Positions 1-64,000 of a stretch of 64,000 bases of DNA are shown here, piece by piece. Below the pieces are notes generated by a model. It worked only from the letters and a program-made list of their open reading frames with translations. It was not told the origin of the DNA and searched no databases. The position numbers and the translations under genes are program-made. Within the stretch, counting starts at the first letter, position 1; each line of letters begins with the position of its first letter. The DNA comes from an uncultured Paracoccaceae bacterium (GTDB lineage Bacteria > Pseudomonadota > Alphaproteobacteria > Rhodobacterales > Rhodobacteraceae), in assembly GCA_937895435.1 (NCBI GenBank), contig CALAXT010000024.1:1-64000 (forward strand), written 5' to 3'.

Positions 1-396
1 CACACTGACGCCCGCAATATCGGCAAACGAGATATCAACGTTCGGTCGATATGTGATGCCCGTGATGCTGTTACCCAGGGCATTCCAAGAGTTAAGTGAC
101 GTGACGTTCAACGGGTCACCGGCCAGCACAAAAATATAATCGACATCCGTTTCGGCAATGGGGTCTTCATTAAACAAGACTAACAAAGTCGTGTTGTTGC
201 CAGACCAATCGATATTCAAAATGTACTCTTCGTCGATGTCGACCTGCGTGCCGTTATTGGTGCCTGCCATCGTGTAACGAAACGTGGGGGCATCGCCGCT
301 GCTGAAAAATATGGAAAGCGTTGCGGGATTATAGGTTTCTACTTGGCTGAACCAGTCATAGCTGATCGAAAAGCCTGAAATCGTATAGGTTGTCAT
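1..396 (-). CDS. N-terminal part of a possible secreted, RTX-like protein (partial)
   Basis: An open frame of 132 codons runs from ATG at 396 off the left edge. It begins MTTYTISGF and is rich in Asp, Asn, Thr and Gly, has no Cys, and shows no N-terminal signal peptide or membrane segment. A perfect Shine-Dalgarno (AAAGGAGG, about 401-408) stands 4-5 nt before the ATG. This composition and opening resemble the start of type I secreted, calcium-binding RTX proteins of roseobacters, but no GGxGxD nonapeptide repeat is inside the visible part. The coding call is firm because of the ribosome binding site and frame; the function is inference. Confidence 0.7.
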   Translation of the reverse strand, partial: MTTYTISGFSISYDWFSQVETYNPATLSIFFSSGDAPTFRYTMAGTNNGTQVDIDEEYILNIDWSGNNTTLLVLFNEDPIAETDVDYIFVLAGDPLNVTSLNSWNALGNSITGITYRPNVDISFADIAGVSV

Positions 397-424
397 AAAT
401 GCCTCCTTTGGCGCGCAAACATAA

Positions 425-468
425 ACTTACTTAACAAAAAAGTAAGTCGAATCACGCCGCCGAGTCAA
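425..468 (-). promoter_or_regulatory. Perfect inverted repeat overlapping a possible promoter of the partial gene
   Basis: ACTTACTT (425-432) and AAGTAAGT (440-447) are perfect 8-bp inverted arms around a 7-nt A-rich spacer. On the minus strand a -35-like TTGACT (468-463) lies 17-18 nt upstream of a weak -10-like TTACTT/TACTTT that falls inside the repeat. The repeat could be an operator covering the -10 region or a hairpin in the 5' leader. The arms are seen directly; the promoter is inferred from weak matches. Confidence 0.4.
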
Positions 469-587
469 CCTTAGAAGGACTGCATGTTCACAAAACACGC
501 CTGAGGCGTTTGGCTGCGTGATTGATGGACGTGCCAAGCCCTGCACCCCGCCCCCCCACGCGTGCGCCATGAAAATCTGGGCAGAAT

Positions 588-1487
588 TTATATCTGCGCC
601 AATGCCGCCACCAAAGCCGCCTCAGCCACCAGCCAATCACGAACGGGGGCCGCATCAGGATGTTCGCCGCCACTGCTTGGCGACAGCAAATAAAAAGCCT
701 CATCAATTGTGATGACTTTTGAAAATGGCTGCACCAATCGCCCAGATGCCAGCTCTGCCCCCACCATCGATGATCGCCCCAAGGCCACACCTTGCCCCTG
801 TGCCGCAACCGCAAATGCCATCAATGAATTGTCAAAATGTAACCCTGCGCCCGCATCCACCCGCAAACCACCCGCCGCAGCCAACCATGTGGCCCAACCA
901 TCTTGATACCCCATCACATGCAGCAACCGCTCTGCGGCCAAATCATTCGCGTCGGTCAGACGTGCCGCCATCTGGGGGGCACAAACGGGGCTGACTGTCT
1001 CCCAACTCAGCCGATCAGCGCGAAAACCCGCCCAATTTCCCGTGCCATAGCGAATATCCAGATCAAAGCGTTCCTTATCAAAATCTTCATTCCAAACGGT
1101 AGAAATAATCCGAAACGGCGGCCCATTGGCCTGTTCCAAATAATGCGCCAGCCGTGGCGCAATCCAATTGACCGAAAACCCAACGGGCGCCCGCAAGGTC
1201 AGCAACTCGCGGCGGCGATTGCCAAACACCTCTTGGGTGCCCGCCCGCAAACGCTCAAAACTGTCTTGTACCTTGGGCAAATACGCCGCGCCCACCTTGG
1301 TGAGAACCAGACTGCGGGGCTTTCGCTCAAAAAGAGGCTCGCGCAAAAATTGTTCCAGCAGTTTAACCTGTTTGGAAATTGCAGCCTGCGTCAGAAACAG
1401 TTCCTCAGCGGCATGCGTAAAACTCAGATGCCGCGCTGCGGCTTCAAAGGCGCGCAACCAGCTGAGTGAGGGGAGACGTTGCACCAT
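588..1487 (-). CDS. LysR-family transcriptional regulator, GcvA-like
   Basis: This 299-aa protein has an N-terminal winged helix-turn-helix (about residues 5-64; FTHAAEELFLTQAAISKQVK is the HTH core), followed by a periplasmic-binding-protein-like effector domain. Start and HTH spacing resemble GcvA/AmpR-type LysR proteins, whose N-termini read M-x-x-RLP-x-L; that favours ATG 1487 over ATG 1502, which would add five residues. It is divergent from the acyl-CoA ligase at 1661, the usual arrangement for a LysR regulator and its target, so the ligase is the first candidate target. The effector is unknown. Confidence 0.9.
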   Translation of the reverse strand: MVQRLPSLSWLRAFEAAARHLSFTHAAEELFLTQAAISKQVKLLEQFLREPLFERKPRSLVLTKVGAAYLPKVQDSFERLRAGTQEVFGNRRRELLTLRAPVGFSVNWIAPRLAHYLEQANGPPFRIISTVWNEDFDKERFDLDIRYGTGNWAGFRADRLSWETVSPVCAPQMAARLTDANDLAAERLLHVMGYQDGWATWLAAAGGLRVDAGAGLHFDNSLMAFAVAAQGQGVALGRSSMVGAELASGRLVQPFSKVITIDEAFYLLSPSSGGEHPDAAPVRDWLVAEAALVAALAQI

Positions 1488-1511
1488 GGCCAACCGATCC
1501 ATGCCAAAAAT

Positions 1512-1525
1512 AAGGTCATGACCTT
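1512..1525. promoter_or_regulatory. Perfect 14-bp palindrome, candidate LysR operator
   Basis: AAGGTCATGACCTT is a perfect palindrome in the 173-bp gap between the LysR gene and the acyl-CoA ligase, 25-38 bp upstream of the chosen LysR start. LysR regulators usually autorepress from a dyad close to their own start and activate the divergent gene. A second, looser dyad (TCACC-N12-GGTGA, 1609-1630) lies nearer the ligase. The palindrome is seen directly; its role is inference. Confidence 0.45.
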
Positions 1526-1660
1526 CTATACCGCCCCGATTGCCGCTTCAAGTCTTTCAATTAAAGGTCGCAACCAAATGAGGGCTAAGCCACAAAATAT
1601 GTCATTTGTCACCAAGGGTTTCTGGGGTGATAGTCAGTCAAACAACCGCTGGATTTCGCC

Positions 1661-3313
1661 ATGCAATCGCCCGCCCCTTTGATGATTTCACATCTATTGC
1701 GCACCCCATTGGCCAATACGCCTGATCAACTGATCATTCATGGCGATGTGCTGCGCTATTCCTATCGGCAGTTTCGCAGCCGACTCGGACGTTTGGCCAA
1801 TGCTTTGCGCAAACTTGGTGTGGGGCAGGGGGGCGTGGTCGGGGTGCTGGATTGGGACAGCCACCGCTACCTCGAATGCTACTTTGCAGTGCCCATGATG
1901 GGGGCAGTGCTGCACACTGTAAACATTCGCCTGACACCTGAACAAATTCTCTACACAATCAACCACGCTCAAGATGATGTATTGCTAATTCATGTCGATT
2001 TTTGGGATATTTGGCAAAGCATCGCGCACCGCGTCACGCGACGTGTAAAAATAGTCTGCTTAAGCGATACCACTATTTTCGATGAAAACCTGACAGACCT
2101 GACAGAATATGAAACGCTTTTGGCCCAGTCAGATCCCACTTTCGTCTTTGACGATTTTGATGAAAATACCCGCGCCACTCTTTTCTACACAACCGGCACC
2201 ACCGGTGCACCCAAAGCTGTGGGCTACAGTCACCGCCAAATCGTGTTGCACAGCCTTGGATTTCTGGCCACTTTGGCGCCAGTCCCGGGGCAGGGTGGGC
2301 TACACCGCGGTGACGTCTACATGCCGCTTACCCCGCTTTTTCATGTGCACGGCTGGGGGTTTCCCTATATCGCAACACTGCTGGGTCTGCGCCAAATCTA
2401 CCCTGGCCGCTATGAACCCGCACGGCTTTTGGCGCTGATAGCCGAGCATGGCGTCACGTTTTCGCATTGCGTGCCAACGATCTTGAATATGCTGCTCAGC
2501 GCTCCAGAGAGTGCTGGTACAGATCTGTCGCGTTGGAAGGTGCTGATCGGCGGTGCCGCATTGACGCCAGCCTTGGCGCAGGCTGCTTTAAAGCGTGGGA
2601 TTGATGTACATGCAGCCTATGGCATGTCCGAAACCTGCCCATTGCTAAGCGTGGCTGATATGATGTCAACAGGCCACCTGGGCGATGCAGCCACCAAAGA
2701 CAGTGCGGCCCTCGAAACACGCATCGCAACAGGCCGCGCAGCCCCTTTGGTCGAATTTCAGATCTGGGATGAAAACCAAAAGGTCTTACCCCATGATGGC
2801 CAGTCCGTCGGCCAAATTGTGGCGCGCGCGCCTTGGCTGACTTGTGGTTACATAAACCCATCTGAGAACGATTCAAACACGTCAGACCTTTGGCACAAAG
2901 GCTGGCTACAAACCGGTGACGTGGGCGCGATCACATCCGATGGCACATTACAGATCTCAGATCGGCTTAAAGATGTCATAAAATCGGGCGGCGAATGGCT
3001 ATCATCACTCAGTCTTGAACAACTCGCCACCCGTGTTTGCGGCGTTACAAATGCGGCGGCCATAGGCGTTCCAGATTCTCGCTGGGGCGAGCGCCCATGC
3101 TTGGGCGTTGAAGTTCTTGATCACTCTCAACAACATTTCACAAAAATTGAATCTGACATTCGCGCAATCTTTCTACGCGAAATTGAGCAGGGCCGCTTAC
3201 CCAAATGGGCCATGCCTGACCGAATTGTGGCGTTTGACTGCCTGCCAAAAACCAGTGTCGGCAAGATCGACAAAAAAGCTCTGCGCATCATCTTCGCCGC
3301 AGTGGATACGTGA
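1661..3313 (+). CDS. AMP-dependent acyl-CoA synthetase (medium/long-chain type)
   Basis: This 550-aa ANL-superfamily ligase activates a carboxylic acid to acyl-AMP and then acyl-CoA. All core motifs are present: P-loop YTTGTTGAPK (176-185), YGMSE (320-324), the hinge motif beginning DRLKDVIKSGGEW (434-446) and the catalytic C-terminal lysine in SVGKIDKK (K535). Its N-terminus resembles the fatty-acyl-CoA synthetase branch that also holds the methylmercaptopropionate-CoA ligase DmdB, so the substrate may be a fatty acid or DMSP-derived acid; sequence alone does not decide. ATG 1682 is an alternative start. It is divergent from the LysR gene. Confidence 0.9.
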   Translation: MQSPAPLMISHLLRTPLANTPDQLIIHGDVLRYSYRQFRSRLGRLANALRKLGVGQGGVVGVLDWDSHRYLECYFAVPMMGAVLHTVNIRLTPEQILYTINHAQDDVLLIHVDFWDIWQSIAHRVTRRVKIVCLSDTTIFDENLTDLTEYETLLAQSDPTFVFDDFDENTRATLFYTTGTTGAPKAVGYSHRQIVLHSLGFLATLAPVPGQGGLHRGDVYMPLTPLFHVHGWGFPYIATLLGLRQIYPGRYEPARLLALIAEHGVTFSHCVPTILNMLLSAPESAGTDLSRWKVLIGGAALTPALAQAALKRGIDVHAAYGMSETCPLLSVADMMSTGHLGDAATKDSAALETRIATGRAAPLVEFQIWDENQKVLPHDGQSVGQIVARAPWLTCGYINPSENDSNTSDLWHKGWLQTGDVGAITSDGTLQISDRLKDVIKSGGEWLSSLSLEQLATRVCGVTNAAAIGVPDSRWGERPCLGVEVLDHSQQHFTKIESDIRAIFLREIEQGRLPKWAMPDRIVAFDCLPKTSVGKIDKKALRIIFAAVDT

Positions 3314-3489
3314 ATGGGGTCTTTAAATATCCGATAATCAGTATTATGTAAAATATTGATCCACTGTCATCCCGGATCGTTCTTTCGTTCCTAAATATCC
3401 CCGCCGGAGGCTCCACCCCCTTCACCCAGACCACCGTGTCAGTCTATAATCCTACAACTGTCTAACCTGTCGCATAATTGGAACCCATC

Positions 3490-4188
3490 ATGCCCCAAGC
3501 TCGCGCTATAAAAATCGCTCCCTCTATCCTCGCGTCTGATTTTGCGAATTTCGGTGCTGAATGCCGCGCGATTGAGGATCAGGGATGTGACTGGGTCCAT
3601 GTCGACGTCATGGATGGTCATTTTGTGCCTAATATCACCTTTGGGCCGGCCACCTGCGCTGCCATACGCCCCCATATCAAAACCGTGATGGATGTGCATT
3701 TGATGATCGCCCCGGTCGATCCTTATATTGATGCCTTCGCGCAAGCGGGCGCCGATGTGATCACCGCCCATCTTGAGGCCGGTCCCCATATTCACCGCAC
3801 ATTGCAGGCCATTCGGGCCACGGGCGCCAAGGCTGGTTTGGCACTCAACCCCGGCAGCGGTATCGACAGTATCGCCCATTTGCTTGACCTGACCGATTTG
3901 ATCTGTGTGATGACGGTAAACCCAGGGTTCGGGGGCCAAAAGTTCATCCATTCACAGCTTGATAAGATTCGGGCACTGCGCGCGATGATCGGGGATCGTC
4001 CAATCCATATTCAGGTTGACGGTGGTGTAACGGTCGAAACCGCACCGCTTGTGTCTGCCGCCGGTGCCGATGTTTTGGTCGCTGGCTCTGCGGTCTTTAA
4101 GGGTGGATCGGTCGATCATCCGGCGGCTTATGGCGATAATATTGCTGCCATCCGTGCTGCAGCAGTGGCCGCTCAGCGCAATATCTAA
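3490..4188 (+). CDS. rpe: Ribulose-phosphate 3-epimerase
   Basis: This 232-aa TIM-barrel enzyme interconverts ribulose 5-phosphate and xylulose 5-phosphate in the pentose phosphate pathway. Diagnostic motifs are PSILASDFANFG near the N-terminus, VDVMDGHFVPNITFGP with metal-binding His and Asp, DVHLMI, MTVNPGFGGQKF and the phosphate-binding IQVDGGV and VAGSAVFKG near the C-terminus. ATG 3490 is preferred over an upstream in-frame TTG at 3478. It heads a short run with the redoxin gene (13 nt downstream) and gph. Confidence 0.97.
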   Translation: MPQARAIKIAPSILASDFANFGAECRAIEDQGCDWVHVDVMDGHFVPNITFGPATCAAIRPHIKTVMDVHLMIAPVDPYIDAFAQAGADVITAHLEAGPHIHRTLQAIRATGAKAGLALNPGSGIDSIAHLLDLTDLICVMTVNPGFGGQKFIHSQLDKIRALRAMIGDRPIHIQVDGGVTVETAPLVSAAGADVLVAGSAVFKGGSVDHPAAYGDNIAAIRAAAVAAQRNI

Positions 4189-4201
4189 AGGCGATTGTCA
4201 A

Positions 4202-4756
4202 ATGCAAACCACGCCTCCAATTTGTGATTTTGGCTGGCAGGCCCCCTATTTCACATTGCCCGCCACGGATGGCCGGCAAGTATCGTTGGGCAATATTGCG
4301 GGCCCGCGCGGCACTTTGATTATGTTTATCTGCAATCATTGTCCCTATGTCTTGGCAATCTTACCACGTATTTTGCGCGATGCCCGCGATCTAGCAGCCC
4401 TGGGTGTCGGGATGGCTGCCATTTGTTGCAATGATGCCCGTGCCTATCCGCAAGACAGTTTTGATAATATGACCGCCCTCGCCCTGCATCACCGCTTTCC
4501 ATTCCCCTACCTGCATGATGAAACCCAAGATGTTGCACGCGCTTATGGCGCCAGCTGTACCCCTGATTTCTTTGGCTTTGATGCCAATCTTGGTTTGCAA
4601 TATCGCGGCAGGCTGGATGCCTCGGGCAGGACCCCTGCCCCCGGTGATACCCCGCGTGAGCTGTTTGACGCGATGCGCCTTATCGCTCAGACGGGTCATG
4701 GCCCGGCCCATCAAACCCCTACCATTGGCTGTTCGATCAAATGGGTGTCAGCATGA
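4202..4756 (+). CDS. Thioredoxin-fold (AhpC/TSA-like) redoxin
   Basis: This 184-aa cytoplasmic protein has a thioredoxin fold of the redoxin/peroxiredoxin-like group. A CxxC motif, CNHCPYV, follows the first beta-alpha unit (about residues 44-47), and a C-terminal TPDFFGFD segment corresponds to the cis-Pro region. It has no signal peptide. It probably acts as a thiol-disulfide reductase or peroxidase-like protein; the substrate is unknown. The ATG at 4202 lies 13 nt after rpe, and its stop overlaps the gph start (ATGA, 4753-4756), so it is translated with gph. Confidence 0.85.
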   Translation: MQTTPPICDFGWQAPYFTLPATDGRQVSLGNIAGPRGTLIMFICNHCPYVLAILPRILRDARDLAALGVGMAAICCNDARAYPQDSFDNMTALALHHRFPFPYLHDETQDVARAYGASCTPDFFGFDANLGLQYRGRLDASGRTPAPGDTPRELFDAMRLIAQTGHGPAHQTPTIGCSIKWVSA

Positions 4757-5400
4757 CTGTTATCGTGTTTGATCTCGATGGCACTTTGGTTGATAGCGCG
4801 CCCGATATTCATGCCGTTACCAATCGCACCCTCGCCCATTTTGGCCAGCCACCGCTGCCCTTTGCGCAGGTGCGCAGCTTCATTGGCCATGGCGCGTCAC
4901 ACTTGCTCAGCCAGGTCATCGCTGTCCGAGCAGATCTGGTTGAGCCTGCTTTACATGCTGAAATGCTGACGTTTTTTCTGCATCATTACGAAACCGCTGT
5001 TACACTCAGCCAGCTTTATCATGGCGTCACCGAAACGCTTGAGCGTTTAACCGCTCAGGGCCATCGGTTGGGGCTTTGCACCAACAAACCAATCGCGCCC
5101 ACCCATCATTTGCTGTCACATTTCGATTTGCAACGGTTTTTTCCGATTGTTATGGGGGGGGACAGTTTGCCCCAACGCAAACCAGACCCAACACCGCTTT
5201 TAGCCACCTTTGCAGCCTTGGGTGGCCCGGGCGTTTTTGTTGGTGACAGTGAGGTCGATGCCGAAACAGCCGCCCGTGCTGGTTGCCCCTTTTTACTGTT
5301 TACCGAAGGCTATCGCAAAAAGGCCACTGACGCTCTGCCACATTACCAAAAATTCGATGATTTCCGGGAACTGCCAGATATAATTGCCAGGGCTTGCTAG
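4753..5400 (+). CDS. gph: Phosphoglycolate phosphatase, HAD superfamily
   Basis: This 215-aa HAD hydrolase carries motif I FDLDGTLVDSAPD (nucleophile Asp near residue 6), a helical cap domain, motif II CTNKP, the Lys motif QRKPDP and motif IV GDSEVDAETA. Gph removes phosphate from 2-phosphoglycolate formed in DNA repair or by Rubisco oxygenation. ATG 4753 is chosen over 4741 because it forms an ATGA overlap with the upstream gene and leaves the standard MTVIVFDLDGT opening. Position 5154 onward holds a run of G bases coding for Gly-Gly. Confidence 0.92.
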   Translation: MTVIVFDLDGTLVDSAPDIHAVTNRTLAHFGQPPLPFAQVRSFIGHGASHLLSQVIAVRADLVEPALHAEMLTFFLHHYETAVTLSQLYHGVTETLERLTAQGHRLGLCTNKPIAPTHHLLSHFDLQRFFPIVMGGDSLPQRKPDPTPLLATFAALGGPGVFVGDSEVDAETAARAGCPFLLFTEGYRKKATDALPHYQKFDDFRELPDIIARAC

Positions 5401-5439
5401 TGCCGGGCCGTTCGTAAAGCGTGGCCCTGAACTGGATCG

Positions 5440-6621
5440 TTAGACGACCGCACGCTCAAGAAATGGCCGGCCTTGCAAAATACGCTCAACGCCCAACTCT
5501 GACAGATCCAGCGTTTGGTATTGCCCCGTCAAAATCAGCTCGGCCACACCGCGCCCAACTGCGGGTGCTTGCTGCAAGCCATGGCCAGAAAAACCGTTCA
5601 TCATGTAAAGCCCAGGCAGGCTTGGGTGCGCCCCCAGAATAGCGTTTTGATCAAGCAGGTTGTAATCATACTGCCCAACCCAGCACCGCACGACTTTCGC
5701 TGCGGCAAAACCGGGCACGCGGGCATAGATCAGTGGCCAAATGACATCTTCGAACTCTTGATGATTTGGGGTAAAATCGTCGGGGTCAACGGCTGGATCA
5801 TGGCTGGGAACAGTGGCCGTGATCCAATGGCCATGTTCGGGGCGCATGTAAAAGCCGGTGTGGTCCACCAAAAGAGGTGCATCGGGGTAGCGCGCATCAG
5901 GGGCATCTATCACAAAAACCGTGCGTTTTCTGGGCTCTACCGGCCAAGGCTCACCTGCCATCTGAAGCAGCGCGCCAGCCCGGGTGCCCATGGCGCACAC
6001 AACCGTGCCTGCACTGTGGCGCCCTGTTTGTTGCGCCACAACGCCCGTAACATGCGCCCCATCACGGCACAGTGCTGTGACGGTATCATGGATAAATTCA
6101 ACACCTTGCGCCCGCGCCGCCGCCCGAAACCCTGACAGCAGGCCCATATTATCAAACCAGCCCTCATCCCGGTTGCCAAATGACCCCAGCACGACATCAT
6201 GCACGGACATCCACGGGAAACGGGCGACCACATCAGCGGCGTTCAGCAGCTGAGTGTCGGCGCCAAGCGCCGTCTGCATTGATGCAACCTCACGCATGGT
6301 GGTTGCGGCACTATCTGTGCCACATAAAAAGAGATAGCCGTTTTCTTTGAAGCCAAGCGTGGGTATCCCAACATCATGGCCAAGTTCGGCCTGAAAGTTT
6401 CGGATGAACCCTATGCCAAATTGCGATATCGCAACATTTACAGCATTGGAAAATTGCATCCGGATTGAGGCCACTGAAAGCGCTGTCGCAGCCTGAGCAT
6501 AGGTTGGGTCTTTTTCAATGACCCGCACGTGAAGCTTTGGGGAAAAGCGTGTCAGCCAATAGGCAAGTGATGCGCCCATCACGCCGCCGCCTGCAATCAC
6601 GACATCAGGGCTGTTTGGCAT
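5440..6621 (-). CDS. FAD-dependent oxidoreductase, DAO family, FOXRED1-like
   Basis: This 393-aa flavoprotein has an N-terminal Rossmann FAD-binding motif VIAGGGVMGASLAYWL (residues 8-23), then a glutamate binding the ribose (VIEKD). The following segment, with PTYAQAATALSVASIRMQFS, resembles FOXRED1, the mitochondrial complex I assembly factor, and its bacterial homologues. The C-terminus carries the FAD-closing NGFSGHGLQQAPAVGRG. Members of the DAO family oxidise amine groups of small N-methyl or amino acids; the substrate here is not known. It is convergent with gph and sits downstream of tsf on the same strand. Confidence 0.85.
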   Translation of the reverse strand: MPNSPDVVIAGGGVMGASLAYWLTRFSPKLHVRVIEKDPTYAQAATALSVASIRMQFSNAVNVAISQFGIGFIRNFQAELGHDVGIPTLGFKENGYLFLCGTDSAATTMREVASMQTALGADTQLLNAADVVARFPWMSVHDVVLGSFGNRDEGWFDNMGLLSGFRAAARAQGVEFIHDTVTALCRDGAHVTGVVAQQTGRHSAGTVVCAMGTRAGALLQMAGEPWPVEPRKRTVFVIDAPDARYPDAPLLVDHTGFYMRPEHGHWITATVPSHDPAVDPDDFTPNHQEFEDVIWPLIYARVPGFAAAKVVRCWVGQYDYNLLDQNAILGAHPSLPGLYMMNGFSGHGLQQAPAVGRGVAELILTGQYQTLDLSELGVERILQGRPFLERAVV

Positions 6622-6704
6622 GGGTCCTCTGGTCTGAGTTGGTGGGATTGCGGGCGAAACTGGCCCCCTGCCCTGTATGTTTGCATGGTCTGTCTATAAA
6701 TGCA

Positions 6705-6729
6705 GAATGCGGCCACTAGGACCGCATTC
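6705..6729 (-). terminator. Probable terminator of the rpsB-tsf operon
   Basis: GAATGCGG (6705-6712) and CCGCATTC (6722-6729) form a perfect 8-bp stem with a 9-nt loop, 38 nt beyond the tsf stop on the minus strand. The sequence after the stem is only moderately U-rich (TGCATTTATAG). A smaller ACCCA/TGGGT hairpin (6747-6760) precedes it. The stem is seen directly; its terminating role is inferred. Confidence 0.5.
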
Positions 6730-6766
6730 CAACATCATTTGCAAATACCCAATGCTGGGTGGGCGC

Positions 6767-7642
6767 TTATTTGCCCAGAGTTTTCGCAACTTCGGCTGCG
6801 AAATCCTCTTTCTCTTTTTCAATGCCTTCGCCAACCGACATGCGCACGAAGCCCAGAACCTCAATACCAGCGTCTTTGGCTGCTTGGCCAACGGTGATAT
6901 CGGGGTTGATCACGAACTTCTGGCCCAGCAGAGTTACTTCTTCGAAGTATTTTGCCATCCGACCGATGATCATCTTTTCAATCACAGCTTCTGGCTTGCC
7001 CGATTCCCGTGCCTGTTCGCTCAGCACGTTCTTTTCACGCTCAACCAAAGCGGGATCAAGATCGGCCTCGGACAAAGACGCAGGATTGGTGGCGGCGACA
7101 TGCATCGCGATTTGCTTGGCCAGAGCTGCGTCAGTGCCTTTGATCGCAACCAAAACACCAATCCGGCCCATACCTTCGGCTGCAGCATTGTGCACGTAAG
7201 ACACAACCGTTTCACCGCTCAGCACAGCCATGCGGCGCAAGCTCATGTTTTCGCCGATAACAGCGATGGCTTCGTTCAATACGGTTTCAACCGATTTGCC
7301 GGCCATATCGGCGGCTTTCAAAGCCTCGATATCGTCAACTTCCAGCGCTTTTTGTGCAAAGCTGGTCAGCATCGATTGGAAATCACCGTTTTTAGCAACA
7401 AAGTCGGTTTCCGAGTTCAGCTCAATCGCGATGGCTTTACCGTTGGCAACAGCCACAGCCACCAGACCTTCAGAAGCCGTGCGACCTGCTTTTTTCGCAG
7501 CTTTTGCAAGACCTTTGGTACGCAGCCAATCAACAGCTGCTTCCATATCGCCATCGGTCTCGGTCAGGGCTTTTTTTGCATCCATCATGCCTGCGCCGGT
7601 GCTATCGCGCAGTTCTTTCACCATCTGAGCGGTGATTGCCAT
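6767..7642 (-). CDS. tsf: Translation elongation factor Ts
   Basis: This 291-aa protein exchanges GDP for GTP on EF-Tu. The UBA-like N-terminal domain holds the family signature [16 protein letters not shown] (residues 11-26), followed by the two-part dimerisation core with the TDFVAKN motif (around residue 80) and TSF repeats. The start MAITAQ at 7642 follows a GAGGAG ribosome binding site; an upstream in-frame codon is not needed. It lies 77 nt downstream of rpsB, the conserved bacterial pair. Confidence 0.98.
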
Positions 7643-7719
7643 CTTGGCTCTCCTCAATCTGAAAACGCTGTTCGGGCGCGGTTTATCCGCGCCCGATGAC
7701 AGTTTTACGAAACTTGGCC

Positions 7720-8499
7720 TCAGGCCTCGACAGGGGCCGCGTCGGCTACGGCCAAAGCTTCCTCATCTGGCAGCTCTTCCATGGCGCCCAGATCAACACC
7801 GGCGGCACCCAGTTGGGCCGACATGCCATCCAGCGCCGCGCGAGCAACCAGGTCACAATAAAGCGCAATAGCGCGCGCCGCATCGTCATTACCAGGAATG
7901 ACATAGTCGACGCCTTTGGGCGAACAGTTGGTATCCACGATACCAATGACCGGGATCCCCAGTTTCTTGGCTTCCAAGATCGCCAAATCTTCTTTGCCCA
8001 CGTCGATCACAAACAACAGATCTGGCACGCCGCCCATTTCACGAATGCCGCCCAAGCTGGCCTGCAGCTTGCCCTGCTCACGCTCCATGCCAAGACGCTC
8101 TTTCTTGGTCAGACCTTCGGCGCCGTTTGCCATTATCTCATCAAGTTGCTTCAGACGCTGAATTGACTTGGACACCGTCTGCCAGTTGGTCAATGTTCCA
8201 CCCAGCCAACGGTGGTTCATGTAATATTGTGCAGATTTCTCGGCAGCTTCGGCCACAGCTTTTTGGGCCTGACGCTTGGTGCCGACAAACAAAATGCGGC
8301 CACCTTTGGCAACGGTTTCGCGAATGACGTTCAGGGCTGCATCAAGCAGCGGAACGGTCTGCGTCAGGTCCAAAATATGGATCCCATTGCGATCGCCATA
8401 GATATAGGGACCCATTTTCGGGTTCCAACGGGCCGTTTGGTGGCCATAGTGAACGCCAGCTTCCAAAAGCTGACGCATCGAAAAATCGGGAAGCGCCAT
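7720..8499 (-). CDS. rpsB: 30S ribosomal protein S2
   Basis: This 259-aa ribosomal protein has the family opening with [19 protein letters not shown], the coiled-coil hairpin around residues 100-160, and [19 protein letters not shown] followed by [14 protein letters not shown]. The start MALPDF at 8499 follows an AAAGGA ribosome binding site. The C-terminus is acidic and Ala-rich. It is first in the operon with tsf, and its leader (8500-8808 region) is long enough to hold autoregulatory structure. Confidence 0.98.
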
Positions 8500-8808
8500 A
8501 ACGTGTTCCTTTCCGGTTTGCGCCTGAGTGGGGCGTTTCAGGCTGTTGCTTACGCTTGGCCCAACCGGCGGACCGTCAAGGATGTCTCCCTTAACCGGCC
8601 CATGCCCCACCTGTGAAGTAGGGGGCGGATAGCTGCTTATTTGCGGCGGTGCAAGTGGTTTCAGCACACCCACGGCACGCCTGCCATAAAACCGTGCACA
8701 TCGTCGCACACTATGAAGTGAATACCACACAGGGCAAGGTTATGACGCTTTGTCATTGCCGCCCCCCGTCGTGCTGCCTAGATTACGAAAAAAATGGGAA
8801 CGCACCTT
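8500..8808. other. 309-nt divergent intergenic region, rpsB leader side
   Basis: This gap separates rpsB (leftward) and the DUF502 gene (rightward). On the minus strand a hairpin GTTAAGG/CCTTGAC with a 7-nt loop (8575-8595) lies about 75 nt before the rpsB start and could be part of an S2 autoregulatory leader. A TTGCCC/CATAGT pair with about 16-nt spacing (near 8740-8713) is a weak promoter candidate for rpsB. I see no open frame with a ribosome binding site and no known riboswitch motif. Confidence 0.35.
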
Positions 8809-9525
8809 ATGACTGATCCTGCCCAAAATGAGCCCCGCCGCAAAGGTTTCTTTGCCACGATGCGCTCAAGCTTTTTAACCGGTCTGGTGGTGGTTTTACC
8901 GATTGGCCTGACGATTTATTTGATATGGTCGGTGATTGGTTGGATTGACAGCTGGGTGCTGCCGTTTGTACCCGCCTCTTATCAGCCTGATGCATTGTTT
9001 AAATTTTACTTTGGCCCTGACACGGTTTTAAACGTGCGGGGCGTTGGCGTTGTGGTGTTTTTGGTCTTTACCATGCTGGTTGGCTGGTTGGCCAAAGGTC
9101 TTATTGGTCGCTCGATGCTGGTCTACAGCGAAAAGCTGGTCGACCGGATGCCGGTGGTGCGTTCAATTTATAACGGTCTCAAGCAGATTGCCGAAACGGT
9201 CTTTGCCCAATCAGAAACCAATTTTGAAAAGGCCTGTCTGATCGAATATCCGCGCCCTGGAATTTGGGCAATTGGCTTCGTGTCCACAAAAGCCAAGGGC
9301 GAAATCGCACAGAAATTTTCACATGACGTGCGGATGCTGTCGGTTTTTGTGCCAACAACGCCCAATCCTACCTCGGGTTTTTTGCTTTATGTGCCGATGC
9401 AAGATGTCCATATGCTCGACATGAAAATAGAAGACGCCGCCAAGTTGATTATTTCAGCAGGGCTGGTCTATCCGCCCTCAAAACCTGCCCAAGCTCCCAC
9501 CGAACCCGAGGGCGTCGCCGATTAA
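8809..9525 (+). CDS. DUF502 family inner-membrane protein
   Basis: This 238-aa protein belongs to DUF502. Two membrane segments are visible: SFLTGLVVVLPIGLTIYLIW (about residues 19-38) and a second at about 76-97 (VVVFLVFTMLVGWLAKG). Family marks are PLVRSIY-like MPVVRSIYNGLKQI after the second segment and the soluble C-terminal domain with VPTTPNPTSGFLLYV. ATG 8809 is preferred over 8794 because it gives the usual short basic N-terminus. Its function is not established; plant and bacterial homologues are called COV-like. It is convergent with bdhA. Confidence 0.88.
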   Translation: MTDPAQNEPRRKGFFATMRSSFLTGLVVVLPIGLTIYLIWSVIGWIDSWVLPFVPASYQPDALFKFYFGPDTVLNVRGVGVVVFLVFTMLVGWLAKGLIGRSMLVYSEKLVDRMPVVRSIYNGLKQIAETVFAQSETNFEKACLIEYPRPGIWAIGFVSTKAKGEIAQKFSHDVRMLSVFVPTTPNPTSGFLLYVPMQDVHMLDMKIEDAAKLIISAGLVYPPSKPAQAPTEPEGVAD

Positions 9526-9527
9526 GC

Positions 9528-9555
9528 GGACCGCTTTGCGCCTAAAGCGCGGTCC
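9528..9555. terminator. Hairpin between convergent genes, possible bidirectional terminator
   Basis: GGACC-GCTTT (9528-9537) pairs with AAAGC-(GC)-GGTCC (9544-9555), giving a bulged 10-bp stem with a 6-nt loop over the 3' ends of the DUF502 gene and bdhA. No clear U-tract follows on either strand, so the terminator call is weak. Confidence 0.35.
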
Positions 9556-10315
9556 ATCCGCCATCGACCGAAATGGTTGTGCCGGTGATCTGCGCGGCGT
9601 GATCTGAGCACAAAAAGACCGCTGTGCCACCGATCTGATCGGTGGTGGCAAACTCGCGTGACGGCTGCCGCGCCAGCATCACCTCGCGCACGACTGTGTC
9701 ACGGTCCATGCCATGGGTCTGCATTTGATCTGGTATCTGCGCTTCGACCAATGGGGTCAAAACATACCCTGGGCAAATTGCGTTCACGGTGATCTGCTGG
9801 CCCGCAGTTTCAAGCGCTGCAGTTTTGGTAAGCCCCACGATGCCGTGTTTTGCTGCAACATAGGCCGATTTAAACGGCGATGCTGTCAGCCCGTGGGCTG
9901 AGGCGATGTTGATCACCCTGCCCCATCCAGCCTGGCGCATCATTGGCAATGCCACCGCTGTTGTGTGAAAGGCTGAGCTTAGATTGATTGCCAAAACCGC
10001 ATCCCATTTTTCTGGGGCGAACGCTTCGATCGGCGCCACATGCTGGATACCGGCGTTATTGACCAAAATATCGCAAACACCCACTTCGGCAATCAGTCCC
10101 CGGCAGGCCGCGCCTTGCGCCATATCAGCGGCAATATAGCGTGCGCTGACACCAAATTCACGGCCCAGTTCACTTGCCAAAGCGTGATCTTCGGGCCGAT
10201 CTGTGAATGAGTTGATAACAATATCGGCCCCAGCCTTTGCCAATTGCCGGGCCACCCCCAGCCCAATGCCAGAGTTTGATCCAGTGATAACGGCGGTTTT
10301 TCCTGCAAGGAACAT
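9542..10315 (-). CDS. bdhA: 3-hydroxybutyrate dehydrogenase (SDR family)
   Basis: This 257-aa short-chain dehydrogenase oxidises (R)-3-hydroxybutyrate to acetoacetate with NAD+, in turnover of polyhydroxybutyrate or ketone bodies. It shows the cofactor motif GSNSGIG (12-18), NNAG (86-89), catalytic Ser139 and the YxxxK pair Tyr152/Lys156. The substrate-family marks HGLTASPFKSAYVAAKHG, CPGYVLTPLVEAQIPDQ and the terminal SVDGGWTAL match bacterial 3-hydroxybutyrate dehydrogenases. It is monocistronic and convergent with the DUF502 gene. Confidence 0.9.
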   Translation of the reverse strand: MFLAGKTAVITGSNSGIGLGVARQLAKAGADIVINSFTDRPEDHALASELGREFGVSARYIAADMAQGAACRGLIAEVGVCDILVNNAGIQHVAPIEAFAPEKWDAVLAINLSSAFHTTAVALPMMRQAGWGRVINIASAHGLTASPFKSAYVAAKHGIVGLTKTAALETAGQQITVNAICPGYVLTPLVEAQIPDQMQTHGMDRDTVVREVMLARQPSREFATTDQIGGTAVFLCSDHAAQITGTTISVDGGWTAL

Positions 10316-10423
10316 GAGGGCACCCTTTTATGCTGCGATGCCGCATCATATCGCGCGACAGGCCGGATGCCAGCCTCAGATTGGCGTGTGGCGGGAACCT
10401 GCGCGCCTTTGTGCCCAAAGGCG

Positions 10424-10503
10424 AAAAAAAAAGACGCCCGTACAAGACGGGCGTCAAGGTGTTGAGGCAGGTTTCATACAGGCAAGAAACCTATCGAGCA
10501 GTA
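10424..10503 (-). ncRNA. Candidate small RNA, about 80 nt, with its own terminator
   Basis: Reading leftward, a possible start near 10503 is followed by a perfect 7-bp hairpin (AGGTTTC / GAAACCT, arms 10492-10486 and 10475-10469, 10-nt loop TTGCCTGTAT), a single-stranded linker, then the 9-bp terminator hairpin and a nine-U tract. The layout of promoter-like boxes, hairpin, linker and Rho-independent terminator without an open frame is that of a trans-acting bacterial sRNA. I do not recognise a known family (it is not SRP RNA, and no 6S signature is evident to me). The transcript is inferred; the transcription start could be further upstream. Confidence 0.45.
10433..10455 (-). terminator. Strong orphan Rho-independent terminator, leftward
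   Basis: GACGCCCGT (10433-10441) and ACGGGCGTC (10447-10455) form a perfect 9-bp stem with a 5-nt loop. On the minus strand the stem is followed directly by nine U residues (10432-10424), the textbook intrinsic terminator. On the plus strand an A-run precedes the stem, so it is directional. No minus-strand protein gene ends just upstream of it. Confidence 0.85.
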
Positions 10504-10509
10504 AGCGTT

Positions 10510-10537
10510 CTATAAACCGTCGCGCAAAAGGGGCCAA
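10510..10537 (-). promoter_or_regulatory. Possible promoter of the small-RNA candidate
   Basis: On the minus strand TTGGCC (10537-10532) and TTATAG (10515-10510) are separated by 16 nt and match the -35 and -10 boxes at four positions each. They would place the start near 10503, leaving about 80 nt to the end of the U-tract. The match is modest. Confidence 0.35.
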
Positions 10538-10619
10538 GCTAAAAGTTTGAAACCGCTTTGATCCTTGCTTATTGTGGCGGCAAACCCACAGAACACGGGC
10601 AACATAAGGCAGGCAGGTC

Positions 10620-12440
10620 ATGACGATTTTGGGCGATTTTGGGCGCAGGGTTCTGTGTGTCATCGGGCTGGCGCTGTCAGGGCTGTTGCTTGGAACAGGC
10701 ACGCACGCGGCCCCCGCACATGGCATAGCTATGTATGGCCAACCAGCCTTACCACCGGATTTTGTGTCGCTGCCCTATGCCAACCCAGACGCCCCACAGG
10801 GTGGTGAGATCGTATTTGGTGAGGCAGGCGGTTTTGATTCGCTTAACCCCTTTATCCTTAAGGGCCGGGCCCCAGCTGGGCTGTCAGCCCTGACGGTAGA
10901 GACACTGATGGGCCGCAGTTACGCCGAGCCATTCACGCTTTACGGGCTGTTGGCCGAATCAGTTTTGGCGGGGGCGCAACGAGAATGGGTTGAATTCACC
11001 CTGCGGCCCAATGCCCGATTCGCAGATGGTGCGCCGGTTACAATTGAGGATGTTATTTGGTCTTTTGAAACGCTGGGCACCCAAGGCCACCCACGCTATC
11101 TGGGCAGCTGGAAAAAAGTGGCCAATACACAACAGACCGGCCCCCGTTCCGTACGATTTACATTTAATGAGATTGACCGCGAATTGCCGCTGATCTTGGG
11201 GCTGCGACCCATTTTGCAAAAGGCCCAATGGGCTGGGCGTGCGTTTGATGTCTCAAGCCTTGAGGCGCCTATTGGCTCGGGGCCCTATATCGTTGACCGC
11301 TTTGAGCCAGGCCGGTCTATCACCTATCGCAAAAATCCGAATTGGTGGGGTCAAGATCTGGCCTTTAACCGCGGCCGCCATAATTTCGAAACCATCCGCT
11401 ATGACTATTTTGGCGACGCCAGCGTGATATTTGAAGCGTTTAAATCGGGTGCCCTGTCCAGCTATCGTGAAAGCAGCGTGGCAAAATGGGCGCGAAACTA
11501 TGATTTTCCGGCCATTGCCTCGGGGGCCATTCTTAAATCTGAGGTGCCGCACCAACGCCCATCTGGGATCAACGGGCTGGCATTTAACACCCGCCGGCCG
11601 CTTTTTTTCGATTGGCGCGTGCGCGAGGCACTGATCTTAGCATTCAACTTTGAATTCATAAACAACACCCTCAATGCCGGCGCCCTGCCCCGCATTCGGT
11701 CGTATTTTTCAAACTCGGCTCTCGCCATGGGCCAAGGCCCGGCCACGGGACGTGTCGCGGCGGCGCTGGCCCCCTTTGCTGATAGCCTGCTGCCCGACAC
11801 GTTTGAGGGCTATGTTTTGCCCAAAAGCGATGGGTCTGAGGCCAACCGCACCAACACCCGCCGTGCCGCAGCCCTGCTGCGCGAGGCGGGCTGGCAAGTT
11901 ACAGATGGCCAACTGCGCGACGTCTCTGGGCGGCCATTTACCTTTGAGGTTTTGCTGGCCCAAGGCGCAGATGAGGCGCAATCAATCGTTACGATTTACG
12001 CCGAAGCGCTCAAACGTTTGGGCATCACTGTACGGGTTTCAACTGTTGATGCTGCGCAATATGTTGAGCGCACCAATACCTATGATTTCGACATGACCCC
12101 CTATGTCCGGGCTCTGTCGCTTTCGCCGGGAAATGAGCAGATGCTTTATTGGGGCCATGAGGGTGTCACCCAACCCGGATCGCGCAATTGGATGGGGATC
12201 GATAGCCCCGCCGCCGAGGCCATGATTGCACGCATGCTGTCAGCCGATGACCAGCAAGATTTTATTGCTGCCGCCCGCGCACTGGACCGGATCTTGACCG
12301 CAGGGCGCTACGTGATACCCTTTTGGTATTCCGATGTATCGCGGCTTGCCCATAAGAGGGTGTTGAAATTTCCGGGTAATTTGCCCATTTACGGCGACTG
12401 GATCGGCTTTCAGCCCGATGTCTGGTGGTATGAGGAGTAG
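10620..12440 (+). CDS. YejA-like extracellular solute-binding protein, family 5
   Basis: This 606-aa periplasmic binding protein belongs to SBP family 5 (oligopeptides, microcin C-like compounds). A signal peptide covers about residues 1-31, ending at an AHA-type site near GTHAAPA. The YejA-type opening is seen: LPYANPDAPQGGEIVFG then FDSLNPFIL. The GSGPYIVDRFEPGRSITYRK segment and YWGHEGVTQPGSRN near the C-terminus also fit. No YejB, YejE or YejF permease or ATPase is adjacent, so its transporter partners must lie elsewhere. The next gene starts 2 nt after its stop. Confidence 0.9.
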   Translation: MTILGDFGRRVLCVIGLALSGLLLGTGTHAAPAHGIAMYGQPALPPDFVSLPYANPDAPQGGEIVFGEAGGFDSLNPFILKGRAPAGLSALTVETLMGRSYAEPFTLYGLLAESVLAGAQREWVEFTLRPNARFADGAPVTIEDVIWSFETLGTQGHPRYLGSWKKVANTQQTGPRSVRFTFNEIDRELPLILGLRPILQKAQWAGRAFDVSSLEAPIGSGPYIVDRFEPGRSITYRKNPNWWGQDLAFNRGRHNFETIRYDYFGDASVIFEAFKSGALSSYRESSVAKWARNYDFPAIASGAILKSEVPHQRPSGINGLAFNTRRPLFFDWRVREALILAFNFEFINNTLNAGALPRIRSYFSNSALAMGQGPATGRVAAALAPFADSLLPDTFEGYVLPKSDGSEANRTNTRRAAALLREAGWQVTDGQLRDVSGRPFTFEVLLAQGADEAQSIVTIYAEALKRLGITVRVSTVDAAQYVERTNTYDFDMTPYVRALSLSPGNEQMLYWGHEGVTQPGSRNWMGIDSPAAEAMIARMLSADDQQDFIAAARALDRILTAGRYVIPFWYSDVSRLAHKRVLKFPGNLPIYGDWIGFQPDVWWYEE

Positions 12441-12442
12441 GC

Positions 12443-12562
12443 ATGAAAAAGACAATATTGATCGCGGCAATGCTGATTGCGCTTGCGGGATGCAACACCG
12501 TCAGTGGCTTTGGCCAAGACATCAGCGGCACAGCTGACCGGGTTGGCAGCTGGTTCTATTAA
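12443..12562 (+). CDS. Entericidin-like small lipoprotein
   Basis: This 39-aa reading frame starts at ATG 12443 behind GAGGAG, which overlaps the end of the YejA-like gene. It has a lysine-rich n-region (MKKTILI), a short hydrophobic core and a lipobox LALAGC with Cys at residue 17; the mature part is only 23 residues, with NTVSGFGQDISGTADRVG. This matches the entericidin EcnA/EcnB family, small lipoproteins first described in E. coli as a bacteriolytic toxin/antidote pair. In most alphaproteobacteria only one member occurs and its role is unclear. It is probably cotranscribed with the YejA-like gene. Confidence 0.8.
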   Translation: MKKTILIAAMLIALAGCNTVSGFGQDISGTADRVGSWFY

Positions 12563-12615
12563 TCCCCCTGCCCCTATTTTTGTTTGCGGGCCACCGCAGA
12601 ACTGGACCGCACATT

Positions 12616-13269
12616 ATGACTACGCTTGATATTTTTTCCGATCCAATTTGCCCGTGGTGTCTGATTGGCAAATCTCTTTTAGATCGCGCTTTGGAAAGCC
12701 GCCCGGCCCATCCGTTTCAGGTTGTGTGGCATCCATTTCAGCTGAACCCTCAGATGCCCCGAGGGGGCATGGATCGGCGCGATTATCTAGAACAGAAATT
12801 CGGATCGAAAGAAAACGCGGTCCGGGTATATGCACGCATCGCCGAAGCCGCCAAGGCAGCGGGCGTTGAAATTCACTTTGAAAAAATGCGCCGCACCCCA
12901 AACACAATGGATGCGCATCGGCTGATCCATTGGGCCGGGATTGAGGGGCGGCAAAACGCCGTTGTCAGCGCGCTGTTCTCAGCCTATTTTCGCGAAGGTG
13001 CGGATATTGGGCAGGCAGATGTCTTGCTGGCCATCGCTGAACGCGCGGGCATGGATCGCGCAATGGTCACACGGTTGCTGGCCAGTGACAGTGATCTAAG
13101 TGAAATCCGCACCCGTGATTTTCACGCCCGCTCGCGTGGGATTACCTCGGTGCCGACATTCATCGTTGATCATGCCCATGCCGTGCCGGGGGCGCAGCCA
13201 ACTGCGCTTTGGCAGAGCGTTATTGATGATTTGCTGGCGCAAACGGCACAATCTGGAGCTGAGGGGTAA
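12616..13269 (+). CDS. DsbA-family oxidoreductase, FrnE-like
   Basis: This 217-aa thioredoxin-fold protein with a DsbA helical insert has the active site CPWC in DPICPWCLIGK (near residues 10-20). It has no signal peptide, so it is cytosolic, as expected for FrnE/2-hydroxychromene-2-carboxylate isomerase-like members. SRGITSVPTFIVDH near the C-terminus holds the cis-Pro loop. Redox or isomerase activity on a small molecule or polyketide-like substrate is known for relatives; the substrate here is unknown. The start at 12616 is preferred over the upstream in-frame 12580. Confidence 0.88.
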   Translation: MTTLDIFSDPICPWCLIGKSLLDRALESRPAHPFQVVWHPFQLNPQMPRGGMDRRDYLEQKFGSKENAVRVYARIAEAAKAAGVEIHFEKMRRTPNTMDAHRLIHWAGIEGRQNAVVSALFSAYFREGADIGQADVLLAIAERAGMDRAMVTRLLASDSDLSEIRTRDFHARSRGITSVPTFIVDHAHAVPGAQPTALWQSVIDDLLAQTAQSGAEG

Positions 13270-13424
13270 AGCCGCGGCAAATTTTGCGGCATTTGCATAC
13301 AAAATCACGCGCGTTCGGCTGGTGACTTGAACAACCTATTCGCTTTTTATCAGCGCCGTGCTAGCTCACGAATCGTGGCACATGGGTTTTCTTGGCCCGT
13401 TTTTTCCACGTCAGGGGCGTTATT

Positions 13425-14639
13425 ATGGCGATTTGGAAACAAATTCTTTTGATCATCGGGTTGGGCGCGATTTTGATCGCAGCGGCTGGCAGGTTTGCAC
13501 CCCAAACCTGGCCTTACTTGCAAAATGCTGGTCTCTTGGCGCCATTGCAAAGCCTGGGTATCGCGCCCATAACCGATGACGCGCCCAAAAGCGAAAAAAA
13601 GGCCGCTGACAGCAGTCGTGGCGGGCGTGGTGGCAAGGGGGGTGGCCCTATCGCCGTTATCGCTGTGGCCCCGGTTCCCGCCATCATCAATGACAAGCTC
13701 ACCGCCATTGGCACCGGTCAAGCCCTGCGCTCTGTGGCGATCCGCCCCGAAGTGTCTGGCCGCCTGATCGGTCTGCATGTCTCCGCAGGTGATTTTGTCG
13801 CGCCGCAAACCGTGATTGCAAATCTTGACCGAGAAGCCACCGAAATTGCGCTAGACCGTGCGCGGCTCTTGGTCGATGACGCCCAAACCAAGTTGACACG
13901 GCTGGAACAGCTGCAAAAATCTGGGGCTGCCACCAATTTGCAAATGAAAGATGCAAATCTTGCCTTGCAAAATGCTTTGCTTGGCCAGCGTCAGGCCGAG
14001 TTTGATCTGTCGCGCCGCGCCATCATTGCGCCCATTGGCGGTTATGTTGGCTTGATTGGCGCCGAGGTTGGCGATCAAGTCACCGCATCGACTGAACTTT
14101 TATGGTTAGAGGACCGGTCAAGCCTGCTTGTGGAATTTCGGGTGCCCGAACGTTTGGTGAGCCAAATTGAGATTGGATCAGACGTCCAACTTCGTCCGCT
14201 GGCGCATCCAAACGAAACAATCGCAGGCACGATCACAGCGATTGACAACCGCGTTGATGAGGCCAGCCGCACCCTGCGTGTTCAGGCCATGCTTGGTAAC
14301 GGCCAAGATCGGTTGCGCAGTGGTATGGCGTTTGAAATCATGCTGAGCTTTTCGGGCGAAACTGCACCCAGCGTTGATCCGCTTGCCATCCAATGGGGCA
14401 GTTCTGGATCTTATGTATGGGTTGTGCGTGACGGCAAGGCCGCACGGGTCAGTGTGCAAATATTGCAGCGCAATGCCGAGGCTGTGTTGATCCGGGCTGA
14501 GTTCCAAGACGGTGATCTGGTTGTGACCGAAGGGGTGCAAAACCTGCGCCCCGGATCAGACGTGGCCCCAAAAGACCCACTTGGAAAAGCCTCAGAAGCC
14601 GCAGCCCCAAGCGCTCCAAACGAAAGGCCAAAATCATGA
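13425..14639 (+). CDS. RND efflux periplasmic adaptor (HlyD/AcrA family)
   Basis: This 404-aa membrane fusion protein has one N-terminal membrane anchor (about residues 5-24), a low-complexity stretch with SSRGGRGGKGGG (about 65-80), then lipoyl (RPEVSGRLIGLHVSAGDFV), alpha-hairpin (LDRARLLVDDAQTKLTRLEQ) and beta-barrel domains. It links the inner-membrane RND pump to an outer-membrane channel. ATG 13425 is chosen over an upstream TTG. Its stop overlaps the start of the pump gene (ATGA, 14636-14639). No TolC-like gene is next to them. Confidence 0.92.
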   Translation: MAIWKQILLIIGLGAILIAAAGRFAPQTWPYLQNAGLLAPLQSLGIAPITDDAPKSEKKAADSSRGGRGGKGGGPIAVIAVAPVPAIINDKLTAIGTGQALRSVAIRPEVSGRLIGLHVSAGDFVAPQTVIANLDREATEIALDRARLLVDDAQTKLTRLEQLQKSGAATNLQMKDANLALQNALLGQRQAEFDLSRRAIIAPIGGYVGLIGAEVGDQVTASTELLWLEDRSSLLVEFRVPERLVSQIEIGSDVQLRPLAHPNETIAGTITAIDNRVDEASRTLRVQAMLGNGQDRLRSGMAFEIMLSFSGETAPSVDPLAIQWGSSGSYVWVVRDGKAARVSVQILQRNAEAVLIRAEFQDGDLVVTEGVQNLRPGSDVAPKDPLGKASEAAAPSAPNERPKS

Positions 14640-17600
14640 CGCACGAGGGACGCACCGCAGAGGGTGCGATGGCGCTTTTCGTGCGGCGCCCGGTGCTGGC
14701 TATCGTCTTGAACGTTCTGATTGTGATGGCAGGCTTGGCCGCGCTGTTTGGGGTTGAGGTGCGCGAACTGCCCGACGTTGATCGCCCCGTGGTCACCATC
14801 AGCGGCAATTTTCCCGGCGCCGCCCCCGAAACCATTGACCGCGAGCTGACCGCCGCCATTGAGGGGGCCGCCGGCCGCGTGGCGGGGGTTAAATCTATCT
14901 CCTCTTCATCGCAATTTGGTCGTAGCCGCGTCACGGTTGAGTTTTCTGACGACGTCAACCTTGATGTCGCCGCAACAGATTTGCGCGATGCCATCGGACG
15001 GATATCAAATTCACTGCCCGATGGCGCAGATGACCTGCGTATTGTGAAAGCCGATGCCAATGCCGATGCTGTGATGCGGATCGCTGTCACCTCATCGCGC
15101 CGCTCGGCCGAGGAACTGACACGCGTTGTTGCCGATCTTGTGGAAGATCGGCTGCTGTCTGCCCCCGGTGTCGCGGATTTGCAAATTTATGGCCAGCGCA
15201 ACGCGCTCTTTCGGGTTGATATCGACTTGATGCAAATGGCCAGCCGCGGGCTGACATTGGCGGATCTGCGCAACAGCCTCCGCAATGTGGCCTTTGATGC
15301 GCCAGCGGGCGCGTTGAGCAGCGAACGCCAAAGCATCGTCGTGCGTACCACCGCCACCGTCACCACACCCGCCGAATTTGAAGCCATTGAGGTCGCGCCC
15401 AATGTCCGTTTGGGCGATGTTGCACGCGTCAGTTTGGGGCCAGAAACCGGGCAAAGCGTGCTGCGCGCCAATGGCCAAACCGGAATCGGTCTTGGTGTCA
15501 TCCGTCAGGCCCAAAGCAACACGCTTGAAATTTCAGCCGCGGTGCGGGCCATCGTGGCCAACTTGTCCGATGTTCTGCCCCCCGATGTCAGCATCTTTGT
15601 GACCAGTGATGATGCCACATTCGTGCGGGGCGCCATTACCGAAGTGGCCACCACTTTGGTATTGGCGATGGTGATCGTTGTGGCGATTATCTATATTTTT
15701 CTGCGCGATTTGCGCGCAACACTTATCCCGGCTGTAACAATGCCTTTGGCGCTGATTGGCACCTTGGCTGCGATTTATCTGGTGGGATTTTCCGTTAATA
15801 TCCTGACGCTTTTGGCACTGGTTTTGGCCACGGGCATGGTGGTTGATGACGCGATTGTGGTGCTGGAAAACATTGTGCGGCGGCGTGCACAGGGCATGGG
15901 TGCGCGTGCAGCGGCCGTCTTGGGCGTGCAAGAGGTGTTTTTTGCGGTATTGGCCACCACGGCCACTTTGGCTGCGGTTTTCGTGCCACTGTCATTTTTG
16001 CCCGGACAGACGGGTGGGCTTTTCCGCGAGTTTGGCTTTACCCTTTCAATGGCGGTTCTATTGTCATCGGTGGTGGCACTGACGCTTTGCCCAATGCTGG
16101 CCAGCCGATTGTTGCGGGCGGGCGACACGGGCGCGTCTGACCGTGGCCCCGGGCTGATGGGGCGGTTGGGTCAAGCACTGGCTTGGGCCTATTTGTCCAG
16201 TCTGCGTGTCGTGTTGCGGGTGCCTCTGGTCACGGTGGCGGTGGCGGTTGCCTTTGCGTTTGCGGCCAGCGTTGCGGCCGTATCTTTACGGCAAGAACTG
16301 ACGCCACCCGAAGATCGCGCATTGGCACTGCTGCGCGTTCAGGCGCCCCAGGGCGTGGCACTGGATTACATGACCAGCAAGATGCGTGAAATTGAAAGCT
16401 TGGTGACACCGCTGCGCGCCAGCGGCGAAGTAACCAATATTTTTTCCATCACCGGGCTGCGCGGTCAGGCCAACCAGGGCTTTATGGTCATGACACTGGC
16501 ACCTTGGGAAAGTCGCGAGCGCAGTCAACAAGACATCGTGGGTCAAATCAACGGCATGTTGCGCGGTGTGATCGGCGTGCGGGCCTTTGCCATTCAACCC
16601 AACTCTTTGGGTATTCGTGGCGCCGGTCAGGGGCTTAGTGTCGCCATCCTTGGCTCAGACTATGCCAAAATGGCGATCGATGCGCAGGCCATCGTTGACG
16701 CATTGCAGGCAGATCCGGCGTTTGGTCAGGTGCGATTGGGCTATGAAACCACCCAGCCTCAGTTGTTCATCACCGTCGATCGCAGCCGCGCGGCAGACCT
16801 TGGCATTAATATCGATGGTTTGGGCGAGGCGATGCAGGCGGTTCTCGATGGCCGATCGGTCGGCACAATTTTTGTTGAAGATCGCAGCTTTGATATCAAA
16901 ATGGTCTCAACCGCGCAGCCCGTGAATGACCCGGGTGATTTGGAACGACTGTTTGTGCAAAGCCGGGATGGTAAAATGGTGCCAATCTCATCTTTTGTGT
17001 CGTTGGAAGAACGTGCGGTGGCCCCCGAACTGAACCGCGAAGCACAGATGCGCTCTGTGCCGATCACGGCAGGTCTCACTGATGATTTGGCGCTGGGTGA
17101 TGCGTTGGAGCAGCTGAAAACGATCGCTGCAGAAATTTTGCCCCCGGACAGTCGGGTGCAGCCCTTGGGCGAGGCCGCGACCCTTACGGAAAATTCAAAT
17201 GGGTTGTTCCTGACCTTTGGGTTTGCAATAGCGGTCGTGTTTTTGGTGCTGTCTGCCCAGTTTGAAAGCTTTATCGCGGCGCTCATTGTGATGGCGACCG
17301 TGCCACTTGGGCTTGCCTGCGCAATCTTTGCGCTGCTGCTGACGGGGGGCAGCATCAATGTTTACAGTCAAATTGGGCTGGTGCTTTTGGTGGGCATCAT
17401 GGCCAAAAACGGCATCTTGATTGTCGAATTTGCCAATCAATTGCGCGACAAAGGGGCCGACGTGCACAGTGCCATCATGGGAGCGGCAACAATCCGTCTG
17501 CGCCCTGTGATGATGACAATGGCCTCAACCGTGTTGGGCGGTGTGCCGCTGATCCTATCCCAAGGTGCGGGGGCCGAGGCGCGAACGGTGTTGGGCTTTG

Positions 17601-17758
17601 TGATCGTTGGCGGTTTGGGGTTTGCGACGCTGTTTACGCTTTATCTTACACCTGTGGCCTACCTGTTGCTGGCAGGATTCAGCACGCCACGCAGCACCGA
17701 AGAGGCCCGATTGATGCGCGAATTAGCCGAGGCTGACGCTCAGCCCAACCAAATGTAA
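14636..17758 (+). CDS. RND multidrug efflux permease (AcrB/HAE1 family)
   Basis: This 1040-aa proton-driven exporter has the full-length RND layout: TM1 near the N-terminus (VLAIVLNVLIVMAGLAALFG), two large periplasmic loops, and the internal duplication with TM segments around 335-465 and 860-1020. Family marks are GNFPGAAPETIDRELT, GMVVDDAIVVLENI (the Asp pair of the proton relay in TM4), and GIMAKNGILIVEFANQLRD in the second half. It works with the adaptor upstream. An internal ATG at 14669 (MALFVRRP) gives a more standard N-terminus; 14636 is retained because of the ATGA overlap. Substrates are unknown. Confidence 0.94.
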   Translation: MTHEGRTAEGAMALFVRRPVLAIVLNVLIVMAGLAALFGVEVRELPDVDRPVVTISGNFPGAAPETIDRELTAAIEGAAGRVAGVKSISSSSQFGRSRVTVEFSDDVNLDVAATDLRDAIGRISNSLPDGADDLRIVKADANADAVMRIAVTSSRRSAEELTRVVADLVEDRLLSAPGVADLQIYGQRNALFRVDIDLMQMASRGLTLADLRNSLRNVAFDAPAGALSSERQSIVVRTTATVTTPAEFEAIEVAPNVRLGDVARVSLGPETGQSVLRANGQTGIGLGVIRQAQSNTLEISAAVRAIVANLSDVLPPDVSIFVTSDDATFVRGAITEVATTLVLAMVIVVAIIYIFLRDLRATLIPAVTMPLALIGTLAAIYLVGFSVNILTLLALVLATGMVVDDAIVVLENIVRRRAQGMGARAAAVLGVQEVFFAVLATTATLAAVFVPLSFLPGQTGGLFREFGFTLSMAVLLSSVVALTLCPMLASRLLRAGDTGASDRGPGLMGRLGQALAWAYLSSLRVVLRVPLVTVAVAVAFAFAASVAAVSLRQELTPPEDRALALLRVQAPQGVALDYMTSKMREIESLVTPLRASGEVTNIFSITGLRGQANQGFMVMTLAPWESRERSQQDIVGQINGMLRGVIGVRAFAIQPNSLGIRGAGQGLSVAILGSDYAKMAIDAQAIVDALQADPAFGQVRLGYETTQPQLFITVDRSRAADLGINIDGLGEAMQAVLDGRSVGTIFVEDRSFDIKMVSTAQPVNDPGDLERLFVQSRDGKMVPISSFVSLEERAVAPELNREAQMRSVPITAGLTDDLALGDALEQLKTIAAEILPPDSRVQPLGEAATLTENSNGLFLTFGFAIAVVFLVLSAQFESFIAALIVMATVPLGLACAIFALLLTGGSINVYSQIGLVLLVGIMAKNGILIVEFANQLRDKGADVHSAIMGAATIRLRPVMMTMASTVLGGVPLILSQGAGAEARTVLGFVIVGGLGFATLFTLYLTPVAYLLLAGFSTPRSTEEARLMRELAEADAQPNQM

Positions 17759-17780
17759 CCCGCTGCAGGACAAGATAAAT

Positions 17781-18380
17781 ATGGCCGATTTAAGCGCCCT
17801 GCCCCGATTGCTTGCCAACGGTGATTGGTCCGCAGCCGAGCGCGTATTGCGCCGTGCTGCTGCAGGCCGCGGCGCAAGTGCTGCGGTTTTTTACAATTTG
17901 GCCAAGGTACTTGAGGCGCAGGAGAAACATACGCAGCGCCAGACTTGGCTGGCACGTGCACTGTCGTGCGACCCCAATTATGGGCTTGCTTGGTATGAGC
18001 TGGCGCGCGTTTTGCTTGATGCCCAGGCGCTGGATGGGGCCGAGCACGCACTTAACCGCGCGGCACACTTGCTGCCAAACGATGCGGATGTTGCGCTGAT
18101 GTTGGCGCAAATTCGGCTGCGAACGGGTAATTGGTTGGGCGCAAGGCAGGCTTTGGGGGTTTTTGACAGTGCCCCCGAGCCCCCCGATCGTGTTGATCTG
18201 CTGCGCTATCGCATCGCATGTGAATTGGGCGAAGATGCAACCGCTCAGCGGCAATCGCTGCTGGCGCGGCCGCACTTGCGCCCTTCTGTGCTGCAGGCGC
18301 TGACCCGCACCGGTCGGGGTGTTCTGCCTCTCAACATCACACCCCACCCAGAACCGTCCGCAGATGTTTCCGCGCGCTAG
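17781..18380 (+). CDS. Tetratricopeptide-repeat protein
   Basis: This 199-aa protein is built of TPR-like helical pairs: LLANGDWSAAERVLRRAAAG, AVFYNLAKVLEAQEKHTQ, YGLAWYELARVLLDAQALDG and DADVALMLAQIRLRTGNWLG. It has no signal peptide or membrane segment. It starts 22 nt after the RND permease, probably in the same transcript, and its role with the pump is unknown. Its stop overlaps by 4 nt the stop of the convergent gene at 18377. Confidence 0.75.
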   Translation: MADLSALPRLLANGDWSAAERVLRRAAAGRGASAAVFYNLAKVLEAQEKHTQRQTWLARALSCDPNYGLAWYELARVLLDAQALDGAEHALNRAAHLLPNDADVALMLAQIRLRTGNWLGARQALGVFDSAPEPPDRVDLLRYRIACELGEDATAQRQSLLARPHLRPSVLQALTRTGRGVLPLNITPHPEPSADVSAR

Positions 18381-19090
18381 CCGCGTCTGAAATCTTTACG
18401 ATAAACACCCGGCGTCGCCATCAGCGCATCCTGTATGGCTTTTGATTGGGCGATTTCATCACCATTCATTGGTTGAACCACCACGCCTTGGGGTGCGCGC
18501 GGCACGGCAATCACCTGCGCCACCGGGGTGCCGGCCTCTAGACACCCGGTAAAGCCGGGGTTGGTCCAACGTGCTGGAAAATGCACATAGCCCAAACCAA
18601 ACTGATCTGCAGTGACCAACCCCGTCAGAGTTTGAAAGGGCAGATTTGGGTGGCCGAATGGATGTGTGAAAAGCAAATTCCACCCCTCTGGTGCTTCTAA
18701 CGCCCAAAAGTTGATAAATTTCACAATAATTTCACCAGGCCCCAGCGGGAATGGGCCACCGGTTGTCTGTTCGGGCACATGCAGCCCTATCGGGGCACGT
18801 GTCAGTGGGGCGTCTGTTATGACAGGTGGGTTCCAATCCCAGCTGATTTGACCGTCTTTAACCGTCAAATCAGCAGCCAGCGGAATCAAAATGCCCAACG
18901 ACAGCGCGTCAATAAATGGGGGGCACTGTTTCACCGTACGCACAGATGCGCCCCCCAATGTGTCAGATGCTACGTCAGATGGCATATCACGCAGCCAATT
19001 GGGCAAACCCTGTTTGGCCGCCACAGGTTTTGGCAAACGCTCATACAGCGCAGGGTGGCAGCGGGCGGTGATCTGGGGGGGCTTGATCAT
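18377..19090 (-). CDS. Unknown protein, last gene of the polyamine-type ABC operon
   Basis: This 237-aa soluble protein has no signal peptide or membrane segment and is rich in Pro, Trp and aromatic residues. Notable strings are LPNWLRDMPSDV, TVKQCPPFIDALSLGILIPL, GPGEIIVKFINFWAL and GTPVAQVIAVPR. From memory this pattern recalls an uncharacterised family seen in marine bacteria and phages (DUF6065-like); this is unchecked. The start lies 9 nt after the stop of the ABC permease, so it is the fifth gene of that operon. It might act on or sense the transported substrate; no catalytic motif is evident. Confidence 0.8.
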   Translation of the reverse strand: MIKPPQITARCHPALYERLPKPVAAKQGLPNWLRDMPSDVASDTLGGASVRTVKQCPPFIDALSLGILIPLAADLTVKDGQISWDWNPPVITDAPLTRAPIGLHVPEQTTGGPFPLGPGEIIVKFINFWALEAPEGWNLLFTHPFGHPNLPFQTLTGLVTADQFGLGYVHFPARWTNPGFTGCLEAGTPVAQVIAVPRAPQGVVVQPMNGDEIAQSKAIQDALMATPGVYRKDFRRG

Positions 19091-19099
19091 GCGTCTATC

Positions 19100-19927
19100 T
19101 TACGCGCGTTCACGACGCTGCAAAAGCGCATGCGTCACTGCAAACCCAACCGTCAGCAGAATAATGACGGTGCCCACCGCATTAATCACCGGCGGATGAC
19201 CATTGGGATTGCGGGCCATGGCGCCGATTTCAGTGGCAAAGGTACAAGACCCACCTTTGGCGAACATTGTGGTGTTGTAATTCTCTATCGATGCCAGAAA
19301 CGCGATGACACCGGCCGAAAAGAGCGCTGGCGCCAAAAATGGCAAAGTAATACGCGCGAAAATCCGCAGTGGGCTGGCGCCAAGATCCATCGCGGCCTCT
19401 TCCAGTTCAACCGGTTGGCGCTGCAAACGCGCCATTATGATCAGCATCGGATAGCCCGCCACAAAGGTCAGCTGCGCGGCGATGATTGTAAACATCCCTG
19501 CATCCACCCCGATCCGCCCCCAGAACACCAGCGCCGACAGCCCCAACACAATGCCCGGCGCCAGCATCGGTGACAGCAACACCCACCACAAAAGGCCGTT
19601 TGCCCGCGACTGCCAGCGCGTCAGCATCACTGCCCCTGAAAGCCCCAGCACCAATGCCAGTGGCACAACGATGCCCGCAATTTGCAGCGAATTGCCAAAA
19701 CAACCAACAAACCGCCCCCGATCCAATGCTCGCAACACCGGATCCGCCCGAAGGGCTGCCTCATCCATCCAGAAAAACGCATACCATTTTCCCGTTAGGC
19801 CCCGCCAATCCGTAACCGAGGGCGGTGATGTATCGTTGAACGATGTAACAATCATCAACACCAGCGGTGCAAACATGAAAATTAAGAACGCCCCGGTGTA
19901 GAGGTTCAATAGACGCGATGATGTCAT
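19100..19927 (-). CDS. ABC transporter permease, PotC-like
   Basis: This 275-aa inner-membrane permease belongs to the spermidine/putrescine type. Six membrane segments are visible, the first being TGAFLIFMFAPLVLMIVTSF, and the EAA loop that contacts the ATPase reads EEAAMDLGASPLRIFARITL. The start at 19927 (MTSSRLLNL) overlaps the stop of the upstream permease (ATGA) and is preferred over an upstream in-frame start that would add an unlikely Cys/His-rich extension. It pairs with the PotB-like permease. Confidence 0.92.
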   Translation of the reverse strand: MTSSRLLNLYTGAFLIFMFAPLVLMIVTSFNDTSPPSVTDWRGLTGKWYAFFWMDEAALRADPVLRALDRGRFVGCFGNSLQIAGIVVPLALVLGLSGAVMLTRWQSRANGLLWWVLLSPMLAPGIVLGLSALVFWGRIGVDAGMFTIIAAQLTFVAGYPMLIIMARLQRQPVELEEAAMDLGASPLRIFARITLPFLAPALFSAGVIAFLASIENYNTTMFAKGGSCTFATEIGAMARNPNGHPPVINAVGTVIILLTVGFAVTHALLQRRERA

Positions 19928-21351
19928 TGCTGCACCCGTGCGAAATCTTTCAACCGCGTGCGCATCTGCCACATGAACAGCGCCACAATCAAAAAGCAAA
20001 CGGCTGTGTAAGCAAATGAATATGCCGCCCCAACGTTTGAATTTTCTGATTCAAAGAACTTGTTATAAATTGTTTGGCTAAACCACTCGGCTTGCAAACC
20101 ACGGCTGATGATGCGCGGCACTGAAAACGCGCCCGCCGCCAACATAAAGGTTGAAATGCAGCCAACCGCAATGCCAGGTTTTGCATGCGGGATAACCACG
20201 CGCCAATGCAAGCGCCAGACCGGGGCGCCCAGATCTTGGGCGGCCTCAATCTGGTTGCGATCAAGCGTCGACATCACATTCAAGATCGGAAATACCATAA
20301 AAAGCACATAGGTATAAACAATCACCACAAAAACGGTGCCGGGCATACGGGTGAACGCAATAGGCTCGGCAATCAGCCCTGCCCAAAGCATCGCAGAATT
20401 CAGCAACCCGCGATTGTCGATGATGGTTGTCCACGCATAAACCCGCATCAATTCGACAATCGCATAGGGAATGATCAGCCCCAACATCAGCCACATGACC
20501 CGCTGTGGCGTGCTGGCCAACGCCACCTTATAAGCGATCGGGTAACACAAAACCAACGCCAGCCCAGTGACCAACACCGCAAAAAACAACGTGCGCGCCA
20601 AATTGGTCAGGCCCAGCCGTTCATGCACCACGCCATCGCGTTCAAACCGCAGACCAACGGAACTGTAGATCTTGTTTGACAGCCGCGCCTCTTCAGTCGC
20701 GCGGGCGGCATCGCCCAGCGGCAACGCTTTTGCGCTGACCAATGCCCCAAAGTTTGACAGGGTCAATTTGCTGGCTGTCGCCTCTTGCACTAACAGCGTT
20801 TGGTACAGCACATGCGCCAAGTCGCGAATTTCAGAGGCCTGCGCCTTTTGTATTGCGATATCTGCCGCTGGGTCAACGCTGCGCGGCGGCAGGCCATATA
20901 CCTGATCCAGCCAAAGCCGTTCGCCGCTTTCGCGCACCAAGGCTTTGTGCGTGTTGGCACGGTCGCATTGTAAAACATAGGGGCGCACAGCGGCAGAGCC
21001 TGTGGATTTGGCGGCCCCAAATGACGGTACAGCCATACCACCTGGTGACGGCACCGGCATTTTATTGGGTGACGGAATGGCCATACCACCCAAGGATGGC
21101 ACAGCCGTCCCACCGTTTTGCGCGGTGGGGGACGGGGCCGATGATTGGGTTTCCAAAACTGACAGACACGTTGCGGCATCAAAGCGCAACGTCGCCGCGA
21201 TTGAGCTGTCAAGCAGCCGCTTGGGCGCGGTTATCGCGCGCTCAAACATGGCAAATTGTGGCAACAAAATCAAAAGCAGCGCCCAAAGCAACACAGCGCC
21301 CGCAAAAAGCGCCGTCAGCCCTCGGCCATAGCTGCGTAAAAGACCGCTCAT
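19924..21351 (-). CDS. ABC transporter permease, PotB-like, with large extracytoplasmic insert
   Basis: At 475 aa this is far longer than a usual PotB (about 290 aa). TM1 is at about residues 12-33; the core permease segments begin near residue 250 (LARTLFFAVLVTGLALVLCY), and the EAA loop reads IEAAQDLGAPVWRLHWRVVI. Between them is a roughly 215-residue extracytoplasmic region with two cysteines (Cys62 and Cys124) and a fourfold 8-residue repeat (84-115). The insert may dock the binding protein or be tolerated filler. It overlaps the ATPase gene and the next permease by 4 nt each. Confidence 0.9.
   Translation of the reverse strand: MSGLLRSYGRGLTALFAGAVLLWALLLILLPQFAMFERAITAPKRLLDSSIAATLRFDAATCLSVLETQSSAPSPTAQNGGTAVPSLGGMAIPSPNKMPVPSPGGMAVPSFGAAKSTGSAAVRPYVLQCDRANTHKALVRESGERLWLDQVYGLPPRSVDPAADIAIQKAQASEIRDLAHVLYQTLLVQEATASKLTLSNFGALVSAKALPLGDAARATEEARLSNKIYSSVGLRFERDGVVHERLGLTNLARTLFFAVLVTGLALVLCYPIAYKVALASTPQRVMWLMLGLIIPYAIVELMRVYAWTTIIDNRGLLNSAMLWAGLIAEPIAFTRMPGTVFVVIVYTYVLFMVFPILNVMSTLDRNQIEAAQDLGAPVWRLHWRVVIPHAKPGIAVGCISTFMLAAGAFSVPRIISRGLQAEWFSQTIYNKFFESENSNVGAAYSFAYTAVCFLIVALFMWQMRTRLKDFARVQQ
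21007..21102 (-). repeat. Four tandem 24-bp units encoding an 8-residue PSxGGMAV-like repeat
   Basis: Within the permease the units read VPSLGGMA, IPSPNKMP, VPSPGGMA and VPSFGAAK. The DNA copies are degenerate; units one and three agree at most positions. The period is 24 bp, so copy-number change keeps the frame. The repeat lies in the extracytoplasmic insert. Confidence 0.8.
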
Positions 21352-22457
21352 CTTGGCATATCCTCGCGGCCAGTGTGCGCCAGTGTGCCTTGGGGCAGCA
21401 CCAAAGCAGCCTGTGGGTCAAATCCGGCACTGGTCAGGGATGTGCTTGCATGGGTCGGCCCAGTGTTAGGCAAATGTGCGATGATCGGCTGGCGCCCCTG
21501 CCCGGCTAACAGCCGCAGCGTGACAAACGCGCCCTCTAGGTCGCGGCGTTCCAGTACAACCTGAAAACGGTTGGTTGGCATTTGCGGTTGCAACTGAACC
21601 GATTCGGGGCGAACGAACACCACACAACTGCCACCAAGGGGCATATTTTGTGGATTGCGTGCAATGATTGGCCCCAGGCTTGTTTCAACCTGCGCCAGCG
21701 CGCCCTCTTGGCGAATGATCCTGCCAGGCAGTGTGTTCACCTCGCCCACAAATGAGGCAACAAAGGCTGAGGCCGGGTTAGAATAAATGTCATCCCCCGT
21801 TCCAACCTGCTCAATCTTCCCTCCATTCATCACAGCAATCCGGTCTGACATCGTCAAGGCCTCAGATTGGTCGTGGGTGATATAGATAAAGGTCACACCG
21901 GTTTGCTTTTGCAAGCTGCGTAACTCGGCGCGCATGTGCTGGCGCAGTTTCAAATCAAGCGCCGAAAGCGGCTCATCAAGCAGCAACACTGCGGGCTCTA
22001 CCGCCAGTGCTCGGGCAATAGCCACCCGCTGGCGCTGCCCACCCGACAACGCGCCCGGCAGTTTGTCGGCCTGATCGCCCAAGGCCACCAAGTCCAACAA
22101 CGCATCAGCACGGCGCTGTCGTACCCGGCGCGACACACCGCGCGCCTCCAGCCCAAAGGCCACATTGTCACGGACCGACATCAGCGGAAACAGCGCCAAG
22201 TTCTGAAAGATCAGGGCCGTTGGCCGCTGATTGGGCGGCAGCCCGGCCATATCTTGACCGCCAATCTTAATCTGCCCCGCTGCCGGCGTCACAAATCCCG
22301 AAACGGCACGTAAAATCGTGGTTTTACCGCAGCCCGATGGGCCTAAAATTGAAAAGAATTCGCCCGCCCGCACCAGCAAATCTGTTGGGTGAACGGCGGT
22401 AAACCCGTTTGAATACGTTACAGACACGCCCAGAAGTGTCACATCCTTACCGATCAT
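21348..22457 (-). CDS. ABC transporter ATPase, PotA-like
   Basis: This 369-aa ATPase has Walker A GPSGCGKTT, Q-loop LIFQNLALFPLMSV, signature LSGGQRQRVAIARAL, Walker B AVLLLDEPLSALD and switch ITHD, followed by a C-terminal TOBE-type regulatory domain (about 275-365) that is standard for PotA/FbpC-type importers. ATG 22457 (MIGKDVTLL) is chosen over the in-frame ATG 22502, because 22502 lies inside the intercistronic hairpin. It overlaps the PotB-like gene by 4 nt. Confidence 0.94.
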   Translation of the reverse strand: MIGKDVTLLGVSVTYSNGFTAVHPTDLLVRAGEFFSILGPSGCGKTTILRAVSGFVTPAAGQIKIGGQDMAGLPPNQRPTALIFQNLALFPLMSVRDNVAFGLEARGVSRRVRQRRADALLDLVALGDQADKLPGALSGGQRQRVAIARALAVEPAVLLLDEPLSALDLKLRQHMRAELRSLQKQTGVTFIYITHDQSEALTMSDRIAVMNGGKIEQVGTGDDIYSNPASAFVASFVGEVNTLPGRIIRQEGALAQVETSLGPIIARNPQNMPLGGSCVVFVRPESVQLQPQMPTNRFQVVLERRDLEGAFVTLRLLAGQGRQPIIAHLPNTGPTHASTSLTSAGFDPQAALVLPQGTLAHTGREDMPR

Positions 22458-22489
22458 CGCAGGCGCTCCGCTGAATTTAAAAACGAAAA

Positions 22490-22514
22490 CCCCTTCCCGC
22501 AATGCGGAAAGGGG
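22490..22514 (-). terminator. Intercistronic terminator/attenuator between binding protein and ATPase genes
   Basis: CCCCTTCCCGC (22490-22500) pairs with GCGGAAAGGGG (22504-22514): ten pairs with one mismatch and a 3-nt loop. On the minus strand it is followed by TTTTCGTTTTT. It lies 19 nt after the binding-protein stop and 33 nt before the ATPase start. Partial termination here would give more binding protein than membrane components, as is common in ABC operons. Confidence 0.7.
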
Positions 22515-22533
22515 CAGGTGCTATGGGTCAAAA

Positions 22534-23655
22534 TCAAGCGTTGGTGATGATTTCGACAAACTCATTGCGGATTGGCGCAAAAAACGGCGTATCTGCCTGC
22601 CACCACCACATATTGCCCAACACATCCGTGGTGTAGACATCGTTAAACTGACGCTTGAATTCTTCTGATGCAAAGTCTGCAGCGCCAGTCACGGCCGAGT
22701 TATAGCCAGTGTTGTTGGCGAACATGCCGCCCACTTCGGGCTGCAACATAAAGTTCATGAACGCTACCGCTTGGGTCGGGTTTGGCGCTTGTTTCAGCAT
22801 GCCAAAGCTGTCGAGCCAAGTGATGATGCCCTCTTTTGGCGCGCGATAGACGAAATCAGCATTGTCGCGGTTCAACAAAAGGCCTGTGGTGTCCCAGGTC
22901 TGACCAATGACACAACCAGCTTCTGTAAAGGCCGAGGTTGCTTCGGTGGCGTTGTTCCAGAAAGCACCAAAATGTTCTTTGCGTGCAACCAACCAAGCGG
23001 CAACGGCACCCCAAACGCGGCGGGCATCGTCTTCGGATTTATAGACGTCGAGCATGCGGTTAGAAGGTACCTCGCCGGTGGCATCAAGATAAAGACCCAC
23101 GCCCATGATGACCGATTTCTGGCGGAACGCGGCCTTGCCCACGGTTTCAGCGCGGAACAGATCGCCAAACGACAGATCGGCGTCTGCAATCGGAAGAACG
23201 CCGCGGTTTAACGTGATACCTTCGGTGCCCCAATCAAACGGCAGCAGGATCTGCTGGCCATTGTGCACACCGCCCAAGCCTGCGCTGTCACGCAGGAACG
23301 ACGGGATAACATTGGCCACATCTACATCAGCAGGCACTTCGGCAAAATAGCTGTTGCCCATGTCATCAACATAAGACGCGGCGTTGGTGATCGATGGGAA
23401 CACAATATCAAAGCCCTTGCCACCGGCCGAACGGATGGTTGATTCAGCCTCATCGTTCGAACCAAAGGTGGTCAGTTCCAATTTGATCCCGGTATCGGCT
23501 TCAAATTTTTCAGCGATGTTTGGCTGAATATAGTCCTGCCAGGCCAAAACCTTGACCGAGCCTGACGATGCCAGCGCATCATGGGCGCGCAGAACCATCG
23601 GTGCCGCAAGGGCTGCGGTTCCAAGCTGAAGTGCGGTACGGCGAGAGAACATCAT
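22534..23655 (-). CDS. Polyamine-type ABC transporter substrate-binding protein (PotD/PotF-like)
   Basis: This 373-aa periplasmic protein starts MMFSRRTALQLG; the SRRTAL string and the following hydrophobic stretch ending AHDALAS look like a Tat signal. The mature part has the family opening VKVLAWQDYIQPNIAEKFE and the motif DIVFPS, then WGTEGITLNRG and a C-terminal WWWQADTPFF. The start at 23655 has GGAG six nt upstream. It is first in the operon with ATPase, two permeases and an unknown protein. Putrescine or spermidine is likely but related opines or amines are possible. Confidence 0.9.
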   Translation of the reverse strand: MMFSRRTALQLGTAALAAPMVLRAHDALASSGSVKVLAWQDYIQPNIAEKFEADTGIKLELTTFGSNDEAESTIRSAGGKGFDIVFPSITNAASYVDDMGNSYFAEVPADVDVANVIPSFLRDSAGLGGVHNGQQILLPFDWGTEGITLNRGVLPIADADLSFGDLFRAETVGKAAFRQKSVIMGVGLYLDATGEVPSNRMLDVYKSEDDARRVWGAVAAWLVARKEHFGAFWNNATEATSAFTEAGCVIGQTWDTTGLLLNRDNADFVYRAPKEGIITWLDSFGMLKQAPNPTQAVAFMNFMLQPEVGGMFANNTGYNSAVTGAADFASEEFKRQFNDVYTTDVLGNMWWWQADTPFFAPIRNEFVEIITNA

Positions 23656-23824
23656 GGTCAACTCCAATGTTGAGAAAGTCTGATTTCGTCCCGCCCGCTT
23701 AATCTTGGGGTGTGAAGCCTTTTTGTGGTTTTGGTGAATCTTTCATGACAGCGCACATGACGGCACGAACAGTCACCGCCGTCAGGCCGCTACGATAAAC
23801 AAAACAATATCGCTAAAGCCTGCC

Positions 23825-23849
23825 AAAAAACCCTATTTCTTGGTTTTTT
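23825..23849 (-). terminator. A/U-rich terminator hairpin over the end of mfd
   Basis: AAAAAACC (23825-23832) and GGTTTTTT (23842-23849) form an 8-bp stem around the mfd stop codon (TAG, 23835-23833). On the minus strand the second arm supplies the U-tract. The stem is AT-rich, so the strength is uncertain. Confidence 0.4.
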
Positions 23850-26800
23850 CGGTGGCTGACTTATCTTTTTTGGCCTGTGACACAACTTTTTCGGCCAAAT
23901 CACGAGCTATGCCAAAAGCCCCCCGAATTCGGTCGGATTCACTGTCAAAGGGCCGCAAAATGACAATTTTGTTGTCTTTGATCCGCGCAGCACCATTTTG
24001 AGCATGCAGGTAATCAACCAGCCCGGCGGGGTTTGCGAATTTGTCACGGTGAAACTGCACAGTTGCCCCTTTGGGGCCCACATCTAGCTTGGCAATACCT
24101 GCGCGTTTGCACATTGATTTGATGCGCATCACCAAAAGCAGCGTGTTCACCTCTTTAGGCAGTGGGCCAAAGCGGTCGATCAGTTCTGCGGCAAAGCCTT
24201 CTAATTCCACCTTGGTCACCAGTCGCGACAGACGTCGATAAAGCCCCAAGCGCAAATCAAGATCGGTCACATAGGCCTCAGGGATCATCACCGGCACCCC
24301 CAGATTGATCTGCGGCGACCATTCATCATCGCCCCCCGCAGGCCCCATCTCACCCGCACGCAAGCGCGCGATCATATCTTCCAGCATGGATTGATAAAGC
24401 TCATATCCGACCTCACGGATATGGCCAGACTGTTCATCCCCCAGCAAATTGCCTGCACCGCGCAGATCCAGATCTTGGCTGGCCAGCGTAAAGCCTGCCC
24501 CCAAGCTGTCCAAGCTGCCCAACAGCCGCAACCGCTTGGCGGCATCATTGGTCAGGGGTTTGCGCGGGCGCGTTGTCAGATAACAATAGGCGCGGGTTTT
24601 CGCCCGCCCCACCCGACCACGGATCTGATAAAGCTGGCTTAGCCCAAAGATATCAGCCCGGTGGATGATCATCGTGTTGGCGGTGGGGATATCCAATCCT
24701 GATTCGACGATGGTTGTGGCCAGCAGCACATCATGACGGCCATCATAAAACGCGTTAATGCGCTCATCCAACACCCCGGCCGCCATTTGGCCATGCGCCA
24801 CAACCACGCTAAGTTCAGGCATGTCCTCACGCAGGAACTGTTCAATTTCCGGCAAGTCACTGATGCGCGGCACCACAAAAAAGCTTTGGCCGCCACGATA
24901 ATGTTCCCGCAAAAGCGCCTCGCGCAGCATGACACGATCGAATTCTGACACATAGGTGCGAATGGCCAATCGGTCGACCGGTGGGGTGCCAATGATCGAC
25001 AGATCGCGCACGCCACTCAGGCTAAGCTGCAACGTGCGCGGAATAGGCGTGGCGGTTAGTGTCAGCACATGCACCTCAGAGCGCAGGTCTTTCAATCGTT
25101 CCTTGTGACCAACGCCAAAGTGCTGTTCTTCGTCAATAATCGACAGCCCAAGCGCTTGAAACTGAACCGATTTTGCCAAAAGTGCATGGGTTCCGATGCA
25201 GATATCAACCGTGCCGTCGGCCAAACCTGCACGCGTCGCAGCCGCCTCTTTGGCAGACACAAAGCGCGACAGCGGCCGCACATTCAGCGGAAACCCACGA
25301 AATCGCTCGGCAAAGCTTTTATAATGTTGGCGTGCCAGCAGCGTTGTCGGCGCAATGATCGCCACTTGGTGCCCCGCCATCGCCGCGGCAAAGGCCGCCC
25401 GCATCGCAACCTCGGTTTTCCCAAAGCCAACATCACCCACAATCAAACGATCCATCGGTATGCCGCGGGCCATGTCTTCCATGACATCCGCAATCGCCGA
25501 CAGCTGATCTTCGGTTTCAGTATAGGGAAAGCGCGCACAAAATGAATCCCACAAGTCCAATGGCGGCTCAATCACCGGGGCCTTGCGCAACGCGCGTTCA
25601 GCAGCCACCCGGATCAACTGCTCAGCCACAAGCCGAATGCGATCTTTCAACCGGGCTTTGCGGGCCTGCCATGCGCCACCGCCCAGCCTGTCCAACAGAC
25701 CTTCTTCATGGCCATAACGGCTAAGCAGTTCGATGTTTTCAACAGGCAGATAAAGTCGCGCGCCCTCGGCATATTCCAAATGCAAACATTCGTGCGGCGC
25801 ACCAAGCGCGGTGATTGTCTCAAGCCCCTGATAGCGGCCCACGCCATGTTCGACATGCACGACCAAATCGCCGGGGCTCAGTGCCTGCGCTTCGGTCAGA
25901 AAATTCTCAGCACGGCGGCGTTTGCGCGGGGCCCCGATCAACCGATCGCCCAACACATCTTGTTCGGATATGACACTTAGCCCTTTGGCCTCAAACCCAT
26001 GTTCCAGCGGCCAGACACCAAGATACAACCCACCAGGCGTCATCGTCACGTCACGCATATCACGGGCGATGCGAATTTCAGGCACACGCGCATCTTGCAG
26101 CAGTGTTTTCAGCCGCTCACGCGCCCCTTCTGAATAGCTGGCCAAGACCACAGGCCCCTGCAGACGGCGCTGGGCTATATGTTGGGCTAACGCGTCAAAT
26201 ACGTTGGTCTCTTGCGACTGTCTTTCGGGGGCAAAATCACGGCCGATCCGCCCGCCTGCATCCAACATGCCCGGCCCTGGCGGTTGTGGCAAAGGGCTAA
26301 GCTGAACCCCATGATGGCGACCGATCGCCTCCTGCCAAGCCGCATCATCCAGATACAACAATCCTGGCGGACACGGTTTATAGACCGTGTCATGTTTGCT
26401 GCGATTTGCCATAGCCAGTTGGCGCGTCTCATACTGATCGGCGATCATTTCCCACCGCGCCAATCGGCGTGCGGGAACTTCATCATCCATCATCACCGAA
26501 GATTCTGGCAGATAATCAAACAGCGTTTCCATCTGGGCATGGAAGAATGGCAACCAATGTTCCATCCCCTGATGCTTTCGCCCTGTGCTGACAGCTTCGT
26601 ACAGCGGATCATCATTTCCGGCGGCGCCAAATTCAATCCGATAGTTCTGTCGAAACCGCATGATGGCGGGATCATCCAAAATAATTTCAGATACGGGCGC
26701 AAATTCAACACCGCGCAGTTTTTCGATGGTTCGTTGTGTCACCGGGTCAAACCGGCGTGCGCCATCCAAAACATCGCCAAAAAGATCAAGCCGGACCGGC

Positions 26801-27315
26801 CCCGTATCACCCGGGGGATAGACATCAATAATTCCGCCCCGCACGGCGTAATCACCGGGCTCGGTAACGTTTGAGGTCGGCGAAAACCCCATGCGTGCCA
26901 AAAAACGCCGCAGCGCGTCTTCGTTAACACGCCCCCCCACGTCAGCCTTAAACGACGCCTCAGCCACAACGCCCCGTGCCGGAAGACGCTGGGTTGCCGC
27001 ATTCATCGTGGTCAGCAAAATAAAGGGCACAGGCAGCCCATGCGCCAGAGCGGCCAAGGTCGACATCCGCGCAGCCGACACTTCGGCATTAGGCGACACA
27101 CGATCGTAGGGCAGGCAATCCCAAGCGGGCAGTGTCAGAACCAGCGCGTCAGGGGCACAAAATGCCAGCGCGCGCCGCATCGCCTCAAGCCGTCGATCAT
27201 CGCGGGCGATATGCACCACAGGCCGGGCTTCTGTGCGCAATGTGCGTGCCAGCAAATGGGCGTCATAGCCTTCGGGCGCACCGCCAAGGGTGGTTTTGCT
27301 AAAGAGCGCGGTCAT
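23833..27315 (-). CDS. mfd: Transcription-repair coupling factor
   Basis: This 1160-aa ATP-dependent translocase removes RNA polymerase stalled at DNA lesions and recruits UvrA. The N-terminal UvrB-homology region is followed by the RNA polymerase interaction domain ([20 protein letters not shown], near residue 480), then the RecG-like motor with Walker [21 protein letters not shown] box [29 protein letters not shown] and motif [19 protein letters not shown], and the C-terminal TRCF domain. Length is normal. It starts 59 nt downstream of the SufBCD-associated protein gene. Confidence 0.98.
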
Positions 27316-27374
27316 ATAAAACTGTCCTGTTGGAAAATCTTTTAAAGCGCGTGCCGCAGGCTGTCATCGCGCGG

Positions 27375-27911
27375 TCACAGACCAAAGGGGGATACATTGG
27401 CATGACTGATCACCCGCCACATCCCCCAAAAAGCGGCCAGAAAAATTGTTACCATGCCAAGAACCTGCGTTTGGTGCCGCAGTCGGATCAGTGCGTGGTT
27501 GAGATCTGCACCTTGTAGCGGCGCGGTCTGAAGCCGCCGCGCAAAAGACAGCACCAAAAGGGACTGGATCGCAAAAGGCACGATCAGAATAAAAATCGCC
27601 TGTGCCAATTCGATATCATACACCATACCCAGCACAAACAGCAGACTGAAAAACCCCGCCATCAGCGCCACCGAAATCAACCCACTGCGCGCACCAAACC
27701 GGACCATACGGGCGGCATGAATACGGGCCAAATGATCAATATCATCTTGCGCCTTTGGGTCATTTTTGCGCGCGGCGCTGATCATATCAAACGGGACACC
27801 CATCACAAAATGCGATGTCATTGACCAGCAAAACGCCAGTAGCAGCCAAAACCACAAGCTAACGAAAGACCGCAAATCGATCAGCTGCAGCACGTTGTCA
27901 TACCAGTACAC
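27375..27911 (-). CDS. Four-helix membrane protein of the 'component of SufBCD complex' family
   Basis: A 178-aa protein with about four membrane segments (first: SLWFWLLLAFCWSMTSHFVM). It resembles a Rhodobacteraceae family annotated as 'component of SufBCD complex', recalled from memory; I know of no proof of that role. GTG 27911 is chosen as start: it has GGAG seven nt upstream and makes the N-terminus (V/M)YWYDNVLQLIDLRSF, like relatives. ATG 27953 or 28040 would add residues without family support. It is divergent from hemB, with 127 nt between. Confidence 0.7.
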   Translation of the reverse strand: MYWYDNVLQLIDLRSFVSLWFWLLLAFCWSMTSHFVMGVPFDMISAARKNDPKAQDDIDHLARIHAARMVRFGARSGLISVALMAGFFSLLFVLGMVYDIELAQAIFILIVPFAIQSLLVLSFARRLQTAPLQGADLNHALIRLRHQTQVLGMVTIFLAAFWGMWRVISHANVSPFGL

Positions 27912-28038
27912 GCCGTTGCTCCTGCGTCGATATTTCGTATTGCGGCGGACCATACTTGGCCCTGAAAAGGAATCCCACCCTTGAGATGGCGGAAAATACG
28001 TGCCACGCAACACAAAGCGGTTATATTTGAGGTAAGCC

Positions 28039-29046
28039 ATGCGCCCAACACAAGCCCCCTTCCCTTCAACCCGGTTGCGCCGGATGCGTGCCAGTGCCGC
28101 ATTGCGTGATTTGGCGCAAGAAAACCGCTTGGGCGTGCAAGACTTGATCTGGCCGATTTTCATCCGCGATGGCGATAACAGCGAAGATCCGGTCACGTCG
28201 ATGCCCGGCGTCAGCCGCATGACGATTGACCGCGCTGTGCGCGCAGCCGAACGGGCGGCAAATCTTGGCATTCCGGCCCTGTGCCTATTTCCCTACACCG
28301 ATGCTGCGCTTAAAACCCCTGAATGTGCGGAAGCGTGGAACCCAGACAATCTGTCCAACCGGGCAATCCGGGCGATTAAGGCGGCGGTGCCAGAAATTGC
28401 GGTGATGACCGACGTCGCGTTAGACCCATATAATTCAAACGGTCACGACGGTTTGGTGCGCGACGGTGTAATTTTAAATGATGAAACGGTTGCAGCCCTT
28501 GTGCGCATGGCGCTGGCCCAAGCAGAAGCGGGCGCTGATATTTTGGGGCCGTCCGACATGATGGATGGTCGGATTGGGGCGATGCGCGCTGCACTTGAGT
28601 CGGCCGGGTTTCAAAATACCACAATCCTGAGCTATGCGGCGAAATATGCCAGCGCCTTTTATGGACCGTTCCGCGATGCCGTCGGTGCCTCTGGCGCGCT
28701 GAAGGGGGATAAGAAAACCTATCAAATGAACCCCGGCAATTCGAATGAAGCGCTGCGGTTGATTGAACGCGATCTGCGCGAGGGGGCAGATATGGTGATG
28801 GTGAAACCAGGTATGCCGTATTTGGATATTTGCCGACGTGTCAAAGACAGTTTTGGCGTGCCCACCTATGCCTATCAGGTATCGGGCGAATACGCGATGA
28901 TCCGGGGGGCGGCCAACAATGGCTGGATCAATGGTGAAGCGGTCATGATGGAAAGCCTGCTGTGTTTTAAGCGTGCGGGCTGTGATGGCATCTTGACCTA
29001 TTTCGCCCCCGAAGCGGCTACCCTTTTGGGGGGCAAACCGCTTTAA
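28039..29046 (+). CDS. hemB: Delta-aminolevulinic acid dehydratase (porphobilinogen synthase)
   Basis: This 335-aa enzyme condenses two 5-aminolevulinate molecules to porphobilinogen in haem and chlorophyll synthesis. Schiff-base lysines lie in YAAKYASAFYGPFRDA and MVKPGMPYLDI. The metal-site segment reads DVALDPYNSNGHDG, with Asp in place of the Cys residues of zinc enzymes, so this is the zinc-independent, magnesium-type form. The N-terminal RPTQAPFPSTRLRRMRAS is the usual arm. It is divergent from the SufBCD-associated gene. Confidence 0.97.
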   Translation: MRPTQAPFPSTRLRRMRASAALRDLAQENRLGVQDLIWPIFIRDGDNSEDPVTSMPGVSRMTIDRAVRAAERAANLGIPALCLFPYTDAALKTPECAEAWNPDNLSNRAIRAIKAAVPEIAVMTDVALDPYNSNGHDGLVRDGVILNDETVAALVRMALAQAEAGADILGPSDMMDGRIGAMRAALESAGFQNTTILSYAAKYASAFYGPFRDAVGASGALKGDKKTYQMNPGNSNEALRLIERDLREGADMVMVKPGMPYLDICRRVKDSFGVPTYAYQVSGEYAMIRGAANNGWINGEAVMMESLLCFKRAGCDGILTYFAPEAATLLGGKPL

Positions 29047-29154
29047 TCCCGGGGGCTGCCATCAGTGCAATCTCACCGCGTGACAGCGGCCAAGCTTTGG
29101 CTTATTCTTTTTGCAATGGCCCACAGAGGCTGTTTTATAATCATGAGGTAAACG

Positions 29155-29712
29155 ATGCAGAGCTTTTCACGGCGCAACATGCTTGCGATGGGGGCTGCCA
29201 GCTTTGGGCTTGCGGCTTGCGGTAACGGTATTGGCACCAATGGGGCCAGCCAATTAGACGCCCGGGTTGATGCCACGCGCGACTATCTGTTCAACACCTA
29301 TCCCGGCACGCAGGAATTGCGCGATAAAGCCTTGGGTGTTCTTTATATGCCCGTTGTGACCGAAGCAGGCTTTGGCTTTGGGGGGGGCTATGGTCGTGGC
29401 GCGCTTCGGATCAATGATGCGACGGTTGATTACTATTCCGCAGCGCGCGCCAGTTTTGGTTTTCAGATTGGCGCACAGCAATATGCGCATGCTTTGTTTT
29501 TCATGACCGAAGAAGCGCTGAGCAGCTTTCGCGCGTCAGATGGATGGGCCGCCGGGGCCGAGGTGCGCTATGCACTGAGCGATAAGGGCGCCAGCGCCGG
29601 ATTTGACACCACCACACAGCTTGCGCCAGTGGTGGCGTTTGTCTTTGGTCAACAAGGTTTGATTGCGGGTGCAACACTGTCTGGCACAAAATACACCCGC
29701 ATCATCCCCTGA
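29155..29712 (+). CDS. YSC84/SYLF-domain lipoprotein
   Basis: This 185-aa exported protein begins MQSFSRRNMLAMGAAS with a Tat-like twin arginine and a lipobox LAAC (Cys at about residue 22). The mature part has the SYLF/YSC84 pattern: LRDKALGVLYMPVVTEAGFG, GGGYGRGALRIND, and ASFGFQIGAQQYAHALFFMTEEAL, ending with SGTKYTRIIP. SYLF domains bind lipids in eukaryotes; the bacterial role is unclear. It is convergent with the following gene, whose stop is 2 nt away. Confidence 0.85.
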   Translation: MQSFSRRNMLAMGAASFGLAACGNGIGTNGASQLDARVDATRDYLFNTYPGTQELRDKALGVLYMPVVTEAGFGFGGGYGRGALRINDATVDYYSAARASFGFQIGAQQYAHALFFMTEEALSSFRASDGWAAGAEVRYALSDKGASAGFDTTTQLAPVVAFVFGQQGLIAGATLSGTKYTRIIP

Positions 29713-29714
29713 TC

Positions 29715-30593
29715 TCAGCGCTCCTGCAACGCACGCAGGCGGCGGATAAGGGCCGAGGTATCGGACCGGCCGCCGCCTTGCAGTTGGACGTCTTTGTAAA
29801 ATTGATCGACCAGCGCGGTCACAGGCAAAGGTGCGCCAATTTCTTCGGCAGTTTGCAGGCAGATGTTCAGATCCTTGCGCATCCAATCGACAGCAAAGCC
29901 AAAATCAAAGCGATCCTCCAGCATGGTCTGATGCCGATTGGCCATTTGCCATGACCCTGCCGCTCCTTGGCTGATCACCTCAACAACCGCATTGCCATCT
30001 AGCCCCGCTTTTTCGCCAAAAAACAACGCCTCAGATAAGCCCTGCATCAGTCCCGCAATGCAGATTTGGTTCATCATCTTGGCCAATTGCCCGGCACCAC
30101 TGTCGCCCAAGCGCCGACAAATACGGGCATAGGCCGCCATCACTGGCTCGGCCGCCTCATAGCTGGCCGCTTTGCCACCACACATGATTGACAAAACACC
30201 GTTTTCCGCCCCCGCCTGTCCACCCGACACCGGCGCATCTACAAAACCAATGCCCTTGGTTGCCGCCAAACCAGCCAGCTCCCGCGTCACTTTGGCCGAA
30301 ACAGTCGTATGATCGACAAAAATGGCGCCCTCAGCCATACCGGCAAAAGCGCCATCATCCCCCAAACAGATTGCGCGCAGATCATCATCATTACCAACAC
30401 AGGCCATCACAAATTCAGAACCTGTGGCCGCTTGTGCCGGCGTAAGGGCGCGCTCACCCACATGATTGGAAACCCAAGTCTCCGATTTTGCAGGGTTGCG
30501 GTTGTAAACAGTTACCTGATGGCCTTTGGCAGCCAAATGCCCTGCCATGGGAAACCCCATGACCCCCAGCCCCAGAAACGCCACTTTTGCCAT
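29715..30593 (-). CDS. 3-hydroxyisobutyrate dehydrogenase-like NAD(P)-dependent enzyme
   Basis: This 292-aa beta-hydroxyacid dehydrogenase opens with the Rossmann motif VAFLGLGVMGFPMAGHLA. The substrate motif FVDAPVSGGQAGAENGVLSI and the catalytic Lys in GAGQLAKMMNQI identify the 3-hydroxyisobutyrate/2-hydroxy-3-oxopropionate reductase family. Valine degradation or glyoxylate metabolism are both possible. The start at 30593 (MAKVAFLG) follows AGAGGA; a longer in-frame start is not needed. It is divergent from the acylase-family gene. Confidence 0.9.
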   Translation of the reverse strand: MAKVAFLGLGVMGFPMAGHLAAKGHQVTVYNRNPAKSETWVSNHVGERALTPAQAATGSEFVMACVGNDDDLRAICLGDDGAFAGMAEGAIFVDHTTVSAKVTRELAGLAATKGIGFVDAPVSGGQAGAENGVLSIMCGGKAASYEAAEPVMAAYARICRRLGDSGAGQLAKMMNQICIAGLMQGLSEALFFGEKAGLDGNAVVEVISQGAAGSWQMANRHQTMLEDRFDFGFAVDWMRKDLNICLQTAEEIGAPLPVTALVDQFYKDVQLQGGGRSDTSALIRRLRALQER

Positions 30594-30688
30594 TGTCCGC
30601 TGTCCTCTTGATTGCACATTGCCACATTTCCTCTTAGTTACCGGGCTGAGGTTCCCCGTCAACCATCCCTTGTGCAACGCGAGGTCAA

Positions 30689-33157
30689 ATGTTTCTCGCC
30701 TTTCGCTGGCTTTTACGTCTGTTTTTGGTCTTGGCGGGTCTGTTGCTGCTGGCAACGGTAGGATTTACCTATTTTTTCTCACGTTCTTTGCCTGACTATA
30801 ACGCGCGTTATGAATTGGCGGGCATCACCGCGCCGGTGGAAATCGTGCGCAATAATGATGCAGTGCCGCATATTTTTGGCAAAAATGACCCCGATGTGTT
30901 CTTTGGGCTGGGGTTTGTGCATGCCCAGGATCGCCTTTGGCAAATGACAATGTTGCGGCGCACCGCCCAAGGGCGGTTGTCCGAGTTATTTGGCGAACGA
31001 ACCTTTGCGATCGATGAAATGATGCGGCGGCTTGATTTGACGGGGTTGGCCAAACAGTCGTTGGCCGTGCAAGACCCAGATACCCTGGCCGCCCTGCAAG
31101 CCTATTCTGCGGGTGTGAACCAATGGATTGAAACCGTCAACGCCCAAGCCAAAGGCCGCGGCGCACCCGAATTCTTTTTGTTTGATAATGAGGTCGCCTA
31201 TTGGGAGCCGACCGATTCGTTGGAAATTCTTAAACTGATGGCAGTGCAGATGTCGGACCATCTGCAATCTGAGGTGCTGCGTGCGCGCATGTCTTTGCTC
31301 ATTCCTGAGCCCCGGTTGCGCGATATTTTGCCCGACGATCCCCAAAGCGCTGTGGCCGCCCTTCCGCCCTATGCCGCTTTATTTCCCAACGCGCCCAACC
31401 CAGCCAGCAAACTTGCCCTGCACGTTGCCGATCCATTATCGCCCTTTGCCCCACATGGATTTTCAGGTGCATCAAATGCATTTGCAGCCGCCCCGGAACG
31501 TTCCGCTGCGCGGGGCTCACTGCTGGCCAATGACCCCTATCTTGGGTTTTCCGCACCGTCAATCTGGTATCTGGCCCGGATTGAGTTGCAATCAGGTGGT
31601 GTGATTGGCGGCACAATACCGGGTATTCCGGCTGTGTTGGTGGGGCGCTCAAGCGCCTTGGGGTGGGGGCTGACCAGCGCCCACCTTGATGACCAAGATC
31701 TGTTGCTTGAGCAAGTAAACCCTGACAATCCGGCCCAATACCGCACCCCCTCGGGGTTTAAAGATTTCGAAACGCGCCGCAGTATCGTCAATGTTAAAGA
31801 TCAATCCCCCCGCACGCTGACCCTTGCATGGTCAGACAACGGGCCTATCCTGCCCGCCAGTCACGCGAACCTTGGCGCAATCACGCCGCCGGGCCATGTG
31901 GCGTCGCTAAGCTGGACCTTGATGACGGGTCAAGACACCACCCTGTCGGCTGTGATGCGGCTGATGCGGGCGCAATCGGTGCCACAGGCGGTTGCGGCGG
32001 GGGCGTTATTTGTGGCACCTGCCCTCAACCTGATGTTGGCGGATGAAACCGGTATTGGCATGCAGCTGGTGGGCTGGGTGCCACGTCGCGATCCGTTGCA
32101 CCAAACGCAGGGCCGGATGCCTGCCCCCGGATGGCTGGCGGAAAATCGTTGGCTGGGCATTTTTCCCTATGCCGAAAACCTGCAGATTTTGGCCCCAGAT
32201 GGTGGAATTTTGGGCAACACCAACAACAAGACCACCGATGCCCCCTTTCCCAATCACCTCAGCTTTGAATGGGGCGACACCCAGCGTATTCAACGCTGGC
32301 AGCGCCTGATGCAATCACGTGAAGTGCACACCCGCGAAAGCTTTATCGAGGCGCAGCTTGATACAGTTTCCAATACCGCGCGCACCGTCTTGCCACTGGT
32401 GGCCGCTGATCTTTGGTATGGCGGAGATCCGGCGCCCAAAGGCACGCCGGAACGCTTGCGCCAACGCGCGCTGGCGCTGCTGGCCGATTGGAACGGCGAA
32501 ATGAACGAACATCTGCCCGAGCCACTGATCTATGCAGCGTGGATGCGGCAGTTGCAGCAACGCTTGATCCGCGATGAGCTGGGGCCGATGGCCGATGAAT
32601 TCACCCAAGTCGATCCCGTGTTCCTGTCGCGGGTTTTTCGCAACCTGGATGGCGCGGGGGTGTGGTGCGATATCTTACAATCAGCGCCGGTTGAAAGCTG
32701 CGTAGATATCGCGCGGCTGTCGCTGGATGCGGCACTGTTGGAACTGTCCGAGCAGTTGGGCGGCGCACCCGAAAGCTGGCGATGGGGGGATCAGCATCAG
32801 GCCGCGCATGATCATCCCGTCTTGGGCCAAACGGGGCTGCTGCGCCATCTGGTCAATATTCGGCAATCCACCAGTGGTGGCGATGATACATTGCAGCGCG
32901 GACTGACATCGGGCAAAGGCGACGCACCTTACACGAACGTACATGGCGCGGGCTATCGTGGCGTTTATGATTTTGCCGACCCGGACAGTTCGGTTTTTGT
33001 CATATCGACAGGCCAATCGGGCCACCCACTGTCGCGCCACTATGATGATTTGGGCGAAATTTGGCGCCGCGGTGATTATGTGCCGATGTCGCTTGACCCC
33101 GATCTGGCACGGGCGGGGGCGTTGGGCGTGATTGAGCTGACGCCCGCATCACGCTAA
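30689..33157 (+). CDS. Penicillin-acylase-family N-terminal nucleophile hydrolase
   Basis: This 822-aa Ntn hydrolase precursor has an N-terminal membrane anchor or signal (about residues 7-29), an alpha chain with PHIFGKNDPDVFFGLGFVHAQD, and a processing point at GA-SNAFAA, making Ser262 the likely N-terminal nucleophile of the beta chain. The beta chain then shows LLANDPYLGFSAPSIWYLAR and, later, the oxyanion-type GNTNNKTTDAPFP. Family members cleave penicillins, cephalosporins or N-acyl-homoserine lactones. The substrate is not decided by sequence. It is expected in the periplasm. Confidence 0.9.
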   Translation: MFLAFRWLLRLFLVLAGLLLLATVGFTYFFSRSLPDYNARYELAGITAPVEIVRNNDAVPHIFGKNDPDVFFGLGFVHAQDRLWQMTMLRRTAQGRLSELFGERTFAIDEMMRRLDLTGLAKQSLAVQDPDTLAALQAYSAGVNQWIETVNAQAKGRGAPEFFLFDNEVAYWEPTDSLEILKLMAVQMSDHLQSEVLRARMSLLIPEPRLRDILPDDPQSAVAALPPYAALFPNAPNPASKLALHVADPLSPFAPHGFSGASNAFAAAPERSAARGSLLANDPYLGFSAPSIWYLARIELQSGGVIGGTIPGIPAVLVGRSSALGWGLTSAHLDDQDLLLEQVNPDNPAQYRTPSGFKDFETRRSIVNVKDQSPRTLTLAWSDNGPILPASHANLGAITPPGHVASLSWTLMTGQDTTLSAVMRLMRAQSVPQAVAAGALFVAPALNLMLADETGIGMQLVGWVPRRDPLHQTQGRMPAPGWLAENRWLGIFPYAENLQILAPDGGILGNTNNKTTDAPFPNHLSFEWGDTQRIQRWQRLMQSREVHTRESFIEAQLDTVSNTARTVLPLVAADLWYGGDPAPKGTPERLRQRALALLADWNGEMNEHLPEPLIYAAWMRQLQQRLIRDELGPMADEFTQVDPVFLSRVFRNLDGAGVWCDILQSAPVESCVDIARLSLDAALLELSEQLGGAPESWRWGDQHQAAHDHPVLGQTGLLRHLVNIRQSTSGGDDTLQRGLTSGKGDAPYTNVHGAGYRGVYDFADPDSSVFVISTGQSGHPLSRHYDDLGEIWRRGDYVPMSLDPDLARAGALGVIELTPASR

Positions 33158-33198
33158 ACTGGTATTATTCTCTTAATCTGCCACGTTTGCTACGTTGT

Positions 33199-33234
33199 GC
33201 ATGTTTTATGTGTCTGGCATGTTTTATGCGTCGG
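33199..33234. repeat. Tandem duplication, two 18-bp copies
   Basis: GCATGTTTTATGTGTCTG (33199-33216) is followed directly by GCATGTTTTATGCGTCGG, with two mismatches. The second copy overlaps the stop codon of the esterase gene (33224-33226). It looks like a recent local duplication at a gene end. Confidence 0.7.
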
Positions 33235-33889
33235 GCAACCGCGCATGCAAAAACTGCAACGCCGCAGACAAACCGTCTGGCGCAATGCCATGCCCCGTGC
33301 CACGCATCACATGGCCAAAGGTTTCAAACCCAGAATCTGACAACGCTTGACCGGCCTTGGCCATATCTTCAAACGGCACAACGGGGTCTTGGTCACCATG
33401 CGCCAAAAGAATGGACGGAAAGACGCGGGCCTCGGCTTGTAAGCGTTCGGGCATCAACAACCGCCCTGAAAACGCGACCACACCTGCCAGCGGCGCGGCT
33501 CTGCGCGGGGCGATGTGCAGGCTTATCATTGACCCTTGTGAAAACCCAATAAGCGCCAGCGCCTCGGGGGGCAGAGCGTAATGAGCAAGTTGCGCGTCCA
33601 AAAAAGCATTCAAATCGTGGGCGGCCTGCATCAGCCCCGCATCGGCGGCCGCCTCGGATGACCCGTCAAGCCAAGGGATGGGGAACCATTGATAGCCAAA
33701 GGGGTTGCCGCTGCATCTTTCTGGCGCATTGGGGGCCACAAAGGCCGTATGGGGCAAATGTGCCCCAAGGGGATCGGCCAACCCTAACAAATCAGCACCA
33801 TCCGCGCCATACCCATGCACCAGCACCACAAGGCTTTTCACAGATCCGGCTACAGCTGCACGGCTGTCAAAATCTAACACTCGCGTCAT
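33224..33889 (-). CDS. Phospholipase/carboxylesterase-family alpha/beta hydrolase
   Basis: This 221-aa cytosolic esterase shows the oxyanion loop VLVHGYGADG, the nucleophile elbow GFSQGS (Ser near residue 117), the acid HGDQDPVVP and the catalytic His in GTGHGI. This is the acyl-protein thioesterase/carboxylesterase group (YpfH-like), 210-225 aa. It overlaps the upstream glycosylase gene by 4 nt, so the two are cotranslated. Its natural ester is unknown. Confidence 0.9.
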   Translation of the reverse strand: MTRVLDFDSRAAVAGSVKSLVVLVHGYGADGADLLGLADPLGAHLPHTAFVAPNAPERCSGNPFGYQWFPIPWLDGSSEAAADAGLMQAAHDLNAFLDAQLAHYALPPEALALIGFSQGSMISLHIAPRRAAPLAGVVAFSGRLLMPERLQAEARVFPSILLAHGDQDPVVPFEDMAKAGQALSDSGFETFGHVMRGTGHGIAPDGLSAALQFLHARLPDA

Positions 33890-34518
33890 GATCGCACCCC
33901 CTCGCGCGTTTTTTGCAAGCCATAATAGGCCCAGATCAGCCGAGCCGCCACACCACGCCAGGGCTGCCAGCGTTCGCAGTAGCTGCGCAGGGCACGCTCA
34001 TTCGGGCGGGATTGCATGTCAAACAGCATCCGCACCCCCTCTTGCAACGCCAAATCACCGGGGGCAAACACATCCGCTCGGCCCAACGAAAACATCGCGT
34101 AGATTTCAGCCGTCCACCGCCCGATACCCGGCACCGCCACCAATGTGTCAACCACTGCTGCATCGGACAAATTCCGCAGCGCATCAAAATCAATCCCCGA
34201 TGCTGCAAGCGCACGCGCATAGCGAATTTTCTGGCGTGACAGACCACAGGCCCGAAACTCATCATCATGGGCTGCCAATATCGCCTCAGGGTTCACCAAC
34301 CCAGCCCCCTCAAGCCGCGCCCAGATCGCATTGGCCGAGGCAACCGAGACCTGTTGGCTGACAATCGCACTTAAAAGCGCCTGCGCGCCATCGTCGCGGC
34401 GACGCAGCGCCAACGGCCCAGTCAGCGCCAGCGCCCTTTCAAAAACAGGCTCCTGTTGGGCCAGCCAAGCAGCACCCTCGGCGACACAGGCCTCAGTTTC
34501 AATGATCCGTCCGACCAA
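33886..34518 (-). CDS. AlkA-like DNA-3-methyladenine glycosylase (HhH-GPD)
   Basis: This 210-aa base-excision enzyme belongs to the helix-hairpin-helix-GPD superfamily. The hairpin reads VPGIGRWTAEIYAMFSLG, and the catalytic Asp follows in DVFAPGDLAL. SAIVSQQVSVASANAIW is the family's N-terminal core. The start is TTG at 34518; a strong GGAGG six nt upstream decides it, and no ATG fits before the core. It probably removes alkylated purines. It overlaps the esterase gene by 4 nt. Confidence 0.88.
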   Translation of the reverse strand: MVGRIIETEACVAEGAAWLAQQEPVFERALALTGPLALRRRDDGAQALLSAIVSQQVSVASANAIWARLEGAGLVNPEAILAAHDDEFRACGLSRQKIRYARALAASGIDFDALRNLSDAAVVDTLVAVPGIGRWTAEIYAMFSLGRADVFAPGDLALQEGVRMLFDMQSRPNERALRSYCERWQPWRGVAARLIWAYYGLQKTREGVRS

Positions 34519-34592
34519 ATTCGTGCCTCCTGCTGGAACAATTCCTGTTTTCTATATTGCAGCCACAGCCCACTTGGGACTAGGCAATTGGG

Positions 34593-35813
34593 ATGACAGA
34601 CCCAACCGCTCCCATTACATCTGATCAGCGCACCAAGCGCAATGTGGCCGTCTTGGTGGCCGCACAGGCAGTGCTTGGCGCGCAGATGCCAATGATGTTT
34701 ACGATCGGCGGTTTGGCGGGGCAATCATTGGCCACCAACCCATGCTGGGCCACGCTGCCTATTTCGATGATCGTTCTGGGCTCGATGCTGACCGCCACGC
34801 CGATGTCGGCATTGATGCAGCGATTTGGTCGGCGGGCTGGATTTGTGGTCGGCTGTTTTGGTGGTGCAACAGGGGCCAGCATTTGTGCATTTGCGCTGAT
34901 GCGCGGCTCGTTTGAGCTGTTTTTGCTGGGCGCGCTTTTGAGCGGGATCTATATGTCAGCGCAGGGCTTTTACCGCTTTGCCGTGGCCGACAGCGCCTCG
35001 GACGCATTTCGCGCCAAAGCAATCTCATACGTTATGGCGGGCGGTTTGTTGGCCGCAATCATCGGACCACAGTTGGTAAAAGTAACTGCGGCTTCTTTGG
35101 TGGTGCCGTTCATGGGCACTTATATTGCGGTTGTTGCGGTCAATATGATTGGCGTTTTTCTTTTTACCATGCTGGATTTGCCGCCGCCCCTGCGCCCGGC
35201 GATGGGCGATGCCCAAGGCCGCAGCCGCTGGGAAATGTTGCGCACACCGCGCATTGCGGTGGCGGTGATATGTGGCACGGTCAGCTATGCTTTGATGAAC
35301 TTGGTCATGACATCAACGCCTTTGGCGGTGGTGGGGTGTGGGTATCAAACGGCCAATGCCGCCGATGTGGTCACGGGCCATGTGCTTGCGATGTTTGCGC
35401 CCAGCTTTTTCACGGGTCATTTGATCGCGCGGTTTGGTGTCGAAAAGATTGTGGCAACAGGGCTGGTTATTTTGGCCGGGGCCGGGGTTGTGGCCATGAT
35501 GGGCGTCGCGCTTGAAAACTTTTTCATCGCATTAATTTTGTTGGGAATCGGTTGGAATTTCGGCTTTATTGGTGCGACCGCTATGCTGGCTGCAGCTCAT
35601 ACCCCACAAGAACGGGGAAGGATGCAGGGGTTAAACGATCTGATCGTTTTTGGCGGGGTTACCATGGCCTCGCTCAGTTCAGGACGCTTGATGAACTGCT
35701 CGGGCAGCAGCGTGCAAAGTGGCTGGCAAGCGGTCAATATGGCAATGGTGCCGTTTCTGGTTTTGGCGGGCAGCGCGCTGATATGGTTGGCCTTTCGGCC
35801 GCGTGCCGCCTAA
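34593..35813 (+). CDS. Major facilitator superfamily transporter
   Basis: This 406-aa membrane carrier has about twelve hydrophobic segments. Family marks include the loop 2-3 type sequence QRFGRRAGFVVG and NFGFIGATAMLAAAHTPQERG in the second half (loop with PQERGRMQG). The N-terminus is a short cytosolic tail without signal. The substrate cannot be read from the sequence. It is convergent with the NDUFAF6-like gene, overlapping its stop by 4 nt (35810-35813). Confidence 0.88.
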   Translation: MTDPTAPITSDQRTKRNVAVLVAAQAVLGAQMPMMFTIGGLAGQSLATNPCWATLPISMIVLGSMLTATPMSALMQRFGRRAGFVVGCFGGATGASICAFALMRGSFELFLLGALLSGIYMSAQGFYRFAVADSASDAFRAKAISYVMAGGLLAAIIGPQLVKVTAASLVVPFMGTYIAVVAVNMIGVFLFTMLDLPPPLRPAMGDAQGRSRWEMLRTPRIAVAVICGTVSYALMNLVMTSTPLAVVGCGYQTANAADVVTGHVLAMFAPSFFTGHLIARFGVEKIVATGLVILAGAGVVAMMGVALENFFIALILLGIGWNFGFIGATAMLAAAHTPQERGRMQGLNDLIVFGGVTMASLSSGRLMNCSGSSVQSGWQAVNMAMVPFLVLAGSALIWLAFRPRAA

Positions 35814-36592
35814 TAGGCGCCGCTGATTGATTTCACCCACAGGCTGCCACGTTTGCGAAACTCTGATAACGCCAAGGTGCCATTCATCACGCGTTCTGGC
35901 GCATTTGCCGCCAGGTTTAGCAGCGCCTTGGTCTGCCAGCTGGCCAAGAGCGCCGGGTGTATCTGCCCACCCTGCCCCATCGCGCGCAACGCGCGCTTGG
36001 ATGCGCGATGCAGGGCCAAACCTTGATGTGCCAGCTGGGCAATGGCTGCAAAGCTGGGGTTTGGCAAGGGTGCACGGCCAAGCGCCAGCAGGCTTGGCAC
36101 CGCACAAAACCACTGCGCCAACCCCATCGCCCGCCCCAAATCCTCAAGCGCTGGCCATAATGGCTTCGGGGCGCCAAGGACGGCTGCAGATTGCACCATG
36201 ACCCCCCCATAAAGCGCAGCTAAGTGCTGCCACAGGGCGGCCACATCTGTGAAAGGGTCACAGGCCAGATCCCACTGACGCGCCGCGATCATGGCATGAA
36301 ATGGCCCCACGCTGATGCCTGTCTGCGCCACCACATCCGCCACGGCCGCCAAGACCGGATGCGCGCGCACCGCTTGGCCCGTGGTTAGCTCTGCCAAACC
36401 GTCCTCCCACCATTGCAGCCGCATTTGGCCCAACAGTGGCGTCTGGCTGGCCCATGCCGCCCGCGCAATTTCAATGTTTAACGCGTAAATCGGCCAAAGC
36501 TTGGCTTGGGCCGCCGGTGTGGCCGTTTGGCCGGTAACAAAGCGGTCCGGGTCGGCTTGTCGCACCAAATCAGCGCAGGCCGCGACGCTCAT
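35810..36592 (-). CDS. Squalene/phytoene synthase-like protein, NDUFAF6 type
   Basis: This 260-aa protein has the all-helical prenyl-synthase fold pattern (opening with ADPDRFVTGQ and MRLQWWEDGLAEL), but the paired DxxxD motifs that bind Mg-diphosphate in true synthases are not seen. This is the pattern of NDUFAF6-like proteins, which in mitochondria help assemble complex I. A carotenoid role is unlikely. The start at 36592 overlaps the cimA stop (ATGA), giving a cysS-cimA-this gene operon. The functional call is inference. Confidence 0.8.
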   Translation of the reverse strand: MSVAACADLVRQADPDRFVTGQTATPAAQAKLWPIYALNIEIARAAWASQTPLLGQMRLQWWEDGLAELTTGQAVRAHPVLAAVADVVAQTGISVGPFHAMIAARQWDLACDPFTDVAALWQHLAALYGGVMVQSAAVLGAPKPLWPALEDLGRAMGLAQWFCAVPSLLALGRAPLPNPSFAAIAQLAHQGLALHRASKRALRAMGQGGQIHPALLASWQTKALLNLAANAPERVMNGTLALSEFRKRGSLWVKSISGAY

Positions 36593-38235
36593 GATGCGGG
36601 GGGCGCGCTTGTTGCCACGGGCTGGACCCCATCGCGCAGCAGTTTCCACACCATCGCATCTAATAAGGCCTGAAAGCTGGCATCAACGATATTGGGTGAC
36701 ACGCCGACCGTCGACCAACGCCGCCCGGCACTGTCTTCGCTGTCAATAATCACCCGTGTAACGGCATCGGTGCCACCTTGGGTGATGCGAACCTTGAAAT
36801 CGACCAACCGCATATCTGAGATGCAGGCTTGGTAAGGGCCCAAATCCTTGGCAAGCGCCTTGGCCAAGGCGTTCACTGGCCCCCGATCAGTACCACCTGC
36901 ATCCATCGATTCTGATACTGAAAGCATTTTTTCATCGCCGATTTTCACCACCACGACCGCCTCAGACAGGCTGACCATCTGGTTTTGTTTGTTTTTGCGC
37001 CGCTCAACCGTCACACGGTAGCGTTTTACCTCAAAAAAGCAGGGCATAACGCCCAACTCGGCGCGGGCCAGCAGCTCAAAGCTGGCTTGAGCGCTGTCAT
37101 AGGCATAACCCTGATCTTCGCGCTGTTTGATTACATCCAAAATGCGCAACAGACGGCTATCATCAGGGGCAATACTCAGGCCTGCGGCCTGCAGGCGGGC
37201 ACGCAGGTTTGACTGACCTGCCTGATTGCTCATTGGGATGATGCGGGTGTTGCCGACCCGTTCGGGGGCAATATGTTCGTAAGTGGTTGGGTCTTTTAAA
37301 ATGGCACTGGCATGAAGCCCCGCCTTATGCGTAAAGGCCGACGCCCCGACATAAGCCGCTGACCGGTGTGGCACACGGTTCAAAATATCATCAATCAGCC
37401 GTGAGGTTCGGGTCAGACCGGCCAACGCATCGGGGCTTACTCCTGTTTCTAACATTTCGGCATAGGGTGCTTTCAAAAGCAGGGTTGGGATCAAGGTCAC
37501 TAAATTGGCATTGCCGCACCGCTCGCCCAGACCATTCAGCGTGCCCTGAACCTGGCGCACCCCTGCATCAATCGCGGCCAGCGAACAGGCAATCGCATTA
37601 CCGGTATCATCATGGCAATGAATGCCAAGTTTTGCTCCGGGGATGCCACTGTCGATCACCGCGCGGGTGATGGTGTGAATATCGCCGGGCAAAGTGCCAC
37701 CGTTGGTGTCGCACAGCACAATCCAACGCGCGCCCGCATCAAAGGCTGTTTGCACAACTTGCAGCGCATAGGCGGGATTGGCCTTGAACCCATCAAAGAA
37801 ATGTTCGGCATCAAACAGCGCCTCACGCCTGCAGGCCATGACATGGCGGATTGAGGCTTGGATGTTTTCAAGGTTTTCAGCCAACGTGATGCCAAGCGCT
37901 GTTGTCACATGAAAATCATGGGCCTTGCCCACCAAACAAACTGACGCTGTGCCAGCGTTTAAAACCGCCGCCAAAACATCGTCATTTTCGGCCGAGCGTC
38001 CAGCCCGTTTTGTCATGCCAAAGGCGGCAAAGCGGGCGCGCAGCTTGGGCGGATGGGCGAAAAACTCACTGTCCGTCGGATTGGCCCCAGGCCAGCCACC
38101 TTCGATATAATCGACACCCAAATCATCTAATGCTGCAGCGATCTGGTGCTTTTCAGCAGTGGAAAACTGCACGCCTTGGGTTTGCTGACCATCACGCAGC
38201 GTGGTGTCATAGAGATAAAGGCGATCTTTGGTCAT
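36589..38235 (-). CDS. cimA: (R)-citramalate synthase
   Basis: This 548-aa DRE-TIM metallolyase makes citramalate from acetyl-CoA and pyruvate, the first step of threonine-independent isoleucine synthesis. The opening [17 protein letters not shown] has the DRE-TIM metal-binding Arg-Asp pair, with [17 protein letters not shown] typical of CimA rather than Leu[14 protein letters not shown] carries the metal-binding His pair, and [12 protein letters not shown] follows. A C-terminal LeuA-type regulatory domain (about 395-535) suggests isoleucine feedback. It overlaps cysS and the next gene by 4 nt each. Confidence 0.93.
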
Positions 38236-39629
38236 TTGAAACGTTCCATCAGCGCGGCAAGATCTGCCTTAAATACAGCCGCAGGCTGGCTGATCTGCGC
38301 GGTTAATGTGGCAGAGACTGTTTTATCGGCGGCAACGCTCAGCCCAATGCCCAATTCTTGTGCAGCGGTGCGGATCTGATCGGCACGGGCGAAATCACGC
38401 GCGGTGCGCGCAGCTTGCCACAGGTCTGATAAGGGCGCCAAGACCTGCGCCAGATCGGGCGCGGTTTCAACACCCAAGCGGCCCTGTAAATCAAAACCCA
38501 AAAACGCAGCACCCGCTTTGAGCGCGGCGCCCTCTCCCGCTCGTGCCAATTGATGCAAGGCCGCAATCGCACCTGCCGTGTTCAGGTCATCGCAAATCGG
38601 ATCAAACACCGCTGCCGGAATATCGGGGCTGGCTTGCACGCCATCGGTCAAGTTTTGCCAGCGGATCAGCGCTTTGCGCGCATCATCAGCCTTATCAGCG
38701 GTCCAATCCATCGGCTTGCGATAATGCGTGCCCATCAGCACCAGCCGGATCACGGCACCGGGGATACCCTGGTCGAGCAAATCGCGGACAGTGAAAAAAT
38801 TACCCAGCGATTTCGACATCTTGCGGCCTTCAACCAGCAACATCTCATTGTGCAGCCAAAAATTGGCAAAACCGCCCTCGGGGTGGGCACAGCTGCTTTG
38901 TGCCAATTCATTTTCATGATGCGGAAACAACAGATCATTGCCGCCACCATGAATATCAAAACTTGCCCCCAACAGCGCATGGCTCATCGCAGAACATTCG
39001 ATATGCCACCCCGGACGCCCACGGCCCCATGGGCTGTCCCAACCGGGCTCACCATCAGATGATGGCTTCCACAAAACAAAATCCATCGGATCACGCTTGT
39101 AGGGCGCGACCTCAACCCGGGCGCCTGCCAACATATCGTCAATGGAACGCCCCGACAGCCCGCCATAGGCGGCAAAAGAATGCACATCAAAAAGTACATG
39201 TCCTTGGGCTGCATAGGCGTGACCACGATCGATCAGCGTTTGCGTCATGGCAATCATCGGTGCGATATATTCTGTGGCGCGCGGTTCATGGTTTGGCCGC
39301 AGCGCCCCAAGCGCATCCATATCAGCGTGATACCAGCCAATGGTCTCATCTGTCAGGTCACGAATATCGCGCCCAGTGGCAGCCGCCCGCGCGTTAATCT
39401 TGTCATCAACGTCTGTAAAATTGCGCACATAATTCACATGCGCAGGTCCAAAGACCTGACGCAACAGCCGGTACAGCACATCAAAAACCACCACCGGGCG
39501 GGCATTGCCCAAGTGGGCACGGTCATAAACCGTCGGCCCACAAAGATAGAGCCCGACATGCGCCGGATCAATTGGGGCGAACAGCTCGCGCTGATGGGTT
39601 TTGGAATTTGTCAGCCGAATATCGACCAT
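38232..39629 (-). CDS. cysS: Cysteinyl-tRNA synthetase
   Basis: This 465-aa class I synthetase shows the HIGH-type motif in [17 protein letters not shown] (its Cys binds the active-site zinc), the zinc ligands in ECSAMS and [15 protein letters not shown], and KMSKS in [12 protein letters not shown]. The anticodon-binding DALR-like C-terminal region ends the protein. It heads the operon with cimA and the NDUFAF6-like gene. The 152-nt gap upstream toward uup contains no gene that I can support. Confidence 0.97.
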
Positions 39630-39781
39630 GATTGCCCCTTGCCTTGTGACGGGCCTACCGCCTGATCATGCATGGCCCGCAGAAACACAAGCCAAACCTT
39701 GCGCCCGCGAGATGCCGCCTGATAGCCAATCACGGGCACAGTGCCAACCCCAGCCAAGGCCCCAACGGGTTTTGGGCTGGA

Positions 39782-41599
39782 TCAGGCGCGGTCTTCCAGC
39801 GCCATCCACTCTTCTTCCATCTGCGCCAACAGCGTTTGGCGTTCAACCAAAGCATCACTGGCCTTTTGGAATTTTTCTGGCGCACGAACATACAGCGTGG
39901 GGTCGGCCATCAGCTCGCCCAGTTTCGCAATTTCTGCTTCGGTGCGTGCGATCAGTTTTGGCAGCTCTTCCAGCCGATGCCGTTCAGTAAAGCTGAGCGC
40001 GGGGCCAGCTGCAGAGGCCAGCTTGGCTGGCGCTTTTGCCTGTGTCACGGACGTGGCGGTTTTTCGTGTGCTGTCAGCCACGGCAGCAGGCTGAGACCGC
40101 TGCGCTTGATAATCGCTCCACCCGCCGGGATAGACCGAGGCTTGGCCGTCACCCTCCATCGCGATTGTGGTGGTGGCAACCCGGTCAATAAAATCGCGGT
40201 CATGGCTCACCAACAACACGGTGCCAGCATAGTCTGACAACAAATCTTGCAGCAGATCCAATGTCTCGACATCAAGATCGTTGGTCGGTTCGTCCAAGAT
40301 CAGCAAATTGCTTTCACGCGCCATGATCCGCGCCAGCAACAGCCGCGCCCGTTCTCCCCCTGAAAGTGAGCGTACAGGGGCGCGCATCTGGCGTTCATCA
40401 AACAAGAAATCTTTCAGATACCCAACAACATGGCGCGGTATTCCACGCACCATCACCTGATCTGACTGGCCAGAGACCCGCATGCTGGGATCGCTGGTCA
40501 TGTTGTCCCAAAGCGTCATATCGGGGTCAAGCTGGGCGCGCGTCTGATCAAATATCGCAATGTCAAGATTGGTGCCCAGCTTTACAGTGCCTGCATCAGC
40601 AGGCTCTTGGCCGGTTAACATCCGCAACAACGTGGTTTTGCCAATGCCGTTTGGCCCAACAAAGGCAATTCGGTCACCGCGTAAGACACGCAAATCAAAA
40701 TAGCGCAAAATCTGTTTGTCGCCAAACGCTTTGCAAAGCCCCTTGGCCTCAATTACCAATTTGCCCGACCCAGTGCCCGCCTCAAGCGCCATATCGGCCG
40801 TGCCTTGACGGCGTATCATCGATGCGCGTTCCGCCCGCAGCGACGCCAAAGCCCGCACCCGCCCTTGGTTACGCTTGCGCCTGGCCGAAATGCCTTCGAC
40901 CGCCCACTTTGCCTCGGCTTTTATCTTGCGTTCCAACTTGTGGCGGGCGGCATCTTCTTCCTCCCACAGAGTGTCGCGCCAGTCTTCAAAATGCTCAAAC
41001 CCTTTTTCCAACCGCCGCACTTGACCACGATCAAGCCAGAGCGTCGCACGGCTGAGCGCGCGCAAAAAAGCCCGGTCGTGGCTGATCAGCACAAAGCCTG
41101 CCCGGGTGTCTTTCAGCGTATCTTCCAGCCAGCGAATGGCCGTGATGTCGAGATGGTTGGTCGGCTCGTCCAGCAACATCAGCTCAGGTGCTTCGGCCAA
41201 AAGTTTGGCCAGTGCCGCGCGCCGCCGCTCTCCGCCTGAGGCATCGCTGACGCGGGTATCTGGATCAAATTTCAGACCTTCCGCAGCAACGAGCAGCCGA
41301 TACTCCTCGCCCTCGGGCAGACCCGACGTGGCATAGGCGCCCAGCGTGTCGAACCCTTCAAGCGTCGGATCTTGTTCCAAATAGCCCACAGTCATACCGG
41401 GGCCCACCGTTCGCGTGCCGCGATCGGCCTCAACCTTGGCGGCCATGACCTTCATCAGGGTAGATTTACCCGACCCGTTGCGCCCCACCAGCGCCAAACG
41501 ATCATTGGGTTGAACCACCAGATCAAGATCGGCAAAAATCGGCTCACCCCCAAAGGTAAGCGAGATGTCGGAAAGCTGTAAAAGAGGTGCGCGTGCCAT
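39782..41599 (-). CDS. uup: ABC-F ATPase, Uup-like
   Basis: This 605-aa soluble protein has two ATPase cassettes without membrane domains: Walker A VGRNGSGKST and VGPNGIGKTT, signatures SGGERRRAALAKLL and SGGERARLLLARIM, Walker B LMLLDEPTNHLD and LLILDEPTNDLD, joined by the interdomain linker rich in Arg/Lys. The C-terminal coiled-coil (about 535-605) is the DNA-binding tail of Uup. Such ABC-F factors act on ribosomes or DNA. The start at 41599 (MARAPLLQL) is preferred over the upstream in-frame start. Confidence 0.92.
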   Translation of the reverse strand: MARAPLLQLSDISLTFGGEPIFADLDLVVQPNDRLALVGRNGSGKSTLMKVMAAKVEADRGTRTVGPGMTVGYLEQDPTLEGFDTLGAYATSGLPEGEEYRLLVAAEGLKFDPDTRVSDASGGERRRAALAKLLAEAPELMLLDEPTNHLDITAIRWLEDTLKDTRAGFVLISHDRAFLRALSRATLWLDRGQVRRLEKGFEHFEDWRDTLWEEEDAARHKLERKIKAEAKWAVEGISARRKRNQGRVRALASLRAERASMIRRQGTADMALEAGTGSGKLVIEAKGLCKAFGDKQILRYFDLRVLRGDRIAFVGPNGIGKTTLLRMLTGQEPADAGTVKLGTNLDIAIFDQTRAQLDPDMTLWDNMTSDPSMRVSGQSDQVMVRGIPRHVVGYLKDFLFDERQMRAPVRSLSGGERARLLLARIMARESNLLILDEPTNDLDVETLDLLQDLLSDYAGTVLLVSHDRDFIDRVATTTIAMEGDGQASVYPGGWSDYQAQRSQPAAVADSTRKTATSVTQAKAPAKLASAAGPALSFTERHRLEELPKLIARTEAEIAKLGELMADPTLYVRAPEKFQKASDALVERQTLLAQMEEEWMALEDRA

Positions 41600-41674
41600 G
41601 GGCTGCCAGCTATCTGGGCCAGCGAGCCGGGTCAAGCGGGGTTGCGCGGGTTTAATCGGCCAAGATCGAAGCTA

Positions 41675-42451
41675 TCAGATCGCCGCAGCCTTGGTGTGTG
41701 CCAAGGCCCGCAGGGCGGCGGCGCGGGCACTGGGAATGGCATCAATCTCCAACACGACCAGCACATGCAGCGTGTTTAAATCACGATCAATCACCGCATG
41801 ATCTGACACCCACCCCCCCATCGCCAAATAACTGCGCAAAAGGGGGGGCATCGCACGCAAACCTGCAACCTGATCGGGAACTTGATTGGGCAGGGCTGCA
41901 CCAAAGGCGAAGACCTCATCTGCTTTCACATCCGGCAACAACGAATCCGGGCCCAAATGGCGGGCCCGCAACAGCGCGAATGCTGGCAAATAGGTGACCG
42001 GCACACAGCCCGAAAACGACGCACAGCCCAACAACCGCTTGACCCCTGCCCCATCAACCCAAGCTGCCATCGCAGCCCAAGCCAACCGCATCACATCAGG
42101 GTCAGGCTGGCCCATATCCAAACAAAACCGCCCCATCTCGGCCATTGGGCCCGGCTGGTGGGCCAGCCTGTTGATCCCGTAAAACTGCCCCGCATAGCTT
42201 TCCAACACAGCACTGGCCGTATCAAAGCGCAACAGACGATAGCAGCACACCAACCGCCCCGAGGCGATATCTTCGATCATCATATGATCGCAAAGAGGAT
42301 CAAACCGGTCACGGTCAAGTGCGACTTTGTCATTTTGCCCCCCGGCTGATGGGCCCCGAAACAGCCGAGATCGGAGCCGTTGCGTGGCTTCGATATCGGT
42401 GGCGGCGCTTGCAATCCGCGCCCGATACCGCCCATGTTGCAGCTGATCCAT
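41675..42451 (-). CDS. olsB: OlsB-like ornithine-acyl-ACP N-acyltransferase (GNAT)
   Basis: This 258-aa GNAT-fold enzyme matches the OlsB pattern: an N-terminal IEATQRLRSRLF, DPLCDHMMIED, LVCCYRLLRFD and the core AEMGRFCLDM followed by GCASFSGCVP. OlsB makes lyso-ornithine lipid from ornithine and 3-hydroxyacyl-ACP, the first step to ornithine lipids that replace phospholipids when phosphate is scarce. OlsA, the second acyltransferase, is not adjacent. The start is taken at ATG 42451. It lies 75 nt upstream of uup on the same strand. Confidence 0.75.
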   Translation of the reverse strand: MDQLQHGRYRARIASAATDIEATQRLRSRLFRGPSAGGQNDKVALDRDRFDPLCDHMMIEDIASGRLVCCYRLLRFDTASAVLESYAGQFYGINRLAHQPGPMAEMGRFCLDMGQPDPDVMRLAWAAMAAWVDGAGVKRLLGCASFSGCVPVTYLPAFALLRARHLGPDSLLPDVKADEVFAFGAALPNQVPDQVAGLRAMPPLLRSYLAMGGWVSDHAVIDRDLNTLHVLVVLEIDAIPSARAAALRALAHTKAAAI

Positions 42452-42557
42452 GCGCCTGCCCCCAACTGTCGGCTTTGATTGCCGCGCCCCTTGCAGCATC
42501 CCGCTGCCGCACTAAACTGCACCAAGGGATACGTAATCAACAGAGGGTCTGCACAAA

Positions 42558-42953
42558 ATGTCCGACAAGATCGTAAAGTCTGAGTCAGAGTGGCGCGCAC
42601 AACTGTCAGATCTGGCATTTAAGGTCACACGCAAACATGGCACCGAACGCGCGGGCAGCCATGATGATTTTCCCAAAGAGCCCGGCACATTTTTTTGTCT
42701 GTGCTGTGATGCACCACTTTTTGATGCGGCCCAAAAATTCGAATCAAGCACGGGTTGGCCTAGCTTTACAGCCCCCATTGCCCCCGAGGCCGTTGGCGAA
42801 ACCACGGACCGCAGCTTTTTCATGCGCCGAACTGAGGTGCATTGCGCCCGCTGTGACGCCCACTTGGGCCATGTGTTTCCCGATGGCCCTGCCCCAACCG
42901 GCCTGCGCTATTGCATGAACGGTGTGGCGCTGCGGTTTGAAACGGCAGATTAG
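42558..42953 (+). CDS. msrB: Peptide-methionine (R)-S-oxide reductase
   Basis: This 131-aa enzyme repairs methionine-R-sulfoxide in proteins. It has the two zinc Cys pairs CLCCD (about 49-52) and CARCD (about 96-99), the substrate region STGWPSF and the catalytic Cys119 in RYCMNGVAL. It lacks a signal peptide, so it is cytosolic. It is divergent from olsB and convergent with bamE. Confidence 0.97.
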   Translation: MSDKIVKSESEWRAQLSDLAFKVTRKHGTERAGSHDDFPKEPGTFFCLCCDAPLFDAAQKFESSTGWPSFTAPIAPEAVGETTDRSFFMRRTEVHCARCDAHLGHVFPDGPAPTGLRYCMNGVALRFETAD

Positions 42954-43017
42954 GAACAACCACACACGAGCCAAAATCACAGGCCCCAAGACCATAGCCC
43001 CCACAATTACAAGCGCC

Positions 43018-43497
43018 CTAGTTTGCGATTTGATCTGCGCTGAGCCGGCCAAAGTTTCCAAGCAGCTGCTTGATGAACGAAATGCCCTTAATATTGCTGG
43101 ATGTTGTGCGCCGCGACAGATCGACCACCGCGCCATCTTGCAGCGCGTAGCGTTCAATGTTTTGTGTCCGGCCGGAGTCGTCAAACCGCACAGCGATCAC
43201 TTGGCGTTCGACCTCTTGCGGTTTGTTCAGCCCGTAATAGCGCCAGCGGCTGCGCACGAAATACCAATCTGACTGTTCCATCACGCCAATCAACGTTGGG
43301 CGACCAATTTTGTCGCCCAATGTCTCACGGGTGTCTTGACCGATCACAACCGTTTCCAAATCGGCGTCATTCGGGGCGTACCCATGGGTGCGAAATGTCT
43401 CAACACATCCCGAAAGACCAAGAAACGCCACCAGTGACAGCGCAATCCCCTGCCTACCCAGATATCTTGCGCGTGCAAGCCGATGCGATCGTGCCAC
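43018..43497 (-). CDS. bamE: Outer-membrane assembly lipoprotein BamE (SmpA/OmlA)
   Basis: This 159-aa lipoprotein has a signal peptide with lipobox LSGC (Cys near residue 31). The mature domain holds the BamE pattern VIGQDTRETLGDKIGRPT, WYFVRSRWRYYGL and VIAVRFDDSGRTQNIERY. It assists BAM-mediated folding of beta-barrel proteins. The start is GTG at 43497: it has AGGA eight nt upstream, a TGA blocks further extension, and no ATG precedes the lipobox. It is divergent from yceD. Confidence 0.9.
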   Translation of the reverse strand: MARSHRLARARYLGRQGIALSLVAFLGLSGCVETFRTHGYAPNDADLETVVIGQDTRETLGDKIGRPTLIGVMEQSDWYFVRSRWRYYGLNKPQEVERQVIAVRFDDSGRTQNIERYALQDGAVVDLSRRTTSSNIKGISFIKQLLGNFGRLSADQIAN

Positions 43498-43638
43498 TTG
43501 TCATGTCCTCATATCCTGCCTAATTGGCTTACAGGGGCCTGCGGCCCCGATCAAGGTTGGATGATCACGGGACGATCGCTGCGGCGCAGGTATGCCCGCT
43601 TTTGCCTCAATGCGCCGCCAAATTTTTCAGGACATGCA

Positions 43639-44262
43639 ATGACACATTCGCCTGCTTTCAAACATATCTTGCGCTTTTCTGATCTGTCTGGCCGCGCGCC
43701 CACCTTATTTGATTTGAAACCAGAGCCGGACGTCTTGGCCCACATCGCGCAAGATCTTGATGTGCTCCAGATCACAAAGCTGCGGTTTTGGGGCGATATT
43801 CGCCCAATTGAACGCCATGACTGGCAGTTGCGCGCAACATTGCAGGCAAGCGTTGTGCAATCATGCGTGGTCAGCCTGGCACCCGTTACGACAAAATTGT
43901 CAGAAAAAATTACCCGCACCTATTTGGCGGACATGCTTCAGACACAAGAACCTGAGGCTGAAATGCCCGAGGATGACAGCCAAGAGCCGCTGCCAACCGC
44001 GCTTGACCTGATTGCCGTGCTGTCAGAAGCGCTGGCCTTGGCGCTGCCGCTTTATCCACGCGCCAATGATGCCACGCTGAATGCGGCACGGACAAAATCG
44101 GCACTGAGTTCTGAGGCCGACGCCACGCCTGCGCCAACAGCGACCGTCAAACCCTTTGCTGCCCTTGCAGCGTTGCACCAAACACCGGCCGCCGATCATG
44201 CAGCTGCTGGTAATTCGGCCAGCGCAGCCCCCCCCCCCAAATCCGATCCCACCAAACACTAA
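43639..44262 (+). CDS. yceD: YceD/DUF177 family protein, 23S rRNA accumulation type
   Basis: This 207-aa protein matches DUF177, which influences 23S rRNA and L32 levels and sits before rpmF in most bacteria. The core ends with the family's KPFAALAAL; another 25 or so residues rich in Ala and Pro follow, an unusual tail. The tail is encoded across an 11-C homopolymer (44228-44238). The start at 43639 (MTHSPAF) is preferred over upstream in-frame codons. The next gene, rpmF, follows after 183 nt. Confidence 0.88.
   Translation: MTHSPAFKHILRFSDLSGRAPTLFDLKPEPDVLAHIAQDLDVLQITKLRFWGDIRPIERHDWQLRATLQASVVQSCVVSLAPVTTKLSEKITRTYLADMLQTQEPEAEMPEDDSQEPLPTALDLIAVLSEALALALPLYPRANDATLNAARTKSALSSEADATPAPTATVKPFAALAALHQTPAADHAAAGNSASAAPPPKSDPTKH
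44228..44238 (+). repeat. Poly-C tract of eleven bases near the 3' end of yceD
   Basis: The tract codes for the last base pair of an Ala codon and three Pro codons. Loss of one C would move translation into a frame that stays open to 44368, replacing and lengthening the C-terminus. It is either a slippage-prone site or a possible sequencing error. Confidence 0.75.
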
Positions 44263-44382
44263 CCCCACCCAGCCGCCGCAAGATTGCACTCCACACAAAA
44301 GGGCTTGCGCCCGCAAGAAATCGCAGTATGTTCCGGCCTTCATTTGCTGGGGTATCCAGAACGGCTGATACAGGCCTTCCTT

Positions 44383-44413
44383 TTGGATAAAATCCGCTGC
44401 AAACACGTAGAAT
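44383..44413 (+). promoter_or_regulatory. Possible rpmF promoter
   Basis: TTGGAT (44383-44388) and TAGAAT (44408-44413) resemble sigma-70 boxes; the -10 matches five of six positions, but the 19-nt spacer is long. A GGGG-CTTG-CCCC hairpin (44416-44427) sits just downstream, 18 nt before the rpmF start. Confidence 0.35.
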
Positions 44414-44445
44414 TAGGGGCTTGCCCCAAACATTAAGGGTGAGAC

Positions 44446-44652
44446 ATGGCTGTTCAGCAGAATAAAAAGACCAGTTCAAAACGCAACATGCGCCGCTCGC
44501 ATGATGCCCTGGTTGCTGCCAATCCAAACGAATGCGCCAACTGCGGTGAACTGAAGCGCCCACACCATGTGTGCCCTTCATGTGGGCATTACGATTCCCG
44601 GTCGGTGGTAGCCATGGCGACTGAGGTCGATCTGGACGAAGACGCGGCATAA
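44446..44652 (+). CDS. rpmF: 50S ribosomal protein L32
   Basis: This 68-aa ribosomal protein opens [20 protein letters not shown] and has a complete zinc ribbon, CANC (about 30-33) and CPSC (about 43-46). It therefore is the zinc-binding form. It precedes plsX by 29 nt in the conserved yceD-rpmF-plsX-fabH order. GGGTGAGAC precedes the start. Confidence 0.98.
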
Positions 44653-44681
44653 GCCTCAATATCCGCAAAGGTGTGTCGCAC

Positions 44682-45767
44682 ATGGCGTCCGGCCTCGTTT
44701 CCCAAGGCAAAGGCGCGATAGAGACGGTTATCTCTGTTGATGCAATGGGCGGTGATTTAGGGCCGTCTATGGTGGTTGCGGGTGTAGCGCTTGCTGCACG
44801 TGCGCTGCCAAACGCGTCTTTTATATTGCATGGTGATGAGCCAGAGCTGATGCGGCTGTTGGGCAAAACGGCGGGGTTGAATGCGCGGTGTACCGTCTGC
44901 CACGCCCCCCGCGTTGTTGCCATGAACGAAAAGCCGAGCCATGTCATGCGCAACGGTGCTGGCACATCGATGTGGTCATCAATTGAATCTGTGCGCGAAG
45001 GCAAAGCCAAGGTGGCGGTGTCGTGTGGCAACACTGGCGCGCTGATGGCGCTGTCGATGATCCGCCTGCGCAAACTGCCCGGTGTAAATCGCCCCGCCAT
45101 CGCCTGCCTTTGGCCGTCCCGCAATGCGGGCGGGTTCAACGTGATGCTGGATGTCGGTGCAGATGTTAAGGCCGACCCCGAAGATCTGCTGCAATATGCG
45201 ATCATGGGGGCTTCTTACGCGCGCAACGGGCTTGCGCTTGAACGCCCACGGATCGGTGTTTTAAACGTTGGAACCGAAGAGCACAAAGGCCGTGCTGAGT
45301 TAAAAGTGGCGTTGGATCTTATCTCAGCGGCATCTGAAACAGGCGGTTTTGATTGCGTGGGCTTTGTTGAGGGCGGCGATATTCCGTCTGACCGGGTGGA
45401 TGTGATCGTGACCGATGGCTTCACTGGCAATATTGCGCTCAAAACGGGTGAAGGCACTGCAAGCCTGATCCGCCAATTCCTGCGCGAATCTTTCAGTGCC
45501 ACGTGGATGTCCAAGGCTCTGGCGTTGCTGTCGATCCGGGCGTTGCGTCGGTTACAGGCGCGCATGGATCCCCGCCGTGTCAATGGTGGTGTCTTTCTTG
45601 GCCTGAACGGCACGGTCGTAAAATCGCATGGCTCAGCAGATGCAACAGGGGTAGCGGCGGCGCTGCAACTGGCCCATCGCTTGGCCCAATCAGGGTTTCA
45701 GGAAGGTCTGGCCGCGCGTTTGGCACCAGCCACCCCTGCCCCCGCTCAAGCAGGAGAAACGGCATGA
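44682..45767 (+). CDS. plsX: Phosphate acyltransferase PlsX
   Basis: This 361-aa enzyme converts acyl-ACP and phosphate to acyl-phosphate, the donor for PlsY in phospholipid synthesis. The family opening VISVDAMGGDLGPSMVV is followed by SCGNTGALMALSMI, RPAIACLWPS and VTDGFTGNIALKTGEG. ATG 44682 is preferred to GTG 44673, which would leave only one base between the AAGG element and the start. Its stop overlaps the fabH start (ATGA). Confidence 0.96.
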   Translation: MASGLVSQGKGAIETVISVDAMGGDLGPSMVVAGVALAARALPNASFILHGDEPELMRLLGKTAGLNARCTVCHAPRVVAMNEKPSHVMRNGAGTSMWSSIESVREGKAKVAVSCGNTGALMALSMIRLRKLPGVNRPAIACLWPSRNAGGFNVMLDVGADVKADPEDLLQYAIMGASYARNGLALERPRIGVLNVGTEEHKGRAELKVALDLISAASETGGFDCVGFVEGGDIPSDRVDVIVTDGFTGNIALKTGEGTASLIRQFLRESFSATWMSKALALLSIRALRRLQARMDPRRVNGGVFLGLNGTVVKSHGSADATGVAAALQLAHRLAQSGFQEGLAARLAPATPAPAQAGETA

Positions 45768-46738
45768 CCATTCGGGCTGTCGTGCGTGGAATCGGCCATT
45801 ATTTGCCCGATAACATCGTTGAAAATTCCGCCTTTGAGGCCACACTGGATACCAGCGATGAATGGATCAAGGCAAGATCTGGGATTGAAAGGCGCCACTT
45901 CGCCGCCGAAGGTCAAACCACATCCGATCTTGCCATTCGTGCCGCAAACGCCGCGCTGAGTGATGCGGGGCTTGTTGCCGATGATATCGACGCAATTCTT
46001 GTCGCCACCTCGACCCCGGATCTGACATTTCCCGCAGTAGCAACGATGGTGCAAGCAGGGTTGGGGATGACGCGCGGCTTTTGTTTTGACGTGCAGGCCG
46101 TATGTGCAGGTTTCATCTTTGCCTTGGCGAATGCGAATGCGCTGATTGTGTCGGGGCAAGCCAAGCGGGTGATGGTGATTGGCGCCGAAACTTTTAGCCG
46201 CATTATGGATTGGACCGACCGCGGCACTTGCGTTCTGTTTGGTGACGGGGCTGGCGCCCTGATCTTGGAAGCCTCAGAAGGCAGTGGCACGACGGATGAT
46301 CGTGGCATTTTGTCGACCGATCTGCATTCTGATGGCCGCCACCGGGATATTCTCTATGTTGATGGGGGGGTGTCGTCGAACCAATGCTCGGGTGTTCTGC
46401 GGATGCAGGGCAAAGAGGTATTTCGACATGCCATCGAAAAACTGGCCCAAACCGCGCATGACGCATTAGAAAAGGTTGGGTTGAGCGGTGCAGATGTTGA
46501 TTGGGTGGTGCCTCATCAAGCCAATTTGCGCATCATCAATGGCACAGCCCAGCGTATGGGTGTCAGCATGGACCATGTGATCGTCACGGTGCAAGATCAC
46601 GGCAATACATCCGCAGCCTCGGTGCCACTTGCGCTTTCGGTGGCCAAATCGGCGGGCCAATTGAAACCGGGCCAATTGATTGTGACCGAGGCGATTGGCG
46701 GTGGCCTGGCGTGGGGCGCGGTGGTGCTGCGCTGGTAA
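45764..46738 (+). CDS. fabH: Beta-ketoacyl-ACP synthase III
   Basis: This 324-aa condensing enzyme starts fatty acid synthesis from acetyl-CoA and malonyl-ACP. The catalytic triad is Cys114 (in QAVCAGF), His251 (in VPHQANLRI) and Asn281 (in HGNTSAAS). The opening VRGIGHYLPDNIVEN and the central GDGAGALILE fit the family. The ATG at 45764 overlaps the plsX stop; longer in-frame starts lie inside plsX. Confidence 0.97.
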   Translation: MTIRAVVRGIGHYLPDNIVENSAFEATLDTSDEWIKARSGIERRHFAAEGQTTSDLAIRAANAALSDAGLVADDIDAILVATSTPDLTFPAVATMVQAGLGMTRGFCFDVQAVCAGFIFALANANALIVSGQAKRVMVIGAETFSRIMDWTDRGTCVLFGDGAGALILEASEGSGTTDDRGILSTDLHSDGRHRDILYVDGGVSSNQCSGVLRMQGKEVFRHAIEKLAQTAHDALEKVGLSGADVDWVVPHQANLRIINGTAQRMGVSMDHVIVTVQDHGNTSAASVPLALSVAKSAGQLKPGQLIVTEAIGGGLAWGAVVLRW

Positions 46739-46810
46739 GCGTGAAACCGCACCCCGCCATAATCCCGTTATAACTCTGGGTGTTGACTTGGAAATCCGAA
46801 TCCCTCAGGG

Positions 46811-46838
46811 TTGCGACTGGGACGTCGATCTGTGCTAT
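46811..46838 (+). promoter_or_regulatory. Candidate promoter of ihfA
   Basis: TTGCGA (46811-46816) and TGCTAT (46833-46838) are separated by 16 nt and lie 28 nt upstream of the ihfA start. Each matches the sigma-70 box at about four positions. A TTGACT at about 46783 has no well-spaced partner. Confidence 0.4.
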
Positions 46839-46866
46839 CACATATCGATCGCAGAGCGAGGCTGGG

Positions 46867-47169
46867 ATGAGCGATAAGACATTGACCCGTATGGAACTGA
46901 GCGAGGCCGTCTGCCGCGAGGTGGGGCTTTCAAAGATTGAATCAGCACAGCTGGTTGAGGCCGTTCTTCAACACATGTCGGACGCGCTGGTGGCAGGCGA
47001 GCCGGTTAAAATCTCTTCTTTCGGCACATTTTCGGTGCGCGATAAAAACGCCCGCGTTGGCCGCAACCCCAAGACGGGTGATGAAGTACCCATTGAGCCC
47101 CGCCGCGTCCTAAGTTTTCGGCCGTCACATCTGATGAAAGATCGCGTGGCCAAGGGCAATCAGGACTGA
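46867..47169 (+). CDS. ihfA: Integration host factor subunit alpha
   Basis: This 100-aa HU/IHF protein bends DNA as a heterodimer with IhfB. It shows the family core [20 protein letters not shown] followed by [20 protein letters not shown], with the DNA-intercalating Pro in NPKTG. The start at 46867 is preferred to in-frame upstream codons because [15 protein letters not shown] is the normal alpha-subunit N-terminus. The MerR-type gene follows after 6 nt, the common alphaproteobacterial pair. Confidence 0.96.
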
Positions 47170-47175
47170 TCTGTT

Positions 47176-47850
47176 ATGGAAAAAGCGCCGGACGCCTTGC
47201 GCACGATCAGCGAGGTGTCAGAGGCCCTCGGAACTGCTGCGCATGTCTTGCGGTTTTGGGAAAGCAAGTTTCCACAAATAAAACCCATAAAACGTGCTGG
47301 CGGCAGGCGCTATTATCGCCCCAGTGATGTGGCGCTTTTGGCTGGAATCAAACAGCTGCTGCATGAAGATGGGCTGACGGTTCGCGGTGCGCAGAAAATT
47401 CTGCGCGAACAGGGCGTTTTGCATGTAGCCCGTCTGGCGCTTGCCTCGCCACCTACTGAACCCTTGAAAACAGAAATTATAGCCGCAGACGCCGAAGCAC
47501 CGATGATGCTGGATGTGCCGCACGATGCTAACGATTGCGCGCCACAGATCACTGTTGGGCAGGTTGTGGCGTTACCGCAACGCCGGCGCAACCCTGCCAG
47601 AGCACTCACCACCAGCGCCCCCCCAGCCCAACCAGATCTATTTCAAACGCTGGCGCCACAGCCAGCACATATGGATGTGCGTGCTGCCATCCAATCAGCC
47701 CGGCATCTGCCGCTTGCCTTGCTGCGCGCTGCACCAAAAGTGCGGCATGCGCTGGCGGCAAATGGGGCGCTGCGGCAAATCTTTAACGATCTTATCCGCT
47801 TGCATGACAAATCGAATGCACAGGCCACAGACGAAAGCCGCAAACCGTGA
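47176..47850 (+). CDS. MerR-family transcriptional regulator
   Basis: This 224-aa regulator has an N-terminal MerR winged [23 protein letters not shown], then the wing with [17 protein letters not shown]. The middle is low-complexity, and the C-terminal third (about 155-220) is a separate region without cysteines, so it is not a metal sensor of the classic type. MerR-like genes directly after ihfA are common in alphaproteobacteria; their targets are unknown. It ends 48 nt before the tRNA gene. Confidence 0.88.
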
Positions 47851-47898
47851 TGCTTTCAGGCTTGCCCCTGCCCCGCAATCTTGTATGTAGACCCTCGT

Positions 47899-47976
47899 CG
47901 GGCCGTGGCGCAGTCTGGTTAGCGCGTCCGTCTGGGGGGCGGAAGGTCGCGAGTTCGAATCTCGCCGGCCCGACCA
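47899..47976 (+). tRNA. tRNA-Pro (anticodon GGG)
   Basis: The 78-nt gene folds as a standard cloverleaf with encoded CCA. The acceptor arms CGGGCCG and CGGCCCG pair fully, the D arm contains GGTTAGCGC, the anticodon stem TCCGT/GCGGA encloses the loop CTGGGGG with anticodon GGG (47934-47936), and the T arm has GAGTTCGAATCTC. The discriminator base is A. It reads CCC/CCU proline codons. Confidence 0.97.
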
Positions 47977-47980
47977 TACA

Positions 47981-48013
47981 GAACCGCCCGTGCCAGTTTG
48001 GCGCGGGCGGTTC
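47981..48013 (+). terminator. Strong hairpin terminator after tRNA-Pro
   Basis: GAACCGCCCGTGCC (47981-47994) pairs with GGCGCGGGCGGTTC (48000-48013), 14 bp with one G-U wobble and a 5-nt loop. CGTTTCA follows, a short U-tract. It starts 4 nt after the tRNA, and separates it from dcd. Confidence 0.75.
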
Positions 48014-48040
48014 CGTTTCAATCCCACCGGGAGAATGATC

Positions 48041-49147
48041 ATGACAATGGCCGATGCAGACACGGGCGTTCTGGCGTCGCAGAACCTGCGGGAAATGATT
48101 GCACGTGGACAGATCACAGCAGACATGCCCATCAGTGATGCGCAAATTCAACCCGCCAGCCTTGATCTGCGCTTGGGAACTGTGGCGTATCGTGTGCGGG
48201 CATCGTTTCTGACGGGTGCCGGTCGCACCGTAGCCGAGCGGATATCTGAATTTGAAATGCACCGCATGGATCTGACGGCGGGTGCTGTACTGGAAAAGGG
48301 CTGTGTCTATCTGGTGCCGCTTATGGAACACTTGGCCCTGCCACCTGATCTGACGGCAGTGGCCAATGCCAAAAGCTCCACCGGGCGCCTTGATCTTTTG
48401 ACGCGGACAATCACCGATGGTGGGGTCGAATTTGATCGGTTGCCTGCCGGATATCATGGCCCGCTTTACGCCGAAATTTGTCCGCGGTCTTTTTCGGTTT
48501 TGGTGCGTCCGGGCATGCGGCTTAATCAAATTCGCTTTCGCCGCGGCATGGCGCAGCTTGATGATGCAGCACTTGCTGCGCTGCATTCCCAAGAACCACT
48601 GGTGAACGGCGCAGCGTTTATTTCCGAAGGTTTGGGGTTTTCAGTTGATCTGCACCCCCAAAAAGGCGATCTGCTGGGGTACCGCGCAAAACCTCATGCT
48701 GGCGTGATTGATCTGGACCGGATCGGCCACTATGCGATTGCTGATTTTTGGGAAGAGATTCGCAGCCGCGAGGCCCGTATCATCTTGGATCCCGGGGCAT
48801 TCTACATTTTGGTCAGCCGCGAGGCCGTGTCAATTCCGCCAACCCATGCCGCCGAAATGGCCCCCTATCTGGCGATGGTTGGCGAGTTTCGCGTGCATTA
48901 TGCCGGTTTCTTTGATCCTGGTTTTGGCCATGGTGCTGCGGGGGGCATTGGGGCGCGTGGTGTTTTGGAAGTGCGCTGCCACGAGGCCCCTTTTGTGCTG
49001 GAACACGCACAGATGGTGGGACGGTTGGTTTATGAACGCATGGCCCAAGTGCCAGATCGTCTTTACGGGGTTGGCATGGCGTCAAACTATCAAGGACAAG
49101 GGTTGAAACTTGCAAAACACTTTAAGTCGCAAACAAAGCCGACTTAA
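48041..49147 (+). CDS. dcd: dCTP deaminase, long form (PF06559-like)
   Basis: This 368-aa enzyme is about twice the length of E. coli Dcd and fits the alphaproteobacterial '2'-deoxycytidine 5'-triphosphate deaminase' with two dUTPase-type folds. Marks are DAQIQPASLDLRLGTVAYRV near the N-terminus, VANAKSSTGRLDLLTRTI, and the C-terminal GFFDPGFGHGAAGG with LEVRCHEAPFVLEHAQ. It deaminates dCTP to dUTP on the way to dTTP. The start at 48041 has GGGAG seven nt upstream, preferred to 48035 or 47990. Confidence 0.9.
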   Translation: MTMADADTGVLASQNLREMIARGQITADMPISDAQIQPASLDLRLGTVAYRVRASFLTGAGRTVAERISEFEMHRMDLTAGAVLEKGCVYLVPLMEHLALPPDLTAVANAKSSTGRLDLLTRTITDGGVEFDRLPAGYHGPLYAEICPRSFSVLVRPGMRLNQIRFRRGMAQLDDAALAALHSQEPLVNGAAFISEGLGFSVDLHPQKGDLLGYRAKPHAGVIDLDRIGHYAIADFWEEIRSREARIILDPGAFYILVSREAVSIPPTHAAEMAPYLAMVGEFRVHYAGFFDPGFGHGAAGGIGARGVLEVRCHEAPFVLEHAQMVGRLVYERMAQVPDRLYGVGMASNYQGQGLKLAKHFKSQTKPT

Positions 49148-49191
49148 TTTTTCGGGTTAACAAGTCTGCGCAAGTAATTGATTATGTGTAT

Positions 49192-49839
49192 TTATTCATT
49201 ATCAAACAGATCGTCTTGTTCTGGGTCGGCCGACAATCTGCGCTCGGGCGCAGTATCATCATTGGGGGCGTGGCTTTCTAACAGCCCCGCTGCGCGCAAT
49301 TCTTTCAGCCCTGGCAAATCACGCGCCGATTCCAGCCCAAAATGGTCAAGGAATGGTTCAGTCACGACGTAGGTCACTGGCCTGCCAGGCGTCATACGCC
49401 GGCGACCAAAGCGGATCCATTCCAGATCGATCAGCTGATCTATCGTGCCACGCGAAACCGCCACCCCCCGGATCTGTTCGATTTCAGCACGCGTCACCGG
49501 CTGGTGATAGGCAATGATGGCCAGCGTCTCCATCGCGGCGCGCGACAGTTTGCGCAACTCAACCATTTCGCGCGCCATAAGATGACCCAAATCTGACGCC
49601 GTGCGAAAAGCATAGGCCTCGCCCACCCGCAACAGCTCTACCCCACGCCCGCTGTAATGACGCCGCAGGGCGGCCACTGCCTCGGCCGCGTCTGATCCAT
49701 GTGGCAACCTGTCTTGCAAGTCGCGCAGGCTCAGGGGCTCGGCGCTGGCAAACAGCATCGCTTCTACCATGCGCTCTTGCTCGGCGGGCGATGGCGCGGC
49801 GAACAGGCTGGGTTCATCGGGCGGCAATACGGATGTCAT
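49192..49839 (-). CDS. scpB: Segregation and condensation protein B
   Basis: This 215-aa protein is the winged-helix dimer (kite) subunit of the SMC-ScpAB condensin. Marks are MVEAMLFASAEPLSL, the RTASDLGHLMAREM region, and AAMETLAIIAYHQPVTRAEI with IRGVAVSRGTIDQLIDLEWI. It overlaps scpA by 4 nt. The tatA gene that often follows is not seen; dcd is convergent instead. Confidence 0.95.
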   Translation of the reverse strand: MTSVLPPDEPSLFAAPSPAEQERMVEAMLFASAEPLSLRDLQDRLPHGSDAAEAVAALRRHYSGRGVELLRVGEAYAFRTASDLGHLMAREMVELRKLSRAAMETLAIIAYHQPVTRAEIEQIRGVAVSRGTIDQLIDLEWIRFGRRRMTPGRPVTYVVTEPFLDHFGLESARDLPGLKELRAAGLLESHAPNDDTAPERRLSADPEQDDLFDNE

Positions 49840-50636
49840 GCTTTGCCCCGGATGTGGATAGGGGCAAATATTTCGCTTTGTCGCATTTCAATCGCGCCAC
49901 TTTTGGCCAGCTCAAGCGCAGCCGCAAAGGTCGCAGCAGTGGCAGACCGGCGGCGGGCCGGTTGCGCGCGCCAGCCATCGGGTAAAAAGCCTTCAAGATC
50001 CGCCCAACTGCCAAGTGGCCCGACAAGCTTGCGCAGCCGCTCTAACGCCTGATCCATGGTGTAGACATCGACGCGATCAAACGCATAGGGGCGAAACTCA
50101 TCGCGGGTTCGCACCCTCGCATAGGCCTGCATCAGATCCATCAGATTGGCTGAATACCGATAGCTGCGGTGGCGCGTCACCTGTTCAGGCAGACCACGGG
50201 CAAAGAAATTGCGCCCTTTTTGGTCACGTGCCATTAACTGGGCTGCGGCCAAACGCATGGCCTGCAAGCGTTCCAGCTGAAATGCCAACTGGGCGGCCAG
50301 TGCCTCACCACTGGGGCCATCATCGCTGGGGTCGGGTGGCAGCAACAAACGAGATTTCAAAAAGGCAAGCCAAGCAGCCATCACCAGATAATCGGCAGCC
50401 AATTCGATGCGCAGATCGCGCGCATGTGCGATAAATGCCAAATATTGTTCAGCCAATTGCAAAATTGAAATTTTGCGCAGATCAACCTTTAATCGCCGCG
50501 ACAACATCAACAGAAGATCCAGCGGCCCCTCATACCCGTCGACATCAACAATCAGCGCCTCGGCAGCCAGCCGGTCCTCGACCGTTTCTGCCTCAATCAG
50601 TGGCAATTCATCTTGCCATTCGGTTTGGTCAGCCAT
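49836..50636 (-). CDS. scpA: Segregation and condensation protein A
   Basis: This 266-aa kleisin bridges the SMC heads. The family opening is VDGYEGPLDLLLMLSRRLKV, followed by the helical SMC-neck binding part DLRKISILQLAEQYLAFI and the C-terminal winged helix that binds the SMC cap. The start at 50636 (MADQTEWQDE) overlaps the end of nagZ by 8 nt. It forms the operon SPOR-nagZ-scpA-scpB. Confidence 0.95.
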   Translation of the reverse strand: MADQTEWQDELPLIEAETVEDRLAAEALIVDVDGYEGPLDLLLMLSRRLKVDLRKISILQLAEQYLAFIAHARDLRIELAADYLVMAAWLAFLKSRLLLPPDPSDDGPSGEALAAQLAFQLERLQAMRLAAAQLMARDQKGRNFFARGLPEQVTRHRSYRYSANLMDLMQAYARVRTRDEFRPYAFDRVDVYTMDQALERLRKLVGPLGSWADLEGFLPDGWRAQPARRRSATAATFAAALELAKSGAIEMRQSEIFAPIHIRGKA

Positions 50637-51639
50637 CACCCTGCCCGCGCAACATCGCATCAAACTCGGCGCGCAAGGCTTTGATGTCAACTGGTTGTGG
50701 CGCTGTGCGTGCAGCAAGGGCGACAGCGGCGCGGCTTTGGGCCGCCGCGCTAAGCACGCCCGCTGCGGCGGTCACTTCGGCCATCTCAAGCTGCACGCCG
50801 TTGCAATGTAAAACCACATCACAACCGGCAGAAATCGCCGCCGCACTGCGCGCACAAAGGCTGCCGGTCAGCGCTTGCATCGAAATATCATCAGTCATCA
50901 AAAGCCCCTGAAATCCGATATCACGCCGGATCAGATCAATCACCGTGTCCGAACAGGTGGCAGGTGCCTCTGCATCAATGGCTTCAAAGACGATATGGGC
51001 GGTCATGGCCATGGGCAAATCATTTAGCGCCGCAAAGGGCGCAAAATCATGACGATACAGATCATCTCGTCCAGTGGAAATGCGCGGCAGGGCGTGATGT
51101 GTATCCAACCCCGCCCTGCCATGACCCGGCATGTGTTTCATCACCGCCAAAACGCCACCCTGCGCCATGCCATCGACCAAGGCGCGTGCAGCCAGCGCAA
51201 CGCGGTCAGGATCACTGCCATAACAGCGGTTTTTCAAAAAAACATGGGTTTGGGGTGTCACCAGATCCAAGTTCGGGGCGCAGTTCACATCAATGCCCAC
51301 GTCAGCCAAGTCATGGGCGATCAGCCGCCCCCGCAGCCACATCGCGCGCGCTACGTCTGAGGGCCGCAGCGCTGTGATCTGATCCAACGCGGGGGGGAAC
51401 TCTTGCCAATGCGGGCTGCGCAGCCGCTGTACCCGCCCACCTTCCTGATCTATCAAGATCGGCGCATTACGCCCTATGGCTGTGCGCAAATCGGCACAAA
51501 GCGCCCGCAACTGATCGGGCGCTTCGACATTACGGCCAAAAAGAATAAAACCCCAAGGATCAGCCTTGGCAAAAAATCGTTTTTCATCGGGCGTAAGCCT
51601 TGGACCTGAACACCCAAGAATCGTGGCAGAGGCCGCCAT
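50629..51639 (-). CDS. nagZ: Beta-N-acetylhexosaminidase
   Basis: This 336-aa cytosolic glycoside hydrolase family 3 enzyme removes GlcNAc from recycled muropeptides. The catalytic His and signature are in AVMKHMPGHGRAGLDTHHAL, and the nucleophile Asp follows in LMTDDISMQAL. The opening GPWGF-like DPWGFILFGRN fits NagZ. The start at 51639 (MAASATILG) shares one base with the stop of the SPOR gene (TAATG). Confidence 0.95.
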   Translation of the reverse strand: MAASATILGCSGPRLTPDEKRFFAKADPWGFILFGRNVEAPDQLRALCADLRTAIGRNAPILIDQEGGRVQRLRSPHWQEFPPALDQITALRPSDVARAMWLRGRLIAHDLADVGIDVNCAPNLDLVTPQTHVFLKNRCYGSDPDRVALAARALVDGMAQGGVLAVMKHMPGHGRAGLDTHHALPRISTGRDDLYRHDFAPFAALNDLPMAMTAHIVFEAIDAEAPATCSDTVIDLIRRDIGFQGLLMTDDISMQALTGSLCARSAAAISAGCDVVLHCNGVQLEMAEVTAAAGVLSAAAQSRAAVALAARTAPQPVDIKALRAEFDAMLRGQGDG

Positions 51640-52622
51640 TATCGGATCAAAACAGGGATGCAGCCAAAACCATCGGTAAGCATCACGGTGCAAAAGCCCT
51701 GGGCGTCTCGCTCATCGCCAAACCCCATCAGGCGCAGCCGAAAAAACCGCCCCGCGCTATTCTCAGCCTCTTGAATCACAGGGGTTTTGCCAGAAAAGCT
51801 GCTGCCAAAAAGCCCGGCCAAACGCGACCATTCGGACTTGGCACTGGCGACCGTGTCAAACGAGCCTAACTGCACCAAACGTGTGCCTTGCGGAATGTCG
51901 GGGCTGTCTTTCAACAATACAATCGGCGCGGCCAGCGCGGCTTGCACCTGCGGTGCCTGCAATTGCGCCCGACGTGGCCGTGGCAATGGAACAGGCGCCG
52001 ATTGCGGTGCTGCTTTTGAAGCGTTGATGATCTTGGGCCCATCCTGCTCAGACATCTCGGCCGGCGCCGCGGCCGCCGATTGCAACGCTGCGTCGACCGC
52101 CAGCTGCAGATCGATCATCCCTATATCAAACGAAGCTAACACCGTGTCATCGCCACCTGACAGTGCATTGGTGCTGGTACCCTCAAGTGGCAGATCACCG
52201 TTCATAGCCATAGGTGTCAAACCCTGCGGCACCAATGCGCTCAGTGGCGTCGGCTCAAACCCCGATGGATCAGCATCTGTCAGGCCAATTGTTTTGGGGG
52301 CCAACACAAGGATTTCCGAGGGTGCCGCCACAATGCCATTGGCCGCAACCGCATTTACAGAAAGGCCTTGATGGGCAATTTGAATACCACCGGGGTTGTC
52401 AGGCGCCATGCGCAAAGGCGCGCTGAGCGCCTGCACAACCGGCACCCCCCGCACATCACGCACCATCACATCATAGGCCCAAAACCCCAAGCCAACCACC
52501 AAGCCCAAAGACAAACTGGCCGCCGAGAGCCGGGTGATACGGGTCACAAACCCAGTTGAAAAGAGCGGAGACCGCCCTGCCCCAACCCCGCCTCCGAGGT
52601 CGTCAAAACTATAAGCCGCCAT
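51639..52622 (-). CDS. SPOR-domain cell-envelope protein
   Basis: This 327-aa bitopic membrane protein has a cytosolic N-terminus, one membrane segment (about residues 32-50, AASLSLGLVVGLGFWAYDV), a long low-complexity periplasmic linker rich in Ala, Pro and Gly, and a C-terminal SPOR domain (about 248-327: TRLVQLGSFDTVASAKSEW and FFRLRLMGFG). SPOR domains bind denuded peptidoglycan at the septum. Its place before nagZ fits a cell-wall role. Confidence 0.9.
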   Translation of the reverse strand: MAAYSFDDLGGGVGAGRSPLFSTGFVTRITRLSAASLSLGLVVGLGFWAYDVMVRDVRGVPVVQALSAPLRMAPDNPGGIQIAHQGLSVNAVAANGIVAAPSEILVLAPKTIGLTDADPSGFEPTPLSALVPQGLTPMAMNGDLPLEGTSTNALSGGDDTVLASFDIGMIDLQLAVDAALQSAAAAPAEMSEQDGPKIINASKAAPQSAPVPLPRPRRAQLQAPQVQAALAAPIVLLKDSPDIPQGTRLVQLGSFDTVASAKSEWSRLAGLFGSSFSGKTPVIQEAENSAGRFFRLRLMGFGDERDAQGFCTVMLTDGFGCIPVLIR

Positions 52623-52694
52623 GTCCTGCCTTTCAGCCCAAGGGTCTAGGCCCCCGGTTTTACTGCCTGCTCGACCCGATGGCGGCGCGTTTGA

Positions 52695-54440
52695 TCAGCG
52701 CATTTCTTCCACCGGAACAACGCCAAGGATAGCAAGACCTGAGGAAATAACAACGCCTGTTGCACGGGCCAATGCAATTTTTGCAGCCGTTGTGTCCAGA
52801 TCGCCCTCTTGGACAAAGCGCAGGCTGGCATCATCATGACCACGGTTCCACAACCCATGCAGATCTGAGGCAAGTTCATAGAGATAAAAGGCGATACGGT
52901 GGGGTTCGTGGCTGCGGGCCGAAATTTCAACCAAGCGCGGCCACTCGGCAATTTTGCGAATTAGCGTCAGTTCGGCGGCATTATTCAACCGCGCCAAATC
53001 CGCCAGTGCCAGCTGCGCATCTTGGGTGGCCACACCGGCTTCAACCGCCTTGCGGATCACAGAAGACACGCGGGCATGGGCATATTGCACATAAAACACC
53101 GGGTTTTCTTTTGACTGTTCAAGCACTTTGTCGAAATCAAAATCAAGCGACGCGTCGTTTTTCCGCGTGAGCATCACAAAGCGGGTCACATCAGCGCCCA
53201 CCTGTTCAACCACGTCGCGCAGTGTCACAAATGTGCCAGCACGCTTTGACATTTTGAACGGTTGGCCATTTTTCCACAGCTTAACCAGCTGCATCAGCTT
53301 GATATCCAGCGGAACACGTTTGTTTGACAATGCCGCAACAGCGGCGTTCATCCGTTTGACATAGCCCCCATGATCGGCGCCAAAAATATCGATCAATGCG
53401 TCAAAACCGCGTTCCAACTTATCAAAGTGATAGGCAATATCCGGGGCGAAATAGGTCCAGCCACCGTCGGATTTCTGCACGGGGCGATCGACATCATCCC
53501 CAAAGGCGGTGCTGCGAAACAGCGTTTGTTCGCGCGGCTCCCAGTCTTCGGGGGTTTTGCCTTTGGGCGGCTCTAGAGTGCCACGGTAAATTAAACCCTG
53601 TGCGTCCAAAGCGGCGAGGGCCGCCTCAATCTTGCCAGTGCCGTAAAGCGCCTTTTCGCTGGAATAAACATCCATGGTCACGCCAAGCGCTGCCAAATCT
53701 TCTCGGATCATGACCATCATGGCCCGGGTGGCAAATTCGCGCACATCAGTCAGCCAGATCTGTTCGGGTTTATCCAACAGGCTGTCGCCAAATTTTTCTT
53801 TCAGTGCTTGCCCCACTGGGATCAGATAATCACCGGGGTAAAGACCTTCGGCAATTTCAGGGCTGAGGCCATGTGCCTCGCGGTAACGCTCAAAGGCAGA
53901 GCGCGCCAAAACATCAACCTGCGCGCCCCCATCATTGATGTAATATTCGCGTGTCACATCATGGCCCGAAAATTCTAACAGCCGCGCCAGCGCATCACCG
54001 AAAACTGCACCCCGAACATGGCCCACATGCATCGGCCCCGTCGGGTTGGCAGAAACAAATTCCACATTCACGCGCAAGCCCTTGCCCATGTTTGATCGAC
54101 CAAAATCAACACCCGCATGCAAAGCCGCCCGCAAAACCGCCACCCAAATCTGATCATGCAGCCGCAGATTCAAAAAACCAGGCCCGGCCACGGTGACCTC
54201 AGATATTCGCGGGTCAGCCCGCAGGCGTTCCGCCAAGGCCTCTGCGATCACACGCGGCGACAATTGCGCCGGTTTGGCCAAAACCATCGCCGCATTGCTG
54301 GCCATATCGCCATGGGCAAGATCGCGTGGCGGCTCCACCACAATGGATGCGAAATCCAAGCCCGCAGGCAAAACACCTGCGACCTGCATCGCTTCCAAAT
54401 TTTCCAGCACCAAGACGCGAATATCGTTAAAAAGGTTCAT
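52695..54440 (-). CDS. argS: Arginyl-tRNA synthetase
   Basis: This 581-aa class I synthetase has the Add-1 N-terminal domain, the HIGH motif in [19 protein letters not shown] and the KMSKR-like motif [11 protein letters not shown]. The C-terminal DALR anticodon domain ends with the [13 protein letters not shown] segment. It lies between dgt and the SPOR gene on the same strand with gaps of 65 and 72 nt, probably in one transcript. Confidence 0.98.
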
Positions 54441-54505
54441 CTGCTCTATCCCTGATTGGGGCGCGGTTTATCATGGGCAGCGGCCGGGTCAACGGCGCGC
54501 GCGGC

Positions 54506-55651
54506 TCAAAGCGGTGTCTCTTGATGCTTTGCGTATTGCTCTAACGCAAAACGGTCAGTCATGCCGGACACATAATCAGCGATGCTGCGGGCCAAATGTG
54601 TTTGATCAGGCGCAGACGCTACATCCGTGCGCCATTCCAGCGGCAGCAGATCAGGCTGCGATAAATAAAGCGGAAACAGCGTATCGATCACATCCGTTGC
54701 TTGCGCGCGTTCCCGCATCACACGGGGGGCGCGATACATCCGTGTGAAAAGAAATGACCGGATTTCCTTCATTTGCAAAAAGAACGGATCAGAAAACCGG
54801 ATGACGGGCATCCCAAGCGCCCGCACCGCAGCAGCGCTTTGGGGGGTTGTTTCAGCCAGACGTTTGCGGGCAAAGCCCACCACATCTTCAACCATCACCC
54901 CAAACACCCGCCGCAACGCCTCATGCCGCCGGCGCATTGGATCAAGCCCGGGATAGATCCGATCAACTTCGTTTAACGCAGGGCCAACGATCGGCAAATC
55001 TTGCAGATCAGTTTCTTCAAACAGGCCCGAGCGCAGGCCATCCTGCAAATCATGGTGATTATAGGCGATATCATCGGCAATCGCGGCCACCTGCGCCTCG
55101 GCGCTGGCATGGGTTGTCAATTCCAGATCGTGCACAGCGTTATATTCCGCCAATGCGTAAGGCAGGTCACCCGTTACCGGGCCATTGTGTTTGGCCAGAC
55201 CCTCCAGCGTTTCCCACGTCAGGTTCAGCCCATCGAATCGGGCGTAATGGCGTTCAAGACTGGTAACAATTCGAATAGCTTGGGCGTTATGGTCAAACCC
55301 ACCAAAGGGTGCCATCCAACGCGACAGCGCGTCTTCGCCCGTGTGGCCAAAGGGCGGATGCCCCAAATCATGGGCCAGCGCGATCGCCTCGGCCAATTCG
55401 GTGTTTAACCCCAACACATCTGAAATCGTGCGCGCAACTTGTGCCACCTCAATGGAATGGGTCAGGCGGGTGCGATAATAATCGCCCTCATGCTCCAAAA
55501 AGACTTGGGTTTTATGTTTCAGGCGACGAAAGGCGCTTGAGTGGATGATACGGTCGCGGTCACGCTGGAACGCGCTGCGAAAGGTACTAAGGTCTTCGGG
55601 GTAAAGCCTGCCACGGCTGGTTGCCGGACTGCAGGCAAAGGGGGCTTGCAT
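54506..55651 (-). CDS. dgt: Deoxyguanosinetriphosphate triphosphohydrolase-like protein
   Basis: This 381-aa HD-domain enzyme hydrolyses dNTPs to deoxynucleosides and triphosphate. The N-terminal signature FRSAFQRDRDRIIHSSAFRR is followed by KTQVFLEHEGDYYRTRLTHS and the HD motif in ALAHDLGHPPFGHTGE. The alphaproteobacterial type-2 form is usually about 380-400 aa. ATG 55651 (MQAPFACS) has an AGG element eight nt upstream; ATG 55684 would add 11 residues and has no clear ribosome binding site. It is divergent from erpA. Confidence 0.92.
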   Translation of the reverse strand: MQAPFACSPATSRGRLYPEDLSTFRSAFQRDRDRIIHSSAFRRLKHKTQVFLEHEGDYYRTRLTHSIEVAQVARTISDVLGLNTELAEAIALAHDLGHPPFGHTGEDALSRWMAPFGGFDHNAQAIRIVTSLERHYARFDGLNLTWETLEGLAKHNGPVTGDLPYALAEYNAVHDLELTTHASAEAQVAAIADDIAYNHHDLQDGLRSGLFEETDLQDLPIVGPALNEVDRIYPGLDPMRRRHEALRRVFGVMVEDVVGFARKRLAETTPQSAAAVRALGMPVIRFSDPFFLQMKEIRSFLFTRMYRAPRVMRERAQATDVIDTLFPLYLSQPDLLPLEWRTDVASAPDQTHLARSIADYVSGMTDRFALEQYAKHQETPL

Positions 55652-55758
55652 ATTAATTGCCTGTTCTTGCCGCTGGGCGGGCATTGCTGTATGATTTTCA
55701 TCATAGCCAAGCCTGCCCCAGTTTCAAGCAAAGCCCCCCATTGAAGTGAAACACCCAC

Positions 55759-56091
55759 ATGACCCTGACATTGCCGCCCAAAGTAACTGATCGCGCCTTT
55801 GCCCGACTGGCCGAAATCAACGCCAGCTGCGCGCAGCCGCAGGCGTTGCGGGTGGCTGTTGAGGGCGGCGGATGTTCAGGCTTTCAATATGATATCAAGC
55901 TAGACCATGCAGCCCCCGATGACCTGGTGTTGGAAAAAAACGGTCAAAAGGTGCTGGTTGATGCGGTGTCTCTGCCGTTTCTTGCCAATGCGGTCATTGA
56001 TTTTTCGGATGAGCTGATTGGCGCAAAATTCACCATTGAAAACCCAAATGCCACATCAAGCTGCGGTTGCGGCATCAGCTTTTCTTTGTGA
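55759..56091 (+). CDS. erpA: Iron-sulfur cluster insertion protein, ErpA/IscA type
   Basis: This 110-aa A-type carrier gives Fe-S clusters to apoproteins. The three conserved cysteines are in EGGGCSGFQYDIKLD (about residue 39) and SSCGCGISF (about residues 104 and 106), and IDFSDELIGAKFTIENPNA precedes the last pair. Distinction from other A-type proteins rests on the genomic neighbourhood with dgt and xth. Confidence 0.93.
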   Translation: MTLTLPPKVTDRAFARLAEINASCAQPQALRVAVEGGGCSGFQYDIKLDHAAPDDLVLEKNGQKVLVDAVSLPFLANAVIDFSDELIGAKFTIENPNATSSCGCGISFSL

Positions 56092-56138
56092 GCTGCGGCG
56101 CAATCGGGGCAAAGCTGCGGTTTTCCTTGCCCGTTCTT

Positions 56139-56172
56139 GCGCAAAAGGCTTGCGCCCGCCTGCACAAGGCGG
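56139..56172 (+). repeat. Two adjacent GC-rich hairpins between erpA and the CNNM gene
   Basis: GCGCAA/TTGCGC (56139-56155, 5-nt loop) is followed at once by CCGCCT/AGGCGG (56156-56172, 5-nt loop). No U-tract follows, so they are not a classical terminator. They might attenuate read-through from erpA or stabilise its mRNA. Confidence 0.35.
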
Positions 56173-56225
56173 CATCGTGACAAAAAAGACCCATCCGGTT
56201 TGGCCGTGGGCGTGGCGGGCGATCA

Positions 56226-57536
56226 ATGTTTCTTGAAATTCTTATTGTCTTGTTGCTGACCGTTGTGAACGGCGTGTTGGCAATGTCGGAACTTGCTGTG
56301 GTCTCGGCGCGGCCTGCTCGGCTTCGGGTCTTGGCCGAACAGGGACAAACTGGCGCACAGGCAGCCCTTGATCTGCGCGAAACCCCCGGCCGGTTTTTGT
56401 CGACGGTGCAGATTGGTATCACGCTTGTTGGGGTACTGTCGGGGGCGTTTTCGGGCGCGACACTGGGCGCGCGACTTGCAGATTCTTTAGAAATTTGGGG
56501 GGTTCCGGGGCCTTTGGCGGATACGCTTGGGGTTGGGGCCGTGGTTGTTTGCATCACGTATCTGGCCCTGATCGTGGGCGAGCTGGTGCCCAAACAAATA
56601 GCACTGCGCGACCCCGAAATGGTCGCTGCGCGGGTAGCACCGATGATGCGGGTGATATCAATCATCACCGGGCCACTGGTTTGGGTGCTGGATGGATCTG
56701 GAAATTTGATCCTGCGACTTTTGGGCCAAACCAATGAAGATGGCAGCCAGATGAGCGATGAAGAGATCAAAATGACGATCTCTGAGGCTGCAACAGCGGG
56801 CGTCTTGAAAAGTGATGAGCGCGAAATGATCGCCGGTGTCATGCGTGTGGCAGACCGGTCTGCCAGCGCGCTGATGACCCCCCGCCATGAGGTTGAGCTG
56901 ATCGATCTGTCTGACGATTTTGACACGATCTTGCAACAAGCCCGCGAAAGCCGTCGCTCGCGCCTGCCCCTGCGCGATGGTGGCCCAGATGAGGTTGTGG
57001 GCGTCATTTCTGTCAAAGACATCTTGATGAGCGCCGAGGCCGGCACGCATGATGCGCTGCGTGCGCTGATCCGGGAAGCCCCGGTGGTGCTGGATTTGTC
57101 AGATGCCACCCAAGTGATTGACAGTCTGCGCGGCTCATTGGTGCATATGGTGCTGGTTTACGACGAATACGGACATTTTCAGGGCATTGTGACGCCGATG
57201 GATGTGTTGGAAGCCATTACCGGCGCCTTTCGCGACGAAGAGGTTGACGAACCCGCCTGTGTTGAGCGCCCCGATGGCAGCTTGCTGGTGGCAGGGTGGA
57301 TGGCGGTGGATGAGTTCGCTGAACGCGTCAACCTGCCCCTGCCCGAAGACCGTGATTTTGATACAGTCGCGGGCCTTGTGCTTGACCGAATGGGCCGGCT
57401 GCCTGCTTTGGGTGAAAGCGTGGCCTATGCTGGATATCAGATGGAAGTCGTCGATATGGATGGAATGCGGATCGATAAGCTGTTGGTGTCGCGGATCAAT
57501 CCCTTTGTGGTCACGCAAACCGGGGATGAACTGTGA
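56226..57536 (+). CDS. CNNM/CorC-type transporter with CBS domains (TlyC/hemolysin family)
   Basis: This 436-aa membrane protein has a DUF21 (CNNM) domain with about four membrane segments, opening FLEILIVLLLTVVNGVLAMS and including KQIALRDPEMVAARVAP. A paired CBS domain follows (about 205-345, with LMTPRHEVELIDLSDDF and VLVYDEYGHFQGIVTPMDV), and a C-terminal CorC_HlyC domain (about 350-430). Such proteins export Mg2+ or Co2+ or act in metal tolerance; the old hemolysin label is doubtful. It overlaps xth by 4 nt. Confidence 0.9.
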   Translation: MFLEILIVLLLTVVNGVLAMSELAVVSARPARLRVLAEQGQTGAQAALDLRETPGRFLSTVQIGITLVGVLSGAFSGATLGARLADSLEIWGVPGPLADTLGVGAVVVCITYLALIVGELVPKQIALRDPEMVAARVAPMMRVISIITGPLVWVLDGSGNLILRLLGQTNEDGSQMSDEEIKMTISEAATAGVLKSDEREMIAGVMRVADRSASALMTPRHEVELIDLSDDFDTILQQARESRRSRLPLRDGGPDEVVGVISVKDILMSAEAGTHDALRALIREAPVVLDLSDATQVIDSLRGSLVHMVLVYDEYGHFQGIVTPMDVLEAITGAFRDEEVDEPACVERPDGSLLVAGWMAVDEFAERVNLPLPEDRDFDTVAGLVLDRMGRLPALGESVAYAGYQMEVVDMDGMRIDKLLVSRINPFVVTQTGDEL

Positions 57537-58312
57537 AGATCGCAAGCTTTAACATCAATGGAATCAAGGCGCGTGCTGAGGCGCTGGGCAGTTGGTTGGA
57601 CCGCGCGGTGCCGGATGTGGTTGTGTTGCAGGAAATTAAATCGATTGATGCAGCCTTTCCCCGCGATATTTTTGAAAGCCGTGGCTATAATTTAGAAACC
57701 CATGGTCAAAAAAGTTTCAACGGCGTGGCCATCGCCGCACGCCTGCCGCTGGAGGATGTCAGCCGGGGCTTGCCCGGCGATGACAGTGATGAACAGGCAC
57801 GCTGGATTGAAGCAACCGTTGTGGGAACCCGCGCCATTCGGGTTTGTGGGCTTTACCTGCCCAATGGAAACCCCGCACCCGGGCCAAAGTATGACTATAA
57901 GCTTGCGTGGATGGATCGTCTGCATACGCATGCCCAAACGCTTTTACAAAGCGAAGAACCCGTGGTGATGGCGGGCGATTACAACATTATCCCCCAACCC
58001 CAAGACGCCAAACGCCCAGATGCTTGGCGCGAGGATGCTCTGTTTCGTCCCGAAAGCCGCGCTGCGTTTCAGCGCGTGGTGAATTTGGGCTTTACCGATG
58101 CGCTCACCGTGTGCCGCCCAGGCCCCGGCCAGTTTACATTTTGGGATTATCAGGCCGGCGCATGGGCGCGGGACGATGGTATTCGCATCGATCATATGCT
58201 GCTCAGCCCACAAGCGGCCGATTTGCTGCAAGACTGCCAGATTGACAAACAAGAACGCGATATGGAACGGCCCTCAGATCACGTGCCAATCTGGGCCACG
58301 TTTGACGCCTAG
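57533..58312 (+). CDS. xth: Exodeoxyribonuclease III
   Basis: This 259-aa AP endonuclease and 3'-5' exonuclease shows the EEP-fold motifs: KIASFNINGIKARAEAL, LQEIKSID with the metal-binding Glu, LYLPNGN with Tyr/Asn, the GDYN motif VVMAGDYNIIP and the catalytic His in PSDHVPIW. Start codon is GTG at 57533, overlapping the stop of the CNNM gene (GTGA); the family MKIASFN opening supports it. It repairs abasic sites. Confidence 0.95.
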   Translation: MKIASFNINGIKARAEALGSWLDRAVPDVVVLQEIKSIDAAFPRDIFESRGYNLETHGQKSFNGVAIAARLPLEDVSRGLPGDDSDEQARWIEATVVGTRAIRVCGLYLPNGNPAPGPKYDYKLAWMDRLHTHAQTLLQSEEPVVMAGDYNIIPQPQDAKRPDAWREDALFRPESRAAFQRVVNLGFTDALTVCRPGPGQFTFWDYQAGAWARDDGIRIDHMLLSPQAADLLQDCQIDKQERDMERPSDHVPIWATFDA

Positions 58313-58340
58313 ACATGATGCTTGCTGATTGGGCTTGCGG

Positions 58341-59507
58341 TTAGCGGGTCACGTCATGGCCATAAAGCCAATCAAACCGACGCAGCATCAGGCCGGGTGC
58401 AACCCGCCCCACCACGCGCAACCCAACATGCGCCACCAGCCGTGACACCCCACCCAAATGATAGGCGCGTGCGTTGCTGTTGGCGGCTGCTACGATTTTG
58501 CACGTGCGGGGGTGGCGCTGCGCGGCATAGTCAGCCAAGGCTGCATCAATATCAGGGCCTTCGGCCAATGCGCGGGCCAACACAAAAGCATCTTCCAGCG
58601 CCATATTTGCGCCTTGGGCCAAAAAAGGCAGGGTGGGATGCGCAGAATCGCCCAGCAACACTGCACCCTGCCTGTGCCAACATCGGGCGACATCGTGCCG
58701 AAAAAGACCCCACAAATGTGTTTCTTGCACCCGCGCCAACCAACCTGGCACAGGGCCGCCAAAGCCCGCAAAGGCGGCGCGCAGATGTGCAGGATCATCG
58801 GCAATCGACCAGCCTTCTTCGGCCCAAATGTGACGCTCTTCGACCGCAACAATATTGCGCAGCCCCCCACACAGTGGATAGCTGACCAAGTGACGCCCCG
58901 GTGCCATAAACACCTGAACTTCAGGAAGATCATCCTCTTGCCCTTTAATCACCGCGCGCCAGGCAACCTGATGGGTAAAAAATGGCACCTCTGGCCCATT
59001 CAGCGCCGGCCGCAACACAGAGTGTAATCCATCCGCCCCAATCAGCAGCGGAACGCGCGCCGCTTGCCCGCCCAACATCCGCAGCTCAGCCCCCCCCATA
59101 TCCAAACCGACCGAGGCCACGCGCGACCCTGTAACGATCTCCACCCCTGCCCCCTCGGCCGCTTTCGCCAATTCTGCAATCAGCGCCCCACGAGAAACAA
59201 AGCGATAGTGCTGGTCTGGCCGCAGCCGCCCCAGATCAAGCCGCGCCACTGACCGCCCCGAAGCAGCATCGCGCAACTGCACGGCCTGGGCTGCAACCGT
59301 GATTGGCCGCAACGCATCCCCCAAGCCCAACGCGTGCAAAACGGCCATGCCATTGGGCGAGAGCTGCAACCCCGCCCCCGAGCTGCGCAGGGTTTCGGCC
59401 TGTTCCAAAACCCAAACCCGCGCCCCAGCCCGCGCCAAAGCATAGGCCACCGCCAGCCCACCAATACCCGCGCCAAGAACGGTGATCTCTTGATCCTTAA
59501 GCCGCAT
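58341..59507 (-). CDS. FAD-dependent aromatic-ring monooxygenase
   Basis: This 388-aa flavoprotein is of the p-hydroxybenzoate/salicylate hydroxylase type. It has the Rossmann motif VLGAGIGGLAVAYALARAG, the GADG box LLIGADGLHSVLRPAL and the second FAD motif LLGDSAHPTLPFLAQGANMA. The substrate is probably a hydroxylated aromatic acid, but no catabolic genes surround it. ATG 59507 (MRLKDQEITV) is preferred over the upstream TTG at 59519 and has GGGG upstream. It is convergent with xth. Confidence 0.87.
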   Translation of the reverse strand: MRLKDQEITVLGAGIGGLAVAYALARAGARVWVLEQAETLRSSGAGLQLSPNGMAVLHALGLGDALRPITVAAQAVQLRDAASGRSVARLDLGRLRPDQHYRFVSRGALIAELAKAAEGAGVEIVTGSRVASVGLDMGGAELRMLGGQAARVPLLIGADGLHSVLRPALNGPEVPFFTHQVAWRAVIKGQEDDLPEVQVFMAPGRHLVSYPLCGGLRNIVAVEERHIWAEEGWSIADDPAHLRAAFAGFGGPVPGWLARVQETHLWGLFRHDVARCWHRQGAVLLGDSAHPTLPFLAQGANMALEDAFVLARALAEGPDIDAALADYAAQRHPRTCKIVAAANSNARAYHLGGVSRLVAHVGLRVVGRVAPGLMLRRFDWLYGHDVTR

Positions 59508-59590
59508 CAAAGGCCCCAATTATCTGCTCACTGGCATAAGATGGACGGACCGAAAAAAGACGCAAGGCCCAGACAGCACATACCAAAACA

Positions 59591-59608
59591 CCGGGGTGCA
59601 AACCCCGG
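59591..59608 (-). terminator. Intrinsic terminator of dksA
   Basis: CCGGGGT (59591-59597) pairs with ACCCCGG (59602-59608), a perfect 7-bp stem with a 4-nt loop, 26 nt after the dksA stop on the minus strand. The following minus-strand bases, TGTTTTGGT, form a U-rich tract. Confidence 0.75.
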
Positions 59609-59633
59609 CGTCGTTTGGAATTTTCAATGCGCC

Positions 59634-60056
59634 TCATTCGTCGCGATGCACTTTTTCACGCCGTTCATGACGCTCCTGCGCCTCAAGCGTCATGGTCGCA
59701 ATAGGGCGGGCATCCAGACGCTTAAGCGAAATCTGCTCGCCGGTCATTTCACAATAGCCAAATTCACCGCTCTCAATACGGCGCAGGGCTGCATCAATTT
59801 TTGAGACCAACTTACGTTGACGATCACGGGTGCGCAGTTCCAGCGCGCGATCTGTTTCTTCTGAGGCACGATCGGCAATATCTGCGACGTTGCGTGATGT
59901 ATCTTGCAAGCCTTCGATGGTTTCACGCGTGCCGTCTTGCAGCTCAGATTTCCACTGCAGGAGGCGCCGACGAAAATATTCCAGCTGTCTTTCATTCATG
60001 AAAGGTTCGTCTTCGGCTGGTCTGTAATCTTCAGGCAGAAAATTCTCTGCTTTCAT
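59634..60056 (-). CDS. dksA: RNA polymerase-binding regulator DksA, degenerate zinc finger
   Basis: This 140-aa protein binds the secondary channel of RNA polymerase and works with ppGpp to reset transcription, including rRNA. The coiled-coil runs from about residue 20 to 98, opening MNERQLEYFRRRLLQWKSEL, with the tip acidic pair region DTSRNVADIADRASEE. The C-terminal zinc-finger region GYCEMTGEQISLKRLDARP retains one of four expected Cys, as in other alphaproteobacterial DksA. The start at 60056 has AAGGTGG four nt upstream. It is divergent from moxR. Confidence 0.93.
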   Translation of the reverse strand: MKAENFLPEDYRPAEDEPFMNERQLEYFRRRLLQWKSELQDGTRETIEGLQDTSRNVADIADRASEETDRALELRTRDRQRKLVSKIDAALRRIESGEFGYCEMTGEQISLKRLDARPIATMTLEAQERHERREKVHRDE

Positions 60057-60231
60057 ATCGCCACCTTTGGTTGAGCGGGCTTGTGCCGAAATGTCCATGC
60101 GTTTGCCCCACGTTCCCTTGGGGCACGCATTACTGCATGGCTGTGCGCTTGTCACTAGGTTATGGGCATGCTTGCCGGGAAAACCCGGTGTGATAGGGTG
60201 CAGCTGACAAATTAAGGAAAGGCGCGCGCGC

Positions 60232-61071
60232 ATGCAGTTTTCAGGAACCGACCGCTATATTGCCAGCCCCGATTTGATGGTGGCAGTTAACGCGGCGGTC
60301 GCATTGGAACGCCCTTTGTTGGTAAAGGGGGAACCTGGCACTGGCAAAACCGAATTGGCGCGTCAGGTTGCGCAAAGCCTGGGCCTGCCGATGATTGAAT
60401 GGCATGTGAAATCAACCACCAAAGCCCAACAGGGGCTTTATGAATATGATGCCGTCAGCCGTCTGCGGGACAGCCAATTGGGCGACGCGCGGGTGCATGA
60501 TGTGTCGAACTACATCCGGCACGGCAAGCTTTGGCAGGCCTTTGACGCCGATCAAAAGGTGGTGCTTTTGATCGATGAGGTAGACAAGGCCGACATCGAA
60601 TTTCCAAACGATCTTTTGCAAGAACTCGACCGGATGGAATTTCACGTCTATGAAACAGGTCAAACGATCACCGCGCGCCATCGCCCCATCGTGATCATCA
60701 CATCCAACAATGAAAAAGAATTGCCAGATGCGTTTTTACGGCGGTGTTTTTTCCACTATATCCGGTTCCCCGATCCGCAGACGCTGCGCCAGATTATTGC
60801 AGTGCATCATCCCAATATAAAAGAAGCGCTGCTGACGGCCGCATTGACACAGTTTTACGAATTGCGCGAAACGCCGGGGTTAAAGAAAAAGCCCTCAACC
60901 TCTGAGGTGCTGGACTGGCTGAAATTGCTTTTGGCTGAAGATCTTACCCCCGAAGATTTGCGCCAAAGCGGCAAAGATGCATTGCCTCGTCTGCATGGCG
61001 CCCTTTTGAAAACTGAGGCAGACGTGCATCTTTTTGAACGGCTGGCTTTCATGGCACGCGGGCGCGGCTAG
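60232..61071 (+). CDS. MoxR-type AAA+ ATPase
   Basis: This 279-aa ATPase has Walker A GEPGTGKTELARQV (about 32-45), Walker B VLLIDEVDKAD (about 106-116), the MoxR insert EFPNDLLQELDRMEFHV, sensor I ITSNNEKELPDAFLRRCFFH and an Arg finger therein. MoxR proteins work with VWA partners as metal-insertion or protein-remodelling chaperones. The VWA partner is at 62635 in the same run. The start follows AAGGAAAGG. Confidence 0.93.
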   Translation: MQFSGTDRYIASPDLMVAVNAAVALERPLLVKGEPGTGKTELARQVAQSLGLPMIEWHVKSTTKAQQGLYEYDAVSRLRDSQLGDARVHDVSNYIRHGKLWQAFDADQKVVLLIDEVDKADIEFPNDLLQELDRMEFHVYETGQTITARHRPIVIITSNNEKELPDAFLRRCFFHYIRFPDPQTLRQIIAVHHPNIKEALLTAALTQFYELRETPGLKKKPSTSEVLDWLKLLLAEDLTPEDLRQSGKDALPRLHGALLKTEADVHLFERLAFMARGRG

Positions 61072-62454
61072 GTGCGGGCAAGAATTTTTGGGCTTTGTCT
61101 GTTGGGGCTCGCGGGGTGCGCCACTGCGCCGCGCGCGCCGGTCCCGGGGCCGATGGTTTTGCCATCGATGAAAACATTTGCAGCCCCCACACCCACAGCC
61201 CCCCAACGCTCAAACCATGATATCGCGCAGGACTTCTTGGACCTGAGTTTTGTGATGGAAAGCGGCCGCCCCCTGCCCCGTATGACCCGGTTCACTGGGC
61301 CGATACGGGTGCGGCTGACAGGAGCGCCCCCGGCCAACGCCCATGCTGATCTGGATGTGCTGCTGGCGCGTTTGCGTCGCGAGGCACAGATTGATATTCA
61401 AAAACTCGACGCCCAACCAAGCCCAACACCCGAAAACGCCAACGCGCGCCCCCCCGCTGAAATCACCGTAGATTTTGTTGCGCGCCGAACCATGCAAGCG
61501 GCCGTGCCCAACGCAGCGTGTTTTGTAGTGCCAAATGTCAGCTCATGGGAAGATTTTCGGCGCAAACGGGCCGAAAGCAGCCTTGATTGGCAGACGCTGC
61601 CACAGCGCCAATTTTTGGCGGTGTTCATTCCCTATGATACCAGCCCGCAAGAGGTGCGCGACTGCCTGCATGAAGAAATAGCCCAGGCGATTGGGCCACT
61701 GAATGATCTGTATCGGCTGAACGATTCTGTTTTTAACGATGACAACTTCCACGCCGTTTTGACCGGCCAAGATATGCTGATCCTGCGGGCCTATTATGCG
61801 CCTGAACTCCAAAACGGCATGACGCGCGATCAGGTTGCAACCCGCCTGCCTGCGCTTTTGGCACGGCTAAACCCAGCAGGCGAAAACCCCAAGCTGCCGC
61901 GCCGCGCAGCCCCACCCCAGCCCACGCCACGTGAATGGATCACAGCGATGGAACAGGCGCTGGGGGCACGTGGCGGCTATATCGGGCGGCTGGCTGCAGC
62001 ACGGCGCGCGCTGTCGGTGGCCACCCGCGCAGGTTGGCAAGATGGCAGAATGGCCTTTAGCCTTTATGCCATTGGCCGCCTGACGCAAGCAAATGACCCT
62101 GAAACTGCCAACCGCGCATTTTTGGCTGCGGGCTTGCTGTATGCCACGCTGCCTGATGCACGGCTACAACGCGCGCATGTTGATCTGCGTTTGGCAGCCT
62201 TTGCGCTGGCCTCGGATCGCCCACAACAGGCGTTAGCACTGCTTGAACGGGCTGAACCTGTGATGCAACGGGCCGAAAATGCGGCCATGCTTGCCACGGT
62301 TTTAATGTTGAAATCCGAAGCGCTGCGCACGCTGAACCGTGCAGACGCTGCGGCACAAGCGCGCCTCGACAGTTTGGGTTGGGCGCGGTATGGCTTTGCC
62401 GACGATGCCGCGGTGCGCCAGCGTATGCAGCGGCTTGACCTGCCATCCCCATAG
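61072..62454 (+). CDS. DUF2927 domain lipoprotein
   Basis: This 460-aa exported lipoprotein begins at GTG 61072, one base after the moxR stop. Its lipobox is LAGC (Cys near residue 16). The DUF2927 pattern follows: SNHDIAQDFLDLSFVMESGR, GPIRVRLTG, and QRQFLAVFIPYDTSPQEVRD with EEIAQAIGPLNDLYRLNDSV, recalling a metzincin-like metallopeptidase layout but without an obvious HExxH. The C-terminal third is helical and TPR-like. It is expected in the periplasm. The next ATG is beyond the lipobox, so the GTG is needed. Confidence 0.85.
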   Translation: MRARIFGLCLLGLAGCATAPRAPVPGPMVLPSMKTFAAPTPTAPQRSNHDIAQDFLDLSFVMESGRPLPRMTRFTGPIRVRLTGAPPANAHADLDVLLARLRREAQIDIQKLDAQPSPTPENANARPPAEITVDFVARRTMQAAVPNAACFVVPNVSSWEDFRRKRAESSLDWQTLPQRQFLAVFIPYDTSPQEVRDCLHEEIAQAIGPLNDLYRLNDSVFNDDNFHAVLTGQDMLILRAYYAPELQNGMTRDQVATRLPALLARLNPAGENPKLPRRAAPPQPTPREWITAMEQALGARGGYIGRLAAARRALSVATRAGWQDGRMAFSLYAIGRLTQANDPETANRAFLAAGLLYATLPDARLQRAHVDLRLAAFALASDRPQQALALLERAEPVMQRAENAAMLATVLMLKSEALRTLNRADAAAQARLDSLGWARYGFADDAAVRQRMQRLDLPSP

Positions 62455-62463
62455 GAGACACTA

Positions 62464-62631
62464 ATGATCTTGATCACCCTCACTTTTGCCCTTGGGGCCT
62501 TTTGGGGCGCCCGCCTTGCGAAAAAGCGTGGCGGCAACCGGTCTGATATGGCGCAATACGGCGTAGCCTATGGCATTGTTTTTGGCTTGGTGGGGCTGTT
62601 TTTTGTGTTGTTCCTGTCGCATCTGGTATGA
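62464..62631 (+). CDS. Small two-segment membrane protein
   Basis: This 55-aa frame starts at ATG 62464 behind GGAG. It has a short hydrophobic N-terminal segment (ILITLTFALGAFWGARLA), a basic loop AKKRGGNRSD, and a second membrane segment VAYGIVFGLVGLFFVLFLS. No family is recognised by me, but its position between the DUF2927 and VWA genes, 9 nt after the former and 3 nt before the latter, makes it part of the cassette. Confidence 0.75.
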   Translation: MILITLTFALGAFWGARLAKKRGGNRSDMAQYGVAYGIVFGLVGLFFVLFLSHLV

Positions 62632-62634
62632 TTG

Positions 62635-63819
62635 ATGCTGCTGCCCTTTTTTGAATCCCTGCGCCGTAGCAATATCCCGGTATCACTGCGCGAATTCTTG
62701 GGATTTTTAGAGGGAATGCGTGCAGGTCTTGTGACCTATGATTTAGACGGTTTTTATTTTTTAGCCCGCACTTGTTTGGTAAAAGACGAACGACACTTTG
62801 ACCGATTTGACAGGGCATTTTCTTATTCATTCCAAGGTGTTGAGGGCATTTCTGAACAAGACGTCTTAAACGCGCTGGATCTGCCCCCAGATTGGCTGAC
62901 CAAAATGGCCGAACGCCATCTGACCCCCGAAGAGCGCGCAGAAATTGATGCGTTGGGTGCGTTTGAGGCACTGATGGAAACCCTGCGCAAACGGTTGGCG
63001 GAACAACAGGGCCGTCACCAAGGCGGATCAAAATGGGTAGGCACTGCGGGCACCAGCCCCTTTGGCGCCTATGGCTATAACCCCGAGGGCGTGCGCATCG
63101 GCCAAAGCGAAAGCCGCCACCAACGGGCAGTGAAAGTATGGGATCGCCGGGAATTTCGTGACTTTGATGACCGGGCCGACTTGGGCAGCCGCGCGATGAA
63201 ATTGGCGCTGCGCCGCCTGCGCAAATGGGCACGCGATGGTGCAACCGATGAAATCGATCTGGAACAAACAATTCGCGCCACTGCGGATCATGGTTATCTT
63301 GATGTGCAAACCCGCCCCGAACGGCGCAACGCGGTCAAGGTGTTGTTGTTTTTAGATGTGGGTGGGTCGATGGATGCGCATGTTGCCCAAGCGCAATCCT
63401 TGTTTTCGGCAGCAAGAGATTCGTTCAAACACTTGGAATACTTTTATTTTCACAATTGTCTGTATGAAGGCGTTTGGCGTGAGAACGCGCGCCGTTGGGG
63501 CGATCAGTTGCAGACGCATGATATTTTGTGCACCTATGGCAGCGATTATAAATGCCTGTTTTTGGGCGATGCCAGCATGTCCCCCTATGAGATTTCGCAC
63601 AGCGGCGGTGCCTCTGAGCATTGGAACCAAGAACCAGGCCAAATTTGGCTTCAGCGTGCCCGGACACAATGGCCAGCAAGTGTCTGGCTAAACCCGGTTC
63701 CACAGCCCTATTGGGATATGACGGCATCAATCAGAATGATCCAGAATATTTTTGAAAATCAAATGTTTCCAATGACCTTACAAGGTTTGGAACAGGCAAT
63801 CAAAGCACTGGGGCGATAA
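62635..63819 (+). CDS. VWA domain protein, CoxE-like, partner of MoxR
   Basis: This 394-aa protein has an N-terminal helical CoxE-like region and a C-terminal von Willebrand A domain with MIDAS motif LDVGGSMDAH (DxGxS near residue 243). The second MIDAS-type Thr/Asp positions and the region YFYFHNCLYEGVW follow. The start is ATG 62635, just after the small membrane protein's stop; the preceding TTG is not needed. It probably acts with the MoxR ATPase as a remodelling or metal-loading pair. Confidence 0.92.
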   Translation: MLLPFFESLRRSNIPVSLREFLGFLEGMRAGLVTYDLDGFYFLARTCLVKDERHFDRFDRAFSYSFQGVEGISEQDVLNALDLPPDWLTKMAERHLTPEERAEIDALGAFEALMETLRKRLAEQQGRHQGGSKWVGTAGTSPFGAYGYNPEGVRIGQSESRHQRAVKVWDRREFRDFDDRADLGSRAMKLALRRLRKWARDGATDEIDLEQTIRATADHGYLDVQTRPERRNAVKVLLFLDVGGSMDAHVAQAQSLFSAARDSFKHLEYFYFHNCLYEGVWRENARRWGDQLQTHDILCTYGSDYKCLFLGDASMSPYEISHSGGASEHWNQEPGQIWLQRARTQWPASVWLNPVPQPYWDMTASIRMIQNIFENQMFPMTLQGLEQAIKALGR

Positions 63820-63826
63820 GTTTCGC

Positions 63827-64000
63827 TTAGCCAGCGCGCAACGAAAGCCCGTGCCGGCCTGCCAGATCCGTGAAGAACTGCCACGCCACACGCCCCGACC
63901 GACTGCCACGGGTGGCTTGCCATTCAATCGCCTGCGCGCGCAAAACATCTGGCTCAATAGTCAGATCATAAGCAGCACAATAGCCATCTATCATCGCCAA
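63827..64000 (-). CDS. C-terminal end of a DUF815-type AAA+ ATPase (partial)
   Basis: A frame of 57 codons runs leftward from the right edge to TAA (63829-63827). The visible tail reads LAMIDGYCAAYDLTIEP, then LRAQAIEWQATRG and SRSGRVAWQFFTDLAGR, ending in LRAG. From memory this matches the C-terminus of alphaproteobacterial DUF815 AAA+ ATPases; it was not checked. The stop is 7 nt from the end of the convergent VWA gene. The rest lies outside the window. Confidence 0.65.
   Translation of the reverse strand: MAMIDGYCAAYDLTIEPDVLRAQAIEWQATRGSRSGRVAWQFFTDLAGRHGLSLRAG

Follow-up and report, generated by a model that had tools for sequence, protein, structure and literature searches.

What does an intrinsic terminator that points leftward serve in the gap between bdhA and a divergent gene for a solute-binding protein? 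The locus belongs to the window, by which we mean the whole 64,000-nucleotide stretch analysed here, and the initial annotation had read from it a possible new small RNA of about 80 nt, made from the minus strand and outlined by a perfect 9-bp terminator with nine U residues, a second perfect hairpin (AGGTTTC/GAAACCT) and promoter-like boxes. These parts were all recovered at the locus (Table 1). As claimed, the terminator is left without a user, with no minus-strand gene found ending there, bdhA starting beyond it and the SBP_bac_5 gene being divergent.

Table 1. Features of the small-RNA locus and its neighbours (positions in the window)
Feature	Position	Strand	Basis or remark
Small-RNA gene, probable StsR orthologue	10424..10502	-	79 nt with the full T run; promoter, core and terminator conserved; homologues across the family
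40-nt core, RNA nt 1-40	10463..10502	-	Nearly invariant in Rhodobacteraceae
Hairpin 1, AGGUUUC / GAAACCU, 7 bp, loop UUGCCUGUAU	10469..10492	-	Sequence and fold
RNA nt 17-30	10473..10486	-	Perfect 14-nt complement of own mraZ leader (G000 contig 72, outside the window)
Terminator hairpin, 9 pairs (7 G-C), 5-nt loop	10433..10455	-	Sequence and terminator scan
Nine-T run after the terminator stem	10424..10432	-	Sequence
-10 box TATAGA	10509..10514	-	Conserved in 142 loci
-35 box TTGGCC	10532..10537	-	Conserved in 142 loci; 17-nt spacer to TATAGA
A/T-rich block, TTTCAAACTTTTAG-like, ahead of the -35 box	10538..10553		Conserved over 142 loci
bdhA, short-chain (3-hydroxybutyrate) dehydrogenase of 257 aa; adjacent gene outside the RNA	9542..10315	-	Pfam adh_short
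Divergent solute-binding protein, SBP_bac_5 type ("YejA-like"), 606 aa; neighbour	10620..12440	+	Pfam

Promoter, core and terminator across the family

Judging from the promoter spacing, transcription would start at 10502, from where the minus strand reads ACTGCTCGATAGGTTTCTTGCCTGTATGAAACCTGCCTCAACACCTTGACGCCCGTCTTGTACGGGCGTC, 5' to 3', followed by nine T; the loop of its first hairpin is TTGCCTGTAT. The length in the window genome is 75 to 79 nt, depending on the end point within the T run. The TTGGCC and TATAGA boxes are absent from the output of a generic promoter scan, which placed a promoter-like site on the plus strand, beginning at 10547 and overlapping the A/T-rich block; this block may also serve the promoter of the divergent gene. 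A small open reading frame within the RNA (ATGAAACCTGCC...) was considered and rejected, its stop and length not being conserved and 58 of the 149 loci running on for at least 12 codons. Elsewhere in the 64-kb window, a tRNA gene (47899-47973, +) is the sole Rfam match above the cut-off.

The 137-bp region was used as a BLAST query against 61 genomes, comprising its own, 36 of the same family and 24 of other families. Of the 36 same-family genomes, all but G033, which is 74% complete, gave a match with E ≤ 2.8e-13; among the 24 other-family genomes E was never better than 0.033. The survey was extended to 149 Rhodobacteraceae genomes, one per genus, using a 32-nt core pattern with up to two mismatches. 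As seen, the core is present in 142 of the 149 genera (139 exact, 3 with one mismatch), and a reversed control pattern gave 0. The seven misses are G029, G033, G083, G126, G157, G160 and G171, with G033 and G171 less than 75% complete; G029 does possess a diverged copy of the RNA, with 6 changes in the 40-nt core. The exact 40-mer also occurs in at least 118 contigs of a named collection, including Ruegeria, Paracoccus, Sulfitobacter, Leisingera, Yoonia and Rhodovulum.

The flanking signals are conserved as well. These 142 distinct loci were picked by the core, so that conservation of the core itself is no evidence in the counts that follow, which concern the promoter and the T run. Both promoter boxes stand at a fixed distance from the core, with frequencies of T 1.00, T 0.90 and G 0.96 at -35 to -33 and of T 0.98, A 0.99, T 0.95 and A 0.94 at -12 to -9. 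A T run ends the RNA in all 142 loci, 71 to 81 nt from the core start (median, 76). For the alignment, 67 of 108 distinct RNA sequences were selected for variety, and variation was observed at one core column only. Hairpin 1 is invariant among them and gives no covariation signal either way; in the terminator, 7 of the 8 counted pairs changed on both sides, with 56 covarying cells compared with 11.4 after shuffling, a count that none of 500 shuffles reached. The initial annotation had named a lack of hairpin conservation in relatives as a ground for abandoning the RNA, and the opposite was found.

A covariance model built for the RNA (R1) was run over 190 genomes of the class. It gave three strong matches (103.7, 103.2 and 97.2 bits), all in Rhodobacteraceae, and 11 weak ones at 22.6 to 32.0 bits in nine other genomes. 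Nine weak loci were fetched, which in their best ungapped alignment differ from the 40-nt core at 14 to 21 positions; we therefore take the weak matches as chance and reject an occurrence of the RNA outside the family on this basis. Overall, because of the near-invariant core, the conserved promoter and the covariation of the terminator, the sequences indicate that the segment from 10502 to 10424 is an intergenic RNA gene and not a chance hairpin, and it is the conservation of promoter, core and terminator across Rhodobacteraceae that is decisive.

Complementarity to the mraZ leader

In many relatives the BLAST search gave a second, weak match, to approximately nt 77 to 96 of the 137-bp query. 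Twenty of these sites were fetched, and their opposite strand mostly carries GCAGGTTTCATACAGGCA or a close variant. By tblastn with the MraZ of the window genome, 19 of the 20 stretches contain mraZ, with the site upstream of it. The mraZ gene is the first of the division and cell-wall (dcw) cluster. At one locus (L175) the search for the leader site failed, the leader having a deletion at that spot. In the window genome, the mraZ leader carries TTCATACAGGCAAG, perfectly complementary over 14 nt to the loop of hairpin 1 and its flanks; this site starts 213 nt before the mraZ start and is followed by the leader terminator. The loop had been proposed at the outset as a candidate seed, in agreement with this match.

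To compare the duplexes with chance, the first 50 nt of each RNA were paired with the leader from the same genome, and 200 dinucleotide-shuffled leaders served as control; G002, for which no RNA locus was available, and G027, in which the site was not recognised, were left out. The RNA-leader duplexes beat the shuffles in 18 of 18 genomes, with 0 to 4 of 200 shuffles as good, the duplex of the window genome being the weakest in this respect (4 of 200). In many of these 18 genomes the 5' end of the RNA (CTGCTCG) also pairs with a conserved CGAGCAG in the leader. A pattern joining both sites, TCATACAGG-N25-55-GAGCAG, was found in 107 of 149 genera compared with 7 for the control, some of the 107 matches lying visibly outside any mraZ-type leader.

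Twenty genomes in which the pattern failed, or in which the RNA was missing or varied, were followed up; mraZ was present in 19 and the leader readable in 18. A complementary run of 9 to 18 nt is kept in all 12 of the RNA-bearing genomes, in several of them extended beyond the broken site. In six genomes missed by the core pattern the runs were of 15 nt (G160), 13 nt (G033), 9 nt (G126), 8 nt (G157) and 7 nt (G083 and G029). G029 pairs its own RNA over 10 nt, compared with 7 nt for the consensus RNA (nearly equal energies, -32.2 versus -31.4), which gives a weak hint that RNA and leader changed together there. The RNA variants of G015, G017 and G030 showed no compensatory change with the leader, that of G017 being cut by a contig end; such changes are barely visible because the core is near-invariant. 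In G083 and G126 the duplex energy beats simple shuffles despite the short runs and with no RNA detected, and therefore duplex energy alone is no proof of pairing. Complementarity to the mraZ leader nevertheless extends across the family, and a trans-acting role, as had been suggested for the RNA, is likely from these sequences.

The twentieth site (L160, in G032) falls in the 5' untranslated region of a gene resembling motB, where 20 nt directly ahead of the start codon are perfectly complementary to the RNA (contig 17, ~169540-169570; L160/L225), and motB is possibly a lineage-specific extra target in G032. As a general target motB was rejected, as one of 30 motB leaders carries the 20-nt perfect complement and the other 29 have runs of 0 to 7 nt.

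Two further observations concern the leaders and their surroundings. Most of the mraZ leaders fetched (e.g., L161-L174) contain a very conserved block, GAGCAGACATCCCCCCAGGTGG, whose C-rich portion stays outside the pairing with the RNA. Beside the mraZ leader of the window genome (L182; G000 contig 72, 209500-215500) there is a match to the ar14 RNA (RF02344, 73 bits), and several CCTCCTCCC hairpins were read downstream of a small DUF1127-like gene. This layout is presumably that of the CcsR cluster of Rhodobacter sphaeroides.

Relation to the small RNA StsR

From its general features and from the geometry of its leader, we take one genome of the set, G075, to be R. sphaeroides-like. As far as the available part of the report on the R. 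sphaeroides mraZ leader describes it, that leader is 268 nt long, its terminator yields the 206-nt RNA UpsM, an RNase E-dependent step gives a processed form of 130 nt, and a long mraZ leader with a terminator exists in the other Rhodobacteraceae examined there (PMC5089854). When the published leader length is applied to G075, the pairing site of the RNA falls on UpsM nt 54 to 71, the 130-nt product would start at nt 77, and the leader terminator ends where the 206-nt UpsM should end.

A small RNA with this target has been described. StsR ("sRNA targeting sRNA," formerly RSs0827) is a 72-nt RNA (PMC8307010); in the portions of the literature at hand it is controlled by RpoHI/RpoHII, abundant in stationary phase and bound to Hfq, and it pairs with UpsM and the dcw leader, altering their structures and letting RNase E cut (PMC8307010, PMC11354728, PMC8625941). 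The G075 RNA is 72 nt long when counted from the first core nucleotide through the fourth U. The conserved promoter letters, TTG and TAT, equal the RpoHI/HII motif given in the accessible text of PMC10673084 (TTG at -35, TAT at -12), although a housekeeping promoter looks alike. The RNA described here thus resembles StsR in being a stand-alone gene of about 72 nt with this type of promoter and with complementarity to the mraZ/UpsM leader adjoining the processing end. Hfq binding, RNase E dependence and expression, which are described for StsR, would be predicted features of the RNA of the window. Because the mraZ/UpsM-leader target, the 72-nt length, the promoter type and the cleavage geometry fit, we infer that this stand-alone small-RNA gene is an orthologue of StsR, with a probability of roughly 0.88. 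Of the parts of the initial proposal, an RNA with this seed is supported, a trans-acting RNA stands as likely, and novelty finds no support, the RNA being very probably an orthologue of StsR and present in nearly every genus sampled.

StsR could instead be another gene, and the RNA of the window a second small RNA of Rhodobacteraceae, so far without a name, whose pairing partner is likewise the UpsM/mraZ leader. R. sphaeroides has further RpoH-dependent RNAs, such as SorY, in the part of the literature at hand. In addition, were RSs numbers assigned by position, RSs0827 ought to lie closer to UpsM (RSs0682, 0.69 Mb in G075) than the RNA does, whose G075 locus is at 1.44 Mb. The published length of 72 nt, the target, the cleavage geometry and the promoter type nevertheless all fit the RNA, and we consider it unlikely that StsR is a separate gene. 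In the available text StsR is also described as pairing with the rpoE mRNA, beginning 10 nt past the GUG start codon; a search of G075 found no rpoE gene, and the rpoE of the window genome gave only a weak duplex (-15.9) around a start codon chosen by script. When pieces of the RNA sequence were searched in the full-text literature, no Rhodobacter paper, by title, was among the matches listed.

If the RNA is StsR, its mode of action could be as follows. Under stress and in stationary phase, RpoH-type sigma factors would read the TTG (-35)/TAT (-12) promoter, making an RNA of 72 to 79 nt, although a TTG/TATA promoter fits the housekeeping sigma factor too. With Hfq, the RNA would pair through its loop and the 3' arm of hairpin 1 with the long mraZ leader, joined in many relatives by its 5' end (CTGCTCG), and the same pairing would hit UpsM, the small RNA that this leader yields. 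The stem that closes the 5' domain of the leader would break on pairing, which would open the leader to RNase E. Co-folding predicts this breakage in both G075 and the window genome, the stem sequences of which differ. Cutting by RNase E would then lower dcw expression and slow growth. For the window organism, published work and folding are the grounds on which we infer expression, the sigma factor, the roles of Hfq and RNase E and an effect on division.

Alternative readings and meaning for the family

The neighbouring genes offer another way to read the terminator. It could be a premature terminator, or a riboswitch-like attenuator, in the 5' leader of bdhA, so that a transcript from 10502 either stops at 10424 or continues into bdhA, 108 bp further. 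In 107 of the 149 loci bdhA does lie downstream on the same strand within 600 bp, and the divergent solute-binding gene lies within 800 bp upstream in 137. However, bdhA is displaced 0.9 to 2.3 kb from the RNA in 9 loci and is outside the sequence at hand in 33, some of them short (133 of the 149 loci have more than 900 bp of downstream sequence, and 133 have more than 1,200 bp upstream), with the RNA unchanged in both groups. A constant position directly upstream of bdhA is thus not found, and in the predicted fold hairpin 1 overlaps no alternative terminator arm. Since bdhA moves away while the RNA stays, we reject a bdhA leader, and an attenuator at this site seems very improbable.

Known RNA families were compared as well, as the initial annotation had advised. 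No Rfam family reaches its cut-off at the RNA locus or in 19 further homologue-bearing loci, the twentieth sequence of that scan, L182, being the mraZ region of the window genome; yet target, length, promoter type and geometry match a published small RNA, as described above. The nearest family is RF00519 (ar8/suhB/MmgR), and a member of it with a role in the control of polyhydroxybutyrate storage would suit the neighbour bdhA. The RNA shares with this family a hairpin followed by a terminator, a similar size and a weak likeness in sequence, UUUCUUGCCU resembling the family 10-mer UUUCCUCCCU at 8 of 10 positions. The full-length match reaches 25.8 bits, compared with a gathering cut-off of 41 bits, and two other places in the window genome score higher while also below threshold (C57:9675-9751, minus strand, 33.9 bits; C64:9883-9962, minus strand, 29.6 bits); these two are possible ar8-type RNAs of that genome. 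At the same laxness, all 14 control genomes gave matches, one of them over the cut-off. The 10-mer itself is absent from the RNA, and the resembling stretch lies partly in hairpin 1, about half of it in the stem, whereas the 10-mer is single-stranded in ar8; the context also differs. Membership was therefore rejected, and we give it even less credence than the attenuator.

Among more distant comparisons, the Caulobacter ar8 RNAs and their sponge, CrfA and SisA-D, likewise involve a small RNA that pairs with a small RNA and are tied to feast and famine in the part of PMC12559287 at hand, but sequences, order and targets are other, making this an analogy and not a relative. The RNA could not be linked to "Intergenic 60" (80 nt) or "Intergenic 134" (84 nt) of Paracoccus denitrificans (PMC5107571), nor to the list for Ruegeria pomeroyi (PMC4809877), no matching coordinates being present in the available portions of these sources.

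The least credible reading is a chance hairpin that is never transcribed. Terminator-like sites are in themselves common enough, 9 of all grades being found between 8000 and 13000 against 6.4 ± 3.3 in shuffles; the terminator of the RNA exceeds the other eight in both base pairs and T-run length. The fold z-score is a modest -1.88, with 12 of 200 shuffles folding equally well. Near-invariance across genera, the promoter logo and terminator covariation nevertheless exclude a chance hairpin.

As an orthologue of StsR, the RNA is ordinary in kind; what deserves notice is how deeply it is conserved and that its match to the leader of a division gene runs through the family. Most of the Rhodobacteraceae genera sampled, and with them the small genome of the window, retain the RNA, its promoter and the complement in the division leader. 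The 67-sequence alignment and the covariance model R1 could seed an Rfam family. In the literature consulted, StsR has been studied in one phototroph. We lean, with some reserve, toward the view that pairing between the RNA and the mraZ leader is an RNA-RNA switch inherited from the ancestor of all Rhodobacteraceae, phototrophic or not, in which nearly all of the 5' half of the RNA would be frozen by folding and by multipoint pairing with the leader, one stress RNA would brake division in more than 100 genera, and some lineages would have added targets, such as motB in G032. Through the RNA, stress and starvation may thereby be coupled to a slowing of growth and, if this is true, a direct RNA brake on the division cluster would be a trait of the family, marine roseobacters included.
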